From contig NZ_JADMNM010000001.1 of NCBI RefSeq assembly GCF_016461955.1, positions 243,598 through 307,597 of the forward strand: a stretch of DNA of 64,000 bases. Direction: 5' to 3'. The DNA is from Qipengyuania sp. YIM B01966 (lineage in GTDB: Bacteria; Pseudomonadota; Alphaproteobacteria; Sphingomonadales; Sphingomonadaceae). The notes beneath the pieces are model-generated. The model made no database searches, was not told where the DNA came from, and saw only the letters and a list, made by a program, of their open reading frames with translations. Shown in pieces: positions 1 to 64,000 of the stretch (its first letter is position 1; every line of letters starts with the position of its first letter). Made by a program: the position numbers and the translations under genes.

Positions 1-14
1 CACACGCAAGGTTA

Positions 15-48
15 GCCGGTGGATTTCAACCAGCATTGAACCGCCGGC
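15..48. repeat. Long imperfect hairpin at left window edge
   Basis: GCCGGTGG (15-22) and TTCAA (25-29) pair with TTGAA (36-40) and CCGCCGGC (41-48), leaving a six-base loop. It lies downstream of the minus-strand ferredoxin stop, so it could be a processing or termination structure or the end of an RNA gene cut by the window edge. No T-run follows it on either strand. Seen in sequence; role inferred. Confidence 0.4.
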
Positions 49-55
49 CCTCCGG

Positions 56-83
56 GGTCCCGTCACCGCGAGGTGGCGGGGCC
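56..83 (-). terminator. Hairpin downstream of the ferredoxin gene
   Basis: A 12-pair stem (56-67 with 72-83, two pairs being G-T) with loop GCGA sits 17 bases past the ferredoxin stop. It is positioned to act as an operon-end terminator for the minus-strand cysteine desulfurase/ferredoxin genes. There is no U-tract, so an RNA-stabilising hairpin is as likely as intrinsic termination. Confidence 0.4.
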
Positions 84-100
84 TTGGCTTGCCAGCGCCC

Positions 101-463
101 CTAGAGCGCGCGGCGCATGTCGCGGCTCTCGGCCGGCACGCGGGCTTCGAGGCCTGAAAGTTGGGGCGTCAGCACGATCTGACACGAGAGCCGGCTGGTG
201 ACATCGATGCCTGCGGCAAGGTCGAGCATATCCTCTTCCTCATCGCTGGCGCGCGGGAGGCGCTCGAACCAATCGGGCGCGACGATGACGTGGCAGGTCG
301 AACAGGCCATCGCCCCCTCGCATGTCCCCTCGAGCGGGACGCCTGCCGCCTGCCCCGCGCTGAGCAGCGTATCACCCACAGCGCTCCTCGCCAGCGTGAT
401 CGTGCCATCGGGCGCGATGAAGCGCACTTCGACGGGCTGACCGGCGTCCTGCGCTTCGTTCAC
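101..463 (-). CDS. 2Fe-2S ferredoxin (adrenodoxin/ISC type)
   Basis: A 120-residue electron carrier. The Cys ligands are C48, C54, C57 and C94 (C-x5-C-x2-C-x36-C), the spacing of adrenodoxin/ISC-type ferredoxins that feed electrons to Fe-S cluster assembly or P450s. The GTG start at 463 is chosen because it overlaps the stop of the upstream cysteine desulfurase in a GTGA junction, implying translational coupling; earlier residues in this frame run antisense-like through that gene. The context, directly behind two NifS-like genes, favours a role in Fe-S biogenesis. The partner reductase is not in the window. Confidence 0.9.
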   Translation of the reverse strand: MNEAQDAGQPVEVRFIAPDGTITLARSAVGDTLLSAGQAAGVPLEGTCEGAMACSTCHVIVAPDWFERLPRASDEEEDMLDLAAGIDVTSRLSCQIVLTPQLSGLEARVPAESRDMRRAL

Positions 464-1530
464 AGGCCCTGCGCCTCGGCGGCTGCTGCGATCATTTCCA
501 CACCCTCCTCCAGTTCGGCCATGCTGGTATAGCGTCCGAAGCCCAGCCGTAAGGAGTTTTTCGCAGCGGCGGGCGACAGGCCCAACGCGGCAAGCACATG
601 ACTGGGCCGGCCCGAGCCGCTGGCACAGGCCGAGCCGGCGGAAAGCATCACCTGCCGGCACTCGCTCATCAGGCGGGCGACGTCGAGCCCGTCGCGGCGG
701 ACATTGAGATTGCCCGGCCAGCGTTGTGCCGCGCTGCCGTTGAGCGTCCAGCCGCCGAGCAGGTCGCGCGCGCGCAGCCACAATGCCCGGCAATGCGCCG
801 CGTCCTCTTCGCCCCGTTCCAGCGCCAGTGTCGCCGCCGCGCCGAAACCGGCACACAGGGCCGGGCTGAGCGTGCCAGAACGCAAGCCCCCTTCCTGCCC
901 GCCGCCGGGGCTGGCGGGGGATAGCTCCAGACCGTCGCGGACCCACAAGGCGCCGATCCCCTTGGGCCCGTGCAGCTTGTGCGCGGAAATGGCGATCAAA
1001 TCGGCCTCTGCCAGCGGCAGCTTGCCCGCGGCCTGCACGGCATCGACCAGCAGCGGAATGCCCATGGCGCGCGCCCGCTCGTGCCAGGCGGCGATGGGCT
1101 GTACGGTGCCGATCTCGTTATTGACCTGCATCACCGCGATGGCGCGCAAGCCCTCTGGCAGCGGCGTGGCGGGATCGGTCAGCCCCTCGGCATCGACGGG
1201 GATGAGGTGCGGTGCCCCCAGCGCGCGCGCAGTATCCAGCACTGCGGCATGCTCGATCGCCGAGGTGGCCACCGGCCCGCCCACCCCGCGCAGCGCCAGT
1301 TGCACCGCTTCGGTCGCGCCGCTGGTGAAAATCACCTGGCCACTGGGCGGGAACAGGGCGGCGACCTCCTCGCGCGCGTGCTCGACTGCGGCGGCGGCCA
1401 TCCGGCCCATTCGGTGCGGGCTGTGGGGATTGCCGAAAGTGTCGCTGTCCGGCCCGCCCAGCCAACGCAGCATCGCCTCGCGCGTTTCGGGCGCCAACGG
1501 TGTCGTCGCCTGATAATCGAGATAGATCAT
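460..1530 (-). CDS. NifS/IscS-family cysteine desulfurase (copy 1)
   Basis: A 356-residue PLP enzyme that takes sulfur from cysteine as a protein persulfide. It carries the fold-type I features: the start LDYQATTPL, H94, the PLP lysine K185 in SAHKLHGPKG, and the catalytic C302 in SAGSACASGSGRPSHVL. It is slightly shorter than E. coli IscS (404 aa) because the C-terminus is compact. It follows a second, divergent NifS-like gene and overlaps the ferredoxin gene by four bases. Whether it serves Fe-S assembly, tRNA thiolation or another acceptor cannot be told from sequence. Confidence 0.92.
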   Translation of the reverse strand: MIYLDYQATTPLAPETREAMLRWLGGPDSDTFGNPHSPHRMGRMAAAAVEHAREEVAALFPPSGQVIFTSGATEAVQLALRGVGGPVATSAIEHAAVLDTARALGAPHLIPVDAEGLTDPATPLPEGLRAIAVMQVNNEIGTVQPIAAWHERARAMGIPLLVDAVQAAGKLPLAEADLIAISAHKLHGPKGIGALWVRDGLELSPASPGGGQEGGLRSGTLSPALCAGFGAAATLALERGEEDAAHCRALWLRARDLLGGWTLNGSAAQRWPGNLNVRRDGLDVARLMSECRQVMLSAGSACASGSGRPSHVLAALGLSPAAAKNSLRLGFGRYTSMAELEEGVEMIAAAAEAQGL

Positions 1531-1550
1531 CGGCCCCTGACCCCCCTGTC

Positions 1551-1571
1551 ATCCCGGACCTGATCCGGGAT
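1551..1571. repeat. Short intergenic palindrome (REP-like)
   Basis: ATCCCGGA-CCTGA-TCCGGGAT, a perfect 8-base dyad with a 5-base centre, lies between the two cysteine desulfurase genes. Closely similar units (ATCCCGG...CCGGGAT) are, to my knowledge, scattered through sphingomonad and other alphaproteobacterial intergenic regions. Only this copy was recognised here. Confidence 0.55.
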
Positions 1572-1651
1572 CCCGCTATTTTTCGTCCGCGCGCGAGGAA
1601 GGAAGCGGGGCACCGGATCACGTCCGGGGCGACGAAGGAGGGGCCCGCGCA

Positions 1652-2698
1652 TCACCGCCCCGCCAGATCCAGCCAGACCTCGGCGAAGCGGTCGATATCG
1701 GCCCCGGTGCTGTCCCACCCGAGGCTGACGCGGATGGTGCGCGCGGCGATGCCGTCCGGCACGCCCATTGCGGTCAGCACATGGCTGCGGCGCATGGTGC
1801 CGGAGGAACACGCGCTGCCCTGGCTGACGGCGATGCCGGCCATATCGAACCGCATCAATTGCGCCTCGGCGCTCATGCCGGGCATGGCAACCGCCGCGAT
1901 ATGCCCCGAAATAGCCCGCAGACGCCCGCTCAGCCACTCTCCGCCCGATTGGCTGGCGGTGTAGCCAAATTGTTCGAAACGCTCTGTAACCTGCCTTTCC
2001 GGGGCGCTGGGCGTGGCCAATGCGGCGGCCATGCCGAGCGCTGCGGGGAGGTTCTCGGTACCCCGCCGATAGCCGCGCTCCTGCCCGCCAGTGGGCGCAA
2101 GCAGCGCATAATCGCGCACCAGCAGCGCACCGATGCCCACCGGGCCGCCAAACTTGTGTGCCGCCAGGATCACCATGTCGGCTTGTGCTGGCAGCGGCAG
2201 CTTGCCCGCCCCTTGCGCGCAATCGGCCAGCAGCAGGCCGCCAGCCTCGTGCACGATCGCGGCGATAGCGGCGAGATCCTGCACCGCGCCGGTTTCGGAA
2301 TTGACCTGCTGGACCGCGAGCAGCGGCCGCTTGTGGCGCACGGCCTCGGCCAGCACCTCGAGGTCGAGCGCGCCATCGCCCAGCACCGGCAGCCGCTCGG
2401 CATCGGGCGCGGCCTGCAGCACGCAATCATGTTCCACCGCGCTGACCAGCCGCGCGCCGGCGTTCGCGCGGCCAAGCGCCAGCGCCGCCGCCTCGCTCGC
2501 ACTGGCGGTGAAGATCAACTCGCCCTCCCAGCCGAGCGCCGCCTTGATCTGTTCGCGCGCATCTTCGAGCGCGGCGCGCGCCCGGCGGCCGGCAGTGTGC
2601 GGGCTCGACGGATTGGCCCACAGCGCGAAGCCTTCCTCCATCGCCGCGCGGGCGGCGGGCTTCATCCGGGTGGTCGCGGCATGGTCGAGATAGATCAC
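1652..2698 (-). CDS. NifS-like cysteine desulfurase (copy 2)
   Basis: A 348-residue fold-type I PLP enzyme beginning MIYLDHAATTRMKP. The PLP lysine is K182 (AAHKFGGPVGIG) and the catalytic cysteine C297 (QGSACSSGTMRRSHVL). It is clearly paralogous to the next gene downstream, with the same length class and motifs, but the two have diverged substantially. The 121-base gap between them contains a short palindromic repeat. It is divergent from an alpha/beta hydrolase with about 107 bases between starts. The substrate is probably cysteine; selenocysteine lyase activity cannot be excluded. Confidence 0.9.
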   Translation of the reverse strand: MIYLDHAATTRMKPAARAAMEEGFALWANPSSPHTAGRRARAALEDAREQIKAALGWEGELIFTASASEAAALALGRANAGARLVSAVEHDCVLQAAPDAERLPVLGDGALDLEVLAEAVRHKRPLLAVQQVNSETGAVQDLAAIAAIVHEAGGLLLADCAQGAGKLPLPAQADMVILAAHKFGGPVGIGALLVRDYALLAPTGGQERGYRRGTENLPAALGMAAALATPSAPERQVTERFEQFGYTASQSGGEWLSGRLRAISGHIAAVAMPGMSAEAQLMRFDMAGIAVSQGSACSSGTMRRSHVLTAMGVPDGIAARTIRVSLGWDSTGADIDRFAEVWLDLAGR

Positions 2699-2713
2699 GC
2701 GGGCGTGATGGAA

Positions 2714-2741
2714 TTGCGATTTTGCATCATCGCACTATATA
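2714..2741 (+). promoter_or_regulatory. Candidate sigma-70 promoter for the hydrolase gene
   Basis: TTGCGA (2714-2719), a 16-base spacer and TATATA (2736-2741) lie in the divergent gap between the second cysteine desulfurase and the alpha/beta hydrolase. This AT-rich patch stands out from its GC-rich surroundings. Inferred from consensus only. Confidence 0.4.
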
Positions 2742-2805
2742 GCGCCCGACTGTCCGCGCGCCAGCCGCGCGGGTGCCCCCGAACAGACAGGTCGAGCCAG
2801 CCCCA

Positions 2806-3462
2806 ATGCCCTCCGTCATTTTCCCCGGCCCCGAAGGCCGCCTTGAAGGTCGCTTCTCCCCGGCCCCGCGCCCGCGCGCGCCGGTGGCCATGATCCTCCA
2901 CCCGCACCCGCAAGGCGGCGGGACGATGAACGAACGGATCACCCAGCGCCTCTACAAGACCTTCGCCGATCGCGGCTTTGCCACGCTGCGGTTCAATTTC
3001 CGCGGCGTCGGGCGCAGCCAGGGCAGCTTTGACAACGGGATTGGCGAATTGTCCGATGCGGCCTCGGCGCTCGACTGGGTGCAGTCGATCCATCCCGAAG
3101 CGCAGACGACCTGGGTCGCCGGCGTCAGCTTCGGCGCGCTGATCGGGATGCAATTGCTGATGCGCCGGCCCGAAGTGCGCGGTTTCATCTCGGTCGCGCC
3201 GCCGGCCAATATGTACGATTTCAGTTTCCTCGCCCCGTGCCCGGCCAGCGGCATCTTCATCCAGGGCGCGGCCGATACGGTGGTCCAGCCGATTGCGGTG
3301 CAGAAGCTGGTCGACAAGCTGCGCACGCAAAAGCACATCACGATCCACCACGAGGAAATCCCGCGGGCCAACCATTTCTTCGAAAACGAGATCGACGATC
3401 TGATGCGCTCGGTGGACAATTACCTCAATTTCCGCCTCTCGCCGGAATGCGCGATCCGCTGA
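2806..3462 (+). CDS. COG2945-type alpha/beta hydrolase
   Basis: A 218-residue cytoplasmic hydrolase. The segment HPHPQGGG (32-39), the nucleophile S108 in GVSFG, D157 and H190 form a full catalytic set, and the length is typical of the small COG2945 family. The ATG at 2806 is preferred over the in-frame GTG at 2773 because homology-like sequence begins at PSVIFPGPEG; neither start has a strong ribosome site. No signal peptide. The substrate is unknown. Adjacent divergent cysteine desulfurase genes are its only context. Confidence 0.8.
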   Translation: MPSVIFPGPEGRLEGRFSPAPRPRAPVAMILHPHPQGGGTMNERITQRLYKTFADRGFATLRFNFRGVGRSQGSFDNGIGELSDAASALDWVQSIHPEAQTTWVAGVSFGALIGMQLLMRRPEVRGFISVAPPANMYDFSFLAPCPASGIFIQGAADTVVQPIAVQKLVDKLRTQKHITIHHEEIPRANHFFENEIDDLMRSVDNYLNFRLSPECAIR

Positions 3463-3538
3463 GTTCGCGGGCTCACGCAACAAATTTCCGCAAATCCGTA
3501 GCATTATGCAACGCGATTTGCGCTTGCATTGGCGTGAC

Positions 3539-3564
3539 GTTGTATCATCATGCGATGGTATAAC
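3539..3564. promoter_or_regulatory. 26-bp operator-like palindrome upstream of the tonB-family gene
   Basis: GTTGTATCATC (3539-3549), ATGC, GATGGTATAAC (3554-3564): the arms match at 9 of 11 positions. It overlaps two possible -10 elements (TATCAT at 3543-3548 and TATAAC at 3559-3564), so a protein bound here would block transcription. GTTATA/TATAAC half-sites recall metal-regulator (Zur-type) boxes, but the spacing is wider than the Zur consensus I know. The regulator is therefore unassigned. Confidence 0.5.
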
Positions 3565-3629
3565 ACGACGCCGGGTTCGGGCATCGAGTCGCCCCGCTAC
3601 TCCGGCGCATAACACGAGAGGAGACGGAT

Positions 3630-4331
3630 ATGGCCTATACCGACAGCAGCACCTGGCGCGACCGCCCCGCGGCGATCGCCGGGGTCGTACTGGTACACGG
3701 CGCGCTCGCATACGGCCTGCTGGCGGGGCTCAGCTACACGGGCATCATCACCCGCGATGAGCCGCTGCCGAGCTCCTATTTCCCGACCACGCCGCCACCC
3801 GAACCGACCCCGCCCGAAGCCAAGGCCGAGCCGCGCGAAGCGGCCGCTCCGCTGCCCTATCAGCCGCCGCGCGCGGTGGAGCTGGATACCCGGACACCGC
3901 GGATTGACAGCAGCACCATCATCCTGCCGCCGCTGCCTGAGGTCGTGCCCGATCCGGGCTCCGGTACGCTGCCTTCGCCCGGGCCGAGCGAGACGGTGAT
4001 GCCGCAACCCTCGCCCTCGGTCACCGCGTCCACCCCGCCGCGCGCCGCCCGCCCGCGCAATGCCGCGCTCGGCTGGGTGACGCAAGACGACTACCGCGCC
4101 AGCTGGATCAACCGTGAGCTGACGGGCAGCGTCGGCTTCGTGCTGGAGATCGATGCGAACGGCCGCGTGGCCAGCTGCCGCGTGACGCGCCCCTCTGGGC
4201 ACAGCGAACTCGATCAGGCGACTTGCGCGCTGATCAGCCGGCGCGCGCGGTTCGAGCCGGCCCGCGACAGCAGCGGCGCGGCGGTAATGGGCAGCTATAG
4301 CGGCACCGTCACCTGGACGCTGCCCAACTGA
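3630..4331 (+). CDS. TonB-family energy transducer
   Basis: A 233-residue inner-membrane protein. It has one hydrophobic helix near residues 15-35, a proline-rich periplasmic linker (about 45-145) and a C-terminal TonB-like domain (about 150-233) ending with a GTVTW beta strand. TonB couples the proton motive force, through ExbB/ExbD, to outer-membrane receptors; exbB and exbD are not adjacent. A ribosome site AGGAGA lies 8 bases before the ATG. The upstream palindrome suggests metal- or nutrient-responsive control. A receptor gene is present at 40.3 kb, but nothing shows the two are partners. Confidence 0.85.
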   Translation: MAYTDSSTWRDRPAAIAGVVLVHGALAYGLLAGLSYTGIITRDEPLPSSYFPTTPPPEPTPPEAKAEPREAAAPLPYQPPRAVELDTRTPRIDSSTIILPPLPEVVPDPGSGTLPSPGPSETVMPQPSPSVTASTPPRAARPRNAALGWVTQDDYRASWINRELTGSVGFVLEIDANGRVASCRVTRPSGHSELDQATCALISRRARFEPARDSSGAAVMGSYSGTVTWTLPN

Positions 4332-4335
4332 CCGT

Positions 4336-4545
4336 TCAGCGGGCCGGTTGCTGCTCCACCAGATCGACCGGCGCGGCGCCGTCCTCGCCGGGGACGATCC
4401 AGATCGCCACATTGGCAAGCGCAATTACCGCCAGCAGCACCATCAGCCCTGCCTGCTTGCGCGCGCCGCCGCGCCGCCACAGCCAGAATGCCCCCGCCAG
4501 CAGCGCAAAGGCCGCCAGCATCACCACCGAAAGAACCAGGTCCAT
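4336..4545 (-). CDS. Small two-helix membrane protein
   Basis: A predicted 69-residue protein with two hydrophobic segments (about 3-22 and 33-50) separated by a basic loop RRGGARKQ, then an acidic tail. It is convergent with the tonB-family gene, with stops only a few bases apart. The hydrophobic-basic-hydrophobic pattern and codon use support it as a real gene. No family is recognised. Confidence 0.55.
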   Translation of the reverse strand: MDLVLSVVMLAAFALLAGAFWLWRRGGARKQAGLMVLLAVIALANVAIWIVPGEDGAAPVDLVEQQPAR

Positions 4546-4653
4546 AATCGCACCCTAATCCAGCGCGCGCGCCGGAACCAGCCCGCGAGAGGCCGGTTAC
4601 ATAGGCACGGCAGGCGAAGGGCGCCCGCCGGCATCATTCAAGGGAGCCCGGCA

Positions 4654-5049
4654 ATGGGTATTTTCAGCTCGATCAAGAATGCGATCTTCGGCCGCAAGGA
4701 CGACGAAACCCCGGCCACCGCACCGAGCGGCACCTTCACCCCCGCCGGGCAGCCGACAACCGGCCCGACCGCCACCCCGTCAACCGCCGCCGCCGTCAGC
4801 GATGTCGATGTCGCTGCCAAGCTCGATGCGATGCCCGGCGCAGCTAACCTCAACTGGCGCAATTCGATCGTCGATCTGATGAAGCTGCTTGGTTTGGACC
4901 CGAGCATGGCCAATCGCAAGGAACTGGCGACCGAACTCGGCCGGCCGAATTACGCCGGCTCGGCGGACGACAATCTCTGGCTTCATCGCCAGACGATGCA
5001 GGAACTGGCCCGCAATGGCGGCAAGGTTCCGGCCGAATTCCTCGACTGA
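4654..5049 (+). CDS. DUF3597 family protein
   Basis: A 131-residue protein starting MGIFSSIKNAIFG, preceded by an AAGGGAG ribosome site. The N-terminal half after the start is a low-complexity Pro/Thr/Ala linker (about 20-50). The C-terminal half (about 52-131) matches the DUF3597 pattern: VDVAAKLDAM, LNWRNSIVDLMKLLGLD, LWLHRQTMQELARNGGKVP. DUF3597 has a small helical fold of unknown function. An open frame extends upstream of this ATG but lacks coding character. The gene stands alone between convergent and co-oriented neighbours. Confidence 0.82.
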   Translation: MGIFSSIKNAIFGRKDDETPATAPSGTFTPAGQPTTGPTATPSTAAAVSDVDVAAKLDAMPGAANLNWRNSIVDLMKLLGLDPSMANRKELATELGRPNYAGSADDNLWLHRQTMQELARNGGKVPAEFLD

Positions 5050-5077
5050 TCGGTCCACTCTCGCATTATCCGGGGAT

Positions 5078-5114
5078 TTGACAGCATGGCGCGGCACGAA
5101 CAGTGTCGCGCCAT
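5078..5114 (+). promoter_or_regulatory. TTGACA box and 29-bp dyad over the start of the DUF885 gene
   Basis: A perfect TTGACA (5078-5083) is followed at 5086-5114 by a dyad with 12-base arms differing at one position: ATGGCGCGGCAC, loop GAACA, GTGTCGCGCCAT. Both possible start codons (5086 and 5113) lie in the arms. It could be an operator just downstream of a -35 box or an mRNA hairpin that hides the start. Seen directly; function inferred. Confidence 0.45.
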
Positions 5115-6954
5115 GACTTTATCTGCGACCCTCCCGCTCTCCCGCCGCACCGCGCTGAAGGGCGCTGTCGCGGGCACCGCCACGCTCGCGCTGCCGGCCT
5201 GCGTCACCACCGTCGCCGCGCCGGTTGCGGACACCCCGGAGCGGTTGCTCGAGGATATCGCGTACAATCTCCTGCGGCACGAGCCCGAGCGGGCGACCAG
5301 CCTTGGCGTCGATAATGGCGACCACGCGCGGATGCGGGGCCAGCTCGAGGATCAGAGCCAGGCCGGGCAGGATGCCTATGCCGCAACCCTGCGCGCCGAT
5401 CTTGCCCGCGTGCGCGCTTATGACAAGAGCGGCCTCGATGCGGCGACGCGGACCAGCTTCGAGGTGGTCGAAAGCGCCTATGCTACAGCGCTCGCCGGTT
5501 TTGCCCTGCCTTATGGCGATGTCGCGGTCGGCAGCTGGCGTAATGCGCCCTATGCGGTGATCCAGAATGTAGGCACCTATCTCGACATTCCGCGCTTCAT
5601 GGACAGCGATCATCCGCTGCGCAATTCGACCGACGCGGAAGCCTATCTCGCGCGGCTGGGACAGCTTCCCGCCGTGCTCGACGGTGAAACCGGGCGAATC
5701 CGAGCGGCGCGGGCGATGGGCGTGGTGCCGCCCGATTTCCTGCTCGGCAAGGCGATCCCCCAGATGGAGCGGACCATTGCCGATGCTGCAGGCGGCGGCA
5801 GCCTGGTGGACAGCCTGACCCGCCGCGCCGCCGAGGCGGGCCTTGCCGGCGATTGGGGCGGCCGTGCGCGGGCGGTTGTCACCGGGCCGGTCAAGGCGGC
5901 GCTGGAACGCCAGCTGGCCGAACTGCGCCAGCAACGCAGCGAAGCGCGCAGCGATCCGGGCATGTGGGCCCAGCCACGCGGCGAGGAGTGGTATGCCTGG
6001 GCCCTGCGCGCCAGCACCACCACCACGCTATCGCCCGAGGACATTCACCAGCAGGGGCTGGACGAGCTGGCCGATCTTCATCGACGGATGGACCCGATCC
6101 TGCGCTCGCTCGGCTACGCCAGCGGTTCCGTCGGTGACAGGATGACGGCGTTGGGTGACGATCCGCGCTATAAATTCGCTGATGGCGATCCGGGCCGCGC
6201 CCAAATCATGGCCTTCATCCAGCAGCGCGTTGAATGGATCCGCGCGCAGATGCCGCGCGCTTTCTCGACGCTGGTGTCGGGCAATCTCGAGGTCCGCCGC
6301 CTGCCCCCGGCCGAGGAACCCGGTGCGCCGGGCGCCTATGGCGGGGCGGGCAGCAAGGACGGGACCATTCCGGGCAAGATGTGGATCAACCTCAGGACCA
6401 CCGATCTGCACCGCAAATACGATCTGCCGACGCTGGTCCACCACGAAACCATCCCCGGCCATGTGTGGGAAGGCGAATATTCGAACCGCCTGCCGCTGAT
6501 CCGCTCGATCCTCGCCTTCAACGCCTTCTCCGAAGGCTGGGCGCTCTATGCCGAGCAACTGGGCGATGAACTGGGCGCTTATGACGATTTTGCCGTCGGC
6601 CGGCTGGGCTATCTGCAGAGCCTCGCCTTCCGGGCCTGCCGGCTGGTGGTCGATACCGGCCTTCATGCCAAGCGCTGGTCACGCCAGCAGGCGGTAGATT
6701 TTTTCGTCCAGCGCAACGGGTCCAAGCCCGAGGAGGTGCGCGGCGAGGTCGATCGCTATTGCAGCTGGCCGGGGCAGGCCTGCGGCTACAAGATCGGCCA
6801 TAGCGAGATCGTCCGTCAGCGCGGCCGGGCCGGGGCAGCGATGGGCGCGCGGTTCGATCGGCGGACCTTCAACGATGCCGTGGTCAAGGGCGGCAATGCG
6901 CCACTCGATGTGCTGGCGAAGAACGTCGAGCGGTACATCGCGGGCGCAGCCTGA
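5113..6954 (+). CDS. DUF885 family metallopeptidase-like protein, Tat-exported
   Basis: A 613-residue protein. The N-terminus carries a twin-arginine signal (SRRTALKG near residue 10) and a following hydrophobic stretch ending LPAC, so it may be an exported lipoprotein. The body is the DUF885 domain, with the zinc-site motif HETIPGH at residues 444-450 and a downstream glutamate in AFSEGWALYAEQ, as expected of a zincin-like peptidase. The ATG at 5113 is preferred since it places the Tat motif near the N-terminus; the ATG at 5086 adds nine residues. Both starts lie inside a hairpin. The substrate is unknown. Confidence 0.87.
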   Translation: MTLSATLPLSRRTALKGAVAGTATLALPACVTTVAAPVADTPERLLEDIAYNLLRHEPERATSLGVDNGDHARMRGQLEDQSQAGQDAYAATLRADLARVRAYDKSGLDAATRTSFEVVESAYATALAGFALPYGDVAVGSWRNAPYAVIQNVGTYLDIPRFMDSDHPLRNSTDAEAYLARLGQLPAVLDGETGRIRAARAMGVVPPDFLLGKAIPQMERTIADAAGGGSLVDSLTRRAAEAGLAGDWGGRARAVVTGPVKAALERQLAELRQQRSEARSDPGMWAQPRGEEWYAWALRASTTTTLSPEDIHQQGLDELADLHRRMDPILRSLGYASGSVGDRMTALGDDPRYKFADGDPGRAQIMAFIQQRVEWIRAQMPRAFSTLVSGNLEVRRLPPAEEPGAPGAYGGAGSKDGTIPGKMWINLRTTDLHRKYDLPTLVHHETIPGHVWEGEYSNRLPLIRSILAFNAFSEGWALYAEQLGDELGAYDDFAVGRLGYLQSLAFRACRLVVDTGLHAKRWSRQQAVDFFVQRNGSKPEEVRGEVDRYCSWPGQACGYKIGHSEIVRQRGRAGAAMGARFDRRTFNDAVVKGGNAPLDVLAKNVERYIAGAA

Positions 6955-6958
6955 GAAA

Positions 6959-6980
6959 GGGGCGGCGCGCTGGCCGCCCC
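6959..6980. terminator. Hairpin between convergent genes
   Basis: GGGGCGGC-GCGCTG-GCCGCCCC, a perfect 8-base stem, lies between the convergent stops of the DUF885 and DUF937 genes. It could end transcription from both sides, though no T-run follows it. Confidence 0.45.
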
Positions 6981-6987
6981 TGCCTGC

Positions 6988-7548
6988 TCAGCGGCGCGCC
7001 ATTCCGCTGACGATCGAGCCAAGAATGCCGCCCAGCGGATTGTTGGCTCCGCCGCCCAGCGCACCGCCGAGCGCACCGCCCAGTCCACCGCCGAGCCCGC
7101 CATCCTGCCCCTGCGCGGCACCTGCGCCCTGGCTGCGGGTGGCGAGATAGCCGGCCGCCGCCATCGCCAGGATCGGCAGCATCTTGCGCAGCAACGACGG
7201 GTCGAGCCCGGTCGACCCGGCAACCTCGTCGGCCACGCCGCGGCTGACATCCTTGCTGCCGAAAATCTGTCCGAGAATGTCGTTCCCCGGCTGCGTCGGC
7301 GTGAGGGTGGTGCCGAGGACGGAATCGAGCAGACCGCCGCCACCCAACCCGCCAATCAGCCCGCCCAGCGGATCGCCGCCCGCAGCCGCGCCGCCCATCG
7401 CCCCACCGCTCGCCTGGCGGCCCATTCCGGCGACAATCGCTGGCAGCAACGCGCCGGCCGCGGTCCGCGCGGTCTGCGGATCGACATTGAGCTCGCGGGC
7501 CATGCTGTCGATCGCGCCGGTCTGCTGGAGGATTTGAGCAAGGCTCAT
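6988..7548 (-). CDS. DUF937 (YidB-like) family protein
   Basis: A 186-residue protein beginning MSLAQILQQTGAIDSMAREL with a good ribosome site (TAGGAG) 9 bases upstream. The N-terminal 50 residues (ARELNVDPQTARTAAGALLPAIVAGM) match DUF937, a helical repeat family. Long glycine-rich stretches follow (about 57-80 and 145-175), around a helix about 105-140 resembling the second DUF937 repeat. Function unknown. It lies between pckA (minus) and the DUF885 gene (convergent). Confidence 0.8.
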   Translation of the reverse strand: MSLAQILQQTGAIDSMARELNVDPQTARTAAGALLPAIVAGMGRQASGGAMGGAAAGGDPLGGLIGGLGGGGLLDSVLGTTLTPTQPGNDILGQIFGSKDVSRGVADEVAGSTGLDPSLLRKMLPILAMAAAGYLATRSQGAGAAQGQDGGLGGGLGGALGGALGGGANNPLGGILGSIVSGMARR

Positions 7549-7607
7549 AGCGGAAAACTCCTAGGTGGTGAGGCCGGCACAGCGCCGCCTGTCCCTGTCA
7601 AACGACA

Positions 7608-7638
7608 AGCCCCCGCTCCGGTTTCCCGGGCGGGGGCT
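7608..7638 (-). terminator. pckA terminator hairpin
   Basis: AGCCCCCGC (7608-7616) pairs perfectly with GCGGGGGCT (7630-7638) across a 13-base loop. It lies 30 bases downstream of the pckA stop on the minus strand. A short, interrupted T-rich stretch follows (TTGTCGTTT on the minus strand). Confidence 0.55.
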
Positions 7639-7668
7639 GTCCTGTTCGGCGGGCAGCGGCAGAACCGG

Positions 7669-9276
7669 TCAGGCAGCGACCATCTGCGGTGCGGCGTCGC
7701 GCACGCTCTGATCGACATGATCCTCGAACTGGGCGAAATTATCGACGAAGAGCTGCACCAGCTTCTGCGCAGTGCGATCATACTTTTCCTGGTCGGCCCA
7801 GGCGGCGCGCGGGTCGAGCAGGGCGCTGTCCACCCCCGGCACAGCCACCGGCACCTCGAACCCGAAATTGGGATCAACGCGGAATTCCGCATTATTGAGG
7901 CTGCCGTCGAGCGCGGCGTTGAGCAGCGCGCGGGTCGCCTTGATCGGCATCCGCTTGATGCCCGGATCGCTCGCCTTGCCGCCCGACCAGCCGGTGTTGA
8001 CCAGCCAGCACTGGGCCCCGCCATCGGCAATCCGCTGCTTGAGCAGATTGCCATAGACGCTGGGATGGCGCGGCATGAAGGCAGCGCCAAAACAGGTGCT
8101 GAAGGTCGCGGTCGGCTCGGTCACGCCGATCTCCGTGCCGGCGACCTTGGCGGTATAGCCCGACAGGAAGTGATACATTGCCTGATCGGGCGTCAGCCGC
8201 GCGATCGGCGGCAGCACACCGAAGGCGTCAGCCGTCAGCAGGATGACGTTTGACGGCGGCGGCCCGAGGTTCTTTTCGCTGGTGTTGGGGATGAACTCGA
8301 TCGGATAGGCGCCGCGGGTATTTTCGGTCTTGCTGTCGTCGGTGAAATCCAGCGTGCGGGTCGCCGGGTCCATCGTCACGTTCTCGAGGATCGTGCCGAA
8401 CATCTTGGTGGTGGCGTAAATCTCCGGCTCGCCTTCGGCCGAAAGATTGATCATTTTGGCATAGCAGCCGCCTTCGAAATTGAAGATCGCGGTGTCCGAC
8501 CAGCCATGCTCGTCATCGCCGATCAGGGTGCGGCTGGCATCGGCGCTGAGCGTGGTCTTGCCGGTACCCGACAGGCCAAAGAAGATCGCGCTCTTGCCGT
8601 CCGCGCCGATATTGGCCGAACAATGCATCGGCATCACACCCTGCGCGGGCAGCAGGTAATTGAGGAGGCCGAACACGCCCTTCTTCATTTCGCCCGAATA
8701 TTCGGTGTTGCCGATCAGGATCATCTTTTCGGTAAAGTTCACCGCGATCACCGTCTCGCTCCGGCAGCCGTGGCGTTCCGGGTCCGCCTTGAAGCTGGGC
8801 AGGTTGATGATCGTATATTCGGGGCTGAAGCCGGCGAGGTCCTCGGCCGTCGGGCGGACCAGCAGCGTGCGGATGAACAGATTGTGCCAGGCCAGCTGGT
8901 TGATGACACGCACATTGACCCGATATTCCGGCTGGCTGCCGCCGAACAGGTCGGCGACGAACAACTCGCGCTGGCCCTTCAACTCGGCGAGGAAATCAGC
9001 CTTCAGCGTTGCCCAGTGCTCGGGCGACATCGGCTGGTTGATCGGGCCCCAGTTGATCGTATCTTCGGTGGTTGCATCGCGGACCACGAACTTGTCCTTG
9101 ACGCTGCGACCGGTGAACTTGCCGGTATCGACCAGCAGCGCGCCATCGCGGGTCAGCTGGCCTTCGCCGCGCTTAAGCGCCTCTTCCACCAGCGCGGCAG
9201 TGCCGAGATTGGCATAAATAGTGGCATCGGTGTCGAGGCCCTGGGCGGAAAGCGGCTGGGCAAGGGCGGCGTTCAC
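7669..9276 (-). CDS. pckA: Phosphoenolpyruvate carboxykinase (ATP)
   Basis: A 535-residue enzyme converting oxaloacetate plus ATP to phosphoenolpyruvate, the first step of gluconeogenesis. The kinase P-loop [10 protein letters not shown] is at about 234-243, followed by the family motif LIGDDEHGW. The GTG start at 9276 is chosen because GGAG lies 6 bases upstream and the length then fits the family; the longer frame has no such site. It is divergent from chvI. That pairing is conserved in alphaproteobacteria, where ChvG/ChvI has been reported to influence pckA. Confidence 0.96.
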
Positions 9277-9321
9277 GTATGTCTCCAAGAAACGAGCGGG
9301 CCATCCCGGCCTGCCGGACAC

Positions 9322-9339
9322 GCGCACATATGGGTGCGC
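9322..9339. promoter_or_regulatory. Dyad in the pckA-chvI divergent region
   Basis: GCGCAC-ATATGG-GTGCGC has perfect 6-base arms around an AT-rich centre in the 178-base gap between the two divergent starts. This is a plausible binding site for a regulator of either gene. No known consensus was matched. Confidence 0.3.
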
Positions 9340-9454
9340 CGGATGCGTGCGCGCTTAGTCGCCAAAGCGATTCTCGTCAAACCGGCCCTGCGCGGCCATG
9401 GGCGCCCCCTCCCGCTTTATTGTCTCGCCGCGTGGCACACGCTAGGCCCGCGCA

Positions 9455-10213
9455 ATGGATAGCGACCATTCCGCGCCCGAAGACCGGCCCGCCAGCGACC
9501 GGCGCACGATCGCGCTGGTCGATGACGATCGCAACATTCTGACCACCGTGTCGATCGCACTGCAGGCGGAAGGCTACGCGACCCGGCTGTATTCCGATGG
9601 CGAAACCGCGTTCAAGGCGCTGCTCGAAAATCCTCCCGACCTTGCCGTGTTCGACATAAAGATGCCGCGCATGGACGGGCTCGAACTGCTGCGGCGGCTG
9701 CGCGAACACTCACCCCTGCCGGTCATTTTCCTGACCAGCAAGGATGACGAGCAGGACGAGGAGGCCGGGCTCGAACTGGGGGCCGACGATTACATCGCCA
9801 AACCGTTTTCTCTCCGCCTGCTGCTGGCGCGCATCCGCGCGATCCTGCGGCGCAGCGGTGCGGATGGCGAGCAGAAGGGTGGGCCCGCGATTGCCGCCGA
9901 CCAGGCGACCGAGATGCTGTCGCGCGGGCGCCTGCTGATGGACCCCGCACGCCACCGGGTGCTGTGGGATGGCCGGCCCGTCTCGCTGACGGTGACCGAA
10001 TTCCTGATCCTCGAGGCGCTTGCCGTACGTCCGGGGGTGATCAAGAGCCGCAACCAGCTGATGGATGCCGCCTATCCCGACGACGTGTTTGTCGACGACC
10101 GGACGGTCGACAGTCACATCAAGCGAATGCGCCGCAAGTTCCGCGCGGTCGATCCGGCGTTCGATGCGATCGATACGCTGTACGGGGCCGGCTACAGCTT
10201 TGCCGATGGCTGA
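9455..10213 (+). CDS. chvI: ChvI-family response regulator
   Basis: A 252-residue OmpR/PhoB-type regulator. The receiver domain (about 18-135) has the acidic pocket DDD (23-25), the phospho-acceptor D67 in [12 protein letters not shown] and the lysine in [10 protein letters not shown]. The winged-helix domain (about 155-250) ends [13 protein letters not shown]...GAGYSF. Its stop overlaps the chvG start by eight bases, so kinase and regulator are coupled. The ChvG/ChvI system in rhizobia senses acid or envelope stress; its role in this organism is inferred. Confidence 0.93.
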
Positions 10214-11795
10214 AACCGGTTCCGGCATGGCGCACGCCGCCGCCGAACGGATGGACGCGGTGATGCGCTGGCCCACCAAGGTGTCGCTCACGAGCCGCAT
10301 CCTGGCGGTCAACCTGTTGCCGCTGCTGCTGCTTGGCGGCGGGATTTTCTACCTCGACAATTACCGCAAGCAATTGCTCGACGAACGCTACAAGATGGCG
10401 CGAATCGAGGCGCAGATCCTCGCCGAGGCGCTCGCCGGGGCCTCGCGGATGCGGCAGGAAGCGCTGATCACCCAGATCGGCAAGGAACAGCGCCTGCGCA
10501 TCCGGATGTTCGATGCCGAGGGCAATCTGTGGGCTGACAGCTTTGCGCTGGCCGAACCGGTGTTCACCTTTGACGATCCCGGCGCTCAGCCGTGGACCGA
10601 GGATTTCGCGCGCATGCTCGACCGCGCGGTGGACACTGTTGTCGGGGCCGATCCGATTCCCGACTATGTCGAGCCCGAAATCCCGCAGGCCGATCTGTGG
10701 CCCGAACTCGCGCGCGCGCGGGCTGAAGGGCTGAGCCAGATCCAGCTGCGGGATGCGCCCGATGGGACACCGGTCATCAACGCCGCAGCCCCCGTCGGTT
10801 TGCGCGGGGCGAGCTTGCTGACGACGCGCAACGCCGTCGATATCACCGATTCGGTGCGCCGCGCACGCACGACGCTGATTGGCGGGGTGGCGCTGGCGCT
10901 GCTGATGTCGATCCTCCTTTCGCTGTTTCTCGCCCGCACCATCGTCGCCCCGCTCCAGCAATTGGCACGCGCCGCGATGCGCGTGCGGCTGGGGCGTGAC
11001 CGCCAGGTCGAGGTGCCGCGCCTGCCCGAACGGCGCGATGAAATCGGCACGCTCGCCCGCGCAGTATCCGACATGACCGCCGCCTTGCGCCACCGGATCG
11101 ACGCGGTCGATCAGTTTGCCGCTGATGTCGCACACGAAATCAAGAACCCGCTCGCCTCGCTGCGCAGCGCCATCGAATCGCTGCCGCGCGTCACCGATGC
11201 CGATTTGCGCGCCAAGCTGACCGATATCGCCGCCCACGACGTGCGCCGGATCGACCGGCTGGTGACCGACATTTCCGAAGCCAGCCGCGTAGATGCCGAA
11301 ATCTCGCGTGCGGTGCTCGAACGCTTCGATCTCGCTGAACTGGTCCGCAACATTGCCGGCCTGCGCGAAAACCGGCCGGAAAATGCCGGCCACCTGATCG
11401 CGCTCGATCTGCCACCCGTGCCCGTGCGCGTGATGGGTGTGCCTGCCCGGCTCGAACGGGTGATCGAGAACCTGCTCGACAATGCGGTGTCGTTTTCCCC
11501 GGCCGGCGCGCCGATCGAAGTGCGGCTCGCCGAACAGGGCGCCGACATTATTCTGTCGGTCAGCGATCATGGGCCCGGCATTCCCGAAGACAAGCGCGAA
11601 CAGGTGTTCGAGCGGTTCCATTCGCTGCGCCCTGATGCAGAGGATTTCGGCAACCACAGCGGTCTCGGTCTCGCGATCGCGCGCACGATCGCCGAAGCGC
11701 ATGACGGGACGCTCGCCGCGCTGTCACGCGCTGACGGCGGCAATGGCGCGAGGCTGGTGCTGACGCTCCCCTCGGCTGAGCGCCGGCCGGGATGA
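10206..11795 (+). CDS. chvG: ChvG-family sensor histidine kinase
   Basis: A 529-residue inner-membrane kinase. There are transmembrane helices near 25-50 and 220-245 and a periplasmic sensor domain between them. A HAMP domain follows (about 245-295), then the H-box with H310 ([13 protein letters not shown]) and an ATPase domain with N-box ([10 protein letters not shown]), DHGPGIP and GLGLAIA. ATG 10206, overlapping the chvI stop, is chosen; internal starts such as MDAVMRWPT remain possible. It overlaps hprK by four bases. Confidence 0.92.
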
Positions 11796-12220
11796 GCGGC
11801 GGCGCGCTGGTCCGCCAGTTCGGTTGCGTCGCAATCGGCGGTCGCGGCCTGCTGATCGATGGCCCACCCGGCAGCGGCAAATCCGCGCTGGCGCTGGCGC
11901 TCATTGACCGGGGCGCGCAGTTGGTGGGTGACGACGGGGTGAATCTGCGCCGGGCGGAAGGGGGCGTCTGGGCCGCCCCACCGCCGCACACGGCCGGCCT
12001 GCTCGAAATCCGCAATCTCGGCCTGACGCGCTTTGACCCGGTGGAGGCGCCCGTGTGCCTGCTGCTGCGGCTCGACCGGGCGGCGCCGCGCTTTATCGAG
12101 CAGGCAGGGACGGTTACGCTGCTCGATCAGGCGATCCCCGCGCTTGAGCTCTATCCCGATGCCGCCACGTTGCCGCTGCGGGCTGAACATGCGCTGCGGC
12201 TATTCGGCTTGCCCGCCTGA
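11792..12220 (+). CDS. hprK: HPr kinase/phosphorylase, short alphaproteobacterial form
   Basis: A 142-residue protein with the P-loop GPPGSGKS at 24-31 and the partner acidic motif GDDG near 47-50. It has only the C-terminal catalytic domain; Gram-positive HprK (about 310 aa) has an extra N-terminal domain, and the short form is normal in alphaproteobacteria. It phosphorylates a regulatory serine on HPr. Target HPr is encoded three genes downstream. The ATGA overlap with chvG ties PTS control to the envelope-stress kinase operon. Confidence 0.9.
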   Translation: MSGGALVRQFGCVAIGGRGLLIDGPPGSGKSALALALIDRGAQLVGDDGVNLRRAEGGVWAAPPPHTAGLLEIRNLGLTRFDPVEAPVCLLLRLDRAAPRFIEQAGTVTLLDQAIPALELYPDAATLPLRAEHALRLFGLPA

Positions 12221-12262
12221 GCCCCCTTCCCCTCGCAGCCGTTTGCCCGCAAGACTGACCGC

Positions 12263-13201
12263 ATGGCCGATTCTTCCGCCCCGCCCGCTGACACCCCGGC
12301 ACCGGGGCCGACACGGCAGGTGCTGCTCGTCACCGGCCTGTCAGGTGCCGGCAAGACGACCGCCTTGCGCGTGCTGGAGGATCTGGGCTGGGAAACGATC
12401 GACAATTTCCCCGTCCGCCTGCTCGACCGTCTTATCGGCGAGCCAAACAGTGAGCCGACGGCCACGCCGCTGGCCATCGGCTTCGATGCGCGCACGCGCG
12501 GCTTTGTGCCGGCAGACATCATCGCGCTGGTCAAGGCGCTCGATAACCGCGGCGACCTCGACGTGACGACACTGTTTCTCGACTGTTCGAGCGCGGAGCT
12601 TGAACGGCGCTATAACGAGACCCGCCGCCGGCACCCGCTGGCGCATGGCCGCCCGGTAATCGACGCAATCCGCGCCGAGCGCGAGTTGCTTGATCCCTTG
12701 CGCCGCTGGGCCGAAATGGTGGTCGATACCACCCGGCTGACCACCAACCAGCTCCAGCACACCATCCGCGAGAGCTTTGCCCGCGGCGACACGCGCGAAT
12801 CGAGCCTGACGCTGACCAGTTTCGGCTTCGCGCGTGGCACGCCGCCGCTTGCCGATCTGGTGTTCGACATGCGCTTTCTCGACAATCCGCACTGGGTGCC
12901 CGGCCTGCGCGAACTGACCGGGCTCGACACCCCGGTGGGCGACCATATCCGCCGCGATCCGGCGTTTGCCGATGTTTTCGGGCAGATCCGCGACCTCCTG
13001 CTGACGCTGATCCCGGCCTATCAGCGGCAGGGCAAAGGGCATATCGGGATCGCCTTTGGCTGCACCGGGGGCAAACACCGGTCGGTGTTCACGACAGAGG
13101 CGATGGCGCAGGCCTTGCGCGAGGCGGGTTTTTCTCCCACTGTCATCCACCGCAATCTCGGCTCGCGGGCGGCCGACCGGATCGAAGCCCCGCAGCATTG
13201 A
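12263..13201 (+). CDS. rapZ: RapZ-family nucleotide-binding protein (RNase adapter)
   Basis: A 312-residue protein of the former UPF0042 family. The Walker A motif GLSGAGKTT is at 25-33; the C-terminal domain has the conserved GCTGGKHRSV and ends with a basic R-rich segment. In E. coli, RapZ targets the GlmZ small RNA for RNase E cleavage; alphaproteobacterial function is less known. It sits 42 bases after hprK and 46 bases before the EIIA gene, its usual PTS neighbourhood. Confidence 0.93.
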   Translation: MADSSAPPADTPAPGPTRQVLLVTGLSGAGKTTALRVLEDLGWETIDNFPVRLLDRLIGEPNSEPTATPLAIGFDARTRGFVPADIIALVKALDNRGDLDVTTLFLDCSSAELERRYNETRRRHPLAHGRPVIDAIRAERELLDPLRRWAEMVVDTTRLTTNQLQHTIRESFARGDTRESSLTLTSFGFARGTPPLADLVFDMRFLDNPHWVPGLRELTGLDTPVGDHIRRDPAFADVFGQIRDLLLTLIPAYQRQGKGHIGIAFGCTGGKHRSVFTTEAMAQALREAGFSPTVIHRNLGSRAADRIEAPQH

Positions 13202-13247
13202 GGCGCCGCTTTCCCCTGCGGCGCAAGGCAGGATTTTCGGAAAACGC

Positions 13248-13661
13248 ATGATCGGTCTCATTCTGGTCACACACGGGCGGCTGGCAGAGGAGTTCGTCCA
13301 GGCGATGGAGCACGTGGTCGGCGCGCAGGAGGCGATTTCGACCGTCTGCATCGGCCCGCATGACGACATGGAAAAACGCCGCGCCGAGATCGCAGCAGCC
13401 GTGCGCGCCGTCGACAGCGGGGCCGGCACGATTATCCTGACGGACCTGTTCGGCGGCACCCCGTCGAACCTCGCCATCTCGCTGCTCGACGCCGGGCGGG
13501 TGGAGGTGATCGCCGGGATCAACCTGCCGATGCTGATCCGCCTTGCCGGGGCGCGCAAGGCGATGTCAGTCGGCGATGCCGTTGCCGCCGCGCGCGAGGC
13601 GGGGCGCAATTACATCACGGTCGCATCGGAACTTCTCAAGCAGGAGGCCCGAACCGCATGA
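13248..13661 (+). CDS. PTS EIIA component, mannose/fructose-type
   Basis: A 137-residue phosphocarrier with the active H9 in the start MIGLILVTHG and the conserved TDLFGGTPSN segment near residue 64-73. No sugar-specific EIIB or EIIC gene is nearby, so this is probably the regulatory PTS branch of alphaproteobacteria (ManX/PtsA type) rather than a transporter. ATG 13248 is chosen since the domain starts there. It overlaps the HPr gene by ATGA. Confidence 0.92.
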   Translation: MIGLILVTHGRLAEEFVQAMEHVVGAQEAISTVCIGPHDDMEKRRAEIAAAVRAVDSGAGTIILTDLFGGTPSNLAISLLDAGRVEVIAGINLPMLIRLAGARKAMSVGDAVAAAREAGRNYITVASELLKQEARTA

Positions 13662-13936
13662 CCGAGCTACGCCGCGAAATAGGCATCGTTAACCAGCGCG
13701 GGCTCCATGCGCGCGCCAGCGCCAAATTCGTCAATGCGGTCGCCGAACTGCCGGCGGGGACCAGCGTGCGCGTGGTCAAGGACGGAACCGAGGCTGCGGG
13801 CGGCTCGATACTCGGCCTGATGATGCTGGGCGCGGCGCGCGGCGACACGATCGAGCTGGTGGTCAGCGGCGCGAATGCCCCCGCCGTACTCGACAGCCTG
13901 ACCGCGCTGGTCGCGGGCGGCTTCGGCGAGGTCTGA
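13658..13936 (+). CDS. ptsH: HPr-family phosphocarrier protein
   Basis: A 92-residue protein. The active histidine is H17 in NQRGLHARAS and the regulatory serine position is S50 in GGSILGLMML, the target expected for the HprK encoded upstream. It accepts phosphate from EI (not in the window) and passes it to EIIA. It is translationally coupled to the EIIA gene (ATGA) and to the next methyltransferase gene (TGATG). An NPr name (ptsO) would also be acceptable. Confidence 0.93.
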   Translation: MTELRREIGIVNQRGLHARASAKFVNAVAELPAGTSVRVVKDGTEAAGGSILGLMMLGAARGDTIELVVSGANAPAVLDSLTALVAGGFGEV

Positions 13937-14733
13937 TGCGGCGCGAGATTACCGGGTTTTCCAATCCGACGGTCAAATATCTGCGCGCGCTGCGCGACAA
14001 GAAGGCGCGCCGACGCGAAGGGCGCTTCCTGGTCGAAGGGCTGCGGTTGCTGACCGATGCCCGCGCCAGTGGCCGGCTGCCCGAAATGCTGGTGATGGCC
14101 GCGGCGCGCGACCCGCATCCGCTGCTCGCCGCACTCGATGCCGACGTTATCGCTGCCGGCGGCGAGGTGGTCGTCACCACGCCCGACATTCTCGGCAAGA
14201 TCAGCGGCAAGGATAATCCGCAGGCGGTGCTCGGCGTGTTCGCCGAATGGCGGACGGGCCTTGCCGCGCTCGATCGCGATGCCGCACCGATCTGGCTGGT
14301 GGCACAGGCGCTGCGCGATCCCGGCAACCTTGGCACCATGCTGCGGACAGGCGACGCGGTCGGCGCTGGCGGGCTGATCCTGCTGGACGACTGCGCCGAC
14401 CCGTTCAGCGTCGAGGCTGTGCGCGCGAGCATGGGAGCGGTGTTCACGCAAGCTATTGCGCAGGCCCGCTGGGACGAATTCCTGCCCTGGCTGCTCAGCG
14501 GGAAGGGCCAGTTGGTCGCGGCCTCGCTGCGCCATGCGGTGCCCTATCGCGGCGCACCCTATCAGGCGCCCTGTTTCATCTTGGTGGGGAATGAATCGCG
14601 CGGGTTGCCGGCGGAATACGAGGCTGCGTGCGACCTGCGGGTCACGATGCCGATGAAGGGCCGCGCCGACAGTTTGAACGCCGCGATTGCGGGCGCGGTG
14701 CTGGCGTATGAGGTGCTGGCGAGTCTCGACTGA
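13936..14733 (+). CDS. TrmH/SpoU-family RNA 2'-O-methyltransferase
   Basis: A 265-residue SPOUT methylase. An N-terminal substrate-binding domain (about 1-95) contains VKYLRALRDKKARRREG...LVEG. The SpoU domain carries motif 1 DPGNLGTMLRTGDAVG, motif 2 LVGNESRGLP and motif 3 MPMKGRADSLNAAIAGAVL, which form the knotted SAM site. It methylates ribose in rRNA or tRNA; the target nucleotide is not predictable. It shares one base with the HPr stop. Confidence 0.9.
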   Translation: MRREITGFSNPTVKYLRALRDKKARRREGRFLVEGLRLLTDARASGRLPEMLVMAAARDPHPLLAALDADVIAAGGEVVVTTPDILGKISGKDNPQAVLGVFAEWRTGLAALDRDAAPIWLVAQALRDPGNLGTMLRTGDAVGAGGLILLDDCADPFSVEAVRASMGAVFTQAIAQARWDEFLPWLLSGKGQLVAASLRHAVPYRGAPYQAPCFILVGNESRGLPAEYEAACDLRVTMPMKGRADSLNAAIAGAVLAYEVLASLD

Positions 14734-14815
14734 CGCGCGGTCAGCGTCTTGGCGGAGCAGGGCGGCTGACGGAATGTTCAGTACCCAAGTCCGACAATAC
14801 TCACGGAGGCCTCTG

Positions 14816-15071
14816 ATGCACCGCCTGCCATTCTTCGCCCGCTTCGTTGCTCTATTTGCGTTACCGTTGGCCGGCGGCTGCGCGAGCGCGCGGATGGGGG
14901 TCGGCTGGTGATCGGCCCAGTGGCTGCGACGCGAATGTATTGCGACGGCAAGATGGAAGCCGAGCAGCAATTCGGCCGCCTACTTGAAAGCGATCCGCGT
15001 ATACCGTCAACGGCGCAGCGCTAATACTGGACGGGGGCGCCGTTCGGGCCGAGTTTCGGCGAGCAGGCTAA
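14816..15071 (+). pseudogene. Decayed META/HslJ-domain lipoprotein gene
   Basis: The ATG at 14816 opens MHRLPFFARFVALFALPLAGGCASARMGVGW, a lipoprotein signal with lipobox LAGGC, then a stop at 14909-14911. The next frame reads IGPVAATRMYCDGKMEAEQQ and onward to about 14997. After another frame change it reads YTVNGAALILDGGAVRAEFR to a stop at 15069. The last two pieces together match the C-terminal half of a META domain. The N-terminal half of that domain is missing, so the gene has lost an internal segment and gained frameshifts. It lies between the RNA methylase and an SMR exporter. Confidence 0.7.
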
Positions 15072-15080
15072 GCGAAGGGC

Positions 15081-15416
15081 ATGGACGGCAGGGCGACAGC
15101 GTGGACGATCCTGTTAATCGCCGGCATCCTCGAGATCGTGTGGGCAGCCGCGATGAAACGGTCACAAGGGCTCACAAGGGTTTGTCCGACAGCGGTGATG
15201 GTAGCGGCGATGGCGGCGAGCGTACTTTTGCTGGCATGGTCGATGCGCGTACTGCCGCTCGGCACCGACTATATGGTCTGGACCGGGATTGGCGCGTTAG
15301 GCGCTTTTGTGGTCGGCATTTTGTGGTTCGGGGAATGCGTTTCGATTGTCCGGCTGGTCGCGGCGGCGCTGATCATCATCGGTCTGGCGCTGATGAAATT
15401 CGCAACGTCTGTCTGA
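15081..15416 (+). CDS. sugE: SMR-family efflux protein, SugE/Gdx-like
   Basis: A 111-residue, four-helix inner-membrane protein. The essential helix-1 glutamate is E18 in AGILEIVWAAAMK, and the neighbouring VWAAAMKRSQGLTR is of the SugE/Gdx subtype (guanidinium exporters) rather than EmrE. The final helix is LVAAALIIIGLALMKF. It starts 9 bases after the META-domain remnant ends. No guanidine riboswitch pattern could be recognised upstream. Confidence 0.88.
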   Translation: MDGRATAWTILLIAGILEIVWAAAMKRSQGLTRVCPTAVMVAAMAASVLLLAWSMRVLPLGTDYMVWTGIGALGAFVVGILWFGECVSIVRLVAAALIIIGLALMKFATSV

Positions 15417-15423
15417 CCTGCCA

Positions 15424-16842
15424 CTACTCCACCGCCTCCCGCCCATCGTCGAACGCCGCGGCATCGGAGAGCGTGTAGCGCGGTGCCCCTTCGACCAGTG
15501 GCACCTCGGGGATTTCGGACTTGCCGGTTTCGATCCCTTTTTCCGCCAACCGCCGCCCGGCGGACAGCACGTTCCTTTCAAAGCTGCCGACGAACTTGTT
15601 GTAGTTGCTGACTGCGCTTTCGAGCCCGCCGCCCATGCGCTTCAGGTGCTCGGACGCGGCGCGCAGCCGATCGTAGAGGTCGGCGCCCATCTTGCCGATG
15701 GCGCGAGCTTCATTGGCCATCTGGTCCTGCCGCCAGACCTGCGCCACCGTGCGGGCAATGGCGACGAGGTTGGTCGGCGTTGCCAGCAGAACCTTGTGCT
15801 GGAACGCGAAATCCCACAGCTCGGGATCGTGTTCGAGCGCGGCGGCGACGAAATGTTCGCCGGGCACGAACATCACCACATAGTCGGGCGCTTCGTCGAA
15901 CTGGCTCTGATAGCTTTTCGCGCCGAGCGTCTGGACATGGCCGCGCATCGATTTGGCGTGGCTGTCGAGGTGGCGCCGCCGCTCGCCATCATCCTCGCAC
16001 TCGAAGGCCGCCTGATAGGCGTTCAATGACACCTTGGCATCGATAACCAGCTTCTTCTGCCCCGGCACGCGCACAATCGCATCGGGCCGCAGGCGACCCT
16101 CGGCCGTATCCAGCGATGTTTCGAGAGCGAAATCGGTATGCTGCGACAGCCCGCATTGTTCGAGCACATTCTGCAGCGCCCGCTCGCCCCAGCGGCCGCG
16201 TGCCTTGGGGGCGTTGGTCAGCGAATTGCCCAGCCGCTGGGCCTCGCGGCGGACCTCCTCCTGGCCAGCGCGCATCGCTTCGATCATGCCGGCGAGCTGG
16301 CCGAAGCCATCGACGCGCTGCTTTTCGAGTGCGGTGACCTGATCCTCGTAGCTCTTCAACCGTTCGCCGACCGGGTGGAGCAGCGCGGCGATCGCTTCCT
16401 TATTAGCCTTCTCGGCATGGCCGAAGCGTTCGCCCGCGCGTTCGAGAAACGCCTCCTGCGCCTTGGACAAAACGGCGTGGCCGGTATTCTGGAACTCTTT
16501 CAGCAGCTCCTCGCGCGCTTCAACCAAGAGGCGCTTCTGCTCGTCGAAATTGGCCGCCTTTTCGCGCAGCGCCGCGAGTTCGGCCCGCAATCCCTCGCGC
16601 TCGCCGCGCGCGGCATCGAGCTCGGCGGCCAGCGTATCGGCGCGTGCCGCGCGCTCGCTCATGGTGGCGAGTTCGGGCACCATCCGCCCCAGCTTCGCCT
16701 CCAGTTCGCGCGCTTCGCCGTCCCGCTCCGCATGGCGCGCCCGCCAGTCGGCGACCGGGCGCGAACCGGTAAACCAGCCGATCGCGCCGGCAAGCAAGGC
16801 AACCGCGACCAGCGCAAGAATCGTTATCAGCGTGGGATCCAT
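15424..16842 (-). CDS. rmuC: RmuC-family DNA recombination protein
   Basis: A 472-residue protein. It has an N-terminal membrane helix (about 3-22), a long coiled coil (about 40-200, rich in E, R, A and L), and the RmuC nuclease-like domain (about 205-400) with GRWGERALQNVLEQCGL, VIDAKVSLNAY and YVVMFVPGE. It limits inversions at short inverted repeats in E. coli. ATG 16842 (MDPTLIT) is chosen since the helix follows at once; an in-frame GTG at 16869 would add nine residues. Convergent with the SMR gene, stop to stop 7 bases. Confidence 0.92.
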   Translation of the reverse strand: MDPTLITILALVAVALLAGAIGWFTGSRPVADWRARHAERDGEARELEAKLGRMVPELATMSERAARADTLAAELDAARGEREGLRAELAALREKAANFDEQKRLLVEAREELLKEFQNTGHAVLSKAQEAFLERAGERFGHAEKANKEAIAALLHPVGERLKSYEDQVTALEKQRVDGFGQLAGMIEAMRAGQEEVRREAQRLGNSLTNAPKARGRWGERALQNVLEQCGLSQHTDFALETSLDTAEGRLRPDAIVRVPGQKKLVIDAKVSLNAYQAAFECEDDGERRRHLDSHAKSMRGHVQTLGAKSYQSQFDEAPDYVVMFVPGEHFVAAALEHDPELWDFAFQHKVLLATPTNLVAIARTVAQVWRQDQMANEARAIGKMGADLYDRLRAASEHLKRMGGGLESAVSNYNKFVGSFERNVLSAGRRLAEKGIETGKSEIPEVPLVEGAPRYTLSDAAAFDDGREAVE

Positions 16843-16908
16843 CGGCCGGAACATAGCCGGAACGGACACTGTAGAAAAGCCTTTGCTGCGATTATCCCCA
16901 CCGTAGGG

Positions 16909-17475
16909 CTACGCCGCCTGACGCAGTTTCTGTAGCTTCTTCAACGCCATTTGCCGCTTCAGCCGGCTGAGATGGTCGATGAACAGGATGCCTTCGAGAT
17001 GGTCCATCTCGTGCTGGATGCAGGTCGCCATCAACCCGTCGAGCTGTTCCTCATGCACTCCGCCGTCAAGATCCTGCCAGCGCAGCCGGCACGTCGCGGG
17101 GCGATCGACATCGGCGTAGATCTCGGGGACCGAGAGGCACCCTTCCTGATAGGTGCTGAGTTCGGCTGACGGATCGAGAATCTCGGGGTTGATGAACACC
17201 CGCGGTTCCTTCTTCGTCGGCTGATGATGATGGTGATGCCCGTCATGATCGCAGGCGACCGGCTCGGCGTCGGGATCGTCAGGTTGCAGGTCGATCACCA
17301 GTACGCGCAGCGGCACGCCGACCTGGATCGCGGCAAGGCCGATGCCGGGCGCGTCATACATCGTCTCGAACATGTCGCCGACAAGCGTGCGCAACTCGTC
17401 ATCGAATACCGTCACCGGTGTCGAGACCGTCTTCAGCCGCGGATCGGGCACTTCCAGGATTTCACGAATGGCCAT
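16909..17475 (-). CDS. def: Peptide deformylase with histidine-rich insert
   Basis: A 188-residue metalloenzyme removing the formyl group from new proteins. All three motifs are present: [10 protein letters not shown] (44-53), EGCLS (111-115, metal ligand C113) and HEMDH (155-159). Between motifs 1 and 2 lies an insert (about 65-90) that contains HDGHHHHH (77-84), absent from E. coli Def; it may bind metal. fmt, its pathway partner, is 0.8 kb away on the other strand with recR between. Confidence 0.95.
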
Positions 17476-17522
17476 CGCCGCCAGATAGGCGCTCGGCCAC
17501 GCGGCTGCAACCGCCGGGCCAC

Positions 17523-18119
17523 TCAGGCGAGTGGGCGGCGGGCGCGCAGCGCCTGGGCGAGCGTGCCTTCGTCGAGATAGTCAAGCTCGCCCCCCACCGG
17601 CAGGCCATGGGCGAGCTGGGTGATGCGGACCGGGTACTGCTCGAGCCGTTCGGCCAGATAATGCGCGGTCGTCTGCCCTTCGAGCGTGGCGTTCATCGCC
17701 AGTACCACCTCGTCGATCCCGCCGGCTGCCACGCGCCCCAGCAGCGGACCGATGGCGAGGTCTTCGGGCCGCACCCCGTCGAGCGCCGACAGCCTTCCGC
17801 CGAGCACGTGATAGGTGCCCGCAAACAGCCGCGCCCGGTCGAGCGCCCAGAGGTCCGCGACATCTTCGACCACGCAGATCGCGCGCGGATCGCGGCGCGG
17901 ATCGGCACAGATGCCGCAGGGGCTCACGGTATCGACATTGAAGCAGACCGGGCATTCGACCAGCCGGTCACGCACGGTCTCAAGCGCACTGAGCAGTTCG
18001 ACCAGGGCCGTCTCGCGCTGCTTGACCAGCCACAGCACCGCGCGGCGCGCGGAACGCGGGCCAAGCCCGGGCAGGCGCGCAAGGGCAGCGGCCAGCGTCT
18101 CGATTTCCTGCGATGCCAT
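17523..18119 (-). CDS. recR: Recombination protein RecR
   Basis: A 198-residue DNA-binding protein of the RecFOR pathway, loading RecA onto gapped DNA. The N-terminal helix-hairpin-helix ([11 protein letters not shown]), the four-cysteine zinc finger (CPVCFN...CGICAD) and the Toprim domain ([24 protein letters not shown]) are in the expected order. The length is standard. It is 48 bases upstream of def on the same strand and divergent from fmt. Confidence 0.95.
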
Positions 18120-18148
18120 CGCCGCCCTTGCCTCCGTTCACCGCCCAC

Positions 18149-18223
18149 GCTTGTCGAAGGGCCGCACTTCTTTCAAAGGCAGTAGAAGGAACGGCAGGGC
18201 TCGGGCAAGCTCGGCCTGAGCGG
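18149..18223. repeat. Paired inverted repeat unit (degenerate copy)
   Basis: GCTTGTCGAAGGGCCGC (18149-18165) and, after 35 bases, TCGGGCAAGCTCGGCC followed by TGAGCGG (18201-18223). It has the same two-half layout as the perfect copy near 34.2 kb (CTGAGCTTGTCGAAG...CTTCGACAAGCTCAG), with several mismatches. It occupies the recR-fmt divergent region, so it may carry or disturb promoter function. Confidence 0.55.
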
Positions 18224-18250
18224 ATAGTTGGAAAGGCGAGCAGCCGCGCC

Positions 18251-19156
18251 ATGCGGATCATTTTCATGGGAACGCCGGATTTTGCCGTGCCGGTGCTGGA
18301 TGCGCTGGTCGCGGCGGGGCACGAGGTCGTCGCCGCCTACACCCAGCCGCCGCGCCCGGCGGGGCGAGGCAAGCGGTTGCAGCCCTCGCCCGTGCAATTG
18401 GCTGCCGAGCGGCTGGGCATTCCGGTGCGGTCTCCGGAAACCTTGCGCGGTGCGGCCGAGCAGGCGGAGTTCGCTGCGCTGGGCGCCGATGCGGCGGTGG
18501 TGGCCGCCTATGGCCTGATCCTGCCGCGCGCGGTGCTGGCGGCGCCCGTGCATGGCTGCCTTAATGTCCATGCCAGCATCCTCCCGCGCTGGCGCGGGGC
18601 GGCGCCGATCCAGCGGGCGATTTTGGCGGGCGACACGGACACCGGCGTCACCATCATGCAGATGGAGGCCGGGCTCGACACCGGTCCGATGCGGCATATC
18701 GTGACGACCCCGGTCGCGGGCAAGACCGCCGGCGCGCTGACCGAAGAACTGGCGGCGATGGGCGCGGCGGCGATGGTCGCGGTGCTGGGCGATCTCGCCG
18801 CTTACCCGCCGGTTACGCAGGACGATACGCTGGCAACCCACGCGCCCAAGATTGACAAGGCAGAGGCGCGGATCGACTGGACCACCGATGCAGCCGCCAT
18901 CGAACGCCAGGTGCGCGCGTTTGCGCCATGGCCCGGCGCGTGGTTCGACCTCAGCGGCGAACGGATCAAATTGCTTACGGCCGAGCTGGGCGAGGGTTCC
19001 GGCCGGCCCGGCGAGGTGTTGGACGATGCGCTGACCATCGCCTGCGGCAGGGGCGCACTGCGCCCCGTCACCATCCAACGCGCGGGCAAGCCGGCGATGG
19101 ACGCCGCCGCCTTCCTGCGCGGGCGGCCGGTGCCGGCGGGCACAAGGCTCGCATGA
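18251..19156 (+). CDS. fmt: Methionyl-tRNA formyltransferase
   Basis: A 301-residue enzyme that formylates initiator Met-tRNA using 10-formyl-THF. Features are [14 protein letters not shown] at the N-terminus, the catalytic region [30 protein letters not shown], and a C-terminal tRNA-binding domain (about 205-301). ATG 18251 gives the usual length. The stop overlaps the truA start (ATGA). It acts before peptide deformylase, encoded divergently nearby. Confidence 0.95.
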
Positions 19157-19911
19157 CCCGCTTTGCGCTGACGCTCGAATATGATGGCGGTCCGTTCATG
19201 GGGCTCCAGCGCCAGGCGCATGGGCCCAGCGTGCAACAGGCGGTCGAGGATGCCGCCTTTGCCGTGACCGGACAGCGCCCCGTGCTACACAGCGCCGGGC
19301 GGACCGATACCGGCGTTCACGCCCGCGCGATGCGCTCGCATCTGGACCTCGATACGCCGCTCACCCCGTTCCGGCTGATGGAGGCGCTGAACGCCCATCT
19401 GCGACCAGCGCCCGTCGCGGTGCTCGCCTGCGAGGCGGTGGCGGAGGATTGGCACGCGCGCTTTTCCTGCATCGGCCGGCGCTATCTCTACCGCATCGTG
19501 AACCGCCGCCCACCGCTCGCGCTCGAGGCCGGGCGCGCGTGGCAGGTGCCGCAGCCGCTGGACGAAAACGCGATGCACCGCGCGGCGCAGGCGCTGGTCG
19601 GCCAACACGATTTCACCACCTTCCGCTCGGCCCATTGCCAGGCGGCGAGCCCGGTCAAGACGCTCGACAGCTTGCAGGTGGAGCGCCTGGACGAGGAGGT
19701 GCTTGTCCACGCCGCCGCGCGCTCTTTTCTGCATCATCAGGTCCGTTCGATGGTTGGCTGCCTCGCGCTGGTCGGCATGGGCCGCTGGGCCGAGGGGCAG
19801 GTCGCTGCCGCGCTCGCCGCGCGCGACCGGCAGGCTTTAGGCTTGAACGCGCCCCCGCATGGGCTCTACTTCATCCAAGCACTCTATCCGCCACAGGAGC
19901 TTTCCCGATGA
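19153..19911 (+). CDS. truA: tRNA pseudouridine(38-40) synthase
   Basis: A 252-residue enzyme modifying the tRNA anticodon arm. The catalytic aspartate is D52 in GRTDTGVHA, and the C-terminal [12 protein letters not shown] motif is present. It overlaps fmt by four bases and the following oxidoreductase gene by four bases, so three unrelated proteins are translated as a coupled unit. Confidence 0.95.
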
Positions 19912-21014
19912 CTACGACCGGACAGCAGATTTTCACGACCCTCGCCGCCGATGGCACGCTGACGGTCGAACTGGGCGAGGTGCCGGTGCCCACCCCCACC
20001 GGCGCGCAGGTGCTGGTGCGGATGGAAGCGGCGCCGATCAACCCCTCGGACCTGGCGCTGCTGTTTGGCCCGGCCGACCTCGAAAACGCCGAATACAGCG
20101 CCGGCAAGATCGTCGCCACCATGCCCGAACCTTTCGCCAGCGGGGCCAAGGCGCGCCATGGCCAGCGTCTGCCGGTCGGCAATGAAGGCGCGGGCGAAGT
20201 GGTCGCGGCAGGCGATGATCCGATGGCGCAGGCGCTGATCGGCCAACGGGTCGCCTGTGTGCCCGGCAATGCCTATGCCCAATATGCGCTGGCCGATGCG
20301 CGGATGTGCCTGCCGCTGGGCGACAACAGCGCGGAAGCGGGCGCCGGCGCCTTCGTCAACCCGATGACCGCGCTGGGCTTTGTCGAAACCGCCAAGGCCG
20401 AAGGGGCGAAGGCGATTATTCACAGCGCCGCCGCGTCGAACCTTGGCCAGATGCTCAATCGGATCTGCCAGGAAGACGGCATCTCGCTGGTCAATATCGT
20501 CCGCTCGGAAGAGCAGGTCGCGCTGATGAAAAACGCGGGCGCGGCTCATGTTGTCAATTCATCCGAGCCCGATTTCATGTCGCAATTGCGCGGCGCGATC
20601 CGCGAGACGGGCGCCTATTTCGGCTTCGACCCGATCGGCGGCGGAACGATGGTCGATAGCTGCTTCAAGGCGATGGAGCAGGTCGCCGCGGCCGAGATGG
20701 GCGAATATAATCGTTATGGTTCGAACCAGCCGAAGAAGATGTACATTTACGGCCGGCTCGATCTGGGGCCGACGATCCTGACCCCGGCATACGGCTTTGG
20801 CTGGACGCTGTCGGGCTGGCTGCTCACCCCGTTCCTCGCCAATGCCGGGATGGAAACGGTGCTGCGGATGCGCCAGCGGGTGCTCGACAACCTCACCACG
20901 ACCTTTGCCAGCACCTACAAGCGGCGGGTGTCGCTGGAAGAAATGCTGACCCGCGATGCGGCGCTGGAATATCGGGCGATGCGGACGGGCGAGAAATATC
21001 TCGTCACGCCCTGA
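19908..21014 (+). CDS. Zinc-binding-dehydrogenase-like MDR oxidoreductase
   Basis: A 368-residue medium-chain dehydrogenase/reductase. The GroES-like half has [11 protein letters not shown] and [12 protein letters not shown]; the Rossmann half has [17 protein letters not shown], a G-poor variant of the usual nucleotide motif. Zinc-coordinating cysteines of classical alcohol dehydrogenases are not evident, so it resembles the NAD(P)H quinone oxidoreductase/enoyl reductase branch. AGGAG lies 8 bases before the ATG, inside the truA gene. The substrate is unknown. Confidence 0.8.
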
Positions 21015-21023
21015 GCCCATCCG

Positions 21024-22004
21024 TCAGCGCGCCTCGAGCGCTTGCTGGATCACCGCCGGGTCGCGCAACCCGGCGGCGATCAGCACTTGCAGCAAAATCC
21101 GCGCCTTGGCCGGGCCGAGCGCGCGGGCGGCGATGAAGCCGTCGCCATCGTCATCGGGTGCGCGATCAACCAGCCCCTCGTCCACTCGCGTCGCGCGCAC
21201 CACCGGCAGGCCTGCCGCCGCCGCTTCGCGCAAGGCGGTGCGCAGGGGTTCGGGCATGGTCCCCTCGCCAAAGCCGGCGACCACGAACCCCTGCGCCCCG
21301 GCGGCGCGGTGGAGCGCGACAATCCGCCCGTCCAGCCCGGCGCAGCAATGGATCAGCGCGACTTCGGGCATGGCGGCGGGAAACGGGTACAGCGCGCCTG
21401 CGCCCACCCGCCACGGATCGGCAAACCATTCGAGGCTGGTGGGCGTGACCGCCGCGACCGGCCCGCGCGGGAAGCTGCGGAAGGCGCCCGTGCCGCTGGT
21501 GATCGCTTTTCGCACATCGCGCGCGGCGTGGACCAGATCGCCCATCACCACCAGCACCCCGCGCCCGGCGGCCGCGGGATCGCGCGCCACCTGCACCGCA
21601 TTGGCGAAATTGCGCCACCCGTCGCTGCCGACCGCATCGGCTGCGCGCATCGCGCCGACCAGCACGATCGGCTTGCTTGTGGGGAGCGTCCGGTCCAGCA
21701 GCAGCGCGGTTTCTTCGGCCGTATCGGTGCCGTGGGTGATGATCAGGCCATCGACCGCCGGATCGTCCAGCGCGGCGCTCGCCGACGCGTGGAGCCGCGC
21801 CCAAACAGCATAGCTGATATCCTCCGACCCGATATTGGCGACCTGCCCGCCAGTCAGCCGGGCGCCCAGCGCCAGCGGTTCGATCCGGGCGAGAAATTCG
21901 TCGATGCCGATCTGGCCGGGCCGGTAATCGCGCCGCGTGGGCGACCCGCCGCGCCCGGCAATCGTGCCGCCCGTGGCGAGGACATGAAGATGCGGACCGC
22001 TCAT
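21024..22004 (-). CDS. Type I/II L-asparaginase family protein
   Basis: A 326-residue amidohydrolase. Both active-site threonine motifs are visible: ATGGTIAG near residue 10-17 and ITHGTDTAEET near residue 80-90, and VGAMR follows. ATG 22004 is chosen because the core fold begins with its fourth residue. There is no obvious signal peptide, so cytoplasmic. It is convergent with the oxidoreductase gene, 9 bases apart, and divergent from tRNA-Val. Confidence 0.88.
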   Translation of the reverse strand: MSGPHLHVLATGGTIAGRGGSPTRRDYRPGQIGIDEFLARIEPLALGARLTGGQVANIGSEDISYAVWARLHASASAALDDPAVDGLIITHGTDTAEETALLLDRTLPTSKPIVLVGAMRAADAVGSDGWRNFANAVQVARDPAAAGRGVLVVMGDLVHAARDVRKAITSGTGAFRSFPRGPVAAVTPTSLEWFADPWRVGAGALYPFPAAMPEVALIHCCAGLDGRIVALHRAAGAQGFVVAGFGEGTMPEPLRTALREAAAAGLPVVRATRVDEGLVDRAPDDDGDGFIAARALGPAKARILLQVLIAAGLRDPAVIQQALEAR

Positions 22005-22084
22005 CCCGCCCGCCCTAGCCCCGGCGCGGCGCCGGCGCCATTGCCTTTCGCCCACCGCCACGCTAGGCGCGCCCCACCCGCGAG

Positions 22085-22160
22085 GGGCGCTTAGCTCAGT
22101 TGGTAGAGCATCTCGTTTACACCGAGAGGGTCGGCGGTTCGAGCCCGTCAGCGCCCACCA
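22085..22160 (+). tRNA. tRNA-Val (anticodon TAC)
   Basis: A 76-base cloverleaf. Acceptor GGGCGCT pairs with AGCGCCC, the D-arm is GCTCAGTTGGTAGAGC, the anticodon stem TCTCG/CGAGA has loop TTTACAC, and the T-arm is GGCGG TTCGAGC CCGTC; CCA is encoded. Confidence 0.96.
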
Positions 22161-22226
22161 GGGGGTGGGAGCTGTGTCTAGTTACGACCCCATTGCGGAC
22201 GTTTATCAGTTCGCTAGGCTGGGAAT

Positions 22227-22679
22227 GTGGCGAATTTCAGCAAACACGCCTTGCTCACTCTTCTACTGGCGGTGTGTGTCGGATGCTCATCGGCACCTTC
22301 CTCTATTTGTGCAATGCCCAAGAACCGGCATTTCTGGCAGGGTGTAGAAGTGACGTGGCGCGGCGAGATCATCGACGTGATGGGGCCTCACGGGGGCGGC
22401 ATATACTTTACGGACTACCGGTGCGGCGTGAATATCGAACTAGACCCAGACACCGTTCCAAACCTCTACTCCGCAGCGGAAGATTGGTCTGGTCACCTGG
22501 CGGTCGCCCAATTCGCGGTGAGTGGCCGGTTGTCCTACAAGGATGGCGAAGCGGTGCTTCGTCCCGAAGAGCTCAAACGGACGTCGCCATGGCTGACTGA
22601 GGATGAGTTTGATTCATACATGGAGAAGCGGCAGTCGACTCTGATCGAAGAGGGCCTGCTAATGGTGCCTTCACAATGA
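22227..22679 (+). CDS. Orphan secreted or lipoprotein-like protein beside tRNA-Val
   Basis: A predicted 150-residue protein with a GTG start 67 bases after tRNA-Val. It begins MANFSKHALLTLLLAVCVGCSS, a signal-peptide-like stretch with an imperfect lipobox at Cys20. A short beta-rich domain follows (about 35-110: VEVTWRGEIIDV...GIYFTDYRCGVNIEL...FAVSGRLSYKDGEAVL), reminiscent of an OB-like fold, then an acidic helical tail. No family is recognised. Base composition is less GC-rich than the neighbours and the position next to a tRNA fits a recently acquired gene, but no integrase or repeat of the tRNA end was seen. Confidence 0.55.
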   Translation: MANFSKHALLTLLLAVCVGCSSAPSSICAMPKNRHFWQGVEVTWRGEIIDVMGPHGGGIYFTDYRCGVNIELDPDTVPNLYSAAEDWSGHLAVAQFAVSGRLSYKDGEAVLRPEELKRTSPWLTEDEFDSYMEKRQSTLIEEGLLMVPSQ

Positions 22680-22713
22680 CCGCTTTCCATCCAACCCAGC
22701 AAACCCCAAATCC

Positions 22714-23301
22714 TCACCAAGCCCCCTCATCGATCGCGCCGCGTGCTGCTGGGCTGGCCCAGTCGTAGCCGCCGACGACGCGCCACACTTCGCGGCCGCT
22801 GGCATCGTAGAGCACGGTGACTGGCAGCACCCCGCCGCCCAGTTTTTCAGCCAATGCGGTTTCGGGGTCGAGCCAAGGTTCGAGATGCGTGAACTTCTTC
22901 TCCGCGAAGAAGGGCTGCACCGCGGCCGCGCCGGTCAAATCCTGGCTGATCGTCACCACCCGCACCTTGCCCGCCAGCTCGCCCGCCAATTCGTCGAGCA
23001 GCGGCATTTCGGTGACGCAGGGCGCGCACCAGGTGGCCCACAGGTTCACCAGCACCGGCTTGCCCTGCAAGACCCCGAGATTGAGCTGCCGGCCCGCAGG
23101 ATCGGTCACATTGACCGCCGGCATCAGTTCGCCGGCGAAGGAGCGGTCGATGGTGCCGGTCAAGGATTCCTTGCCTGCCGGGGCAACGGCGGCGGGTTGC
23201 GCCTCGGTGGACGGGCCCTTATCGCAGCCGCCCAGGGCGAGCAGCGCCCCGGCAATCAGCGGCAGGGCGGTTTTGGACGATAGCGGCGAGACAATGGCCA
23301 C
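22714..23301 (-). CDS. TlpA-like thioredoxin-fold lipoprotein
   Basis: A protein of about 195 residues. A lipoprotein signal with lipobox ALGGC is followed by a linker and a redoxin domain (about 65-190) with the redox site WATWCAPC. It probably acts on periplasmic disulfides, for instance in cytochrome maturation. The start is uncertain: GTG 23301 gives a normal signal peptide but overlaps the divergent argH start by eight bases. Longer frames cross into argH. Confidence 0.8.
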
Positions 23302-24694
23302 GGCAGGCTCCAACCAGATGTGGGGGGGACGGTTCGCCGCCGGGCCTAGCGCGATCATGCGCGAAATCAACGCCTCGATCCCGTTCGACAAGGCGCTGTG
23401 GCGCGAGGATATCGCTGCCAGCAAGGCGCATGTCGCGATGCTCGGGGCGCAAGGGATCGTCAGCGCGGAGGATGCCGCCGCGATCACCAGAGGGCTCGAT
23501 CAGGTCGCCGCTGAATACGCAGCGACCGGGGTGCCCGAGGACTGGGCGCTCGAAGACATTCACATGACCACCGAGGCGCGGCTGGCCGAGCTGATCGGCC
23601 CGGTCGCCGGGCGCCTCCACACCGCGCGCAGCCGCAACGATCAGGTGGCGACCGATTTCCGCCTGTGGGTCCGCCGCGCGCTGGACGAGGCGGATGCGGG
23701 GCTTGCCGCGCTCCAGCGGGCGCTGGTCACGCGGGCGGGCGAACACGCGGCCAGTATCATGCCGGGCTTCACCCATCTGCAAACCGCGCAGCCGGTCACG
23801 CTGGGCCATCACCTTATGGCCTATTACGAAATGTTCGCGCGCGATCGCAGCCGGATCGCCGATGCGCGGGCGCGGATGAATGTCTCGCCGCTCGGCAGCG
23901 CGGCGCTGGCGGGCACCGGCTTTGCGATCGACCGGCACGCGACCGCCGCCGCGCTGGGGTTCGACGCGCCCACGCGCAACAGCCTCGATGCGGTATCCGA
24001 CCGCGATTTCGCGCTCGATTATCTGATGATGGCCGCCCAGTGCGCGCTCCATCTGTCGCGGCTGGCGGAAGAGCTGGTGCTGTGGTCAAGCCAGCCTTTC
24101 GGCTTTGCCCGGATGCCTGACAGCCTCTCCACCGGCAGCAGCATCATGCCGCAGAAGAAGAACCCCGACGCCGCCGAACTGGTGCGTGGCCATGCGGGCC
24201 GGATCGTCGGCGCGCTGACCGCGCTCATGGTGACGATGAAGGGCCTGCCGCTCGCTTATTCCAAGGATATGCAGGACGACAAACCACCGGTGTTCGAGGC
24301 GGCTGGGCTGCTCGCCCTGTCGGTCGCCGCGATGACCGGGATGATTGCCGAGGCGACGTTCGATACCGCGCGGATGCGGCAGGCGGCGGAACTGGGCTAC
24401 GCCACCGCCACCGATCTCGCCGACTGGCTGGTGCGCGAGGCGGGCGTGCCGTTCCGCGAGGCGCACCATATCACCGGCGCGGCGGTGCGGCTGGCGGAAA
24501 GCCGGGCGCTGGCGCTCGATGCACTGCCGCTGGATGATTTGCGGGCGATCGACGCGCGGATTGACCAGCGGGTGTTTGCCGCACTGTCGGTCGATGCCTC
24601 GGTCGCGGCGCGCACCTCCTATGGCGGGACGGCGCCGGCTGAGGTAGAAGCGCGCATCGCCGAAGCCCGCGCCGCCCTGGGAATGGACCTATGA
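23294..24694 (+). CDS. argH: Argininosuccinate lyase
   Basis: A 466-residue enzyme of the last arginine biosynthesis step, splitting argininosuccinate to arginine and fumarate. Visible features are MWGGRF near the start, [16 protein letters not shown], the HHLMAYYEM region, and the superfamily signature [12 protein letters not shown] with the catalytic serine loop. ATG 23294 gives the family length. The stop overlaps the small lipoprotein gene (ATGA), which leads into lysA. Confidence 0.96.
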
Positions 24695-24936
24695 TTGCAC
24701 GCCTGATCCTTGCGCTGGGCGCATCTGCCGCGCTAGCGGCCTGCGCCAACAAGACCGCGCTCGAACCGGCAGCGGGACAGGCGCTGCCGCCCGCGCCCTA
24801 TGGCTCGGAGGTGCGGCCCGATGCGGAGGACCTGCTGCGGCTCGACCCGCAGGCCGCGCCCGAACGCAATGTCGAATTGCGGACCCGCTCGGAAGAGCGC
24901 GAGGACGATCCGTTCGAACTGCCGCCCGAAGCCTGA
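24691..24936 (+). CDS. Small LptM-like lipoprotein
   Basis: An 81-residue protein. A signal peptide ends at lipobox LAAC (Cys18), after which the mature part is short, proline-rich and acidic. Position between argH and lysA is where many proteobacteria encode the small lipoprotein LptM (YifL), which assists LptD maturation in E. coli. The sequence after Cys (ANKTALEPA) only loosely resembles LptM, so the assignment rests mostly on context. Confidence 0.7.
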
Positions 24937-24945
24937 GCCGCTCGC

Positions 24946-26208
24946 GTGAACACCCCCTTCGCCTTGCGCGGCGGCGCGCTGCATGCCGAGGACGTGCCGC
25001 TGGCCGCGATTGCCGAGGCGGTGGGGACGCCGGTCTACGTCTATTCGCGCGCCGCGCTTGAGGCCAATGCCGCCGCGTTTCGCGCGGGGCTCGCCGCGCT
25101 CGACAATCCGCTGGTTGCTTTCGCGGTCAAGGCGAATCCCAATCTGGCGGTGCTCAAGGTGCTTCAGCAGCAGGGCTATGGCGCCGATGTCGTTTCCGGC
25201 GGCGAATTGCTGCGCGCGCTGGCGGCGGGCATGGCGCCGGCAGACATCGTCTTTTCCGGCGTCGGCAAGACGCGCGAGGAGCTGGAACTGGGGCTGGCGA
25301 AGGGCATCGGCCAGTTCAACATCGAATCGCGCGAAGAAGGGCGCGAACTGGCCGCGCTGGCAGCTGCGCGCGGCGTTTCGGCGCCCGCCGTGCTGCGGAT
25401 CAATCCCGATGTCGATGCCGGCACGCATGACAAGATCTCCACCGGCAAGGCGGAAAACAAGTTCGGCATCCCGCTCGCGCTGGCTCCGGCCTTTTATGAT
25501 GAACTGGCCGCGCTGCCCGGTCTCGCCATGCGCGGGGTGGCGCTGCATATCGGCAGCCAGTTGGCCGACCTCGCCCCGCTCGAACAGGCATTTGCCAAGC
25601 TTGGCCGGCTGCTCGCCGCGCTGCGTGCGGCGGGCCATGCGATCAGCCATGCCGATCTCGGCGGCGGGCTCGGCATTCCCTATCAGCCGGGCGAGAAGCT
25701 GCCGGCACCCGCCGATTATGGCGCGATGGTGGCGCGGGTTACGGCCGGCTGGGACGTGCGGCTGACATTCGAGCCGGGGCGCGTCATCGTCGGCAATGCC
25801 GGCGTGCTGCTGACCCGTGTGGTGCGCGTCAAGCAGGGCAGCGCGGGCCGGCCCTTCGTGGTGGTCGATGCAGCGATGAACGATCTGGCGCGCCCGGCGC
25901 TCTACGGGGCGTATCACGATTTCGCCGCAGTTCGGCCCTCTGGAGAGCGGATAGAGGCGAACATCGTTGGCCCGATATGCGAGACCGGCGACACCTTCGC
26001 CATGGGCCGGGAATGTGACGCGGTGCAATCGGGCGATCTGGCGGTGTTCGGCAATGCCGGGGCCTATGGCGCGACGATGGCGTCGACCTATAACAGCCGC
26101 GCGCTGGTGCCCGAGGTGCTGGTCGATGGCAGCAGGTTCGCCGTGGTGGCCGATCGGATTGCGCCGGAAACGATCATGGCCGCCGAGCGCGTGCCCGATT
26201 GGCTGTGA
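24946..26208 (+). CDS. lysA: Diaminopimelate decarboxylase
   Basis: A 420-residue PLP enzyme making lysine from meso-diaminopimelate. The PLP lysine is K62 in AFAVKANPN. Other features are HIGSQLAD, the phosphate-binding GGGLGIPY and, in the C-terminal domain, GPICETGDTF and NAGAYGATMASTYNSR. It starts with GTG 9 bases after the lipoprotein gene. Its stop shares a base with the next ATG (TGATG). Confidence 0.96.
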   Translation: MNTPFALRGGALHAEDVPLAAIAEAVGTPVYVYSRAALEANAAAFRAGLAALDNPLVAFAVKANPNLAVLKVLQQQGYGADVVSGGELLRALAAGMAPADIVFSGVGKTREELELGLAKGIGQFNIESREEGRELAALAAARGVSAPAVLRINPDVDAGTHDKISTGKAENKFGIPLALAPAFYDELAALPGLAMRGVALHIGSQLADLAPLEQAFAKLGRLLAALRAAGHAISHADLGGGLGIPYQPGEKLPAPADYGAMVARVTAGWDVRLTFEPGRVIVGNAGVLLTRVVRVKQGSAGRPFVVVDAAMNDLARPALYGAYHDFAAVRPSGERIEANIVGPICETGDTFAMGRECDAVQSGDLAVFGNAGAYGATMASTYNSRALVPEVLVDGSRFAVVADRIAPETIMAAERVPDWL

Positions 26209-26984
26209 TGCGCGCGCTGCCGCTGTTCCACCGCATCGCTGAAACGCGGGTGGTAGTGGTCGGCGAGGGACCGGCGGGCGCGGCCAAGCGGCGGCTTGTC
26301 GAGCGTGCTGGCGCAGTGGCTTGCGGCGAGCACGAAGCGCATCACGCCCGGCTTGCCTTCATTGCGCTGGACGATGCGGCGGAGGCGGCGACCTGCGCGC
26401 TCCGGCTGCGGCGGCGGGGTTTGCTGGTCAATGTGACCGACCGGCCCGAATTGTGCGATTTCACCGTGCCGAGCCTGCTCGAACGCGGGCCGCTGGTGGT
26501 TGCGGTCGGCACGGCGGGAGCTTCGGCGGGCCTCGCCAAGCAGGTGCGGCTCGCGCTCGAACGGGTGCTGCCGGCCAGCATCGGCGCGCTGGCCGAGACG
26601 CTGGAGGGTGCGCGGGGCAGCTTGCGCGCTCGCTGGCCGGAGCCGCGCACCCGGCGCGAGGCGCTCGATGCGGCGCTGGCGCCGGGAGGCCCGCTCGACC
26701 CGCTGGCCGAGAGCGCGGCGGACCGGGTCGCGGCGTGGCTGGCCGCACCCGATGCCGCGCCCGGCGGCTCGACCGTGACGATCACGCTCACCAGCGATGA
26801 CCCCGACGATCTGACGCTGCGTCAGGCCCGCTGGCTCGGCACGGCGGAGCGGGTGGCGCACCCGCCCGATATCGCCCCCGCTATCCTCGCCCGCGCCCGC
26901 GCCGATGCCGAGCGGATCGTCATGCAAACGGCCGCACCCTTGCCCGACGGCAGCGGGCTGACGGTCATCCTCACACGCGGCTAG
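26208..26984 (+). CDS. Precorrin-2 dehydrogenase / sirohydrochlorin ferrochelatase (CysG N-terminal type)
   Basis: A 258-residue protein resembling the N-terminal half of CysG and yeast Met8. It starts RALPLFHRIAETRVVVVGEGPAGAAKRR, a nucleotide-binding fold, and continues VNVTDRPELCDFTVPSLLERGPLVVAVGT. It turns precorrin-2 into siroheme, the cofactor of sulfite reductase. The methylase half is a separate gene at 47.8 kb beside cysI. Coupled to lysA; the stop codon overlaps that of the convergent winged-helix gene in a CTAG. Confidence 0.88.
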   Translation: MRALPLFHRIAETRVVVVGEGPAGAAKRRLVERAGAVACGEHEAHHARLAFIALDDAAEAATCALRLRRRGLLVNVTDRPELCDFTVPSLLERGPLVVAVGTAGASAGLAKQVRLALERVLPASIGALAETLEGARGSLRARWPEPRTRREALDAALAPGGPLDPLAESAADRVAAWLAAPDAAPGGSTVTITLTSDDPDDLTLRQARWLGTAERVAHPPDIAPAILARARADAERIVMQTAAPLPDGSGLTVILTRG

Positions 26985-27886
26985 GCGAGCGCAGCCACCC
27001 GGCTGCCGCTGCCCGCGCCGATTGCCGCGAAATAGCATGCCATCGCGTCGGCCCCACGGTCGGACAGGGCGATGAAGGCGCGGCGGCGGTCGCCGGTATC
27101 CTCCTGCCGCTCGAGCAAACCGGTTTCGACCATCTGCGCGATCCAGCGCAGGGCGGTGGTCGGCGGTACGCCGCTGGCGATGCACAGGCTGGTGACCGAG
27201 ACGCGGACGTGTTCGGCGCGCGCGGCGGTGAGGTCGAGCAGGATATCCCAGGCCGGATCGGCAAACAGCCCGCCATCGAAGAACCGCGCCCGCTGCTCGC
27301 GCTGATGGATGATGCGCCGCACCAGCCGCGGATCGGGCAGCGGCGGGCGCGGCGCGTGCGACGCCGGTGCGGCCTGCTGATCATTGGCCGACGCGCTGGC
27401 GGCGAGAGGAGGGGTCAGCGTCGGCGCGATTCCTTCAAGCCGGGCGGCGATCTGCCCGACCTGTTCCGCCAGCCGCAGCAGAGCGGTGCGTTCATCGGCC
27501 GATAATTCGCGCACCCGCGCCAGCGGCCGGTCGGCTAGCGCATGGCCCAGCGCCAGCACTCGCTCGCCATGCGTGGGCGCAACCAGCAGCGTCGGCTGGG
27601 CCAGCGGCAGGCTGGCGAACACCGCTTCGAGCGCGGCAAGCGGCGTGGCGACGATCAGCTTGCGCCGGCCATGCGCAGCCTCCTCGTCCAGCAGCGCCAG
27701 GGCGGCGAGCGTCGCGCCGTTCGCCTCGCCCACCTCCGCGATAATCACGTCTGCCGAAGGCGCGCGGCCGGTTTCGGCGAGTGCCGCGAAATCGCCAGCC
27801 GTCGTCAGCGTCGCGCCAGCAAGGCCGGCCTCCTCCGCCCACAATTCCTGCAGCGGACCGGGCGCGGCGACAATTGCAATCCGCAC
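26981..27886 (-). CDS. Winged-helix (MarR-like) protein with degenerate receiver-like N-terminus
   Basis: A predicted 301-residue protein with a GTG start and no clear ribosome site. Residues 1-115 alternate hydrophobic strands and helices like a receiver domain, but the expected phospho-Asp position after the third strand (ADVIIAEVG) is Glu. A Pro/Ala linker (about 160-190) follows. The C-terminal 110 residues form a winged helix (VTSLCIASGVPPTTALRWI...LLERQEDTGDRRRAFIALSDRG) with the MarR-like wing. It is probably a transcription factor; target and signal are unknown. Confidence 0.75.
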   Translation of the reverse strand: MRIAIVAAPGPLQELWAEEAGLAGATLTTAGDFAALAETGRAPSADVIIAEVGEANGATLAALALLDEEAAHGRRKLIVATPLAALEAVFASLPLAQPTLLVAPTHGERVLALGHALADRPLARVRELSADERTALLRLAEQVGQIAARLEGIAPTLTPPLAASASANDQQAAPASHAPRPPLPDPRLVRRIIHQREQRARFFDGGLFADPAWDILLDLTAARAEHVRVSVTSLCIASGVPPTTALRWIAQMVETGLLERQEDTGDRRRAFIALSDRGADAMACYFAAIGAGSGSRVAALA

Positions 27887-27976
27887 ATGGCCCGAACTGC
27901 CGCTGCCTTAGGTGAAATCATCCGTCATGCGCCCCCCATGAGTTAAGAACAGATAAGGAACAACGCAGCCGGCCTG

Positions 27977-28477
27977 TCAAGGGCGGATCTCGATCGGCGT
28001 GCCGTCGCCGACGAGTGCCCACAATTCTTCGATCTCGGCATTGCTGAGGGCGATGCAGCCATCGGTCCAGTCACCCTCCACCCGGCCGTCGCGCAAGGCG
28101 TTGGGCTGTCCGTGGATGAAGATCAGCCCGCCGGGCGGGCGGCCCTGCGCCGCCGCATAGGCGCGGTCGGCGGCATTGGGATAGGAAATGTGCAGCGAGA
28201 GGTGATAGCCGCTCTGCGGGTTGCTGTAATCGATCGTGTAGCGCCCTTCGGGGGTGCGCTCGTCACCTTCGAACTGCTTGTGGCCCGCCGGCTGATCGCC
28301 AAATTGCAGCCCGGAATACTGGCGGATTACACGTCCGCCGGCATAAAGCCACAGCATTCGGTCCGACTTGTCGACCAGCACGAAATCGGCCTGCTCGGCC
28401 GTTGCAGCCGTTGCACGTTCCTGCGCCGAGGCTGGCGCGGCCAGCACGACAGCGAAGAGGAGCGCGGCGCCGCGCAT
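27977..28477 (-). CDS. L,D-transpeptidase (YkuD) family protein
   Basis: A 166-residue exported protein with a signal peptide cleaved after APASA (about residue 19). The YkuD domain shows GDERTPEGRYTI, IFIHGQPN and DWTDGCIAL with the catalytic cysteine and histidine. It crosslinks peptidoglycan or attaches proteins to it. ATG 28477 overlaps the purA stop by one base (TGATG); the TTG just upstream is not needed. Confidence 0.9.
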   Translation of the reverse strand: MRGAALLFAVVLAAPASAQERATAATAEQADFVLVDKSDRMLWLYAGGRVIRQYSGLQFGDQPAGHKQFEGDERTPEGRYTIDYSNPQSGYHLSLHISYPNAADRAYAAAQGRPPGGLIFIHGQPNALRDGRVEGDWTDGCIALSNAEIEELWALVGDGTPIEIRP

Positions 28478-29766
28478 CAATCCTCGAACGGATCGCGCAC
28501 GAGGATCGTGTCCTCACGCTCGGGGCTGGTGGAAACCAGCGCCACGGGCGTTTCGATCAGTTCCTGCACGCGGCTGATATACTTGATCGCGTTGGCTGGC
28601 AGATCGGCCCAGCTTCGCGCGCCGGCGGTGGTCTCGCTCCAGCCGGGCAGTTCCTCGTAAATCGGTTCGACCGCGGCCTGATCGGCGGCGTGGCTGGGGA
28701 AATAGTCCATGATCCTGCCCTTGAGGCGATAGCCGGTGCAGATCTTCACTGTTTCGAACCCGTCGAGCACGTCGAGCTTGGTGAGCGCGATGCCGGTCAC
28801 CCCGCTGATCGCACAGCTTTGCCGCACCAGCACCGCATCGAACCAGCCGCAACGCCGTTTGCGCCCGGTAACGGTGCCGAATTCGTGGCCGCGCTCGCCC
28901 AGCCGCTGGCCGGTATCATCGTCGAGCTCGGTCGGGAACGGACCGCTGCCGACGCGGGTGGTATAGGCCTTGACGATTCCCAGCACGAAGCCGGTGGCTG
29001 ACGGGCCCAGCCCGCTGCCCGACGCCGCCGTGCCGCTGACCGTGTTCGAGCTGGTGACAAACGGATAGGTGCCGTGATCGACATCGAGCAGCACGCCCTG
29101 CGCCCCTTCGAACAACACCCGCGCCCCGGCCTTGCGGACCTTCTTCAGCCGCTTCCACACCGGCTGCGCATATTGCAGCACGAAGGGCGCAATTTCGCGC
29201 AAGGTCGCCAACAACGCCTCGCGGTCGACCGGCGGCTGGCCGAACCCGGCGCGCAGCGCATCGTGATGGGCGCACAGGCGATCGAGCTGCGGTTCGAGAT
29301 GGTCGAGATGCGCCAGATCGCACACCCGGATCGCGCGGCGGCCGACCTTGTCCTCGTAAGCCGGGCCGATCCCGCGCCCGGTGGTGCCGATCTTGCCCGC
29401 GCCCGCGGCCGTCTCGCGCAAACCGTCGAGATCGCGGTGCAGCGGCAGGATCAGCGGGCAATTGTCGGCAATGGCGAAATTGTCGGGCGTGATGATCACC
29501 CCCTGCCCCTCCAGCCTGGCGATCTCGTCTTTCAGATGCCACGGATCGAGTACCACGCCATTGCCGATGATGCTGAGCGTCCCGGTGACGATACCGCTTG
29601 GCAGCAGGCTGAGCTTGTAAACATTCTCGCCCACGACCAGCGTGTGCCCGGCATTGTGCCCGCCCTGAAAACGCACGACCGCATCGGCGCGGCTGGCCAG
29701 CCAGTCGACAATCTTGCCCTTGCCCTCATCGCCCCACTGGGCACCGATCACGGTCACATTGGCCAA
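28477..29766 (-). CDS. purA: Adenylosuccinate synthetase
   Basis: A 429-residue GTP-dependent enzyme converting IMP to adenylosuccinate. The N-terminus has the GTP site [16 protein letters not shown], followed by [10 protein letters not shown], and the C-terminal half has [11 protein letters not shown]. Length is standard. In this neighbourhood hisZ lies 1.7 kb beyond, a frequent alphaproteobacterial grouping, but here an aldo/keto reductase and a PA2169-type gene intervene. Confidence 0.96.
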
Positions 29767-30040
29767 TTTTCGGCTCCTATCGCATCAAGCCCGCGCCCTA
29801 GGCCAAGGGCGCCGACAGGGCAACCGAGCGCCGGGTGACAGTGAACCGGGTGTTTTGCGAAACTGCAGGCGCGGCACTCAGAGGTTTGTTTTCCGCTACT
29901 TATAATATGTCCCGCCCCGCACATGTGTCACCTTTGATGGATCGCCCCGTCTCGCGCCGCGCGACAGCGCAGATACAACGGTGTAGCGCGGCCATCGAAA
30001 GTAGGAAAACCGCCTGTACCAGCCCCAAAGAACCGTGATC
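29767..30040. other. Intergenic region between purA and the aldo/keto reductase gene
   Basis: This 274-base divergent gap is the longest gene-free stretch recognised. It holds an AT-rich patch with TATAAT (29901-29906) but no well-spaced -35 box was seen, and an ACATGT motif near 29921. A 67-codon frame (29835-30038) has no coding character. The promoters of both divergent genes presumably lie here. Confidence 0.5.
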
Positions 30041-30859
30041 ATGCCCACCGCTGCCACCACCCTGATGCTCAACGATGGCCGCGCCATGCCGCAACTCGGC
30101 TTCGGCACCTGGCAAATCCCGGCGGACGCTGCCGAGGGCGCCGTCGCCACGGCGCTCGACCTTGGCTATCGGCTGGTCGATACTGCCGCGATCTACGGCA
30201 ATGAAGAGGGCGTCGGCGCGGCGCTGGCGGCACACCGCGATGTCTGGCTGACGACCAAGATCTGGAACGACAGCCAGGGATATGACCGCACACTGCGGGC
30301 GATGGACAAGAGCCTCGCCCGGCTGGGCCGCGATCAGGTCGATCTGGTGCTGATTCACTGGCCCTGCCCCGATCGCGGGTTGTATCTCGAAACCTGGCGG
30401 GCGCTGGTGGCGTTGCGCGATGCGGGCAAGGCGCGCTCGATCGGCGTGTCCAATTTCCGCTCTGACGAATTGCGCGCGGTGAGCGATGCGACCGGCGTCG
30501 TCCCGGCGGTCAACCAGATTGAACTGCATCCCCGATTCCAGCAGCGGGATCTACGGTCAATTCATGCCGAGCTCGGCATCGTCAACCAAAGCTGGTCGCC
30601 GCTCGGCCAGGGGGCGCTGCTGAGCGACCCCGCGATCGCCGAGATCGCCCGGCAGGCCGGGACGACCCCAGCGGCGGTGCTGTTGCGGTGGCACCTGCAA
30701 CATGGGCTGGCGACCATCCCCAAAGCGTCAAGCCGGTCGCACATGGCCGCCAATCTCGCGGCGCTCGATGTGATGCTGAGCGACGAGCAGATGAAGCGGA
30801 TCGACGCGCTCGACAGCCCAGACGGGCGCATCGGGCCCGACCCCGCGCAGTTCGGCTGA
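30041..30859 (+). CDS. Aldo/keto reductase
   Basis: A 272-residue NADPH-dependent carbonyl reductase. The catalytic tetrad is visible in order: Asp and Tyr in LVDTAAIYGNE, Lys in LTTKIW and His in LIHWPCPD. The cofactor region is QSWSPLGQG and IPKASSRSHMAANL. The fold is AKR5-like (2,5-diketo-gluconate reductase type). The ATG at 30041 is preferred to a GTG two codons earlier. The substrate is unknown. Confidence 0.92.
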   Translation: MPTAATTLMLNDGRAMPQLGFGTWQIPADAAEGAVATALDLGYRLVDTAAIYGNEEGVGAALAAHRDVWLTTKIWNDSQGYDRTLRAMDKSLARLGRDQVDLVLIHWPCPDRGLYLETWRALVALRDAGKARSIGVSNFRSDELRAVSDATGVVPAVNQIELHPRFQQRDLRSIHAELGIVNQSWSPLGQGALLSDPAIAEIARQAGTTPAAVLLRWHLQHGLATIPKASSRSHMAANLAALDVMLSDEQMKRIDALDSPDGRIGPDPAQFG

Positions 30860-30875
30860 TTGGCTGCAGGGATGG

Positions 30876-30901
30876 GGAACCTTGCCGGCGGTCGGCGCTT
30901 T
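30876..30901 (+). promoter_or_regulatory. Possible EcfG (general stress) promoter
   Basis: GGAAC (30876-30880), 17 bases, then CTTT (30898-30901), against the EcfG consensus GGAAC-N16/17-CGTT. It precedes a PA2169-type gene, a class often under general stress control in alphaproteobacteria. The -10 half is imperfect. Confidence 0.3.
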
Positions 30902-30945
30902 TGAAGACGTAGCGCCCGCGGGCGCGCGCTTTACTGGAGCACACA

Positions 30946-31404
30946 ATGACCACGACCAATCGCACCGTTCTCGAGAGCCTGATCGATACCGTTCACGATT
31001 CGATTGAAGGCTATCGCAAGGCGGCCGATATCGCCAATGCGCCGCATATCAAGCAGGCGTTCACCGAGCAGATGGGCCGCCGCCAGCAGACGCTCGATAC
31101 GCTCAACAACGAACTGGTCCGCGTTGGCGGCGAACTGGTGACCAAGGGCACGCTGACCGGCCAGCTGCACCGCATGTGGACCTCGATCACCGACCTGTTC
31201 GGGACCGACGACAAAACTGCCGTCGAGCGCGTTGAGGAAGGCGAGGATTACCTCGCCAAGAAGTTCGAAGAAGCGCTCGAACATACCGATCTCGACGCTC
31301 AGACGCGCAGTGTGATCCAGCAGGCCCATGCCGAAATCAAGCAGGGCGAACGCCTGGCCGATCGCCTGTCAAACCAGACCGAAGGCGCCTTCGGCCAACG
31401 CTAA
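30946..31404 (+). CDS. PA2169/DUF2383 four-helix-bundle protein
   Basis: A 152-residue, highly charged helical protein (VLESLIDTVHDSIEGYRKAADIA...RVEEGEDYLAKKFEEALE). It matches the PA2169 family of ferritin-like four-helix bundles. Glu and His residues are plentiful, but no full diiron set can be assigned by eye. No signal peptide. GGAG lies 7 bases before the ATG. A strong hairpin follows the stop. The function is not established; stress-inducible in some bacteria. Confidence 0.85.
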   Translation: MTTTNRTVLESLIDTVHDSIEGYRKAADIANAPHIKQAFTEQMGRRQQTLDTLNNELVRVGGELVTKGTLTGQLHRMWTSITDLFGTDDKTAVERVEEGEDYLAKKFEEALEHTDLDAQTRSVIQQAHAEIKQGERLADRLSNQTEGAFGQR

Positions 31405-31429
31405 GCGCTCGATCGTCTGACGACACCAG

Positions 31430-31455
31430 CGGCCGGCGGAGCGATCCGCCGGCCG
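31430..31455 (+). terminator. Terminator after the PA2169-type gene
   Basis: CGGCCGGCGGA-GCGA-TCCGCCGGCCG is a perfect 11-base stem followed by TTT on the plus strand. It lies between the convergent PA2169-type gene and hisZ and may stop both transcripts. Confidence 0.7.
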
Positions 31456-31461
31456 TTTGGC

Positions 31462-32574
31462 TTACACCGCCACCGGCTCGCCACCCGCCAAGCGGTGCGT
31501 GCAGCCGAGCCGCGCGGGGTTATCGCTTTCGTCCAGCGCGGCGACGGTGCACCAGCCGATCGCGCGCAGGCGGGCGGCAATGGCGGGATCGTGGCCGAGC
31601 GGCAGGAACAGCGTATGGACCGCCTCTGCCTGATCCTCGGCGCCGAGCGTATCGACCAGCGGGTCGAGATAGAGCGAGAACCCGGTCGCCGCCTCGTCGC
31701 TGCCGCCGATCCGGTAGGTGCCGCCGCGCCCCAACGCGCCGCCGATATTGGCGGCGTAGAGCGTGAAGCCGAACCAGCTTTGATATTCGAAGCCGTGCCG
31801 CTCGGTCGCATCGAGCGTTAGCCGCGCGCGCGCGCCGATCCGCTCGGCAATCGCGGCGAGCCCGTCAAGCCGGCTGGCGAGCAAATGGGCGCGCTCCCAT
31901 GCCCGCAGGCGAGCGAGCGCCGCATCAAACGGCCCGACCGCGTGGAGCAGCGGTGCCCATTCCTCGCCGCCGGCTACCGCGAGCCCGCCCGCATCCTTGG
32001 CGTCGAGCTCGCGCCGGATGGCGGCCAGATCGCCGGCCGGGACGCCTTCTGCCGCCAGGTGATCGACCAGATCGGGCAGAGTGAAATCGACCGTGATCCC
32101 GCGCGCGCCAGCCGCCTCGGCCGCCTCCACCGCCAGCAACGCGATCTCGCCCGCTGCTGCGACCGTGTCTGCGCCAATCAATTCGGCGCCCAGTTGCAGC
32201 CTTTGCCGCGCCGGGTCGAGCTGATCGGCGCGGATGACCGCCACCTCGCCGGCATAGGACAGGCGCAGCGGGCGCGGCGCGGCGGCGAGCGAGGTGGCCG
32301 CAATCCGCCCGACCTGCGGAGTCATATCGGCGCGCAGGGCCAGCGTCATAAGGCTCTGCGGATCGACGAAGCGGAACATCCGCTGCGGGCTGAGCCCGGC
32401 CATGCGCTGCGCCAGCGAATGTTCGAATTCGATCAGTGGCGGGCGCACGCGGGCATAGGAATGACTGGCCAGCACGTCGAGCGCCCGGCGCATCGCCTGC
32501 GTCAGCAGCGCGGCCTCGCCCGGCAGGCGGTCGGCCAGCCCCTCGGGCAACAGGTCGGGCGGCGAAGCGGTCAC
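31462..32574 (-). CDS. hisZ: ATP phosphoribosyltransferase regulatory subunit
   Basis: A 370-residue relative of class II histidyl-tRNA synthetase with no catalytic tRNA function. LPEGLADRLPGEAALL, RADMTPQVGRIAAT (motif 2-like) and YQSWFGFTLYAANIGGALGRGG define it. HisZ activates the short form of HisG at the first step of histidine synthesis; hisG is not in the window. It starts with GTG inside the serA stop (GTGA overlap), so it is co-translated with serA. Confidence 0.92.
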   Translation of the reverse strand: MTASPPDLLPEGLADRLPGEAALLTQAMRRALDVLASHSYARVRPPLIEFEHSLAQRMAGLSPQRMFRFVDPQSLMTLALRADMTPQVGRIAATSLAAAPRPLRLSYAGEVAVIRADQLDPARQRLQLGAELIGADTVAAAGEIALLAVEAAEAAGARGITVDFTLPDLVDHLAAEGVPAGDLAAIRRELDAKDAGGLAVAGGEEWAPLLHAVGPFDAALARLRAWERAHLLASRLDGLAAIAERIGARARLTLDATERHGFEYQSWFGFTLYAANIGGALGRGGTYRIGGSDEAATGFSLYLDPLVDTLGAEDQAEAVHTLFLPLGHDPAIAARLRAIGWCTVAALDESDNPARLGCTHRLAGGEPVAV

Positions 32575-34157
32575 TGGAACGACAGCGCCTTCACTGTGCG
32601 GACGCCTTCGAGCCGGCAGGCGGCATCGACCACCGGCTGCGGCAGCGGCTGATCGACGCTGAGCAGCAGGATCGCCTCGCCGCCTGCCTCGCGCCGGCCG
32701 AGATGGAAGGTGCCGATATTGATCCCCGCTTCGCCCAGCAGCGTCCCGATCCGGCCGATGAAGCCGGGTGCATCGTCATTGACGATGTAGAGCATATGGC
32801 CGGCCAGATCGGCCTCGATACCGATGCCGAAGATTTCCACCAGCCGCGGCTGATCCTTGCCGAACAGCGTGCCGGCGACGCTGCGTTCGCCCTGCTCGGT
32901 GCCGACGGTAACGCGCAGCAGCGTCTGATACACGCCCTCGCGATCATGGCGCACCTCGCGCACGTCGAGCCCGCGTTCCTTGGCGAGGAACGGCGCGTTG
33001 ACCATGTTCACCGTGTCCGAATATTGCCGCATCAGGCCGGCGAGCACGGCGGCGGTGATCGGCTTGCCCGACAGCTGCGCCGCAGCCCCTTCACGCTCGA
33101 TGCTGATCCGCGCGAGATTACCGTGCGCCAGCTGGCCGACCAAGCTGCCGAGCTTTTCGGCCAGCGCCATGTAAGGCTTCAGCTTGGGCGCTTCCTCTGC
33201 GCTGAGGCTGGGCATGTTGAGCGCGTTGGTGACGCCGCCAGTGACCAGATAATCGGCCATCTGTTCGGCCACCTGGAGCGCGACATTGACCTGCGCCTCG
33301 GTGGTGCTGGCGCCCAGATGCGGGGTGCAGATGAAATTGGGCGCGCCAAACAGCGGGCTGTCCTTGGCCGGTTCTTCGGCAAACACGTCGAGCGCGGCGC
33401 CGGCGATGTGGCCGCTCTCCAGCCCCTCCTTCAGCGCCGCCTCGTCGATCAGCCCGCCGCGCGCGCAATTGACGATCCGCACGCCGGGCTTGGTCTTGGC
33501 GAGGTTCTCGCGGCTGAGGATGTTGCGCGTCTGCTCGGTCAGCGGGGTGTGCAGGCTGATGAAATCGGCCCGCGCGAGCAAATCGTCCAGCTCGACCTTT
33601 TCGACGCCCAGCTCGACCGCGCGTTCGGCGGTCAGGAACGGGTCATAGGCGGCAACCTTCATCTTGAGGCCTAGCGCGCGGGCAGCCACGATCGAGCCGA
33701 TATTGCCCGCCCCGATCAGCCCCAGCGTCTTGCCGGTCACCTCCACGCCCATGAAATCGTTCTTCGGCCAGGCGCCGGCCTGCGTGCGGGCATTGGCTTC
33801 GGGGATCTGGCGGGCGAGAGCGAAGATCAGCGCGATGGCGTGTTCGGCGGTGGTGATCGAATTGCCGAACGGGGTGTTCATCACCACCACGCCCTTGGCA
33901 CTGGCGGCGGGAATATCGACATTGTCGACCCCGATGCCCGCGCGCCCGACCACCTTGAGATTGGTCGCCGCATCGAGCACCGCTTTGGTCACCTTGGTAG
34001 AGGAGCGGATGGCGAGTCCGTCATACTCGCCAATCCGGGCGATCAACTGTTCGGCGGTTTCGCCGGTAATCTCGTCCACCTCGCAGCCGCGCTCGCGGAA
34101 GATCGCGGCAGCGTTGGGGTCCATCTTGTCGCTGATGAGCACGCGGGGTTTGGTCAT
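32571..34157 (-). CDS. serA: D-3-phosphoglycerate dehydrogenase
   Basis: A 528-residue NAD enzyme, first step of serine synthesis. It has a Rossmann motif LGLIGAGNIGSIVAARALG, catalytic-site motifs NCARGGLIDEAAL and HLGASTTEAQ, an intervening ASB domain (about 320-450) and a C-terminal ACT domain (LYIVNDDAPGFIGRIGTLL) for serine feedback. Its length is that of the long form. It lies downstream of serC on the same strand, separated by an inverted-repeat element. Confidence 0.96.
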   Translation of the reverse strand: MTKPRVLISDKMDPNAAAIFRERGCEVDEITGETAEQLIARIGEYDGLAIRSSTKVTKAVLDAATNLKVVGRAGIGVDNVDIPAASAKGVVVMNTPFGNSITTAEHAIALIFALARQIPEANARTQAGAWPKNDFMGVEVTGKTLGLIGAGNIGSIVAARALGLKMKVAAYDPFLTAERAVELGVEKVELDDLLARADFISLHTPLTEQTRNILSRENLAKTKPGVRIVNCARGGLIDEAALKEGLESGHIAGAALDVFAEEPAKDSPLFGAPNFICTPHLGASTTEAQVNVALQVAEQMADYLVTGGVTNALNMPSLSAEEAPKLKPYMALAEKLGSLVGQLAHGNLARISIEREGAAAQLSGKPITAAVLAGLMRQYSDTVNMVNAPFLAKERGLDVREVRHDREGVYQTLLRVTVGTEQGERSVAGTLFGKDQPRLVEIFGIGIEADLAGHMLYIVNDDAPGFIGRIGTLLGEAGINIGTFHLGRREAGGEAILLLSVDQPLPQPVVDAACRLEGVRTVKALSFQ

Positions 34158-34190
34158 GGGATTCTCCGCAAATTCTAAAATCCGCTCGCC

Positions 34191-34263
34191 CTGAGCTTGT
34201 CGAAGGGCCGCCCTCGAATGTGCGGGCCGCCTGACATCAGAAGCGATGCTTCGACAAGCTCAG
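34191..34263. repeat. Paired 15-base inverted repeat between serC and serA
   Basis: CTGAGCTTGTCGAAG (34191-34205) and its exact complement CTTCGACAAGCTCAG (34249-34263) flank 43 bases. A degenerate copy of the same layout is at 18149-18223. These units are familiar as dispersed intergenic elements in sphingomonads. Between serC and serA it could form a long hairpin in the shared transcript. Confidence 0.75.
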
Positions 34264-34297
34264 CATGAACGGGGGATAGGGATGCGCTGGATAAGCG

Positions 34298-35458
34298 TCA
34301 GCCGTTCTTTATCTGCTCGAACGCCCAGTCGATCCACGGCAGCAGGCGCTTCACATCCTCCTGCTCGACAGTCGCGCCGCACCAGATGCGCAGGGACGGC
34401 GGGGCATCGCGGTAGCCGCCGAAATCATAGCCCACGCCGCGTTCTTCCAGCAGCTTGACGATGCGGGCGGGTACGGCCGCCTTCTGGTCATCGGGCAGGG
34501 CATCATACCAGTCGCCCTGAAACACGAAGCACACGCCGGTATTGGTCCGCTGCGAGCGCTCGCCCACCATGTTGCGCAGATGCGGGCTTGCCTCGATCCA
34601 GTCATGGACGATTTTCGCATTGGCATCGGCCCGCGCGATCAGCGCCTGCCGCCCGCCAATGCTTTTCGCCCATTCGAGCGCGGCGATGTAATCCTCGGTC
34701 GCCAGCAGCGACGGGGTGTTGATCGTCGCCCCTTCGAAGATCGACCGGTCGAGCTTGCCGCCCTTCTTGATGCGGAACAGCTTGGGCAGCGGCCAGACCG
34801 GGTCGTAGTTTTCGATCCGCTCGATTGCCTTGGGGCTGAGGATCAGCATCCCGTGCTGCGCCTCGCTGCCCATCACCTTCTGCCAGCTATAGGTGGTGGC
34901 ATCGAGCTTGGGCCAGTCCATCTCCTGCGCGAAGACCGCGCTGGTGGCGTCGTTGATGGTGATACCGGCGCGGTCGGCTGCCAGCCAGTCGGTATTGGCG
35001 ATCCGCGCGCCGCTGGTGGTGCCGTTCCAAGTGAACACCACGTCGTCATCCTGCGGGATCGAAGCCAGATCGGGAATGGCGCCGTAATCGGCCTCGAGCA
35101 CGGTCAGATCGGGCAGCTTTAGCTGCTTGACCGCGTCCTCGATCCAGACATTGCCGAAGCTTTCCCACGCCGCGACGGTGGCGGGACGCGCGCCGAGCAT
35201 GGTCCACATCGCACATTCGAGCGCGCCGGTATCCGAACCCGGCATGATGCCGACGAGATAATCATCCGGCACGCCGAGCAGCTCGCGGCTGAGATCGATG
35301 GCATATTTCAGCCGGCTCTTGCCCACCGCCGAACGGTGCGAGCGGCCGAGCGATTCGGTTTTGAGCTTGTCCAGCGACCAGCCGGGAAACTTGGCCGTCG
35401 GGCCGGAAGAAAAGAACGGCCGCGCCGGCTTGAGCGTGGGTTCAGGTGTACCAGTCAT
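34298..35458 (-). CDS. serC: Phosphoserine aminotransferase
   Basis: A 386-residue fold-type I PLP enzyme of the alphaproteobacterial/Methanosarcina subtype. Features are FFSSGPTAKFPGWSLDKL at the N-terminus, MPGSDTGALECAMWTMLG, and the PLP lysine in YSWQKVMGSEAQHG. It converts 3-phosphohydroxypyruvate, made by SerA, to phosphoserine. Its leader has two hairpins, the second masking the ribosome site, suggesting RNA-level control of serC-serA-hisZ. Confidence 0.95.
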   Translation of the reverse strand: MTGTPEPTLKPARPFFSSGPTAKFPGWSLDKLKTESLGRSHRSAVGKSRLKYAIDLSRELLGVPDDYLVGIMPGSDTGALECAMWTMLGARPATVAAWESFGNVWIEDAVKQLKLPDLTVLEADYGAIPDLASIPQDDDVVFTWNGTTSGARIANTDWLAADRAGITINDATSAVFAQEMDWPKLDATTYSWQKVMGSEAQHGMLILSPKAIERIENYDPVWPLPKLFRIKKGGKLDRSIFEGATINTPSLLATEDYIAALEWAKSIGGRQALIARADANAKIVHDWIEASPHLRNMVGERSQRTNTGVCFVFQGDWYDALPDDQKAAVPARIVKLLEERGVGYDFGGYRDAPPSLRIWCGATVEQEDVKRLLPWIDWAFEQIKNG

Positions 35459-35464
35459 GTCAGT

Positions 35465-35504
35465 CTCTCCTTGCAGAGAGCACGCGCGGCGTTGGGACCG
35501 CGTG
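35465..35504 (-). ncRNA. Candidate serC leader RNA (two hairpins)
   Basis: Read on the minus strand, a GC-rich hairpin (35504-35481, CACGCGG pairing with CCGCGCGTG with a bulge) is followed at once by CTCTC-TGCAAG-GAGAG (35480-35465). The second stem contains the AAGGAGAG ribosome site, ending seven bases before the serC ATG. Rfam describes a serC RNA motif upstream of serC in alphaproteobacteria. The position and the ribosome-site stem fit, but a covariance search was not possible here. Confidence 0.5.
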
Positions 35505-35620
35505 GCCCGCGCCGGACCCTAATGGTGCAATGCAGCAAGTCAACCGCGCTGCGCACAAGCAAAGCTTTTCCGGCGCCAAGCTCTCGCCAAGGGCGAAAGC
35601 GCGCTTTATGGCCCGCGCCC

Positions 35621-36772
35621 ATGACGCCTGCGGACCTGCGGATTGCCCTGTTCAGCGGCAATTACAACATGACGCTCGACGGCGCGAACCGCGCGCTCAA
35701 CCGGCTGGCCGAATATGTCATGCGGCAGGGCGCGGCGCTCAGGGTCTATTCGCCGACCAGCGACACGCCCGCCTTCGAGCCGCAGGGCGAGATCGTCTCG
35801 CTGCCCTCGCTCGCCTTCCCCACGCGCAGCGAATACCGGATGCCGATGGGGCTGTCCGCGGCGGTGGAGCGCGATCTGGCAGCGTTTGCGCCCAATATCG
35901 TCCATATCTCATCGCCCGATTTCAGCGCGCGCAAGGTGCTGAAATGGGCGCGGGCACGCAACATCCCGGTGCTCGCCTCGGTGCACACGCGGTTCGAGAC
36001 CTACCCGCGCTATTACGGGCTGGGTTTCCTCGAGCCCGCGCTGGAAGAATGGATCCGCCGTTTTTACCGCCAGTGCGATGCACTGGTGACGCCCTCGCCC
36101 AGCATGGTCGAAACGCTGCGCGAACAGGGGATGAACCGCGACATCTCGATCTGGTCGCGCGGGGTCGACCGCGAGGTGTTCAACCCGTCGCGCCGCGACC
36201 TTGGCTGGCGGCGTTCGCTGGGGATTGCTGACGATGCGGTGGCGATCACTTTCCTCGGGCGGCTGGTGATGGAAAAGGGGCTGGACGTTTTTGCCGACAC
36301 CATCGCCGAATTGCGCCGGCAGGGGGTGGCGCACCGCGTGCTGGTGATCGGTGACGGCCCGGCGCGCGGCTGGTTCGAAAAGGCGCTGCCGGCCGACGCC
36401 GCTTTTCCGGGTTTTCAGACCGGCCCCGATCTCGGCCGCGCGCTGGCGAGCGGGGATATCTTCTTCAACCCCTCGGTCACCGAAACCTTCGGCAATGTGA
36501 CGCTGGAGGCGATGGCCTGCGGCCTGCCGGTAGTGGCCGCCGGGGCGACCGGCAGTTCGAGCCTGGTCGAGGACGGCATTAACGGCCGGCTGGTCGCCGA
36601 TATGAGCGCCGCGGGCTTTGCCACCGCGCTTGCCCCCTATTGCGCCGATGGCGCCCTGCGCGCGCAGCACGGCGCAGCAGGCGAAGAGCGCGCCCGCGCC
36701 TATTCATGGGATGCGATCAATCAGGTGATGATCGACACCTATCTGCGCCTGATCGCCGCGCGCCGGGCCTAG
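35621..36772 (+). CDS. GT4-family glycosyltransferase
   Basis: A 383-residue retaining glycosyltransferase with two Rossmann halves. The N-half has IALFSGNYNMTLDGANRA and ASVHTRFETYPRYYG; the C-half has ITFLGRLVMEKGLDVF, VLVIGDGP and the donor-site motif SVTETFGNVTLEAMACGLPVV. It resembles alpha-mannosyltransferases that build glycolipids. ATG 35621 is chosen since the domain starts there. It is divergent from serC, and its stop codon overlaps that of a convergent membrane-protein gene. Confidence 0.87.
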   Translation: MTPADLRIALFSGNYNMTLDGANRALNRLAEYVMRQGAALRVYSPTSDTPAFEPQGEIVSLPSLAFPTRSEYRMPMGLSAAVERDLAAFAPNIVHISSPDFSARKVLKWARARNIPVLASVHTRFETYPRYYGLGFLEPALEEWIRRFYRQCDALVTPSPSMVETLREQGMNRDISIWSRGVDREVFNPSRRDLGWRRSLGIADDAVAITFLGRLVMEKGLDVFADTIAELRRQGVAHRVLVIGDGPARGWFEKALPADAAFPGFQTGPDLGRALASGDIFFNPSVTETFGNVTLEAMACGLPVVAAGATGSSSLVEDGINGRLVADMSAAGFATALAPYCADGALRAQHGAAGEERARAYSWDAINQVMIDTYLRLIAARRA

Positions 36773-37236
36773 CGCAGCAGGCCCCGCCGACGCATCATCC
36801 AGGCATAGGCAAACTGCGCCAACAGCGCCGCCCAGATCACCAGCGACATCAGCAGATGCGGCTGGCCCGCCAGCCACTCGGGCATCTCCATCGTCTGCTG
36901 ATAGAGCGTCGAACCCGCGAGCCCCGCCAGCGAGACGATGAAGGCAGTCACCGCATGGCGGCTGCGCATCAGCAGCAGCACGCTGCCCAGCACCGAAGCC
37001 CACACGCCCAGCGCCCACAGCGCATCGGCCCAGGCCGGCATCGACTGGAAGAAGGCCAGCGCGGCCGCCGGATCGATATTCATCCCTTCGGTCATGCTGG
37101 CGATGTAATCGACATTACCGAGCTGCGTCTGAAGGTAATCGTTCGCCGCGAAGCCATTCCAGGCAAGGCCGAGCGGCCCCACCAGCCACAGATGCCACGG
37201 TGCCCGGCCCCGCGCGCCATGTTTGTCCCTGTCCAT
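36769..37236 (-). CDS. Four-helix membrane protein of unknown function
   Basis: A 155-residue protein with hydrophobic segments near 15-30, 72-90, 95-115 and 128-147 and a basic C-terminus (MMRRRGLLR). A GGGGGA ribosome site precedes the ATG at 37236. Its stop lies in a CTAG shared with the glycosyltransferase stop. No recognisable family; the repeat of similar sphingomonad proteins suggests a conserved small membrane protein. Confidence 0.7.
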   Translation of the reverse strand: MDRDKHGARGRAPWHLWLVGPLGLAWNGFAANDYLQTQLGNVDYIASMTEGMNIDPAAALAFFQSMPAWADALWALGVWASVLGSVLLLMRSRHAVTAFIVSLAGLAGSTLYQQTMEMPEWLAGQPHLLMSLVIWAALLAQFAYAWMMRRRGLLR

Positions 37237-37328
37237 CGCCAAATCCCCCGTCGCACGCGCCCCCGCGGGGAGGATAAAGCACGGCGCGGCAATGGCAATC
37301 CGCGGCTCCGCCGCCTATCTGTTGGCGC

Positions 37329-38651
37329 ATGGCCGATCTGTTTGCCGATGATGCCCCGCCTGACCGCCCGCTGGACGATGCCGCGCCCGATGCGCCGTTG
37401 GCCGACCGGTTGCGGCCGCGCGCCTTGTCGGATGTCATCGGGCAGGAACATCTGACTGGCCTGGAAGGCGCGATCGGGCGGATGGTGGCCGCCGGGCGCC
37501 TGTCGAGCATGATCCTGTGGGGGCCGCCCGGCACCGGCAAGACCAGCGTTGCCCGCCTGCTCGCCGATGCGGTGGGGATGCGGTACCAGCCCATCAGCGC
37601 AGTATTTTCGGGCGTTGCCGATCTGCGCAAGGTATTTGCCGACGCAGATCGAGCCGCCCAGGCCGGCCAGCGCACACTACTGTTCGTGGACGAAATCCAC
37701 CGCTTCAACCGCGCGCAGCAGGACGGTTTCCTGCCGTTTGTCGAGCGCGGCACGGTAACGCTGGTCGGCGCCACCACCGAAAATCCCAGTTTCGAATTGA
37801 ACGCCGCGCTGCTCAGCCGGGCGCAGGTGCTGATCCTCCACCGGCTCGATGCGGAAGCGCTCGGCAGCTTGCTCGCGCGGGCGGAGGCGCTTGAAGGGCA
37901 GCTGCCATTGACCGCCGAGGCGCGCGAGGCGCTGATCGCCAGCGCCGATGGCGACGGGCGATTTCTGCTCAACCAGGCCGAAACCCTCTATGCCGCGCAG
38001 CTAGCCCGGCCGCTCGACCCGGCGGCGCTCGGTGCGTTTCTCCAGCGGCGGGTGGCGGTCTATGACAAGGACCGCGAGGGCCATTACGGGCTGATCTCCG
38101 CCTGGCACAAGGCGCTGCGTGGGTCGGATCCCGATGCCGCGCTCTATTACATGGCGCGGATGCTGGTGGCGGGCGAGCAGCCGCATTTCGTGCTGCGCCG
38201 GCTGGTCCGCGCGGCGGTGGAGGATATCGGCCTCGCCGATCCGCAAGCGCTGGTCCAGTGCCTCGCCGCCAAGGACGCCTACGACTTTCTCGGTTCGCCC
38301 GAAGGGGAGCTGGCGATCGTTCAGGCGTGCCTCTATTGCGCGACCGCGCCCAAATCGAACGCCGCCTATACGGCGCACAAGGCCGCTTGGCGCACCGCCC
38401 GCGAGACGGGCAGCCTCCAGCCGCCGCTGCACATCCTGGGCGCCCCGACCAAGCTGATGCGCGAGGCCGGTTACGGCGCGGGCTATGCCTACGATCACGA
38501 TGCCGAAGACGCATTTTCGGGCGCCGATTACTGGCCCGCCGAACTGGGCCGGCAGCAATTTTACGACCCGCCCGATCGCGGGTTCGAGCGCGAGGTCAGG
38601 AAGCGGCTCGATTACTGGGCGCGGCTGCGCGACGAACGGCAGGGGGCGTGA
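37329..38651 (+). CDS. rarA: Replication-associated recombination protein RarA (MgsA)
   Basis: A 440-residue AAA+ ATPase acting at stalled replication forks. Walker A is ILWGPPGTGKTS, Walker B LLFVDEIHRFN, sensor 1 LVGATTENPSFELN, and the C-terminal tetramerisation domain has YDKDREGHYGLISAWHKALRGSDPDAALYY in successive parts. Its stop overlaps the start of the next gene (GTGA), coupling it to an RNase H-like protein. Confidence 0.95.
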   Translation: MADLFADDAPPDRPLDDAAPDAPLADRLRPRALSDVIGQEHLTGLEGAIGRMVAAGRLSSMILWGPPGTGKTSVARLLADAVGMRYQPISAVFSGVADLRKVFADADRAAQAGQRTLLFVDEIHRFNRAQQDGFLPFVERGTVTLVGATTENPSFELNAALLSRAQVLILHRLDAEALGSLLARAEALEGQLPLTAEAREALIASADGDGRFLLNQAETLYAAQLARPLDPAALGAFLQRRVAVYDKDREGHYGLISAWHKALRGSDPDAALYYMARMLVAGEQPHFVLRRLVRAAVEDIGLADPQALVQCLAAKDAYDFLGSPEGELAIVQACLYCATAPKSNAAYTAHKAAWRTARETGSLQPPLHILGAPTKLMREAGYGAGYAYDHDAEDAFSGADYWPAELGRQQFYDPPDRGFEREVRKRLDYWARLRDERQGA

Positions 38652-39523
38652 GGCCCGGCCGGTTTCGCCATTTCGCCGCGATCGACTGGTCGGGTGCGGC
38701 GGGCGAGCGCCATAAGGGCATCGCGCTGGCGATTTGCGCTGCGGGCACCGCCGCCCCGCGCCTGATCCGCCCCGGACACCGCTGGTCCCGCGCCGAGGTG
38801 GCGGACTGGCTGACGGAAGCGATGCCCCAAGATACGTTGGTGGGGCTAGATATTTCGGGCGCGCTCGCTTTTGCCGATTTCGGGGCATATTTTCCCGGCT
38901 GGCAAAACAGCCCGCCTGATGCGCGCAGCCTATGGGCGCTGATCGACCGGGTCTGCGCCGACGAACCGCATCTGGGCGCAGGGGCCTTTGTCGACAATCC
39001 GGAGATTGCGCGCCATTTCCGCCGCCATGGCGGACGCGAGGGCGATCTGTTCGGGGGCGGTATCGGCCGCTTGCGCGTAACCGAGCATGACGGTCAGCGC
39101 GCGCTGGGATGCCGCCCGACGAGCAATTTCAACCTTGTCGGCGCGGCGCAGGTGGGCAAGGCGAGCCTCACCGGCATGCGCGTGCTGCACCGCGTCAGCG
39201 GAAGGCTCGCCTTGTGGCCGTTCGACCCGCTGCCCTCGCACGGGTCGGTCGCGGTGGAGATCTATACCGCGGTCGCCGCGCTCGCCGCCGGGCGCCCGGC
39301 GGGGCGCTCCAAGCTGCGCAGCCATGCCGAACTGGGCGATGCGCTCGCCGTGTTGGGCAGCGCACGCGTCAGGGGGGCAGGTCCGATCGACGATCACAGC
39401 GCAGACGCGCTGCTCGCCGCGGCCTGGCTGCGAACTATCGCGCATAATCCGTCGCTGTGGCAACCCGCCGGGATGACCCCCGACATCGCCCGCACGGAAG
39501 GGTGGACGTTTGGTGTCGGCTAA
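38648..39523 (+). CDS. RNase H-fold (DUF429-like) protein coupled to rarA
   Basis: A 291-residue protein starting with GTG inside the rarA stop codon. The opening FAAIDWSGAAGERHKGIALAI, a strand with Asp then a hydrophobic strand, together with LVGLDISGAL and a late acidic segment (GPIDDHSADALLAAAWL), recalls the three acidic positions of RNase H-like nucleases such as DUF429. This family assignment is by pattern only. Coupling to rarA suggests, but does not prove, a DNA or RNA processing role at forks. Confidence 0.65.
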   Translation: MRPGRFRHFAAIDWSGAAGERHKGIALAICAAGTAAPRLIRPGHRWSRAEVADWLTEAMPQDTLVGLDISGALAFADFGAYFPGWQNSPPDARSLWALIDRVCADEPHLGAGAFVDNPEIARHFRRHGGREGDLFGGGIGRLRVTEHDGQRALGCRPTSNFNLVGAAQVGKASLTGMRVLHRVSGRLALWPFDPLPSHGSVAVEIYTAVAALAAGRPAGRSKLRSHAELGDALAVLGSARVRGAGPIDDHSADALLAAAWLRTIAHNPSLWQPAGMTPDIARTEGWTFGVG

Positions 39524-39535
39524 GCCCCGCGTTGA

Positions 39536-40153
39536 CTAGGCCGGAGTGCGCATGATTCCGCGCCGCACCAGCGCGTTGGCGGCATCGGCCACCTCGTCCA
39601 GCGATTGCGCGTCGTCCCACACCGCGTAACGCAGGCCGAGGAATACGTTGATGCCCATGATCGCCCAGGCATCGCTCTCACCCAGATCGGGGCGATAGAC
39701 CCCCGCCGCGATTCCCTGCTGCAGCCGGGCATGGATGCGCTGCGCGGCAGATTCGTAATGCGCGCGATAGCTGGCCGGATCGACGAATTCCGCCTCGTCG
39801 ATGATGCGGTAGATTTCCTTGTGCTCGCGCGCGAAGGCCAGAAACGCAGCCAGCACGTTGCGCTCGGTCTCGGGCGGCGTCAGCCCGTCATGCTGCGCGC
39901 CGCGCGCCTCGTCGCGCACCCGGCCGCTGAAATCCTGCACCACCGCGCGAAAGATCGCGTCCTTGCTGTCGAAATAGGTGTAGAAGCTGCCCAGCGCGAC
40001 ACCGGCCCGGCGTGTGATCCCGCTGATCGAGCCATCGTGGAAGCCCTTCTCACCAAACTCCTCAACTGCGGCGTCGAGCAGTTTGCGCAAGGTGCGCCGG
40101 CCGCGTTCGGTGCGCGGGCGCTTGTCGCTTTCGATCGCTGCGCTCCCCTCCAT
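39536..40153 (-). CDS. TetR-family transcriptional regulator
   Basis: A 205-residue repressor. The N-terminal helix-turn-helix (about 18-62) reads LLDAAVEEFGEKGFHDGSI...AGVALGSFYTYFDSKDAIF. The remainder is an all-helical ligand-binding and dimer domain. ATG 40153 with GAGG five bases upstream is preferred to an upstream in-frame start. It is divergent from a TonB-dependent receptor gene, and a palindrome sits between them, so it probably represses that receptor and itself. The ligand is unknown. Confidence 0.88.
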   Translation of the reverse strand: MEGSAAIESDKRPRTERGRRTLRKLLDAAVEEFGEKGFHDGSISGITRRAGVALGSFYTYFDSKDAIFRAVVQDFSGRVRDEARGAQHDGLTPPETERNVLAAFLAFAREHKEIYRIIDEAEFVDPASYRAHYESAAQRIHARLQQGIAAGVYRPDLGESDAWAIMGINVFLGLRYAVWDDAQSLDEVADAANALVRRGIMRTPA

Positions 40154-40195
40154 GGCCGCCTCGCTAACGTGCGCGCAGCCCACGCGCAAACAAAA

Positions 40196-40215
40196 AGTTG
40201 AAACCTGGTTCAACT
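40196..40215. promoter_or_regulatory. Probable TetR operator
   Basis: AGTTGAA-ACCTGG-TTCAACT has perfect 7-base arms and lies in the gap between the divergent tetR and receptor starts, 48 bases before the receptor ATG. The size and symmetry fit a TetR dimer site. Confidence 0.6.
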
Positions 40216-40263
40216 ATCAATAATACGTCTGTCATAACAGCATCACACCCTGGGAGGATAGCC

Positions 40264-42651
40264 ATGATTTCGCGTAACCGCCTGTTTGTTCGCGCCAGCC
40301 TGGGCGCGCTTGTCGCCGCTGGCGGATTCGCTGCGGCGCCTGCTCTGGCGCAGGACAGCGCCACGCAGGTCGCCAATGTCGATGAGCGGGCGGACGATGC
40401 CGGCGTCATTACCGTCACTGCCCGCCGGCGCGAGGAAAGCCTTGTCGACGTGCCGATCGCCGTCACCGCCTATAGCGGCGAGGCGCTGGCCCAATCGGGG
40501 GCGATCGACATCACCGACATTGCGCAGACCACCCCGAACACCACGCTCGAGGCATCGCGCGGGACCAACTCGACGCTCAGCGCCTTTATCCGCGGCGTCG
40601 GCCAGCAGGATCCGGTATCGGGCTTCGAACAGGGTGTCGGCATCTACCTCGACGATGTCTATCTCAACCGCCCGCAAGCTGCCGTGCTGGACATTTACGA
40701 TGTCGAACGGATCGAAGTGCTGCGCGGGCCGCAGGGCACGCTGTACGGCCGCAACACGATTGGCGGCGCGGTCAAATATGTTACCCGCCAGTTGCCGCAG
40801 GAATTCGCGCTGACGGCGCGGGCGACGTACGGCACCTATAACCAGCTCGACGGGGTGCTGTCGGCCTCCGCCCCGCTGGGCGACATGGTACGGATTGGCG
40901 GCGCTGTCGCGCGGCTGACCCGTGATGGCTTCGGCAGCAACCTCACCACCGGGCGCGAAAACTACAACAAGGACGTTTGGGCCGCGCGCGGCACGTTCGA
41001 ACTTGGCGGGCATGGGGAGCCGGTGCTGATCCGCATTTCAGGCGACTGGACGCGTGATACGTCCGAACCGCGCGGCGGCCACCGGCTGATCCCCGGCCTC
41101 TTGTCGGGCGCGCCGGTGCTGGCCAATGTGTTCGACACGCGCGGCGGGCTCCTGACCCCCGAACAGGAAGTCGAGGGGTTCGGCCTGGCGATGAACGTAT
41201 CGGTCGATCTCAGCGACAGCCTGACGCTGCGGTCGATCAGCGCCTGGCGCAAGGACGACACCTACACCCCGATCGATTTCGATGCGCTCCCCGCAGCCGA
41301 TCTCGACGTTCCGGGCACCTATTTCAACGAACAGCTCAGCCAGGAATTCCAGCTGGTCTATGAAAGCGACCGGCTGTCGGGTCTGGTTGGGTTCTATTAC
41401 CTTGATGCGCGCGCCGACACCGCTTTCGATGTGCGGCTGTTCACCACCCTACCCGGCTTCACCGCCTTCACCGAAGCCAATGTCGATACCGAAACCTATG
41501 CGGTGTTCGGCGATCTCACCTACGATCTGACTGACCAGCTCAGCGTTTCGCTCGGCGGGCGCTACACCTGGGATACGCGCACTGCCGACATCCTGCGGCA
41601 GAGCTATCTCGGCGGCGGCTCGCCGTTCTTCGGCGGGGCCGGCATTGCCGCCGGCGCGCCCAGCACCAATTTCTCGGGCAGCCGCGAATTCAAGAAGTTC
41701 ACCCCGCGCGCCTCAGTCAGCTTCCAGCCGACGTCCGAACACAATCTTTACGCCAGCTATTCGCAGGGCTTCAAGGGCGGCGGGTTCGATCCGCGCGGGG
41801 TCGGCACCAACGCGCCGGCGGCCATCCCCGGCCGGCCAACCGATGCCGAAGTCACAGCGTTCCTCAGCTTCCTGCCTGAAAGCGTCGACAGCTACGAAAT
41901 CGGCTACAAGGGCAATCTGCTGGACGGCGCGCTATATGTCGCTCTGGCTGGCTTTTATGCCGATTACAGCGACGTCCAGATTCCCGGTTCGGTCGGCTGC
42001 ACCGTGTTTGTCGCCGGCCAGCCCGTGCAGAGCTTCTGCGGCATCGTGTCCAATGCCGGCAAGGCGACCTTCAAGGGGCTGGAGCTGGAAACCACCGCGC
42101 GTCTCGGACGCGACCTCGCAACGCCGGGCGACCGGCTGAGCCTGTCGGGCGCGGCCGGCTATATCGACGCGCAGTATGACGAATATGTTACCAATATTGG
42201 CGGCCGGCCGACCGACGTGGCCGAATTCCGCGAGGTGCAGAACACGCCCAGCTTCACCGGCAGCGCGACGCTCGCCTACATGACGCCGGTGGGCGATGGC
42301 GATCTGAACTTCTCGACCACCGTGTCCTATCGGTCGAAGACCTATCAGTTCGAAATCCCCAACCCCTATCTCGATCAGGACGGGTTCGCACTGTGGGATG
42401 CCAATCTGGTCTATAACGCGCCCGGCAATGGCTGGAGCATCGGGCTGCACGGCCGCAATTTGCTCGACAAGGAATACAAGACCAGCGGCTATACCTTTGT
42501 CGCGGCCAACCCCACTACCGGCGCGATTCCCACTGGCGCGAACGGCTACCCCGTCCCGACACTGGGCCGCGAAGGCACGCTGACCGCCTATTACGGCAAC
42601 CCGCGGCAGGTATTCGTCACCGGCACCGTCCGCTTCGGCGGCGCGCGCTGA
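40264..42651 (+). CDS. TonB-dependent outer-membrane receptor
   Basis: A 795-residue outer-membrane transporter. The signal peptide is cleaved after APALA (about residue 30). A TonB-box-like VITVTA lies near residue 50, the plug domain spans about 60-175 (VLRGPQGTLYGRNTIGGAVKYV), and a 22-strand barrel follows, ending with an aromatic-poor VRFGGAR. A GGGAGG ribosome site precedes the ATG. Substrate unknown; many sphingomonad receptors of this form take up organic compounds rather than iron. A TetR regulator is divergent. Confidence 0.93.
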   Translation: MISRNRLFVRASLGALVAAGGFAAAPALAQDSATQVANVDERADDAGVITVTARRREESLVDVPIAVTAYSGEALAQSGAIDITDIAQTTPNTTLEASRGTNSTLSAFIRGVGQQDPVSGFEQGVGIYLDDVYLNRPQAAVLDIYDVERIEVLRGPQGTLYGRNTIGGAVKYVTRQLPQEFALTARATYGTYNQLDGVLSASAPLGDMVRIGGAVARLTRDGFGSNLTTGRENYNKDVWAARGTFELGGHGEPVLIRISGDWTRDTSEPRGGHRLIPGLLSGAPVLANVFDTRGGLLTPEQEVEGFGLAMNVSVDLSDSLTLRSISAWRKDDTYTPIDFDALPAADLDVPGTYFNEQLSQEFQLVYESDRLSGLVGFYYLDARADTAFDVRLFTTLPGFTAFTEANVDTETYAVFGDLTYDLTDQLSVSLGGRYTWDTRTADILRQSYLGGGSPFFGGAGIAAGAPSTNFSGSREFKKFTPRASVSFQPTSEHNLYASYSQGFKGGGFDPRGVGTNAPAAIPGRPTDAEVTAFLSFLPESVDSYEIGYKGNLLDGALYVALAGFYADYSDVQIPGSVGCTVFVAGQPVQSFCGIVSNAGKATFKGLELETTARLGRDLATPGDRLSLSGAAGYIDAQYDEYVTNIGGRPTDVAEFREVQNTPSFTGSATLAYMTPVGDGDLNFSTTVSYRSKTYQFEIPNPYLDQDGFALWDANLVYNAPGNGWSIGLHGRNLLDKEYKTSGYTFVAANPTTGAIPTGANGYPVPTLGREGTLTAYYGNPRQVFVTGTVRFGGAR

Positions 42652-42704
42652 GCCGCGCTTGATGCTGGACCTGCGGCGCCCGATATTGCAAAGAGCGCCG
42701 CAGC

Positions 42705-42780
<76 letters not shown>

Positions 42781-42791
42781 TCCTTGTGTGT

Positions 42792-42809
42792 GCACCCCGT
42801 CCGGGGTGC
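42792..42809 (+). terminator. Hairpin after tRNA-Thr
   Basis: GCACCCC-GTCC-GGGGTGC, a perfect 7-base stem 11 bases past the tRNA, followed by GATTT. Probably ends the tRNA transcript. Confidence 0.55.
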
Positions 42810-42887
42810 GATTTCCTCGCTTCGCTGCGGGCGGCCGGTCGGCCTTGCGGCGCCTGCGCGCCGGGTTCCGGCAACGCCCGGTTGAGG

Positions 42888-43358
42888 TCAACCGCGCCCG
42901 CGATAGGGCTGGACGCCCTGATCGGGCACCCACAGGCCGGCCGGCGGCGCGCCGGTTTGCCAGAAAACGTCGATCGGGATGCCGCCGCGCGGATACCAGT
43001 AGCCGCCAATCCGCAGCCATTGCGGGCGCATTTCCTCCGCGAGCCGCTGACCGATGCCGACCGTCACATCCTCGTGAAACCCGGCATGGTTGCGGAAGCT
43101 GCCGAGAAAAAGCTTCAGGCTTTTCGATTCCACGATCGTCTCGCCCGGCGCGTAATCGATCACCAGATGCGCGAAATCGGGCTGGCCGGTGACCGGGCAC
43201 AGCGAGGTGAATTCGGGCGCGGCAAAGCGCACCAGATAGAGCGTCCCGGTGCGCGGATTGGGCACATAGTCGAGCACCGCCGCGTCCGGCGAGGCGGGCA
43301 AGGTGCTGGCCTGCCCCAGGTGCAGCGGGGCGGCGGGGCGGTCCGGTGTGTCATCCAT
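42888..43358 (-). CDS. queF: NADPH-dependent 7-cyano-7-deazaguanine reductase
   Basis: A 156-residue short-form QueF of the T-fold family that reduces preQ0 to preQ1 in queuosine synthesis. The nucleophile C54 in [12 protein letters not shown] and the acid D61 are present, and [15 protein letters not shown] is the QueF motif. ATG 43358 is chosen because the domain begins soon after; the longer frame has no support. It is divergent from a proline-rich membrane protein gene and convergent with tRNA-Thr. Confidence 0.94.
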
Positions 43359-43456
43359 GCCGCGCTGATGGCCCGATCGCGGCAGCAGGGCAAGCGGGCT
43401 TTGCCGCCATGCGATTAAACGCCTATTCAGCCCCCCCCATGCCATTGCCTGCCCTT

Positions 43457-44662
43457 ATGTCCAGTCCGCCTGTGCCGTCCCGATACCGCTTCCTCGCCGT
43501 GTTTGGTGCGTTGTGCCTGTTCGCTCAGCCCCAGATCGCCGCGGCGCAGAGCGACCCGCGCGATTTCCAGTTGCAACCGGCGCCGACGCCGACCGGCCAG
43601 GGCAATGTGCAGGGCCCGGTGGACGAAGGCGCGCAGATCCGTCCGCGGCCGACGCCGCGCCCGCAACCGGCGGCCACGCCGACCCCGCGTCCGACCGCAG
43701 GCGCGCCGACCCCCACCTCTCCCGAAACGCGTCCGGCGCCGGCGCCGCGCGAGACAGCGCGGCCCGCGCCGCGCCAGACTGTCCCCGCCCCCTCCCCCCG
43801 GATCACGCCTCTCGCGCCCGCCAGTGCGCCCGTTGCCGCGCCGCCGCCGGTCGCGTTGCCGACCGGGCCGGACATCGCTGACCCGTTGGGTGATGTCAGC
43901 CCCGATGCCGGTATCGCGGCCCCCGCGGGCGACGCGGCGACTACGCCCGGCATCCCCGCCGTGACCCGCCGGGCGGCGCAACCGGTGGAGACGGGAGGCG
44001 GCTTTCCCTGGTGGTTAGCGGTGCTCGCGGCTCTCGCGGCGCTGATCGCTGGCGGATATGCGCTGTGGCGACGGCAAGATGCCAAACCGCTGCCGGTGCC
44101 CGAATTCGTCCCCGCCGCTACCGCCCCGCGCCCCCCAGTGCCCACAGGGCCAGCCCCCACCACTAACCAGACGACCCCGGTCGCCCCCGTCCTGCGCGGG
44201 CTGGGGGTCGAAGTCGAGGCGGTCAAGCTGACCCGCAGCCTGATGGCGGTAACGGTCGATTATCGCATCCGCCTCATCAATCGCGGCCCCGCGACGACCG
44301 GCCCGCTCACGCTGCTTGGCGATCTGGTCAGCGCACATGGCGGGCTGCCGGTCGAACGCCAGATGGCCGACGCGGCGCAGGCGCTGCCGGCGCTGTCAAC
44401 AATCGGGGCGCTGTCGGCGGGCGAACCCCATCTGGCCGAAGGGCAAATCCGCCTCCCCTTGCAGGAGGTCACGCCGATCCGCCAAGGCAATGCGCCGCTC
44501 TTCGTGCCCCTGCTGCGGCTGCGCGTCGAGGGCTTGGCCGATCCGGTCATCAGCACCTACGTCATCGGCCTGCGCCAGCCGGGTAGCACGCGCTTGCAGC
44601 CCTTTCGGCTTGACGAAACGCCGCAAAGCTACAGCCAGATCGGCCAGCGCGCGCTGGGCTGA
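43457..44662 (+). CDS. Proline-rich single-pass membrane protein
   Basis: A 401-residue predicted envelope protein. A signal peptide (about 1-32, ending AAAQ) leads to a long Pro/Ala/Thr-rich region (about 33-170) rich in PTP, PAP and RP pairs. A transmembrane helix (about 183-205, WWLAVLAALAALIAGGYALW) follows, then a C-terminal beta-rich domain (about 240-401: VEVEAVKLTRSLMAVTVDYRIRL). The start could also be the ATG at 43439. No family is recognised. Divergent with queF; the sulfurtransferase gene begins 44 bases after it. Confidence 0.7.
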   Translation: MSSPPVPSRYRFLAVFGALCLFAQPQIAAAQSDPRDFQLQPAPTPTGQGNVQGPVDEGAQIRPRPTPRPQPAATPTPRPTAGAPTPTSPETRPAPAPRETARPAPRQTVPAPSPRITPLAPASAPVAAPPPVALPTGPDIADPLGDVSPDAGIAAPAGDAATTPGIPAVTRRAAQPVETGGGFPWWLAVLAALAALIAGGYALWRRQDAKPLPVPEFVPAATAPRPPVPTGPAPTTNQTTPVAPVLRGLGVEVEAVKLTRSLMAVTVDYRIRLINRGPATTGPLTLLGDLVSAHGGLPVERQMADAAQALPALSTIGALSAGEPHLAEGQIRLPLQEVTPIRQGNAPLFVPLLRLRVEGLADPVISTYVIGLRQPGSTRLQPFRLDETPQSYSQIGQRALG

Positions 44663-44706
44663 AGCCCCTCTCGACGCGGGTTGCCCGCCGCGCTAGGCCG
44701 GGGGCG

Positions 44707-45555
44707 ATGGAACCGCTCGTCTCCACCGCCTGGCTAGAGGCCGCGCTTGCCGAGGGAACCGTGGCGGTGCTCGACGCCTCGCTGCATCTCCCATCGGCTG
44801 AGCGCGATGCCGCCGCCGAATTCGTCCGCGAACATATTCCGGGGGCGCGCTTCCTCGATATCGCCACGCTGACCGACCGCAGCTCGCCTGTCCCGAGCGC
44901 GCTGCCCAGTCCCACACAATTTGCCGCCCGCTTGGCCGACCTCGGCGTGCCGCCGGAGGCACGGATTGTGTTCTACGATGACAGCGCGGTGCGCTCCGCC
45001 GCGCGGGCCTGGTTCATGGCGCGCCGTGCCGGGATCGAGGCCGCGATCCTCGATGGCGGTTTGGGCAAGTGGAAGGCGGAGGGGCGCCTGCTCGAAAGTG
45101 GCGATGCCCACGCCTCCGCTAGGTCCGCTCGCCAGCCGGGTCCCATGGGAGGAGCCGTGCGCGACAAAAGCGAGATGCTCGCCAATTGCGCCAGCCGGGC
45201 CGAACAGGTGGTCGATGCGCGCGATGGCGGGCGCTTCTCGGGCGCGGTCGCGGATGCGGTCCACGGCCTTCCCGGCGGGCACATACCCGGGGCACGCAAC
45301 CTCCCGTTCACGCGCCTGTTCGCCGCCGACGGCACCTACAAGCCGCAGGAGGAATTGGCCGAAGAGTTTCGCCGCGCCGGGCTGGACCTAGACCGGCCGA
45401 TCATCGCCTCGTGCGGCAGCGGCGTTACCGCTTCGGTGCTGCTGTTCGCGCTCCATCTGCTCGGGCATAGCGACAATGCGCTCTACGATGGCAGCTGGAG
45501 CGAATGGGGCGCCGATCCCGCAACCCCAAAGGAAACTGGCGAGGCCCGCCCATGA
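44707..45555 (+). CDS. sseA: Two-domain sulfurtransferase (3-mercaptopyruvate type)
   Basis: A 282-residue protein with two rhodanese domains. The first (about 1-130) is inactive; the second carries the catalytic loop CGSGVTAS with its cysteine near residue 238. CGSGVTA is the loop of mercaptopyruvate sulfurtransferases rather than thiosulfate rhodaneses. It transfers sulfane sulfur to cyanide or thiols. The stop overlaps the next gene (ATGA), a cystathionine beta-lyase, forming a sulfur-amino-acid operon. Confidence 0.9.
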   Translation: MEPLVSTAWLEAALAEGTVAVLDASLHLPSAERDAAAEFVREHIPGARFLDIATLTDRSSPVPSALPSPTQFAARLADLGVPPEARIVFYDDSAVRSAARAWFMARRAGIEAAILDGGLGKWKAEGRLLESGDAHASARSARQPGPMGGAVRDKSEMLANCASRAEQVVDARDGGRFSGAVADAVHGLPGGHIPGARNLPFTRLFAADGTYKPQEELAEEFRRAGLDLDRPIIASCGSGVTASVLLFALHLLGHSDNALYDGSWSEWGADPATPKETGEARP

Positions 45556-46742
45556 GCGGCAGCGATGACGCGCATGGGCCGGCGACCCGCGCGATTGCCG
45601 CCGGGCGCCGCGCCGAATGGACCGGGCCGGTGGTCAATCCGCCAGTCTGGCGCGCCAGCACGCATCTTTACGCCGATTGTGCGGCGCTTGATGCCGGCAA
45701 ACATGGCAACGCCGACGGGCAGTTCTTCTACGGCCGCCGGGGCGCACCGACGCAATGGGCGCTGGCCGATGCGCTGACCGCGCTGGAGCCGGGCGCGGAT
45801 GGCACGGTGCTCTATCCCAGCGGCTGCGCGGCGCTGAGCGGTGCGCTGCTGGCGGTGCTGAGCCCCGGCGATGTGCTGCTGGTCACCGACAATGCCTATG
45901 AACCGACGCGGGCGATGGCGACCGGCATCCTCAAGCGGATGGGCGTCGAAGCGCGCTTTTTCGACCCGCTCGACCTCGACGCCTATCGCGCCGCCTTTTG
46001 CGAGCGGACCCGCGCGGTGATGCTGGAAAGCCCCGGCAGCCTGACGATGGAGGTGTGCGATGTCCCGGCTCTTGCTGCCATCGCGCGCGAGCATGGCGCG
46101 GTCTCGCTGATCGACAATACCTGGGCGACCGGCCTCGGCTTTCCCGCGCTGGCGCATGGCTGCGACGTGGCGATCATGTCGCTGACCAAGCATGTCGGCG
46201 GCCATTCCGATCTTATGATGGGCAGCGCCTCGGCCAAGGGGCCAACCTATCAGCGGCTGCGAAAGACGGCGCAGGATCTGGGCCACGTCGTCTCGCCCGA
46301 CGATGCCGCACTGGCGCTGCGCGGCCTCAGGACCATGCCATTGCGGCTGGAACGCGGGGCGGCGAGCGCGCTGGGGATCGCCCAATGGCTGGCCGCGCGG
46401 CCCGAGATTGCCGAGGTGCTGTGCCCACTCCTGCCCGGCGCTGCGGGCCACGATCTGTGGCGCCGCGACTTTGCCGGCGGTTGCGGGCTGTTCAGCGTCA
46501 CGCTCGCCAGCCGTGACACCGCGGCGCGCGCCCGGTTCATCGATGCGCTGGACCTGTTTGGTATCGGCTATAGCTGGGGCGGCTTTGAAAGCCTGGTGAT
46601 CCCGTTCGATCCCGCCTCCATCCGCACCGCGCGGCGCTGGCCGGCAGGCCGCCTCGGCGTGCGCTTCTCGATCGGGTTGGAAGACCCGGCCGACCTTATC
46701 GCCGATCTCGAACAGGCATTGGCGAGGATGGGAGCCGCATGA
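45552..46742 (+). CDS. metC: Cystathionine beta-lyase (MetC type)
   Basis: A 396-residue Cys/Met metabolism PLP enzyme that cleaves cystathionine to homocysteine and pyruvate. Features are YGRRGAPTQWALADAL, the PLP lysine in SLTKHVGGHSDLMMG (near residue 213), and GGFESLVIPF near the end as in MetC. ATG 45552 overlaps the sulfurtransferase stop, and its own stop overlaps the mechanosensitive channel start. Gamma-lyase activity is possible, since family members are hard to separate. Confidence 0.9.
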   Translation: MSGSDDAHGPATRAIAAGRRAEWTGPVVNPPVWRASTHLYADCAALDAGKHGNADGQFFYGRRGAPTQWALADALTALEPGADGTVLYPSGCAALSGALLAVLSPGDVLLVTDNAYEPTRAMATGILKRMGVEARFFDPLDLDAYRAAFCERTRAVMLESPGSLTMEVCDVPALAAIAREHGAVSLIDNTWATGLGFPALAHGCDVAIMSLTKHVGGHSDLMMGSASAKGPTYQRLRKTAQDLGHVVSPDDAALALRGLRTMPLRLERGAASALGIAQWLAARPEIAEVLCPLLPGAAGHDLWRRDFAGGCGLFSVTLASRDTAARARFIDALDLFGIGYSWGGFESLVIPFDPASIRTARRWPAGRLGVRFSIGLEDPADLIADLEQALARMGAA

Positions 46743-47749
46743 CCCGAAGCACACCCGCAGCGACCGATACCGACAAACTCGATGCGGCGGACGGCCTCAA
46801 GCAGGCAGTGTCCGAGCAGAGCACCACCATCGGCGATGTCGTCGAGGCGCTTGACGCGCTGGCGCTGAAGGTGGGTGATTTCCGGCTGTCGGCCTGGGAC
46901 GCGGCAGTGATGCTGATGGTGATCGTCGGTATCCTTGCGGGCGCCTATTTCGCCAGCAAGCTGGCGCGCGGCGCGGTGCGGCGGCTGACCCGGCTGACCC
47001 CGTCGCAAAGCGTGCTGGCCGAAAAGCTGGTGTCGATCGGCGTCTGGGCCTTCGCGCTGATGGTCGGCATCGACCTGCTGGGGATCGACCTCACCGCGCT
47101 GGCGGTGTTTTCGGGCGCCTTTGGTCTTGCCATCGGCTTCGGTCTGCAAAAGACCTTCGGCAATCTGATTGCCGGCATCATCCTGCTGCTCGACCGGTCG
47201 ATCAAGCCGGGTGACGTTATCGCAGTGGCCGACCAGTCGGGCCAGTCGACCTTTGGCCAGATCCGCCGGATCGGCATTCGCGCGGTTTCGGTGACCACCC
47301 GCGACGAACGCGAATATCTGATCCCCAACGAAAATCTGATGATTAATCAGGTCGAAAACTGGTCCTATTCCTCGCGCAATGTGCGCATCCAGGTGCCGGT
47401 GGGCATCTCCTATCACAGCGATATCGCCCATGCCGAAACGCTGATGCTCGAGGCTGCGCGATCGACCGGGCGGGTGTTGAACGATCCGCCGCCAGTGGTC
47501 TGGCTGGACAAGTTCGGCGACAATTCGGTCGATTTTGTCATCCACTGCTGGATCCGCGACCCCGAAGAAGGGGTCGGCAATATCCGTTCCAACGTGCTCA
47601 AACATTTGTGGACGCTGTTCCAGCGCGACGGGATCGAAATCCCCTTTCCGCAGCGTGACATTACCCTGCGCGACAGCGACCAACTCGACCGCCTGATCGC
47701 CGCGCTCGAAGCCCGCCGCGAGGATTTGCGCGCCGAACGGCCGGAATAG
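46739..47749 (+). CDS. MscS-family mechanosensitive ion channel
   Basis: A 336-residue inner-membrane channel. An N-terminal soluble or amphipathic part (about 1-55) precedes transmembrane helices near 58-80 and 95-120. The pore-lining helix, with GLAIGFGLQKTFGNLIAGIIL, leads into the MscS beta-domain (DRSIKPGDVIAVADQ...VTTRDEREYLIPNENLMINQ). It releases ions on osmotic down-shock. It overlaps the metC stop by four bases, so an osmotic channel is translated with sulfur enzymes. Confidence 0.92.
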   Translation: MTRSTPAATDTDKLDAADGLKQAVSEQSTTIGDVVEALDALALKVGDFRLSAWDAAVMLMVIVGILAGAYFASKLARGAVRRLTRLTPSQSVLAEKLVSIGVWAFALMVGIDLLGIDLTALAVFSGAFGLAIGFGLQKTFGNLIAGIILLLDRSIKPGDVIAVADQSGQSTFGQIRRIGIRAVSVTTRDEREYLIPNENLMINQVENWSYSSRNVRIQVPVGISYHSDIAHAETLMLEAARSTGRVLNDPPPVVWLDKFGDNSVDFVIHCWIRDPEEGVGNIRSNVLKHLWTLFQRDGIEIPFPQRDITLRDSDQLDRLIAALEARREDLRAERPE

Positions 47750-47816
47750 TTCGCCTACCGGGTCGGACAGCCATTCTCGCTCGCGCGATGCTGCGTTGCA
47801 GCGCATTTTGGCGGGC

Positions 47817-48575
47817 ATGAGCAAGGCAGGAACAGTCTATCTCGTCGGAGCTGGCCCCGGCGCGGCCGACCTGCTGACCGTGCGCGCGGCACGCCTGATC
47901 GCGGCAGCGCAAGTGATCGTGCATGACGGGCTGGTTGATGCCGAAGTGCTGGCGCTCGCCCCGCCTGCCGCGCGGCTGATCTCGGTCGCCAAGGCCCGCG
48001 CGCGCCACACCATGCCGCAGGATGCGATCAATGCGCTGCTGGTGGCCGAAGCGCGCGCCGGGCGCGACGTGATCCGGCTGAAAGGCGGCGACCCGCTGAT
48101 CTTCGGACGCGGCGGTGAAGAGGCCGAGGCCTGCCGCGCCGCCGGCATCGCGGTCGAAATTGTGCCCGGCATCAGCGCCGCCAATGGCGCAGCCGCCGCC
48201 GCACAGATCGCGCTGACCCACCGCGAGGCGTCGAGCATCGTCAGCTTCGTCGCCGGGCAATGTAGGGGGTTGGCCGAGCAGAACTGGGCCGGCCTTGCCG
48301 GTAAGGGCCGCACACTGGTGATCTACATGGGTGTCGCCACCGCGCCGCAGATCGCCGAAAAGCTGATGGCCGACGGGCTCGCCCCCGATCTGCCGGTAGC
48401 GGTGATCGAAAACGGCGCGCGCCTGCAAATGCGCGTGTTGCGCGGGGTTCTGGCGGGCCTGCCCGACCTGGTGGCGCGCGAGGCTGTCGTCAGCCCGGCG
48501 CTGATCGTCATCGGCGAAGTCACGGCGCGGGAAGACGCAACGCTTTCCGCGCTGGCGCTGGAGGCCGCGCGATGA
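47817..48575 (+). CDS. cobA: Uroporphyrinogen-III C-methyltransferase
   Basis: A 252-residue SAM-dependent methylase making precorrin-2, the first step toward siroheme. Visible motifs are the N-terminal VYLVGAGPGAADLLTVRA, GGDPLIFGRGGEE and PGISAANGAAAAAQIALTHRE. Unlike enterobacterial CysG it is a stand-alone enzyme; the dehydrogenase half is at 26.2 kb. ATG 47817 gives the usual length. It heads the sulfite reduction operon and overlaps the DUF2849 gene by ATGA. Confidence 0.95.
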   Translation: MSKAGTVYLVGAGPGAADLLTVRAARLIAAAQVIVHDGLVDAEVLALAPPAARLISVAKARARHTMPQDAINALLVAEARAGRDVIRLKGGDPLIFGRGGEEAEACRAAGIAVEIVPGISAANGAAAAAQIALTHREASSIVSFVAGQCRGLAEQNWAGLAGKGRTLVIYMGVATAPQIAEKLMADGLAPDLPVAVIENGARLQMRVLRGVLAGLPDLVAREAVVSPALIVIGEVTAREDATLSALALEAAR

Positions 48576-48871
48576 AGCTCTTGACCGGCAACGATTTGCG
48601 AACCGGTGCGGTGATCTGGTGGACCGGTAGCAACTGGTCGCCCCATGTCGCCGAGGCCGCCGATATCGGCAGCGCGGGTGAGGAGATTGCCGCCCGCGAG
48701 GAAGCCGCCCGCCGCGTCGTTGCGCCCTATCTGATCGATGGCGAGCGCGGGCCCGATGGCAGCGTGCGGCCCGGCCATATCAAGGACCGCATCCGCGCGC
48801 TTGGTCCCACCGTGCGCCCCGATCTGACGCTGAAACCGGCTGACCCTGCCGCCGGCAATTGGGTGATCTGA
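48572..48871 (+). CDS. DUF2849 family protein
   Basis: A 99-residue protein starting MKLLTGNDLRTGAVIWWTG, with DRIRALGPTVRPDL towards the end, matching DUF2849. Members are found almost solely between the siroheme methylase and a ferredoxin-type sulfite reductase in alphaproteobacteria, as here, so a role in that enzyme's function or assembly is likely but unproven. Its stop shares a base with the cysI ATG (TGATG). Confidence 0.85.
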   Translation: MKLLTGNDLRTGAVIWWTGSNWSPHVAEAADIGSAGEEIAAREEAARRVVAPYLIDGERGPDGSVRPGHIKDRIRALGPTVRPDLTLKPADPAAGNWVI

Positions 48872-50511
48872 TGTACGCTTATGACCAATACGATCAGGCG
48901 ATGGTCGATGCCCGTGTGGCAGAATTCCGCGACCAGGTCGCCCGCCGTCTCGACGGGCGGTTGAGCGAGGACCAGTTCAAGCCGCTGCGGCTGATGAACG
49001 GGCTCTATCTGCAACTGCACGCCTATATGCTGCGCGTGGCGATCCCTTACGGCACGCTCAACGCGCGGCAGATGCGCGCGCTGGCCGACATCGCCGAACA
49101 GTACGACCGGGGCTACGGCCATTTCACCACGCGGCAGAACATCCAGTACAACTGGATCAAGCTGGCCGACGCGCCCGATATCCTGGCTGACCTCGCCCGG
49201 GTCGAGATGCACGCCATCCAGACCAGCGGCAATTGCATCCGCAATATCAGCGCCGATCATCTCGCGGGTGCCGCGGCTGACGAGGTGTGCGACCCGCGCC
49301 CCTATGCCGAATTGCTGCGCCAATGGTCGAGCTTCCATCCCGAATTCAGCGCCCTGCCGCGCAAGTTCAAGATCGCAGTGATCGCCAGCGAGGCAGACCG
49401 CGCGGCGATGCGGCTGCACGATATCGGTATCCGCATGGTGGAGCGCGAAGGCACGCTTGGCGCGCAATTCTATGTTGGTGGCGGGATGGGCCGCACGCCG
49501 ATGATCGCGCCGCTGATCCGCGACTTCGTGCCGGTGGATCAGTTCATCACCTATGCCGAGGCGTGCCTCAGGGTGTATAATCGGCACGGTCGGCGCGACA
49601 ACAAGTACAAGGCGCGGATCAAGATCCTCGTCCATGAACTCGGCGCGGATGAATATCGCCGTCAGGTCGAGGAGGAATTCGCGCACCTGCTGACGCTCGG
49701 GATCGAACCCCCGCGGGCTGAGCTTGAGCGGATCAAGGCGCATTTCGGGCCGCCCATCCACGCCGAATTGCCACCTCTTACCGCGCAGGCCGGGCCAAGC
49801 GATCCCGCTGCCTTTGCCGAATGGCGCGCCGCCAATGTGCTGCCGCACAAGCTGCCCGGCCATGTCGCGGCGGTGATCAGTCTGAAGCCGATTGGCGGCA
49901 TTCCCGGCGATGCCACCGCCGAACAGATGCGCGTGATCGCTGACTGTGCCGCGCTCTATTCGGCGGATGAATGCCGCGTGATGCACACGCAGAATATTCT
50001 CCTGCCCCATGTCCGCGAGGCCGATCTGCCGGCGCTGTATGCCCGGCTGGCGGACGCCGGCCTCGCCACCGCCAATCTCGATCAGGTGGGCGACATCATC
50101 GCCTGCCCGGGTCTTGATTATTGCAGCCTCGCCAATGCCCGCTCGATCCCGGTGGCGCAGAAGATTTCGCAGCGCTTTGCCGCCAGCGGCAAGGGCGCGG
50201 CGCTGGGCGAACTGAAGCTCAAGATTTCCGGCTGCATCAATGCCTGCGGGCATCACCATGCGGGCCATATCGGCATTCTCGGCGTCGACCGGAAAGGCAC
50301 CGAGAATTACCAGCTGCTGCTCGGCGGCAGCGAGGCGGAGGATGCCGCGCTCGGCAAGATCACCGGCCCCGGTTTTGACGAGGACGGCATTGTCGATGCC
50401 GTGGAAACGGTCGCCGACCTCTATCTCGCCCGGCGCGAAGCGGGCGAACGCTTCCTCGACACCTATCGCCGGCTGGGCATGGAGCCGTTCAAGGAGGCGC
50501 TTTATGGCTGA
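48871..50511 (+). CDS. cysI: Ferredoxin-type nitrite/sulfite reductase
   Basis: A 546-residue enzyme reducing sulfite to sulfide with siroheme and a 4Fe-4S cluster. The four cluster cysteines are C412 and C418 (CPGLDYC) and C455 and C459 (CINAC). N-terminal half-sites LNARQMRALADIAEQY and FTTRQNIQYNWI bind siroheme. No CysJ-like flavoprotein gene is nearby, so ferredoxin is the likely donor. Nitrite reduction is possible but the cysH neighbour argues for sulfite. The stop overlaps the DUF934 gene by eight bases. Confidence 0.92.
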   Translation: MYAYDQYDQAMVDARVAEFRDQVARRLDGRLSEDQFKPLRLMNGLYLQLHAYMLRVAIPYGTLNARQMRALADIAEQYDRGYGHFTTRQNIQYNWIKLADAPDILADLARVEMHAIQTSGNCIRNISADHLAGAAADEVCDPRPYAELLRQWSSFHPEFSALPRKFKIAVIASEADRAAMRLHDIGIRMVEREGTLGAQFYVGGGMGRTPMIAPLIRDFVPVDQFITYAEACLRVYNRHGRRDNKYKARIKILVHELGADEYRRQVEEEFAHLLTLGIEPPRAELERIKAHFGPPIHAELPPLTAQAGPSDPAAFAEWRAANVLPHKLPGHVAAVISLKPIGGIPGDATAEQMRVIADCAALYSADECRVMHTQNILLPHVREADLPALYARLADAGLATANLDQVGDIIACPGLDYCSLANARSIPVAQKISQRFAASGKGAALGELKLKISGCINACGHHHAGHIGILGVDRKGTENYQLLLGGSEAEDAALGKITGPGFDEDGIVDAVETVADLYLARREAGERFLDTYRRLGMEPFKEALYG

Positions 50512-50941
50512 GCTGCTGCGTTTCCGGGATGACGAGCCGGTCGATCATCCGGCCGTCACCGTCGATGCCTTTGGCGGCCAAGCCAACGCGGCCGCCGTCC
50601 GGGTCGAGCCGGGCGACGATGCCCGCGCGCTAATCCCGCATCTGGCGCATATCCGGCTGGTCGAGGTGAACTTCCCGGCCTTCACCGACGGGCGCGGCTA
50701 TTCGGCGGCGCGGATTTTGCGCGAAGCGGGCTATACCGGCGAATTGCGCGCGGTGGGCGACGTGCTGGTCGATCAACTCGCCTTCATGCGGCGCTGCGGG
50801 TTTGACGCGTTCGAGCCGGACCAGCCATTTGACGATGGCGAGGTGCGCGCCGCGATGTCACGGTTTCCGCACGCCTATCAGCCCGCCGCCGCTGGGGCGC
50901 AGCCGATCTGGGTGCTGCGCCATCCGCCCGCCAATGGCTGA
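50504..50941 (+). CDS. DUF934 family protein
   Basis: A 145-residue protein. RLVEVNFPAFTDGRGYSAARILRE and LRAVGDVLVDQLAFMRRCGFDAF are the DUF934 signature. It is encoded between cysI and cysH in many proteobacteria and is sometimes described as an accessory oxidoreductase subunit, but biochemistry is lacking. It overlaps both neighbours (eight bases each), pointing to fixed stoichiometry with the sulfite reductase. Confidence 0.88.
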   Translation: MAELLRFRDDEPVDHPAVTVDAFGGQANAAAVRVEPGDDARALIPHLAHIRLVEVNFPAFTDGRGYSAARILREAGYTGELRAVGDVLVDQLAFMRRCGFDAFEPDQPFDDGEVRAAMSRFPHAYQPAAAGAQPIWVLRHPPANG

Positions 50942-51725
50942 CGCCGACCCCGCCCGCCTGCGCGACCGGATCGACACGGGACGGCGCTTCGGCGAGGCTG
51001 ATGCGATCCGTTTCAACCGCATGTTTCGCGGCACCGACACCACCGAACTGCTGAGCGCCCTGCTGGTGGACAAGGTCGCCGGCGAGGTTGCGCTGGTATC
51101 CAGCTTCGGCGCGGAAAGCGCGGTGCTGCTGCATCTGGTCGCCAGCGCCGCCCCGAAGACGCCGGTCCTATTTCTCGATACCGGAAAGCATTTTCCCGAA
51201 ACGCTGGCCTATCGCGAACTGCTGACCGGGCGGCTTGGATTGACCAATGTAATCGTGCTGACGCCCGATCCGGCCGATCTGGTTGCGCGCGATGCCAGCG
51301 GGCTGCGCTGGTCCTATGATCCCGATGGCTGCTGCGAATTGCGCAAGGTCCGCCCGCTCGCGCCCGCCCTCGCGGGTTATGCCGCGACATTGACCGGGCG
51401 CAAGGCGTTCCAGAATGTCGAGCGAGCGACCCTTCCCCGCTTCGAAATCGACCGCAGCGACGCGGTTGGACGGTTGAAGATCAATCCGCTGATCGACTGG
51501 ACACCGGACGATCTGGCCGACTGGATCGTCCGCCACGATCTGCCACCGCATCCGCTGGTCGCGGCGGGCTTTCCCTCGATCGGCTGCGCGCCCTGCACAC
51601 ATCAGGTGGCACCGGGCGAAGACCCGCGCTCGGGCCGGTGGAAGGGCTGGGACAAGACCGAATGCGGCATTCATGGCGGCGATCCGGCGGGCGATCTGCC
51701 GCCCGGCTTCGAGCCGGCGTTCTAA
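50934..51725 (+). CDS. cysH: Assimilatory adenylylsulfate (APS) reductase
   Basis: A 263-residue PAPS/APS reductase. Cysteine pairs C133-C134 (GCCELRKVRPL) and C218/C221 (IGCAPCTHQ) match the 4Fe-4S ligands of bacterial APS reductase, and the catalytic C244 in ECGIH ends the protein. Because the cluster cysteines are present, the substrate is more likely APS than PAPS. SFGAESAVLLHLV is the nucleotide loop. It ends the cobA operon, releasing sulfite for CysI. Confidence 0.94.
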   Translation: MADADPARLRDRIDTGRRFGEADAIRFNRMFRGTDTTELLSALLVDKVAGEVALVSSFGAESAVLLHLVASAAPKTPVLFLDTGKHFPETLAYRELLTGRLGLTNVIVLTPDPADLVARDASGLRWSYDPDGCCELRKVRPLAPALAGYAATLTGRKAFQNVERATLPRFEIDRSDAVGRLKINPLIDWTPDDLADWIVRHDLPPHPLVAAGFPSIGCAPCTHQVAPGEDPRSGRWKGWDKTECGIHGGDPAGDLPPGFEPAF

Positions 51726-51726
51726 C

Positions 51727-52638
51727 CTAGAGCCAGCCTGCCTCGCGATACCACGCGGCGGTTTCCCGGAGCCCGTCGCGCAGGCCGATTTGCGGGCGCC
51801 ACAGTTCAGCCGGCACGGCGCGCGCGGGGCTGGCCACCCAGTCGGGGTGGCACATATAGCCCACGCGGTCGGCAGTCAGCTTGGCGCGGCCGCGCCGCAC
51901 GATCCCGTCGATGCGCGCGGCATTGGCGAGGATGCCGGGGCTGAAATGCGGGGTCCACGGCCGGCGGCCCACCGCCCAGCCGATCGCGCGGCCCATCTCG
52001 CGGTGCGTCCAGCCGCCGGGATGGCCATCATCAGGCTCGAACACCGCGCCGGTCACGCCTTCGCCGCCGGGCACCAGCGCCAGCAGCAGACGCGCCAGAT
52101 CGGCCACATGGATCAGCGATAGTCTGCCAGCGGGCGGCAAGGGCACCACGCCCCATTTCGCCGCCGAGCGGAACATCTCGAACATTTCGGCATCGTGCGG
52201 GCCGTAAATCGCCGGCGGGCGGACGATGGTCCAGTCGAGCCCGCTCGCCATGACCAGTCGCTCCGCCTTGCGTTTCGAGGCGCCATAGGCCGAAAGCTGC
52301 GGCTCGCGCGCCGAGAGCGAGGATACGAAGATGAACCGGCTGACACCGGCATCGCGCGCCGCCTCGATCAGGTTGAGCGTGCCGGTCACATTGCCGGCCT
52401 GAAATCCGGCCGCATCCGGCGCGCTGACCACGCCGGCGATATGCAGCACCGCCTCGCTCCCCTTGACCAGACGGTCAAGCGCATTGCGGTCGGCCAGATC
52501 GCCCGCCACCCAGGTCACGCCCGGTTGAGCGGCGCTGTCACGCCGGGTAAGCGCGCGCACATCGGCGCCCTGCCGCGCGGCTTCGGCCAGCACGGCCTTG
52601 CCGACGAAGCCGGTCGCCCCGGTCAGCGCCACGGTCAT
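51727..52638 (-). CDS. NAD(P)-dependent epimerase/dehydratase family protein
   Basis: A 303-residue Rossmann protein of the atypical SDR type. GATGFVGKAVLAEAARQG is the nucleotide-binding glycine motif; the active-site region is SAYGASKRKAERLV with the Tyr-x3-Lys pair. It resembles the NDUFA9-like group linked to quinone or sugar metabolism. It is convergent with cysH, stop codons one base apart, and overlaps the proB stop by four bases. Substrate unknown. Confidence 0.85.
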   Translation of the reverse strand: MTVALTGATGFVGKAVLAEAARQGADVRALTRRDSAAQPGVTWVAGDLADRNALDRLVKGSEAVLHIAGVVSAPDAAGFQAGNVTGTLNLIEAARDAGVSRFIFVSSLSAREPQLSAYGASKRKAERLVMASGLDWTIVRPPAIYGPHDAEMFEMFRSAAKWGVVPLPPAGRLSLIHVADLARLLLALVPGGEGVTGAVFEPDDGHPGGWTHREMGRAIGWAVGRRPWTPHFSPGILANAARIDGIVRRGRAKLTADRVGYMCHPDWVASPARAVPAELWRPQIGLRDGLRETAAWYREAGWL

Positions 52639-53765
52639 AGCAGCACCATTTGGTCACGGTGGACCACTGCCGAGCGCGGCGTGTAGCCGAGCGCCTGTTC
52701 CTGCCGATCGCGAGCGAGGCCGGCGATGGCGCGCAATTCGGCGGCGTCATATTCGACCAGCCCCTGCGCGATGCGCCGCCTCGCTGGATCGACGATGCCC
52801 ACCGCATCGCCGCGCTGGAAACTGCCTTCGACCGTGCGGATGCCCGCCGCGAGCAGGCTCGCCCCACCCGCCAGCGCGACGGCGCAGCCCTGATCGACCT
52901 CGAGCGTGCCCGCAAGCCGCGCGCGTGCGCCGAGCCAGCCTTTATAGGCCCGCGCCTCGCCCGCGGCGGTGAACAGCGTGCCCCGACCGCCCGCCAGTGC
53001 CCGGGCGATCGGTGCGTCCGGCCGCCCGTCGATGATCGCCAGCGCGATCCCGGCGCGCCCGGCCAGTTCGGCAGCGGCGAGCTTGGCCAGCATCCCGCCC
53101 GTGCCGAGCCCGGAGCCGGAAACCGGACTGGCCATCGCCCGAACGGTATCCGTCACCTCGTCCACCACCGGCACGTGCTGTGCATCAGGCGCAGCGGGAT
53201 CGGAGGTGTAGAGCCCGTCAACATCGGACAGCAGCACCACCGCATCGGCCCCGGCCGCCTGCGCCACGCGCGCCGCCAACCGGTCATTATCGCCAAAGCG
53301 GATTTCCTCGGTCGCGACCGAATCGTTTTCATTGACCACCGGCACCGCGCCCTGCGCCAGCAGCGTGCCAAAGGTAGCCGAGGCGTTAAGATAGCGGCGG
53401 CGATCTTCCAAATCGTCGAGCGTCAGCAGTAATTGCGCAGCAACCAACTCGCTGCGCGCCAGCGCCTCGGCCCAGGCCCCGGCAAGCGCGATCTGGCCGA
53501 CGGCGGCAGCCGCCTGAGCATCAGCGAGGCTGGCCCGCCCGCCCTGCGGCAGCCCCAGCCGCGCCGCGCCGAGAGCAATCGCGCCTGACGAGACGACGAC
53601 AAGGTCCTGCCCGCCCGCACGCATCGCCGCCAGTTCCGCCGCCAGCGCGTCGAGCCACCCGGCCCGCAACACCCCGCCTTCGACCAGCAGCGCCGAGCCG
53701 ACCTTGACCACCAGCCGGCGCGCCGTGCTGATCGGCGCCAGATGCGCTGCTGCCACAGAGCTCAC
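52635..53765 (-). CDS. proB: Glutamate 5-kinase
   Basis: A 376-residue enzyme, first step of proline synthesis. The kinase core has LVVKVGSALLVEGG, LVVVSSGAIALG, VVNENDSVATEE and FGDNDRLAARVA; a C-terminal PUA domain (about 280-376) follows. The start is uncertain: GTG 53765, between two possible GTGs, overlaps the obg stop region slightly upstream (gap of 4 bases). proC, the last step, is at 57 kb. Confidence 0.92.
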   Translation of the reverse strand: MSSVAAAHLAPISTARRLVVKVGSALLVEGGVLRAGWLDALAAELAAMRAGGQDLVVVSSGAIALGAARLGLPQGGRASLADAQAAAAVGQIALAGAWAEALARSELVAAQLLLTLDDLEDRRRYLNASATFGTLLAQGAVPVVNENDSVATEEIRFGDNDRLAARVAQAAGADAVVLLSDVDGLYTSDPAAPDAQHVPVVDEVTDTVRAMASPVSGSGLGTGGMLAKLAAAELAGRAGIALAIIDGRPDAPIARALAGGRGTLFTAAGEARAYKGWLGARARLAGTLEVDQGCAVALAGGASLLAAGIRTVEGSFQRGDAVGIVDPARRRIAQGLVEYDAAELRAIAGLARDRQEQALGYTPRSAVVHRDQMVLL

Positions 53766-53769
53766 CGGA

Positions 53770-54837
<1,068 letters not shown>

Positions 54838-54890
54838 TTAGGCGCTTTGCCGGCGGCGCGCCACAAACTCTCTTGAGGGGAAGGATATGC

Positions 54891-54966
<76 letters not shown>

Positions 54967-55066
54967 GTTCCAGCACTCTCCCGCGGTGCCCGCAGGCGCC
55001 CTTTGCGGGAGCGCGCGCCTTAGCGAAAGGCGCCGCCCCTGCAAAGGGTTTTTGGCGTGATGCCGC

Positions 55067-55969
55067 TCAACGCGTTCCGGGCAGGGTGATGGTCGGGGTC
55101 GGCGCCGGCGTCGGCGTTGGCGTTGGCGCAGGCGCGGCACCTGCCCCGGTGCCCGGCACGAAGACAGGTTCGGCCTGGACCGGAACGACCACCACGGGCG
55201 GTGTCGGGGCGGCACCGGCGGCCGCGGCTGCTGTGGTGCCGATCACCGGCTGCGCGTCGGGATTGGTGGTCGGCACATAGACTACGGTCGGGGCCTCCAT
55301 CGCCTGATGCTGGCCATAGCGCGCGTTCCAGGCTGCCAGATCAACCCGGTATTGCTCGTAAGCGCGGAAGAAGTTTTCGTACACCGCTTCGAGCTGCGGC
55401 AAGGCGCGGTCCGCGAAATTCTCGATCTCGGCGGCCGGCACGAGCGCCAGTTCGCCCGCCACGCCCGTGGCGGCATCGCAGAACGCCTCGGTAACAGGGG
55501 GCAACGCGAAGTAGTTGTAGACCTGCGTGATATACTGGTCCTGATAGGTCCGGTAACCGGCGCCGTAACGGGTGCGGAATTCACCATCCAGCGCGCGGTT
55601 CGCCTGCGCGAGCTTGGTTTTATACCGGTCGAGGAAACCGGCATAGGCCGGCAGAATGCTGGCATGCTGCGGCTTGAGGCAATTGAGCGCGGCGACATTC
55701 AACGCCGAACGCAAGTTCCATAGCCGCTGCGTGCGGCTGATCCCGGCATTGACCGTCTGGCGGATGCCGTCGGGTCCGATTTGCGGGATCAGCATGCTCG
55801 CGGTCGCCCCGCTCGGCGGCAAAGGCTGGGGCGGGATCACTACCACCGGCGGAGGGGGCGGCGGGGGCGGCGGCGGGGGCGGCGGGGTAGTGGCGCACGC
55901 GGCCAGCACGGCCAGCGCGGAGGCCACGCCGAGATTGCGGATGGTCACAGGCGATACGGTCAGGTTCAT
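55067..55969 (-). CDS. Lipoprotein with polyproline stretch
   Basis: A 300-residue predicted lipoprotein. A signal peptide ends in lipobox LAAC (Cys25), followed by 13 consecutive prolines and VVVIPPQPLPP. A central helical domain (about 55-225: IRQTVNAGISRTQRLWNLRSALN...ALNCLKP) has two cysteines in conserved-looking positions. The C-terminal 60 residues are Pro/Ala/Thr-rich with PTPTP runs. The domain is not recognised. Polyproline suggests EF-P-dependent translation. It is upstream of tRNA-Ala. Confidence 0.75.
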   Translation of the reverse strand: MNLTVSPVTIRNLGVASALAVLAACATTPPPPPPPPPPPPPVVVIPPQPLPPSGATASMLIPQIGPDGIRQTVNAGISRTQRLWNLRSALNVAALNCLKPQHASILPAYAGFLDRYKTKLAQANRALDGEFRTRYGAGYRTYQDQYITQVYNYFALPPVTEAFCDAATGVAGELALVPAAEIENFADRALPQLEAVYENFFRAYEQYRVDLAAWNARYGQHQAMEAPTVVYVPTTNPDAQPVIGTTAAAAAGAAPTPPVVVVPVQAEPVFVPGTGAGAAPAPTPTPTPAPTPTITLPGTR

Positions 55970-56059
55970 GTGGCGCGGCCCCTTGTCAACGCGTCGATAC
56001 AATGTCGTGCGCCAGCTTTCGCCAGCCTTAAGCAAGACCCTGCCCTAACCGCGATGCAT

Positions 56060-56100
56060 GGTAAAGAAAATGCCCGGGGCGCTGTGGGCGCCCCGGGCAT
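56060..56100 (-). terminator. Intrinsic terminator of the Bax inhibitor-1 family gene
   Basis: ATGCCCGGGGCGC (56070-56082), loop TGTGG, and its exact complement (56088-56100): a 13-base perfect stem. On the minus strand it is followed by TTTTCTTT (56070-56063), a good U-tract. It lies 25 bases past the stop. Confidence 0.85.
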
Positions 56101-56124
56101 CGGCAAAGCGATTCCAGCGTGCGA

Positions 56125-56880
56125 TTATTCGCGGTTGCCCATGAAGCTGAGCAGGAACTGGAACATGTTGATGAAGTCGAGATACAGCGTCAGCGCGCCA
56201 AGAATGACCGCCTTGCCGGCGAATTCGGTGCCGCGCAGCATCTCGTACTGGTTCTTGAGCCGCTGCGTGTCATACGCCGTCAGCGCGGCGAACAGCAGCA
56301 CGCCGATGAAGCTGATCACATACATCATGGTCGGCGATTGCAGGAAGATGTTAATCACCATCGCCACCAGCAAGCCGACCACACCCATGATCAGGAAGCT
56401 GCCAAAGCCCGACAGATCCTTCTTGGTGGTGTAGCCAAACAGGCTAAGGCCGGCGAACGCCGCCGCCGTGGCAAAAAACGTCGCCGCGATCGAACCGCCG
56501 GTGAAGACCAGGAAGATGGTCGACATCGACAGGCCCATCAGGATAGCGAAGGCCCAGTACATCAGCTGGAGCGTGCCCTTGCTGAACCGGTTGGCGCCAA
56601 AGCTCATCGCGAACACGATCGCCAGCGGCGACAATGCCACCAGCCACATCAGCGGCCCGCTGGCGAAGCTGTAGGCGAGCCCGCTCCGCGCCGTCAGCAG
56701 CGCCACGATGCCCGTCAGCAAAACGCCCGAGGCCATGTAGTTATAGATCGACAGCATATGCTGGCGCAGGCCAGCGTCGAACACGGTCCGACCGGCGACG
56801 TCGCCCGCATAACCGGGGCCGGCGCCGACACCCGTGCCCAGCCCGGTCGAGCTGCGCGGATTGTCGTTCCAGTCTGCCAT
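56125..56880 (-). CDS. Bax inhibitor-1/YccA family membrane protein
   Basis: A 251-residue protein with seven hydrophobic helices (from about residue 50). Conserved BI-1 elements include the segments FMSFGANRFSKGTLQLMYWAF-like (about 95-120), SLFGYTTKKDLSGFG and, near the end, AYDTQRLK and DFINMFQFLLSFMG. The family includes FtsH modulators and calcium-leak channels; role here unknown. A strong terminator follows. Confidence 0.9.
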   Translation of the reverse strand: MADWNDNPRSSTGLGTGVGAGPGYAGDVAGRTVFDAGLRQHMLSIYNYMASGVLLTGIVALLTARSGLAYSFASGPLMWLVALSPLAIVFAMSFGANRFSKGTLQLMYWAFAILMGLSMSTIFLVFTGGSIAATFFATAAAFAGLSLFGYTTKKDLSGFGSFLIMGVVGLLVAMVINIFLQSPTMMYVISFIGVLLFAALTAYDTQRLKNQYEMLRGTEFAGKAVILGALTLYLDFINMFQFLLSFMGNRE

Positions 56881-56975
56881 GTTGATACCTACTCCTCAAT
56901 CCGGCGCGGATTGTCGCGCCCCACAGCGGGAATATCGGTTTTCGTGGCGATGATTTCAAGGAAAACCGGAAATGT

Positions 56976-57788
56976 TCAGTCCGATTTTGCGGCCGCTTCG
57001 CACAGCGCCGTCGCCCGTGCCTTACTGGCGCTGAGCGTTTGCGCCAGCAGCAGCTCGAGCGCGCGCTCCTGGTCGAGGACATCGAGGCCGGCACGGGTCA
57101 TGCCGCCGGCGCTCGCCACGCGGTCCGCCAGCTGCGCCGGCGACTGCTCCGCCGCTTCGGCGAGCGCAGCGCCGCCTGCCACCGCCTGCAACGCCAGCCG
57201 GGCGGCGAGCGCCCCATCGAGCCCCTCGGCCTCGGCTGCGGCGCCCAGCGCGTCGATGAAGCGATAGAGGAACGCCGGCCCGCAGCCAGCGACCGCCGTG
57301 GCGAGGTCGAACTGGCGCTCGTCAGCCAGCCATTCGGCGCTGCCGATCATCCGGGCGAGCCCGTCGATCTGGGCCCGCTGCGCCGCCGTCAGCCCGGTTG
57401 CGGCGAGCAGGTTGGCCGACTTGCCTCGCGCTGCGGCGAGGTTGGGCATCCAGCGCACCCAGCCTGATGCGCTCGGCAACGCGCGCTCGAGGCTCGCCAG
57501 ATCGACCCCGGCGAGCAGCGACAGCACGACGCTGCCCCGCCCTGCCGCCGCGTCCACCTGGTCGGCCACAGCGCCGAGCAATTGCGGCTTGATTCCCAGC
57601 AGCACGTAGTCGAACCGCTGATGCGGCAGTTGCTTGAGGAGCCGCACCCCTTGTGGCACCGGTTTGGCGCGCGGATTATAGGCGGTGATGGCCGTTGGCG
57701 GCATCCCGGCGGCCAGCCAGCCATCGACCATCGCGCCCGCCATCGTGCCATAACCGAAGACGAGGAAGGTCGGCGCATGTCCCGTCAC
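56976..57788 (-). CDS. proC: Pyrroline-5-carboxylate reductase
   Basis: A 270-residue NAD(P)H enzyme, last step of proline synthesis. The Rossmann motif is FGYGTMAGAMVDGWL, and the C-terminal dimer domain has VAGCGPAFLYRFIDAL and VASAGGMTRAGLDVL. It starts with GTG 8 bases after the YbjN gene stop. Together with proB at 53 kb the window holds two of three proline genes; proA is absent. Confidence 0.93.
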   Translation of the reverse strand: MTGHAPTFLVFGYGTMAGAMVDGWLAAGMPPTAITAYNPRAKPVPQGVRLLKQLPHQRFDYVLLGIKPQLLGAVADQVDAAAGRGSVVLSLLAGVDLASLERALPSASGWVRWMPNLAAARGKSANLLAATGLTAAQRAQIDGLARMIGSAEWLADERQFDLATAVAGCGPAFLYRFIDALGAAAEAEGLDGALAARLALQAVAGGAALAEAAEQSPAQLADRVASAGGMTRAGLDVLDQERALELLLAQTLSASKARATALCEAAAKSD

Positions 57789-57795
57789 GCCGGGC

Positions 57796-58311
57796 TCATG
57801 CCTCGCCGGCAGCGTCGATCAGCGCGGCATCAAGCGCCTCGCGCGCTTCCTTCCCGCCCCACAGAACGAACTGGAAAGCGGGGTAGAACCGGTCGCATTC
57901 ATCGACGGCCGTTTCGATCAGTGCCTGTGCCTGGGCGAGGCTGAGCAGCCCGTCATCACCCAGCAGCGCGCCGTGGCGATAGACCAACACACTGCCTTCG
58001 GACCAGACGTCGAAATGGCCGAGCCACATCTGTTCATTGACCAGCGCGAGCAATTCATGCGTCACCGCCCGGCGGTCCGCCACCACGCGGATGTCGGGCA
58101 GACATATCACCTGCAGAACATGATCGTCCTGCCGCCAGACGCAGCGGAGCTGGTACTTGGCCCAGCTGCCCTGAACCTCGCCGGAGATTTCCTCGTTCGA
58201 CACGATACGATGCGGCCAGCCGCGCGCTTCGAACAGGGCGGACAGCATGTCGACCGGCGGGGCATCCCCGCCGCCCGCAGCGATCGGATCGTCCTGGATC
58301 GCTCTCATCAT
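57796..58311 (-). CDS. YbjN domain-containing protein
   Basis: A 171-residue protein with the YbjN fold (about 15-135: MLSALFEARGWPHRIV...GSWAKYQLRCVWRQDDHVLQVICLP...LLALVNEQMWLGHFDVW). YbjN proteins have a type III secretion-chaperone-like shape and unclear functions. Two adjacent ATGs (58311, 58308) are possible starts; upstream sequence in this frame lacks coding character. It precedes proC by 7 bases and may share its transcript. Confidence 0.87.
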   Translation of the reverse strand: MMRAIQDDPIAAGGGDAPPVDMLSALFEARGWPHRIVSNEEISGEVQGSWAKYQLRCVWRQDDHVLQVICLPDIRVVADRRAVTHELLALVNEQMWLGHFDVWSEGSVLVYRHGALLGDDGLLSLAQAQALIETAVDECDRFYPAFQFVLWGGKEAREALDAALIDAAGEA

Positions 58312-58447
58312 TCGGGTCCCGATCTGTCCATCCGCCGCTGATGCATGGTGTATGCCGGGGCAAGCAATCGCCACACACGAGACGCTTGGGGAGAACTGAA
58401 CTGGCCTGTTCAAAGCCTGTGCAGAACTTGCCCCCGCGAGTCACAGT

Positions 58448-60448
58448 CTATTGAATAGGCGTCACTTCCTCGCCTGCGCTGCTGGTAAAGACCAGCGTGT
58501 CGAGCTGCTTTTCCTTGAGTGCAGTGACGGCAGCCCGCGCGGCGGCGGCGCTGTCGAACGGCCCCGCGAGTAATCGCGACCGGTCGCCCCAGGCGGCGAC
58601 ATGGCCGCGCTTACCCTGCAGCGTATCGCCGGCCTGACGCGCAATTCGCCGCCAGTCGAAGCGGAGCGCATCGCGGTCGCGGCCGGTGGCGACCTGGACC
58701 CAGATGCGGCTCGGATGGGCCGGCGCTGCCGGGCGCGCAGCGGGGGTGGCGCGGGACGGTGTGGGCGCGGCGGCGGCGGCGCGCTGGGGGGGCGCAGGCC
58801 GGTTTGCCCCACGCGGCGCGTCTTGAGGCGCGGGGGTCGCTGCCGGAGCCGGAGTGGCCGTTGCAGGCCGTTCGCGCGGCGGTGTGATCGTGGTGATATC
58901 GATCCCCTCTGCGGCTTGCGGCGCCGGCCGAGACGGCGGTTGCAGCGCGAACTCGGCAAACGCTTCGGACAGGCTTGGCTCGTCGGCCGCCGACGTTGCC
59001 GGCACCACGGGCGGCGCTGGCAGCACAGGATTTGCCGGTCCGCTATCGGTGCGCGAAGGGAGGATGATTGCCGGAGCAGCGGGCGGCAACTCCGCGCGGG
59101 CAAGCTGCGCGGAACTGGCCGAGGCAGCGTTAACCGATGCAGCACTCGCAGGCGCCGGATCGGGCAACACGATGGTCTGGGCCGGTTCCCGCGCAACCGG
59201 TGCCGGCTGCTGAACGGCGGGTGGTGACACCTGCGCCATTACCGGAGCCGGGGGCGCCGCGTTGGTCGGTGCCGCGGCCGTCCGAGGGACAGCAGCGGCC
59301 GATGCGCGCTGCCGCTCCTCGCGCGCGGCGCGAGCGGCCGCCTGCCTTTCGCGTAGATCGAGCGAGCCGGTCCGCCGGTCGAAAGTTGGGCGCGTGGGCG
59401 CAGCTGCGCGGGCCGGCGCTGGCCGGGCTGCCTGCACCTGCCGGGCAGCTTGGCTGGCGGCGACGGCGCGGGCGCCCAGCGGCTCGCCCGCCGGCGCCAG
59501 TCGGGCCCCCGCCTCGCCCGCAACCGGGGACGCTGCCGCGACACGCGGAGGCGCGGGGCCGCGGGCCGGCGGCGCATAGGCGGCGAGCGCGGGATCGTCG
59601 CGACCGATCTGCGCAGCGCGCGGGAAAATGCCGAGATTGGCCGCCGCCGCCTGCTGCGCGCGTGTCAGGCGCGGCATATAGCGCAGATACGGCGTCACCC
59701 GCCCGGCCGTTTCGCGCGGCAGCATCGCTTCGGCAATGCGCACCGCCTCGCGCTCCTCGCCCAGGATCGCAAGGCCGAAGGCGCGCGTGCGATAGGCGGC
59801 TGGGTCCTGCCGCTGCAACAGCGGCAGTAAAGTCCGCTCGAACCCGGCCTTGTCGCCGGCGATCGCCTGGCTAATCGCCATCCGCCGCGCGGCTTCGTCG
59901 TCCGTAGAGCTCAGCGCCGCGCGATAAGCGGCCTGCGCGCGGGCATTATCGCCCACAAGGTCGTAGGCAAGCCCGCGATCCTTGGCGCCCACTGCGCTGC
60001 CCGTAGCCCCGGCGCGGTCTGCTTCCTCATACAGGCGCAGCGCCTCCACCGGTCGGCCCGAACGGACATAGGCCCCGGCAAGACCGAGCTTGACCCGCGG
60101 ATCGGCCGGGGCAAGCTGCTGGGCGCGGCCGTAGAACCCGATCGCCGCCGCTATATCACCTACGCCCATCGCGCCATTTCCGGCATCGACAAGCGCATCG
60201 AGATCGCGCGGATTGCGCGCCAGTCGGCGAAGCGCGCTGCTGAGATCGCCGCTGGCTGCCGAAGGCAATTGCTGGACAACCGGGCGCTGAACAACGGGCG
60301 CTGTCGGCCCCTGCTGGGCTTGGGCGGGAGCCGCCCATGCTCCACCCAGCAGGAGGCTCGCCAGAAGCGCAACGCGCCTGCGGCACGGGGCCGCTCGGGC
60401 CATCCGATCCTGCCGTCGCTGCATCACCCGCTCCATCGTCAACCGCAT
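58448..60448 (-). CDS. TPR and SPOR domain cell-envelope protein
   Basis: A 666-residue protein. After a signal peptide (about 25-45, ending AQAQ) come tetratricopeptide-like repeats (about 70-250: GDIAAAIGFYGRAQQLAPADPRV and successive units) and a long Pro/Ala-rich disordered region (about 280-580). A C-terminal SPOR domain (about 590-666: RIWVQVATGRDRDALRFDWRR...LDTLVFTSS) binds denuded peptidoglycan at division sites. Adjacent to ftsZ, in keeping with a role in envelope constriction. The start could be the ATG at 60436. Confidence 0.88.
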   Translation of the reverse strand: MRLTMERVMQRRQDRMARAAPCRRRVALLASLLLGGAWAAPAQAQQGPTAPVVQRPVVQQLPSAASGDLSSALRRLARNPRDLDALVDAGNGAMGVGDIAAAIGFYGRAQQLAPADPRVKLGLAGAYVRSGRPVEALRLYEEADRAGATGSAVGAKDRGLAYDLVGDNARAQAAYRAALSSTDDEAARRMAISQAIAGDKAGFERTLLPLLQRQDPAAYRTRAFGLAILGEEREAVRIAEAMLPRETAGRVTPYLRYMPRLTRAQQAAAANLGIFPRAAQIGRDDPALAAYAPPARGPAPPRVAAASPVAGEAGARLAPAGEPLGARAVAASQAARQVQAARPAPARAAAPTRPTFDRRTGSLDLRERQAAARAAREERQRASAAAVPRTAAAPTNAAPPAPVMAQVSPPAVQQPAPVAREPAQTIVLPDPAPASAASVNAASASSAQLARAELPPAAPAIILPSRTDSGPANPVLPAPPVVPATSAADEPSLSEAFAEFALQPPSRPAPQAAEGIDITTITPPRERPATATPAPAATPAPQDAPRGANRPAPPQRAAAAAPTPSRATPAARPAAPAHPSRIWVQVATGRDRDALRFDWRRIARQAGDTLQGKRGHVAAWGDRSRLLAGPFDSAAAARAAVTALKEKQLDTLVFTSSAGEEVTPIQ

Positions 60449-60511
60449 CGCAGCCCGCTCTAAGCCCCGCGGCTGAACATGGCGCGAACAGCCACGGGCA
60501 GGCGAGCCGCC

Positions 60512-62239
60512 CTACTGATTGTTCTGCCGGCCCAGGAAGCGCGGGATCGACAGCGACGAACCATCGTCGCCGTCATCATCGTCTTCGTTCTGGCTACGGG
60601 CCGAACCGCGCGAGAGATTGGCCATTCGTTCGAACAGCGTGCTGCCCGAAGCCGGAGCGGGTCGCTCGGCCGGCGCCGAGCCTGCCGGCGGCGCGGACTG
60701 CGGCGCCTGGGCGGGGGGCATTGGCGGAATGCCTTGGCTTGCGCCGGCCGCGTCGAGATCGTCACCCGACAGCAGGCCACGCCGGCGGCCACCGCCGAGC
60801 GATGCACCGAGCGGGCGATCATCGGCCGCCAGCCGGTCGGCATCGCGCAGCAGATCGTCCTGATGGCTGGCAGGCGGCGGCGCGGGCGGGGTAGCTGGCT
60901 CGGCTGCGTCGGCATAATCGGCCGCCGTCAGATCGAACGGTTCGTGGTCAATGGCTTGGTCCGCAAGCTCATCTTCGTCGCGGCGCAGGCCGGCGAGCGG
61001 ATCGACGATGCCGTCGACATCGCCTTCCTCATCAGGACTTTCATCGGACTCGTCGCCATAGGATGCAGCGGCGGCATAGGGATCGGGCGTTTGCGGGGTT
61101 GGCGTGAACTGGGCCGGCTCGTCGGCCAGATCAAATTGATCCGCTTCACTGAGGCCGAGCGGCTCGTCAGCCGGCTCAGCCGGCAGTTCGAGCACCGGGC
61201 GCTTGGGCGGGCGCGCCCCGCCGAGCGAGAAGCCCTGCACCCCGGCGCTGCCCTGTCGCGGCGCGTGATCGGCGCTCTGGTCGATCCCGGTGGCGACCAC
61301 AGAGACGCGAATCTTGCCCTGAAGATCGGGATTGAAGGCCGAACCCCAGATGATGTTCGCGTCCTCATCCACCAATTCGCGGATGTGATTGGCGGCCTCG
61401 TCCACTTCGAGCAGCTTCATGTCCTCGCCGCCGATGATCGAGATGATCACCCCCTTGGCCCCAGCCATGCTGACTCCGTCGAGCAGCGGGTTGGCAATCG
61501 CGCGTTCGGCGGCCTCGAGCGCGCGGTTTTCGCCCTCGCCCTCGCCGGTGCCCATCATCGCCTTGCCCATTTCCTCCATCACCGAACGCACATCGGCGAA
61601 GTCGAGGTTGATGAGGCCGGGCATGACCATCAGGTCGGTGATCGAGCGCACCCCCTGCTGGAGCACCTCGTCGGCCAGCTGGAACGCTTCCTTGAACGTG
61701 GTTTCCGCCTTCGCCACCAGGAACAGGTTCTGGTTGGGGATGACGATCAGCGTATCGACGTGCTTCTGCAACTCCTCGATCCCGGCATCGGCGGCGCGCA
61801 TCCGCCGGGTGCCTTCGAACAGGAACGGCTTGGTCACCACGCCGACGGTCAGCACGCCCTTGCGCCGCGCGGCCTCGGCGATGACCGGTGCCGCGCCAGT
61901 GCCGGTGCCGCCACCCATGCCGGCGGCAATGAAGCACATGTTCACGCCTTCAAGCGCATCCTCGATCTCGGACACGGTTTCTTCGGCCGCTGCCTTGCCC
62001 ACTTCGGGGCGGGCGCCGGCACCAAGGCCGCCGGTGATGTCGGGGCCCAATTGGATGCGCCGTTCGGCCGCCGCATTGCTGAGCGCCTGTGCGTCGGTGT
62101 TGGCGACGATGAAATCGACGCCTTCGATTTGGGCGTCGATCATGTTGGCGATGGCGTTGCCGCCCGCGCCGCCAACGCCGATCACGGTGATGCGGGGGCG
62201 CATATCGTCATGCGCGACAGGGCCGATAGTGATGCTCAT
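60512..62239 (-). CDS. ftsZ: Cell division protein FtsZ with extended linker
   Basis: A 575-residue tubulin homologue that forms the division ring. The GTP site has [13 protein letters not shown] and the tubulin motif GGGTGTG (109-115); the T7 loop region is [12 protein letters not shown]. After residue about 325 there is a long acidic, Pro/Ala-rich linker, and the C-terminus ends [12 protein letters not shown], the FtsA/ZipA-binding peptide. E. coli FtsZ is 383 aa; the long linker is common in alphaproteobacteria. A 121-base gap separates it from ftsA, with no clear promoter seen. Confidence 0.97.
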
Positions 62240-62360
62240 GCGTGTTTCCCTTCAGGGAGCAAATCGTCAAGGATGGTTAGCGCCATAGTGACACAAAGCG
62301 AATCGCGCTGGCAAAGAACTTGTGTCCTTTTCCACAAGAGGGCGGGGGCGATGCAGGCGA

Positions 62361-63644
62361 TCAGAAGTAATTCCGCGCCGCGTGCCACATCCGGCTGACC
62401 AGCTGCAGCCCTCCGGGCCGTGTGGTCATGGTATGGCGCGGCCCCAGCGAGCGCAGGTCGACAGGATCGTCAGCGGCATAGAGGCACAGGCCCGCCAGCG
62501 TAGCAAAGCCGGGATGGGCATGCGCTTCGGGCAGGCCGCGCAGCACGGGCGGCTTGCCGATCCGAACGGGCCGGCCAAGCGCGCCTTGGGCGAACTCGGC
62601 AAACCCGGCGAGCTCGGCCCCGCCGCCGGTCAGCACCACCTGGCCGCCCTGCGCGCCGGTGAAGCCCATATCCTTCAGCGCCTTCCCCACCCGGTCGGTA
62701 ATCCGGGCGAGCTGTTCGGTGACGACTGCCACCAGCGCCGCGCGCGGAATGCGGTTCTGATCGTCCGCCCCGCGCGCCAGCGGGCTGGCGCCGCCATCGT
62801 CGCCGGGGCTGTTGACTGCGACCATTTCGCGGTGATCGGTCGGGCTGGCAATGGCCGACCCGGCCACGCATTTCAGCCGCTCGGCCTGATAGCGGCGGAT
62901 GCCGAAAGCGCTGGCGATCGCGTCGGTAATGTCGTTCGAACCGTACGGCACTGCGCTGAGGCCGAGCAGCATCCCGCCGGCATGGACCGAGACGTTGGTG
63001 ACATCCCCGCCCATCTCGATCAGCGCGACGCCCAATTCGCGCTCCTCCGGCGTCAGGCAGGCATGGGCGGTGGCGATGGGCGCGGCGACCACCGCCTCGA
63101 CATCGAGATGCGCGTTCTGCACCGCCTCGATCAGGTTCCGCACCGGGGCGCCATCGGCCAGCATCACGTGGATATCGACGCCGAGCATTTCGGCGTGCAG
63201 GCCCTTGGGATTGGCGACCCCGTGTGCACCGTCGAGCGTGTAATGCGCCGGCTGCGCGTGTAGCACCATCCGCCCGTCGGGCTGGACGGTCTCGCGCGCG
63301 GCGAGCAGCAATTGCTCGATATCGTCATCCTCGATCCGCCGGCCGCCAATGTCGATCTCGACATGGGCGGTGCGACTGGCGAGGCCCGCGCCCGCGCAGC
63401 CGATCCAGACGCTCGAAATGCTGGTGCCGGCGTTCTTCTCCGCCCGCTCGACCGCATCGCGAATGGCATAGGTCGCCGCCGCCATATCGGTGACATAGCC
63501 GCGCTTGACCCCCTCCGACGCGCGGTGCCCGGAACCGAGAACGACCAGTTCGCCGGTTTCCGACACGCCCATGATCATCGCCGAGATGCGGAACGAGCCG
63601 ACATTCACCGCGCCGAACACGCGGCCGATCCGGGGCAGGCCCAT
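62361..63644 (-). CDS. ftsA: Cell division protein FtsA
   Basis: A 427-residue actin-like ATPase that anchors FtsZ to the membrane. The phosphate motifs are VGSFRISAMIMG-like at the N-terminus, GVALIEMGGDVTNVSV in the middle and VLTGGGAELAGFAEFA near residue 335. The C-terminal amphipathic helix is RMWHAARNYF. ATG 63644 overlaps the ftsQ stop by one base (TGATG); the longer frame upstream is the ftsQ region read in another frame. Confidence 0.95.
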   Translation of the reverse strand: MGLPRIGRVFGAVNVGSFRISAMIMGVSETGELVVLGSGHRASEGVKRGYVTDMAAATYAIRDAVERAEKNAGTSISSVWIGCAGAGLASRTAHVEIDIGGRRIEDDDIEQLLLAARETVQPDGRMVLHAQPAHYTLDGAHGVANPKGLHAEMLGVDIHVMLADGAPVRNLIEAVQNAHLDVEAVVAAPIATAHACLTPEERELGVALIEMGGDVTNVSVHAGGMLLGLSAVPYGSNDITDAIASAFGIRRYQAERLKCVAGSAIASPTDHREMVAVNSPGDDGGASPLARGADDQNRIPRAALVAVVTEQLARITDRVGKALKDMGFTGAQGGQVVLTGGGAELAGFAEFAQGALGRPVRIGKPPVLRGLPEAHAHPGFATLAGLCLYAADDPVDLRSLGPRHTMTTRPGGLQLVSRMWHAARNYF

Positions 63645-64000
63645 CAGTTGGCGCTCCCGCGTTCGGCGGCCAGCGCGCGGGCTTCGTCGGCGCGGCCGGG
63701 GATGCGCATGTAAATCCGCTCGGGCGTGCGCATATCGAAGGTTGCCACGCGCCCGCCGAGCAGGCGGTTTTGCCCGTCCAGCCGGGCGAAGGATACCAGC
63801 GCGCTGGCCGCCTCGCGCTCGCCTTCGGGGAGGGCCAGCATCTGCTTGCTGTCGAAGGTCAGGTTCCAGCGGCGATTGCCGATCCATTCGGCTTCGGTGA
63901 CATGGCTTTTCAAGGCAGGCGCGGCGCCGAGCAGATCGCCCAGCCCCGCCACCTGCCGGGTCACACCCGGCCCCGACAGCACCAGCATCCCCTTGGCGTT
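63644..64000 (-). CDS. ftsQ: Cell division protein FtsQ (C-terminal part)
   Basis: The last 118 codons of a gene that runs off the right edge. The residues visible (GMLVLSGPGVTRQVAGLGDLL, EAEWIGNRRWNLTFDS, ALVSFARLDGQNRLL) match the C-terminal beta domain of FtsQ, which binds FtsB/FtsL. The membrane helix and POTRA domain lie outside the window. Directly coupled to ftsA (TGATG), as in the usual dcw cluster. Confidence 0.9.
   Translation of the reverse strand, partial: NAKGMLVLSGPGVTRQVAGLGDLLGAAPALKSHVTEAEWIGNRRWNLTFDSKQMLALPEGEREAASALVSFARLDGQNRLLGGRVATFDMRTPERIYMRIPGRADEARALAAERGSAN

Follow-up and report, generated by a model that had tools for sequence, protein, structure and literature searches.

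The RuvABC resolvasome pairs the ATPase RuvB with the nuclease RuvC, which cuts Holliday junctions in dimeric form. In the RuvC active site, strand 1 contributes an aspartate and further acidic residues sit where the C-terminal helix begins, an arrangement predicted to recur in the protein family described here. RarA, encoded by rarA (mgsA), differs from the RuvB of RuvABC in carrying an MgsA_C domain. It is tied to clamp loaders as well in a passage of one article (PMC8735627), and a passage of a 2014 paper (PMC3985635) places DUF429 (PF04250; COG2410, COG4328, and COG4923) with RuvC in clade D of the RNase H-like superfamily. We analyzed a stretch of 64,000 nucleotides from the sphingomonad Qipengyuania sp. 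YIM B01966, hereafter the window, in which rarA is followed by a gene whose family we label FAM. By analogy with RuvB-RuvC, this locus would join an AAA+ ATPase related to RuvB to a nuclease of RuvC type. Its features are as follows (residue conservation is for 44 diverse FAM members):

37329..38651, + strand: rarA (mgsA), RuvB/clamp-loader-related AAA+ ATPase (Pfam domains)
38648..38651, + strand: GTGA overlap, with the FAM start codon within the rarA stop (sequence)
38648..39523, + strand: FAM, predicted RNase H-like nuclease of 291 aa (AlphaFold model, RuvC-type neighbours)
38684..38686, + strand: D13, on strand 8-14, motif DWSGA (invariant, 44/44)
38849..38851, + strand: D68, just after strand 63-67 (invariant, 44/44)
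39257..39259, + strand: E204, closing strand 201-204, within motif EIY (invariant, 44/44)
39392..39406, + strand: D249-H250-x-x-D253, first turn of C-terminal helix 249-264 (alignment, model)
39497..39514, + strand: C-terminal signature EGWxxG, E284-G289 (largely common to a sister family)

The upstream gene encodes a protein of 440 aa with Pfam matches to MgsA_C (204.1 bits), AAA_assoc_2, AAA, and RuvB_N; as both the AAA+ and MgsA_C domains are present, it belongs to RarA/MgsA. The initial annotation had reported that the downstream gene starts with GTG inside the rarA stop codon, and this is what we found: the GTG (38648-38650) lies in the TGA (38649-38651), and it is the sole in-frame start codon from 90 bases upstream to 60 bases downstream of the expected FAM start. 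FAM is present in a single copy in this genome. The gene is real: its nearest named match, in Tsuneonella litorea, has 77% identity, homologues occur in 269 of 298 genomes of the window's bacterial family, and dN/dS against five relatives is around 0.2 (0.16-0.21), from which we take FAM to be a conserved protein. Just upstream of rarA and divergent from it lies a small membrane-protein-like open reading frame (ORF) (36769-37242, - strand). It was matched in 32 of the 146 loci searched; the 30 matches shown comprise its own locus, 28 others, and one in a distant family (L273), in which the counterpart sits between rarA and rluC.

Beyond the family, FAM thins out. A profile of 25 sequences (A1) matched 60 of 99 genomes at the order level, and 43 of 385 genomes of the class Alphaproteobacteria matched FAM with partial hits counted; at the phylum level, a broader profile (A2), which also catches sister-family members, matched 33 of 299. 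Given this patchy distribution in the class, RarA must mostly work without FAM. Our locus set numbers 116 besides that of the window, made up of 76 sphingomonad loci of its family and 40 from outside it. Two collections that possibly share genomes supplied the 76, and two of these loci (L025 and L048) are contigs of one metagenome-assembled genome, so that all counts refer to loci and not to independent events. Within 2.5 kb upstream of FAM, rarA was found in 106 of the 116 loci. In 80 of these it is the immediate upstream neighbour on the strand of FAM, and in 26 it lies 150-2500 nt upstream. Among the remaining 10, three break off no more than 300 bases upstream of FAM, two (L073 and L074) have rarA farther upstream behind a gene that by eye is serine-hydrolase-like, where flanks of 1.5 kb missed it, and five are rarA-free in ~5 kb or more of upstream sequence. 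The arrangement is not confined to close relatives: outside the window's family, 35 of 40 loci, spread over 18 alphaproteobacterial families, have rarA upstream on the same strand. The overlap recurs too. By raw count, a candidate start codon at -4 is present in 54 of the 80 rarA-adjacent loci, another overlapping start in 12, and none in 14. From this sequence arrangement, rarA and FAM probably form a translationally coupled two-gene unit, in which coupling would take place at the ribosome.

A gene that is lipoprotein-like by eye was matched between rarA and FAM in 12 loci belonging to the window's family (L003, at 4062-4832, L009, L018, L020, L026, L029, L031, L039, L043, L047, L060, and L068). 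In L003 the end of this gene overlaps the start of FAM.

We considered the pair against its gene-order background. Outside the sphingomonads, FAM is usually part of a string, rpoA-rplQ-degP-rarA-FAM-crcB-rluC-HAD-atp12; Azospirillum thermophilum has the string without degP, with a 4-nt overlap of rarA and FAM. In a sample of 24 rarA loci with no FAM in reach, the very next gene after rarA, and on its strand, is crcB or rluC in 16, crcB is on the other strand in 1, crcB or rluC follows after a gap in 5, and neither is seen in 2. These loci were drawn from the best 30 of 76 genomes, and L245 was excluded since FAM starts ~1.5 kb behind rarA there, beyond the flank limit. With crcB or rluC so often following rarA where FAM is absent, a conserved order carries little weight by itself. 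Other genes enter the slot behind rarA as well, which by eye are lipoprotein-, serine-hydrolase-, isochorismatase-, and EamA-like. More telling are the sphingomonads, which keep rarA-FAM in flanks that yielded none of the rest of the string: among 48 stretches (the window and L002-L048), rarA is present in 45, and tblastn found none of the other string genes beside FAM in flanks of up to ~5 kb, using queries from other families that may miss short genes such as crcB and HAD. A mirror-tree style distance test, for which 21 of 40 loci were usable, came out neutral to negative, with no signal of RarA-specific co-evolution (partial distance correlation 0.22 for FAM-rarA versus 0.25 for FAM-degP). 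Mean distances were 1.10 for FAM and 0.39 for RarA, a roughly 3-fold faster divergence of FAM.

The initial annotation had asked whether the pair could be a conserved, undescribed unit. At the level of gene order this is supported, and among the matches listed we recognised no RarA-nuclease gene pair in the titles and abstract openings of the open-licence literature. The pair is one segment of a larger conserved string, and the distances between species gave no sign of co-evolution with RarA in particular.

The window's FAM protein has no Pfam match at E<=1, neither Pfam nor NCBIfam has a model dedicated to the family, and a profile search of the PDB reached an E of only 1.4. An AlphaFold (AF2) model built from 25 sequences has a pLDDT of 89.4 and a pTM of 0.91. 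Foldseek returned no match at E<=1e-3, its first row being a RuvC at E 0.51, and a viral structure library gave nothing at E<=0.001. A second look at 365 of the Foldseek rows with VIA-align placed Holliday-junction resolvases, RuvC or MOC1, in 8 of the best 9 rows (Z 8.1-6.5, 135-150 residues), among them MOC1 (Z 8.1, 150 residues, 3.9 A), Thermus thermophilus RuvC (Z 7.6, 138 residues, 3.4 A), and Deinococcus radiodurans RuvC (Z 7.0, 140 residues, 3.8 A); a Z near 8 is common for models without clear relatives and is not decisive alone. Further neighbours were TEFM (Z 7.4, among the best nine) and MutS (Z 6.0). The fold of FAM is predicted to be RNase H-like, with Holliday-junction resolvases as its best structural neighbours. 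We also tried and rejected FAM as a P-loop protein. A GxxxxGK-like stretch at 165-171 hits AAA_16 in 7 of 25 members (best E 0.034), and its K171, invariant in these 25 close members, is not among the invariant or near-invariant positions of the broader 44.

For conservation, we used 44 diverse FAM members with a mean column identity of 41% (the alignment behind A2, which took 38 of the 40 loci from outside the window's family and excluded L118 and L135). An acidic pattern recalling RNase H-fold nucleases had been noted from the sequence, and it holds up: D13, D68, E204, and D253 never vary, the conservation of D249 is 90% or higher, and the predicted fold retains the acidic site. The putative site would be formed by D13, D68, E204, and D249/D253, with H250.

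Comparison with DUF429 and RuvC-type folds had been proposed, and both came out close on structural grounds. We modelled one DUF429 protein (pLDDT 94.9), and its top neighbours were RuvC structures (Z 9.5), so that both models have RuvC-type neighbours. When acidic placement was compared through the secondary structure and conservation of each model, DUF429 and FAM had the same order: an aspartate on strand 1 (DUF429 D8), an aspartate after the fourth strand (D50), a glutamate on the fifth strand (E138), and a D..DA motif at the start of the C-terminal helix (D195/196/199). E138 is the counterpart of FAM E204 in the hhalign register, and D195, D196, and D199 align with FAM D249-H250-x-x-D253. 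The two families differ in the insert, which is shorter in DUF429 (87 residues, versus 135 between FAM D68 and E204), in the DWSGA, WPF, and EGWxxG signatures, which are FAM's own relative to DUF429, and in context, as rarA was found in 0 of 20 DUF429 loci (flanks of up to 1.5 kb). The DUF429 Pfam profile did not match the window's FAM at E<=1, and one of 44 relatives reached E 0.0047. A profile-profile comparison with a DUF429 alignment (A3, 14 of 20 alphaproteobacterial loci, six partial or weak ones left out) was weak, with an E of 0.021 and a probability of 2.2% (reversed control, 0.39), and was in register at E204 and D253. FAM therefore looks DUF429/RuvC-type on structural grounds, but we do not class it as a DUF429 member.

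RuvC itself provides the best structural neighbours of the FAM model, from which FAM differs in its length of ~290 aa, in the extra E204, and in giving no sequence match: the RuvC Pfam profile (PF02075) had no hit at E<=1, and a profile comparison gave E 0.13 against 0.11 for the reversed control (19 of 20 RuvC loci used). This last comparison is blind, because even DUF429 versus RuvC gives only 0.21. RuvC is not known to have an acid corresponding to FAM E204. FAM as a replacement for RuvC was excluded, as the window's genome has its own ruvC.

FAM also has a homologous sister family. An NCBIfam fusion of MobB to an unknown domain (NF011066, PRK14495) matched 20 of the 44 FAM members (best E 1e-14), and a comparison of A2 with a profile of this sister family (A4, 16 of 20 loci, four fused ones excluded) gave a probability of 99.8% and an E of 3e-29 over 254 columns. 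By sequence profile, the PRK14495 C-terminal domain is clearly homologous to FAM over most of its length. The two have DWS, WPF, E-x-[YWF], and EGWxxG-like motifs in common and differ in the C-terminal acidic motif, DHxxDA being absent from the sister family in this form. They also differ in their neighbours. No rarA was found near the sister family in 20 loci (stretches of up to ~5 kb on each side), and cobalamin or molybdopterin cofactor genes are fused or adjacent to it in 6 of the 20, CbiC in 5 and MobB plus MoeA in 1. Among 10 of the 20 proteins scanned for fusions, CbiC was found in 3 (L224, L231, and L238) and MoeA in 1 (L242). CbiC is precorrin-8X methylmutase, so an RNase H-like domain is here fused to cofactor-synthesis enzymes. 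Of all the evidence, this family speaks most strongly against reading a DNA role from the fold alone.

A few loci have other genes in the place of rarA. In Azospirillum oryzae and Azospirillum sp. B510, FAM has its 4-nt overlap with dnaE; this dnaE is plasmid-borne (L294 and L295 are Azospirillum plasmids). The gene after FAM in L295 is a heparan-alpha-glucosaminide N-acetyltransferase gene, which in L294 is separated from FAM by one small gene. All six plasmid records with a FAM relative annotate it as 'hypothetical protein', and in two of them, from A. lipoferum and A. ramasamyi, neither rarA nor dnaE is annotated just upstream of FAM. In L138, a dnaE-like ORF and then an NYN-domain-like ORF (both by eye) precede FAM. 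In a genome of another class of the same phylum (G878, locus L300), a distant relative of FAM or of the sister family lies behind an ORF that by eye is tRNA nucleotidyltransferase-like.

The overlap of a gene of predicted RuvC fold with that of an ATPase related to RuvB suggests that RarA may have a partner that nicks or resolves DNA. We tentatively propose, at a little under an even chance, that rarA and FAM are a two-gene unit in which FAM, likely a metal-dependent RuvC-like nuclease, acts with RarA on branched or gapped DNA. RarA would remodel or hold DNA after RecA-mediated strand exchange, and FAM, made alongside it, would nick the branched or gapped DNA that RarA handles. Judging from the model, FAM is most likely an RNase H-like enzyme of RuvC/DUF429 type whose acidic residues would bind metal for cleavage. 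The retention of rarA-FAM in sphingomonads and the dnaE overlap in the two Azospirillum records also speak for the proposal. Against it stand the lack of a Foldseek match at E<=1e-3, the weak DUF429 profile comparison, the missing sequence match to RuvC, the patchiness of FAM, the distance correlation, the five loci free of rarA, and the two plasmid records annotated with neither rarA nor dnaE. A more ambitious form of this proposal, in which RarA-FAM is an alternative alphaproteobacterial ATPase-nuclease machine parallel to RuvB-RuvC and RarA delivers or activates FAM at post-replication gaps, we regard as unlikely. The initial annotation had suggested a nuclease made together with a fork-repair ATPase. 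The predicted fold and the acidic site favor its nuclease half, and the sister family, beside cofactor genes in part of its loci, tells against it. A nuclease role is a reasonable but unproved reading, to which the sister family provides a serious rival.

On that rival view, FAM is an enzyme of RNase H fold whose substrates are nucleotides or nucleotide-linked cofactors instead of DNA, and its place beside rarA is simply inherited order. We consider it somewhat unlikely. The homology to the sister family, with its cofactor-gene fusions or adjacency and its rarA-free loci, the very existence of the MobB fusion PRK14495 in NCBIfam, and the position of FAM within a long conserved string whose genes are for the most part unrelated all speak for it; the sister family lacks the DHxxDA motif in FAM's form, however, the sphingomonads keep rarA-FAM where the string was not found around FAM, and the partner in the two Azospirillum plasmids is dnaE. 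It is quite unlikely, in our estimate, that FAM binds branched nucleic acid without cutting it, as a structural partner or regulator of RarA. TEFM and MutS domain II reuse the fold in this way and are among the structural neighbours, and the site may be rewired, E204 being an acid that RuvC is not known to have; yet four acidic positions invariant in 44 members at 41% mean column identity are not expected of a protein that only binds. Finally, FAM may be unrelated to RarA, having landed behind rarA in an alphaproteobacterial ancestor, with the overlap reflecting the packing of compact genomes. The frequency of crcB or rluC directly behind rarA in loci without FAM, the entry of other genes into the slot, and the absence of a RarA-specific co-evolution signal are consistent with this. 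Against it, rarA-FAM persists in flanks that yielded none of the other string genes, and -4 candidate starts recur despite the faster divergence of FAM; we judge it improbable.

The rarA-FAM pair offers a concrete way into the function of RarA, as a conserved, probably co-translated, nuclease-like partner is a direct handle on it. If RarA and FAM do form an ATPase-nuclease machine, the obscure RarA/WRNIP1 family would gain a catalytic output.
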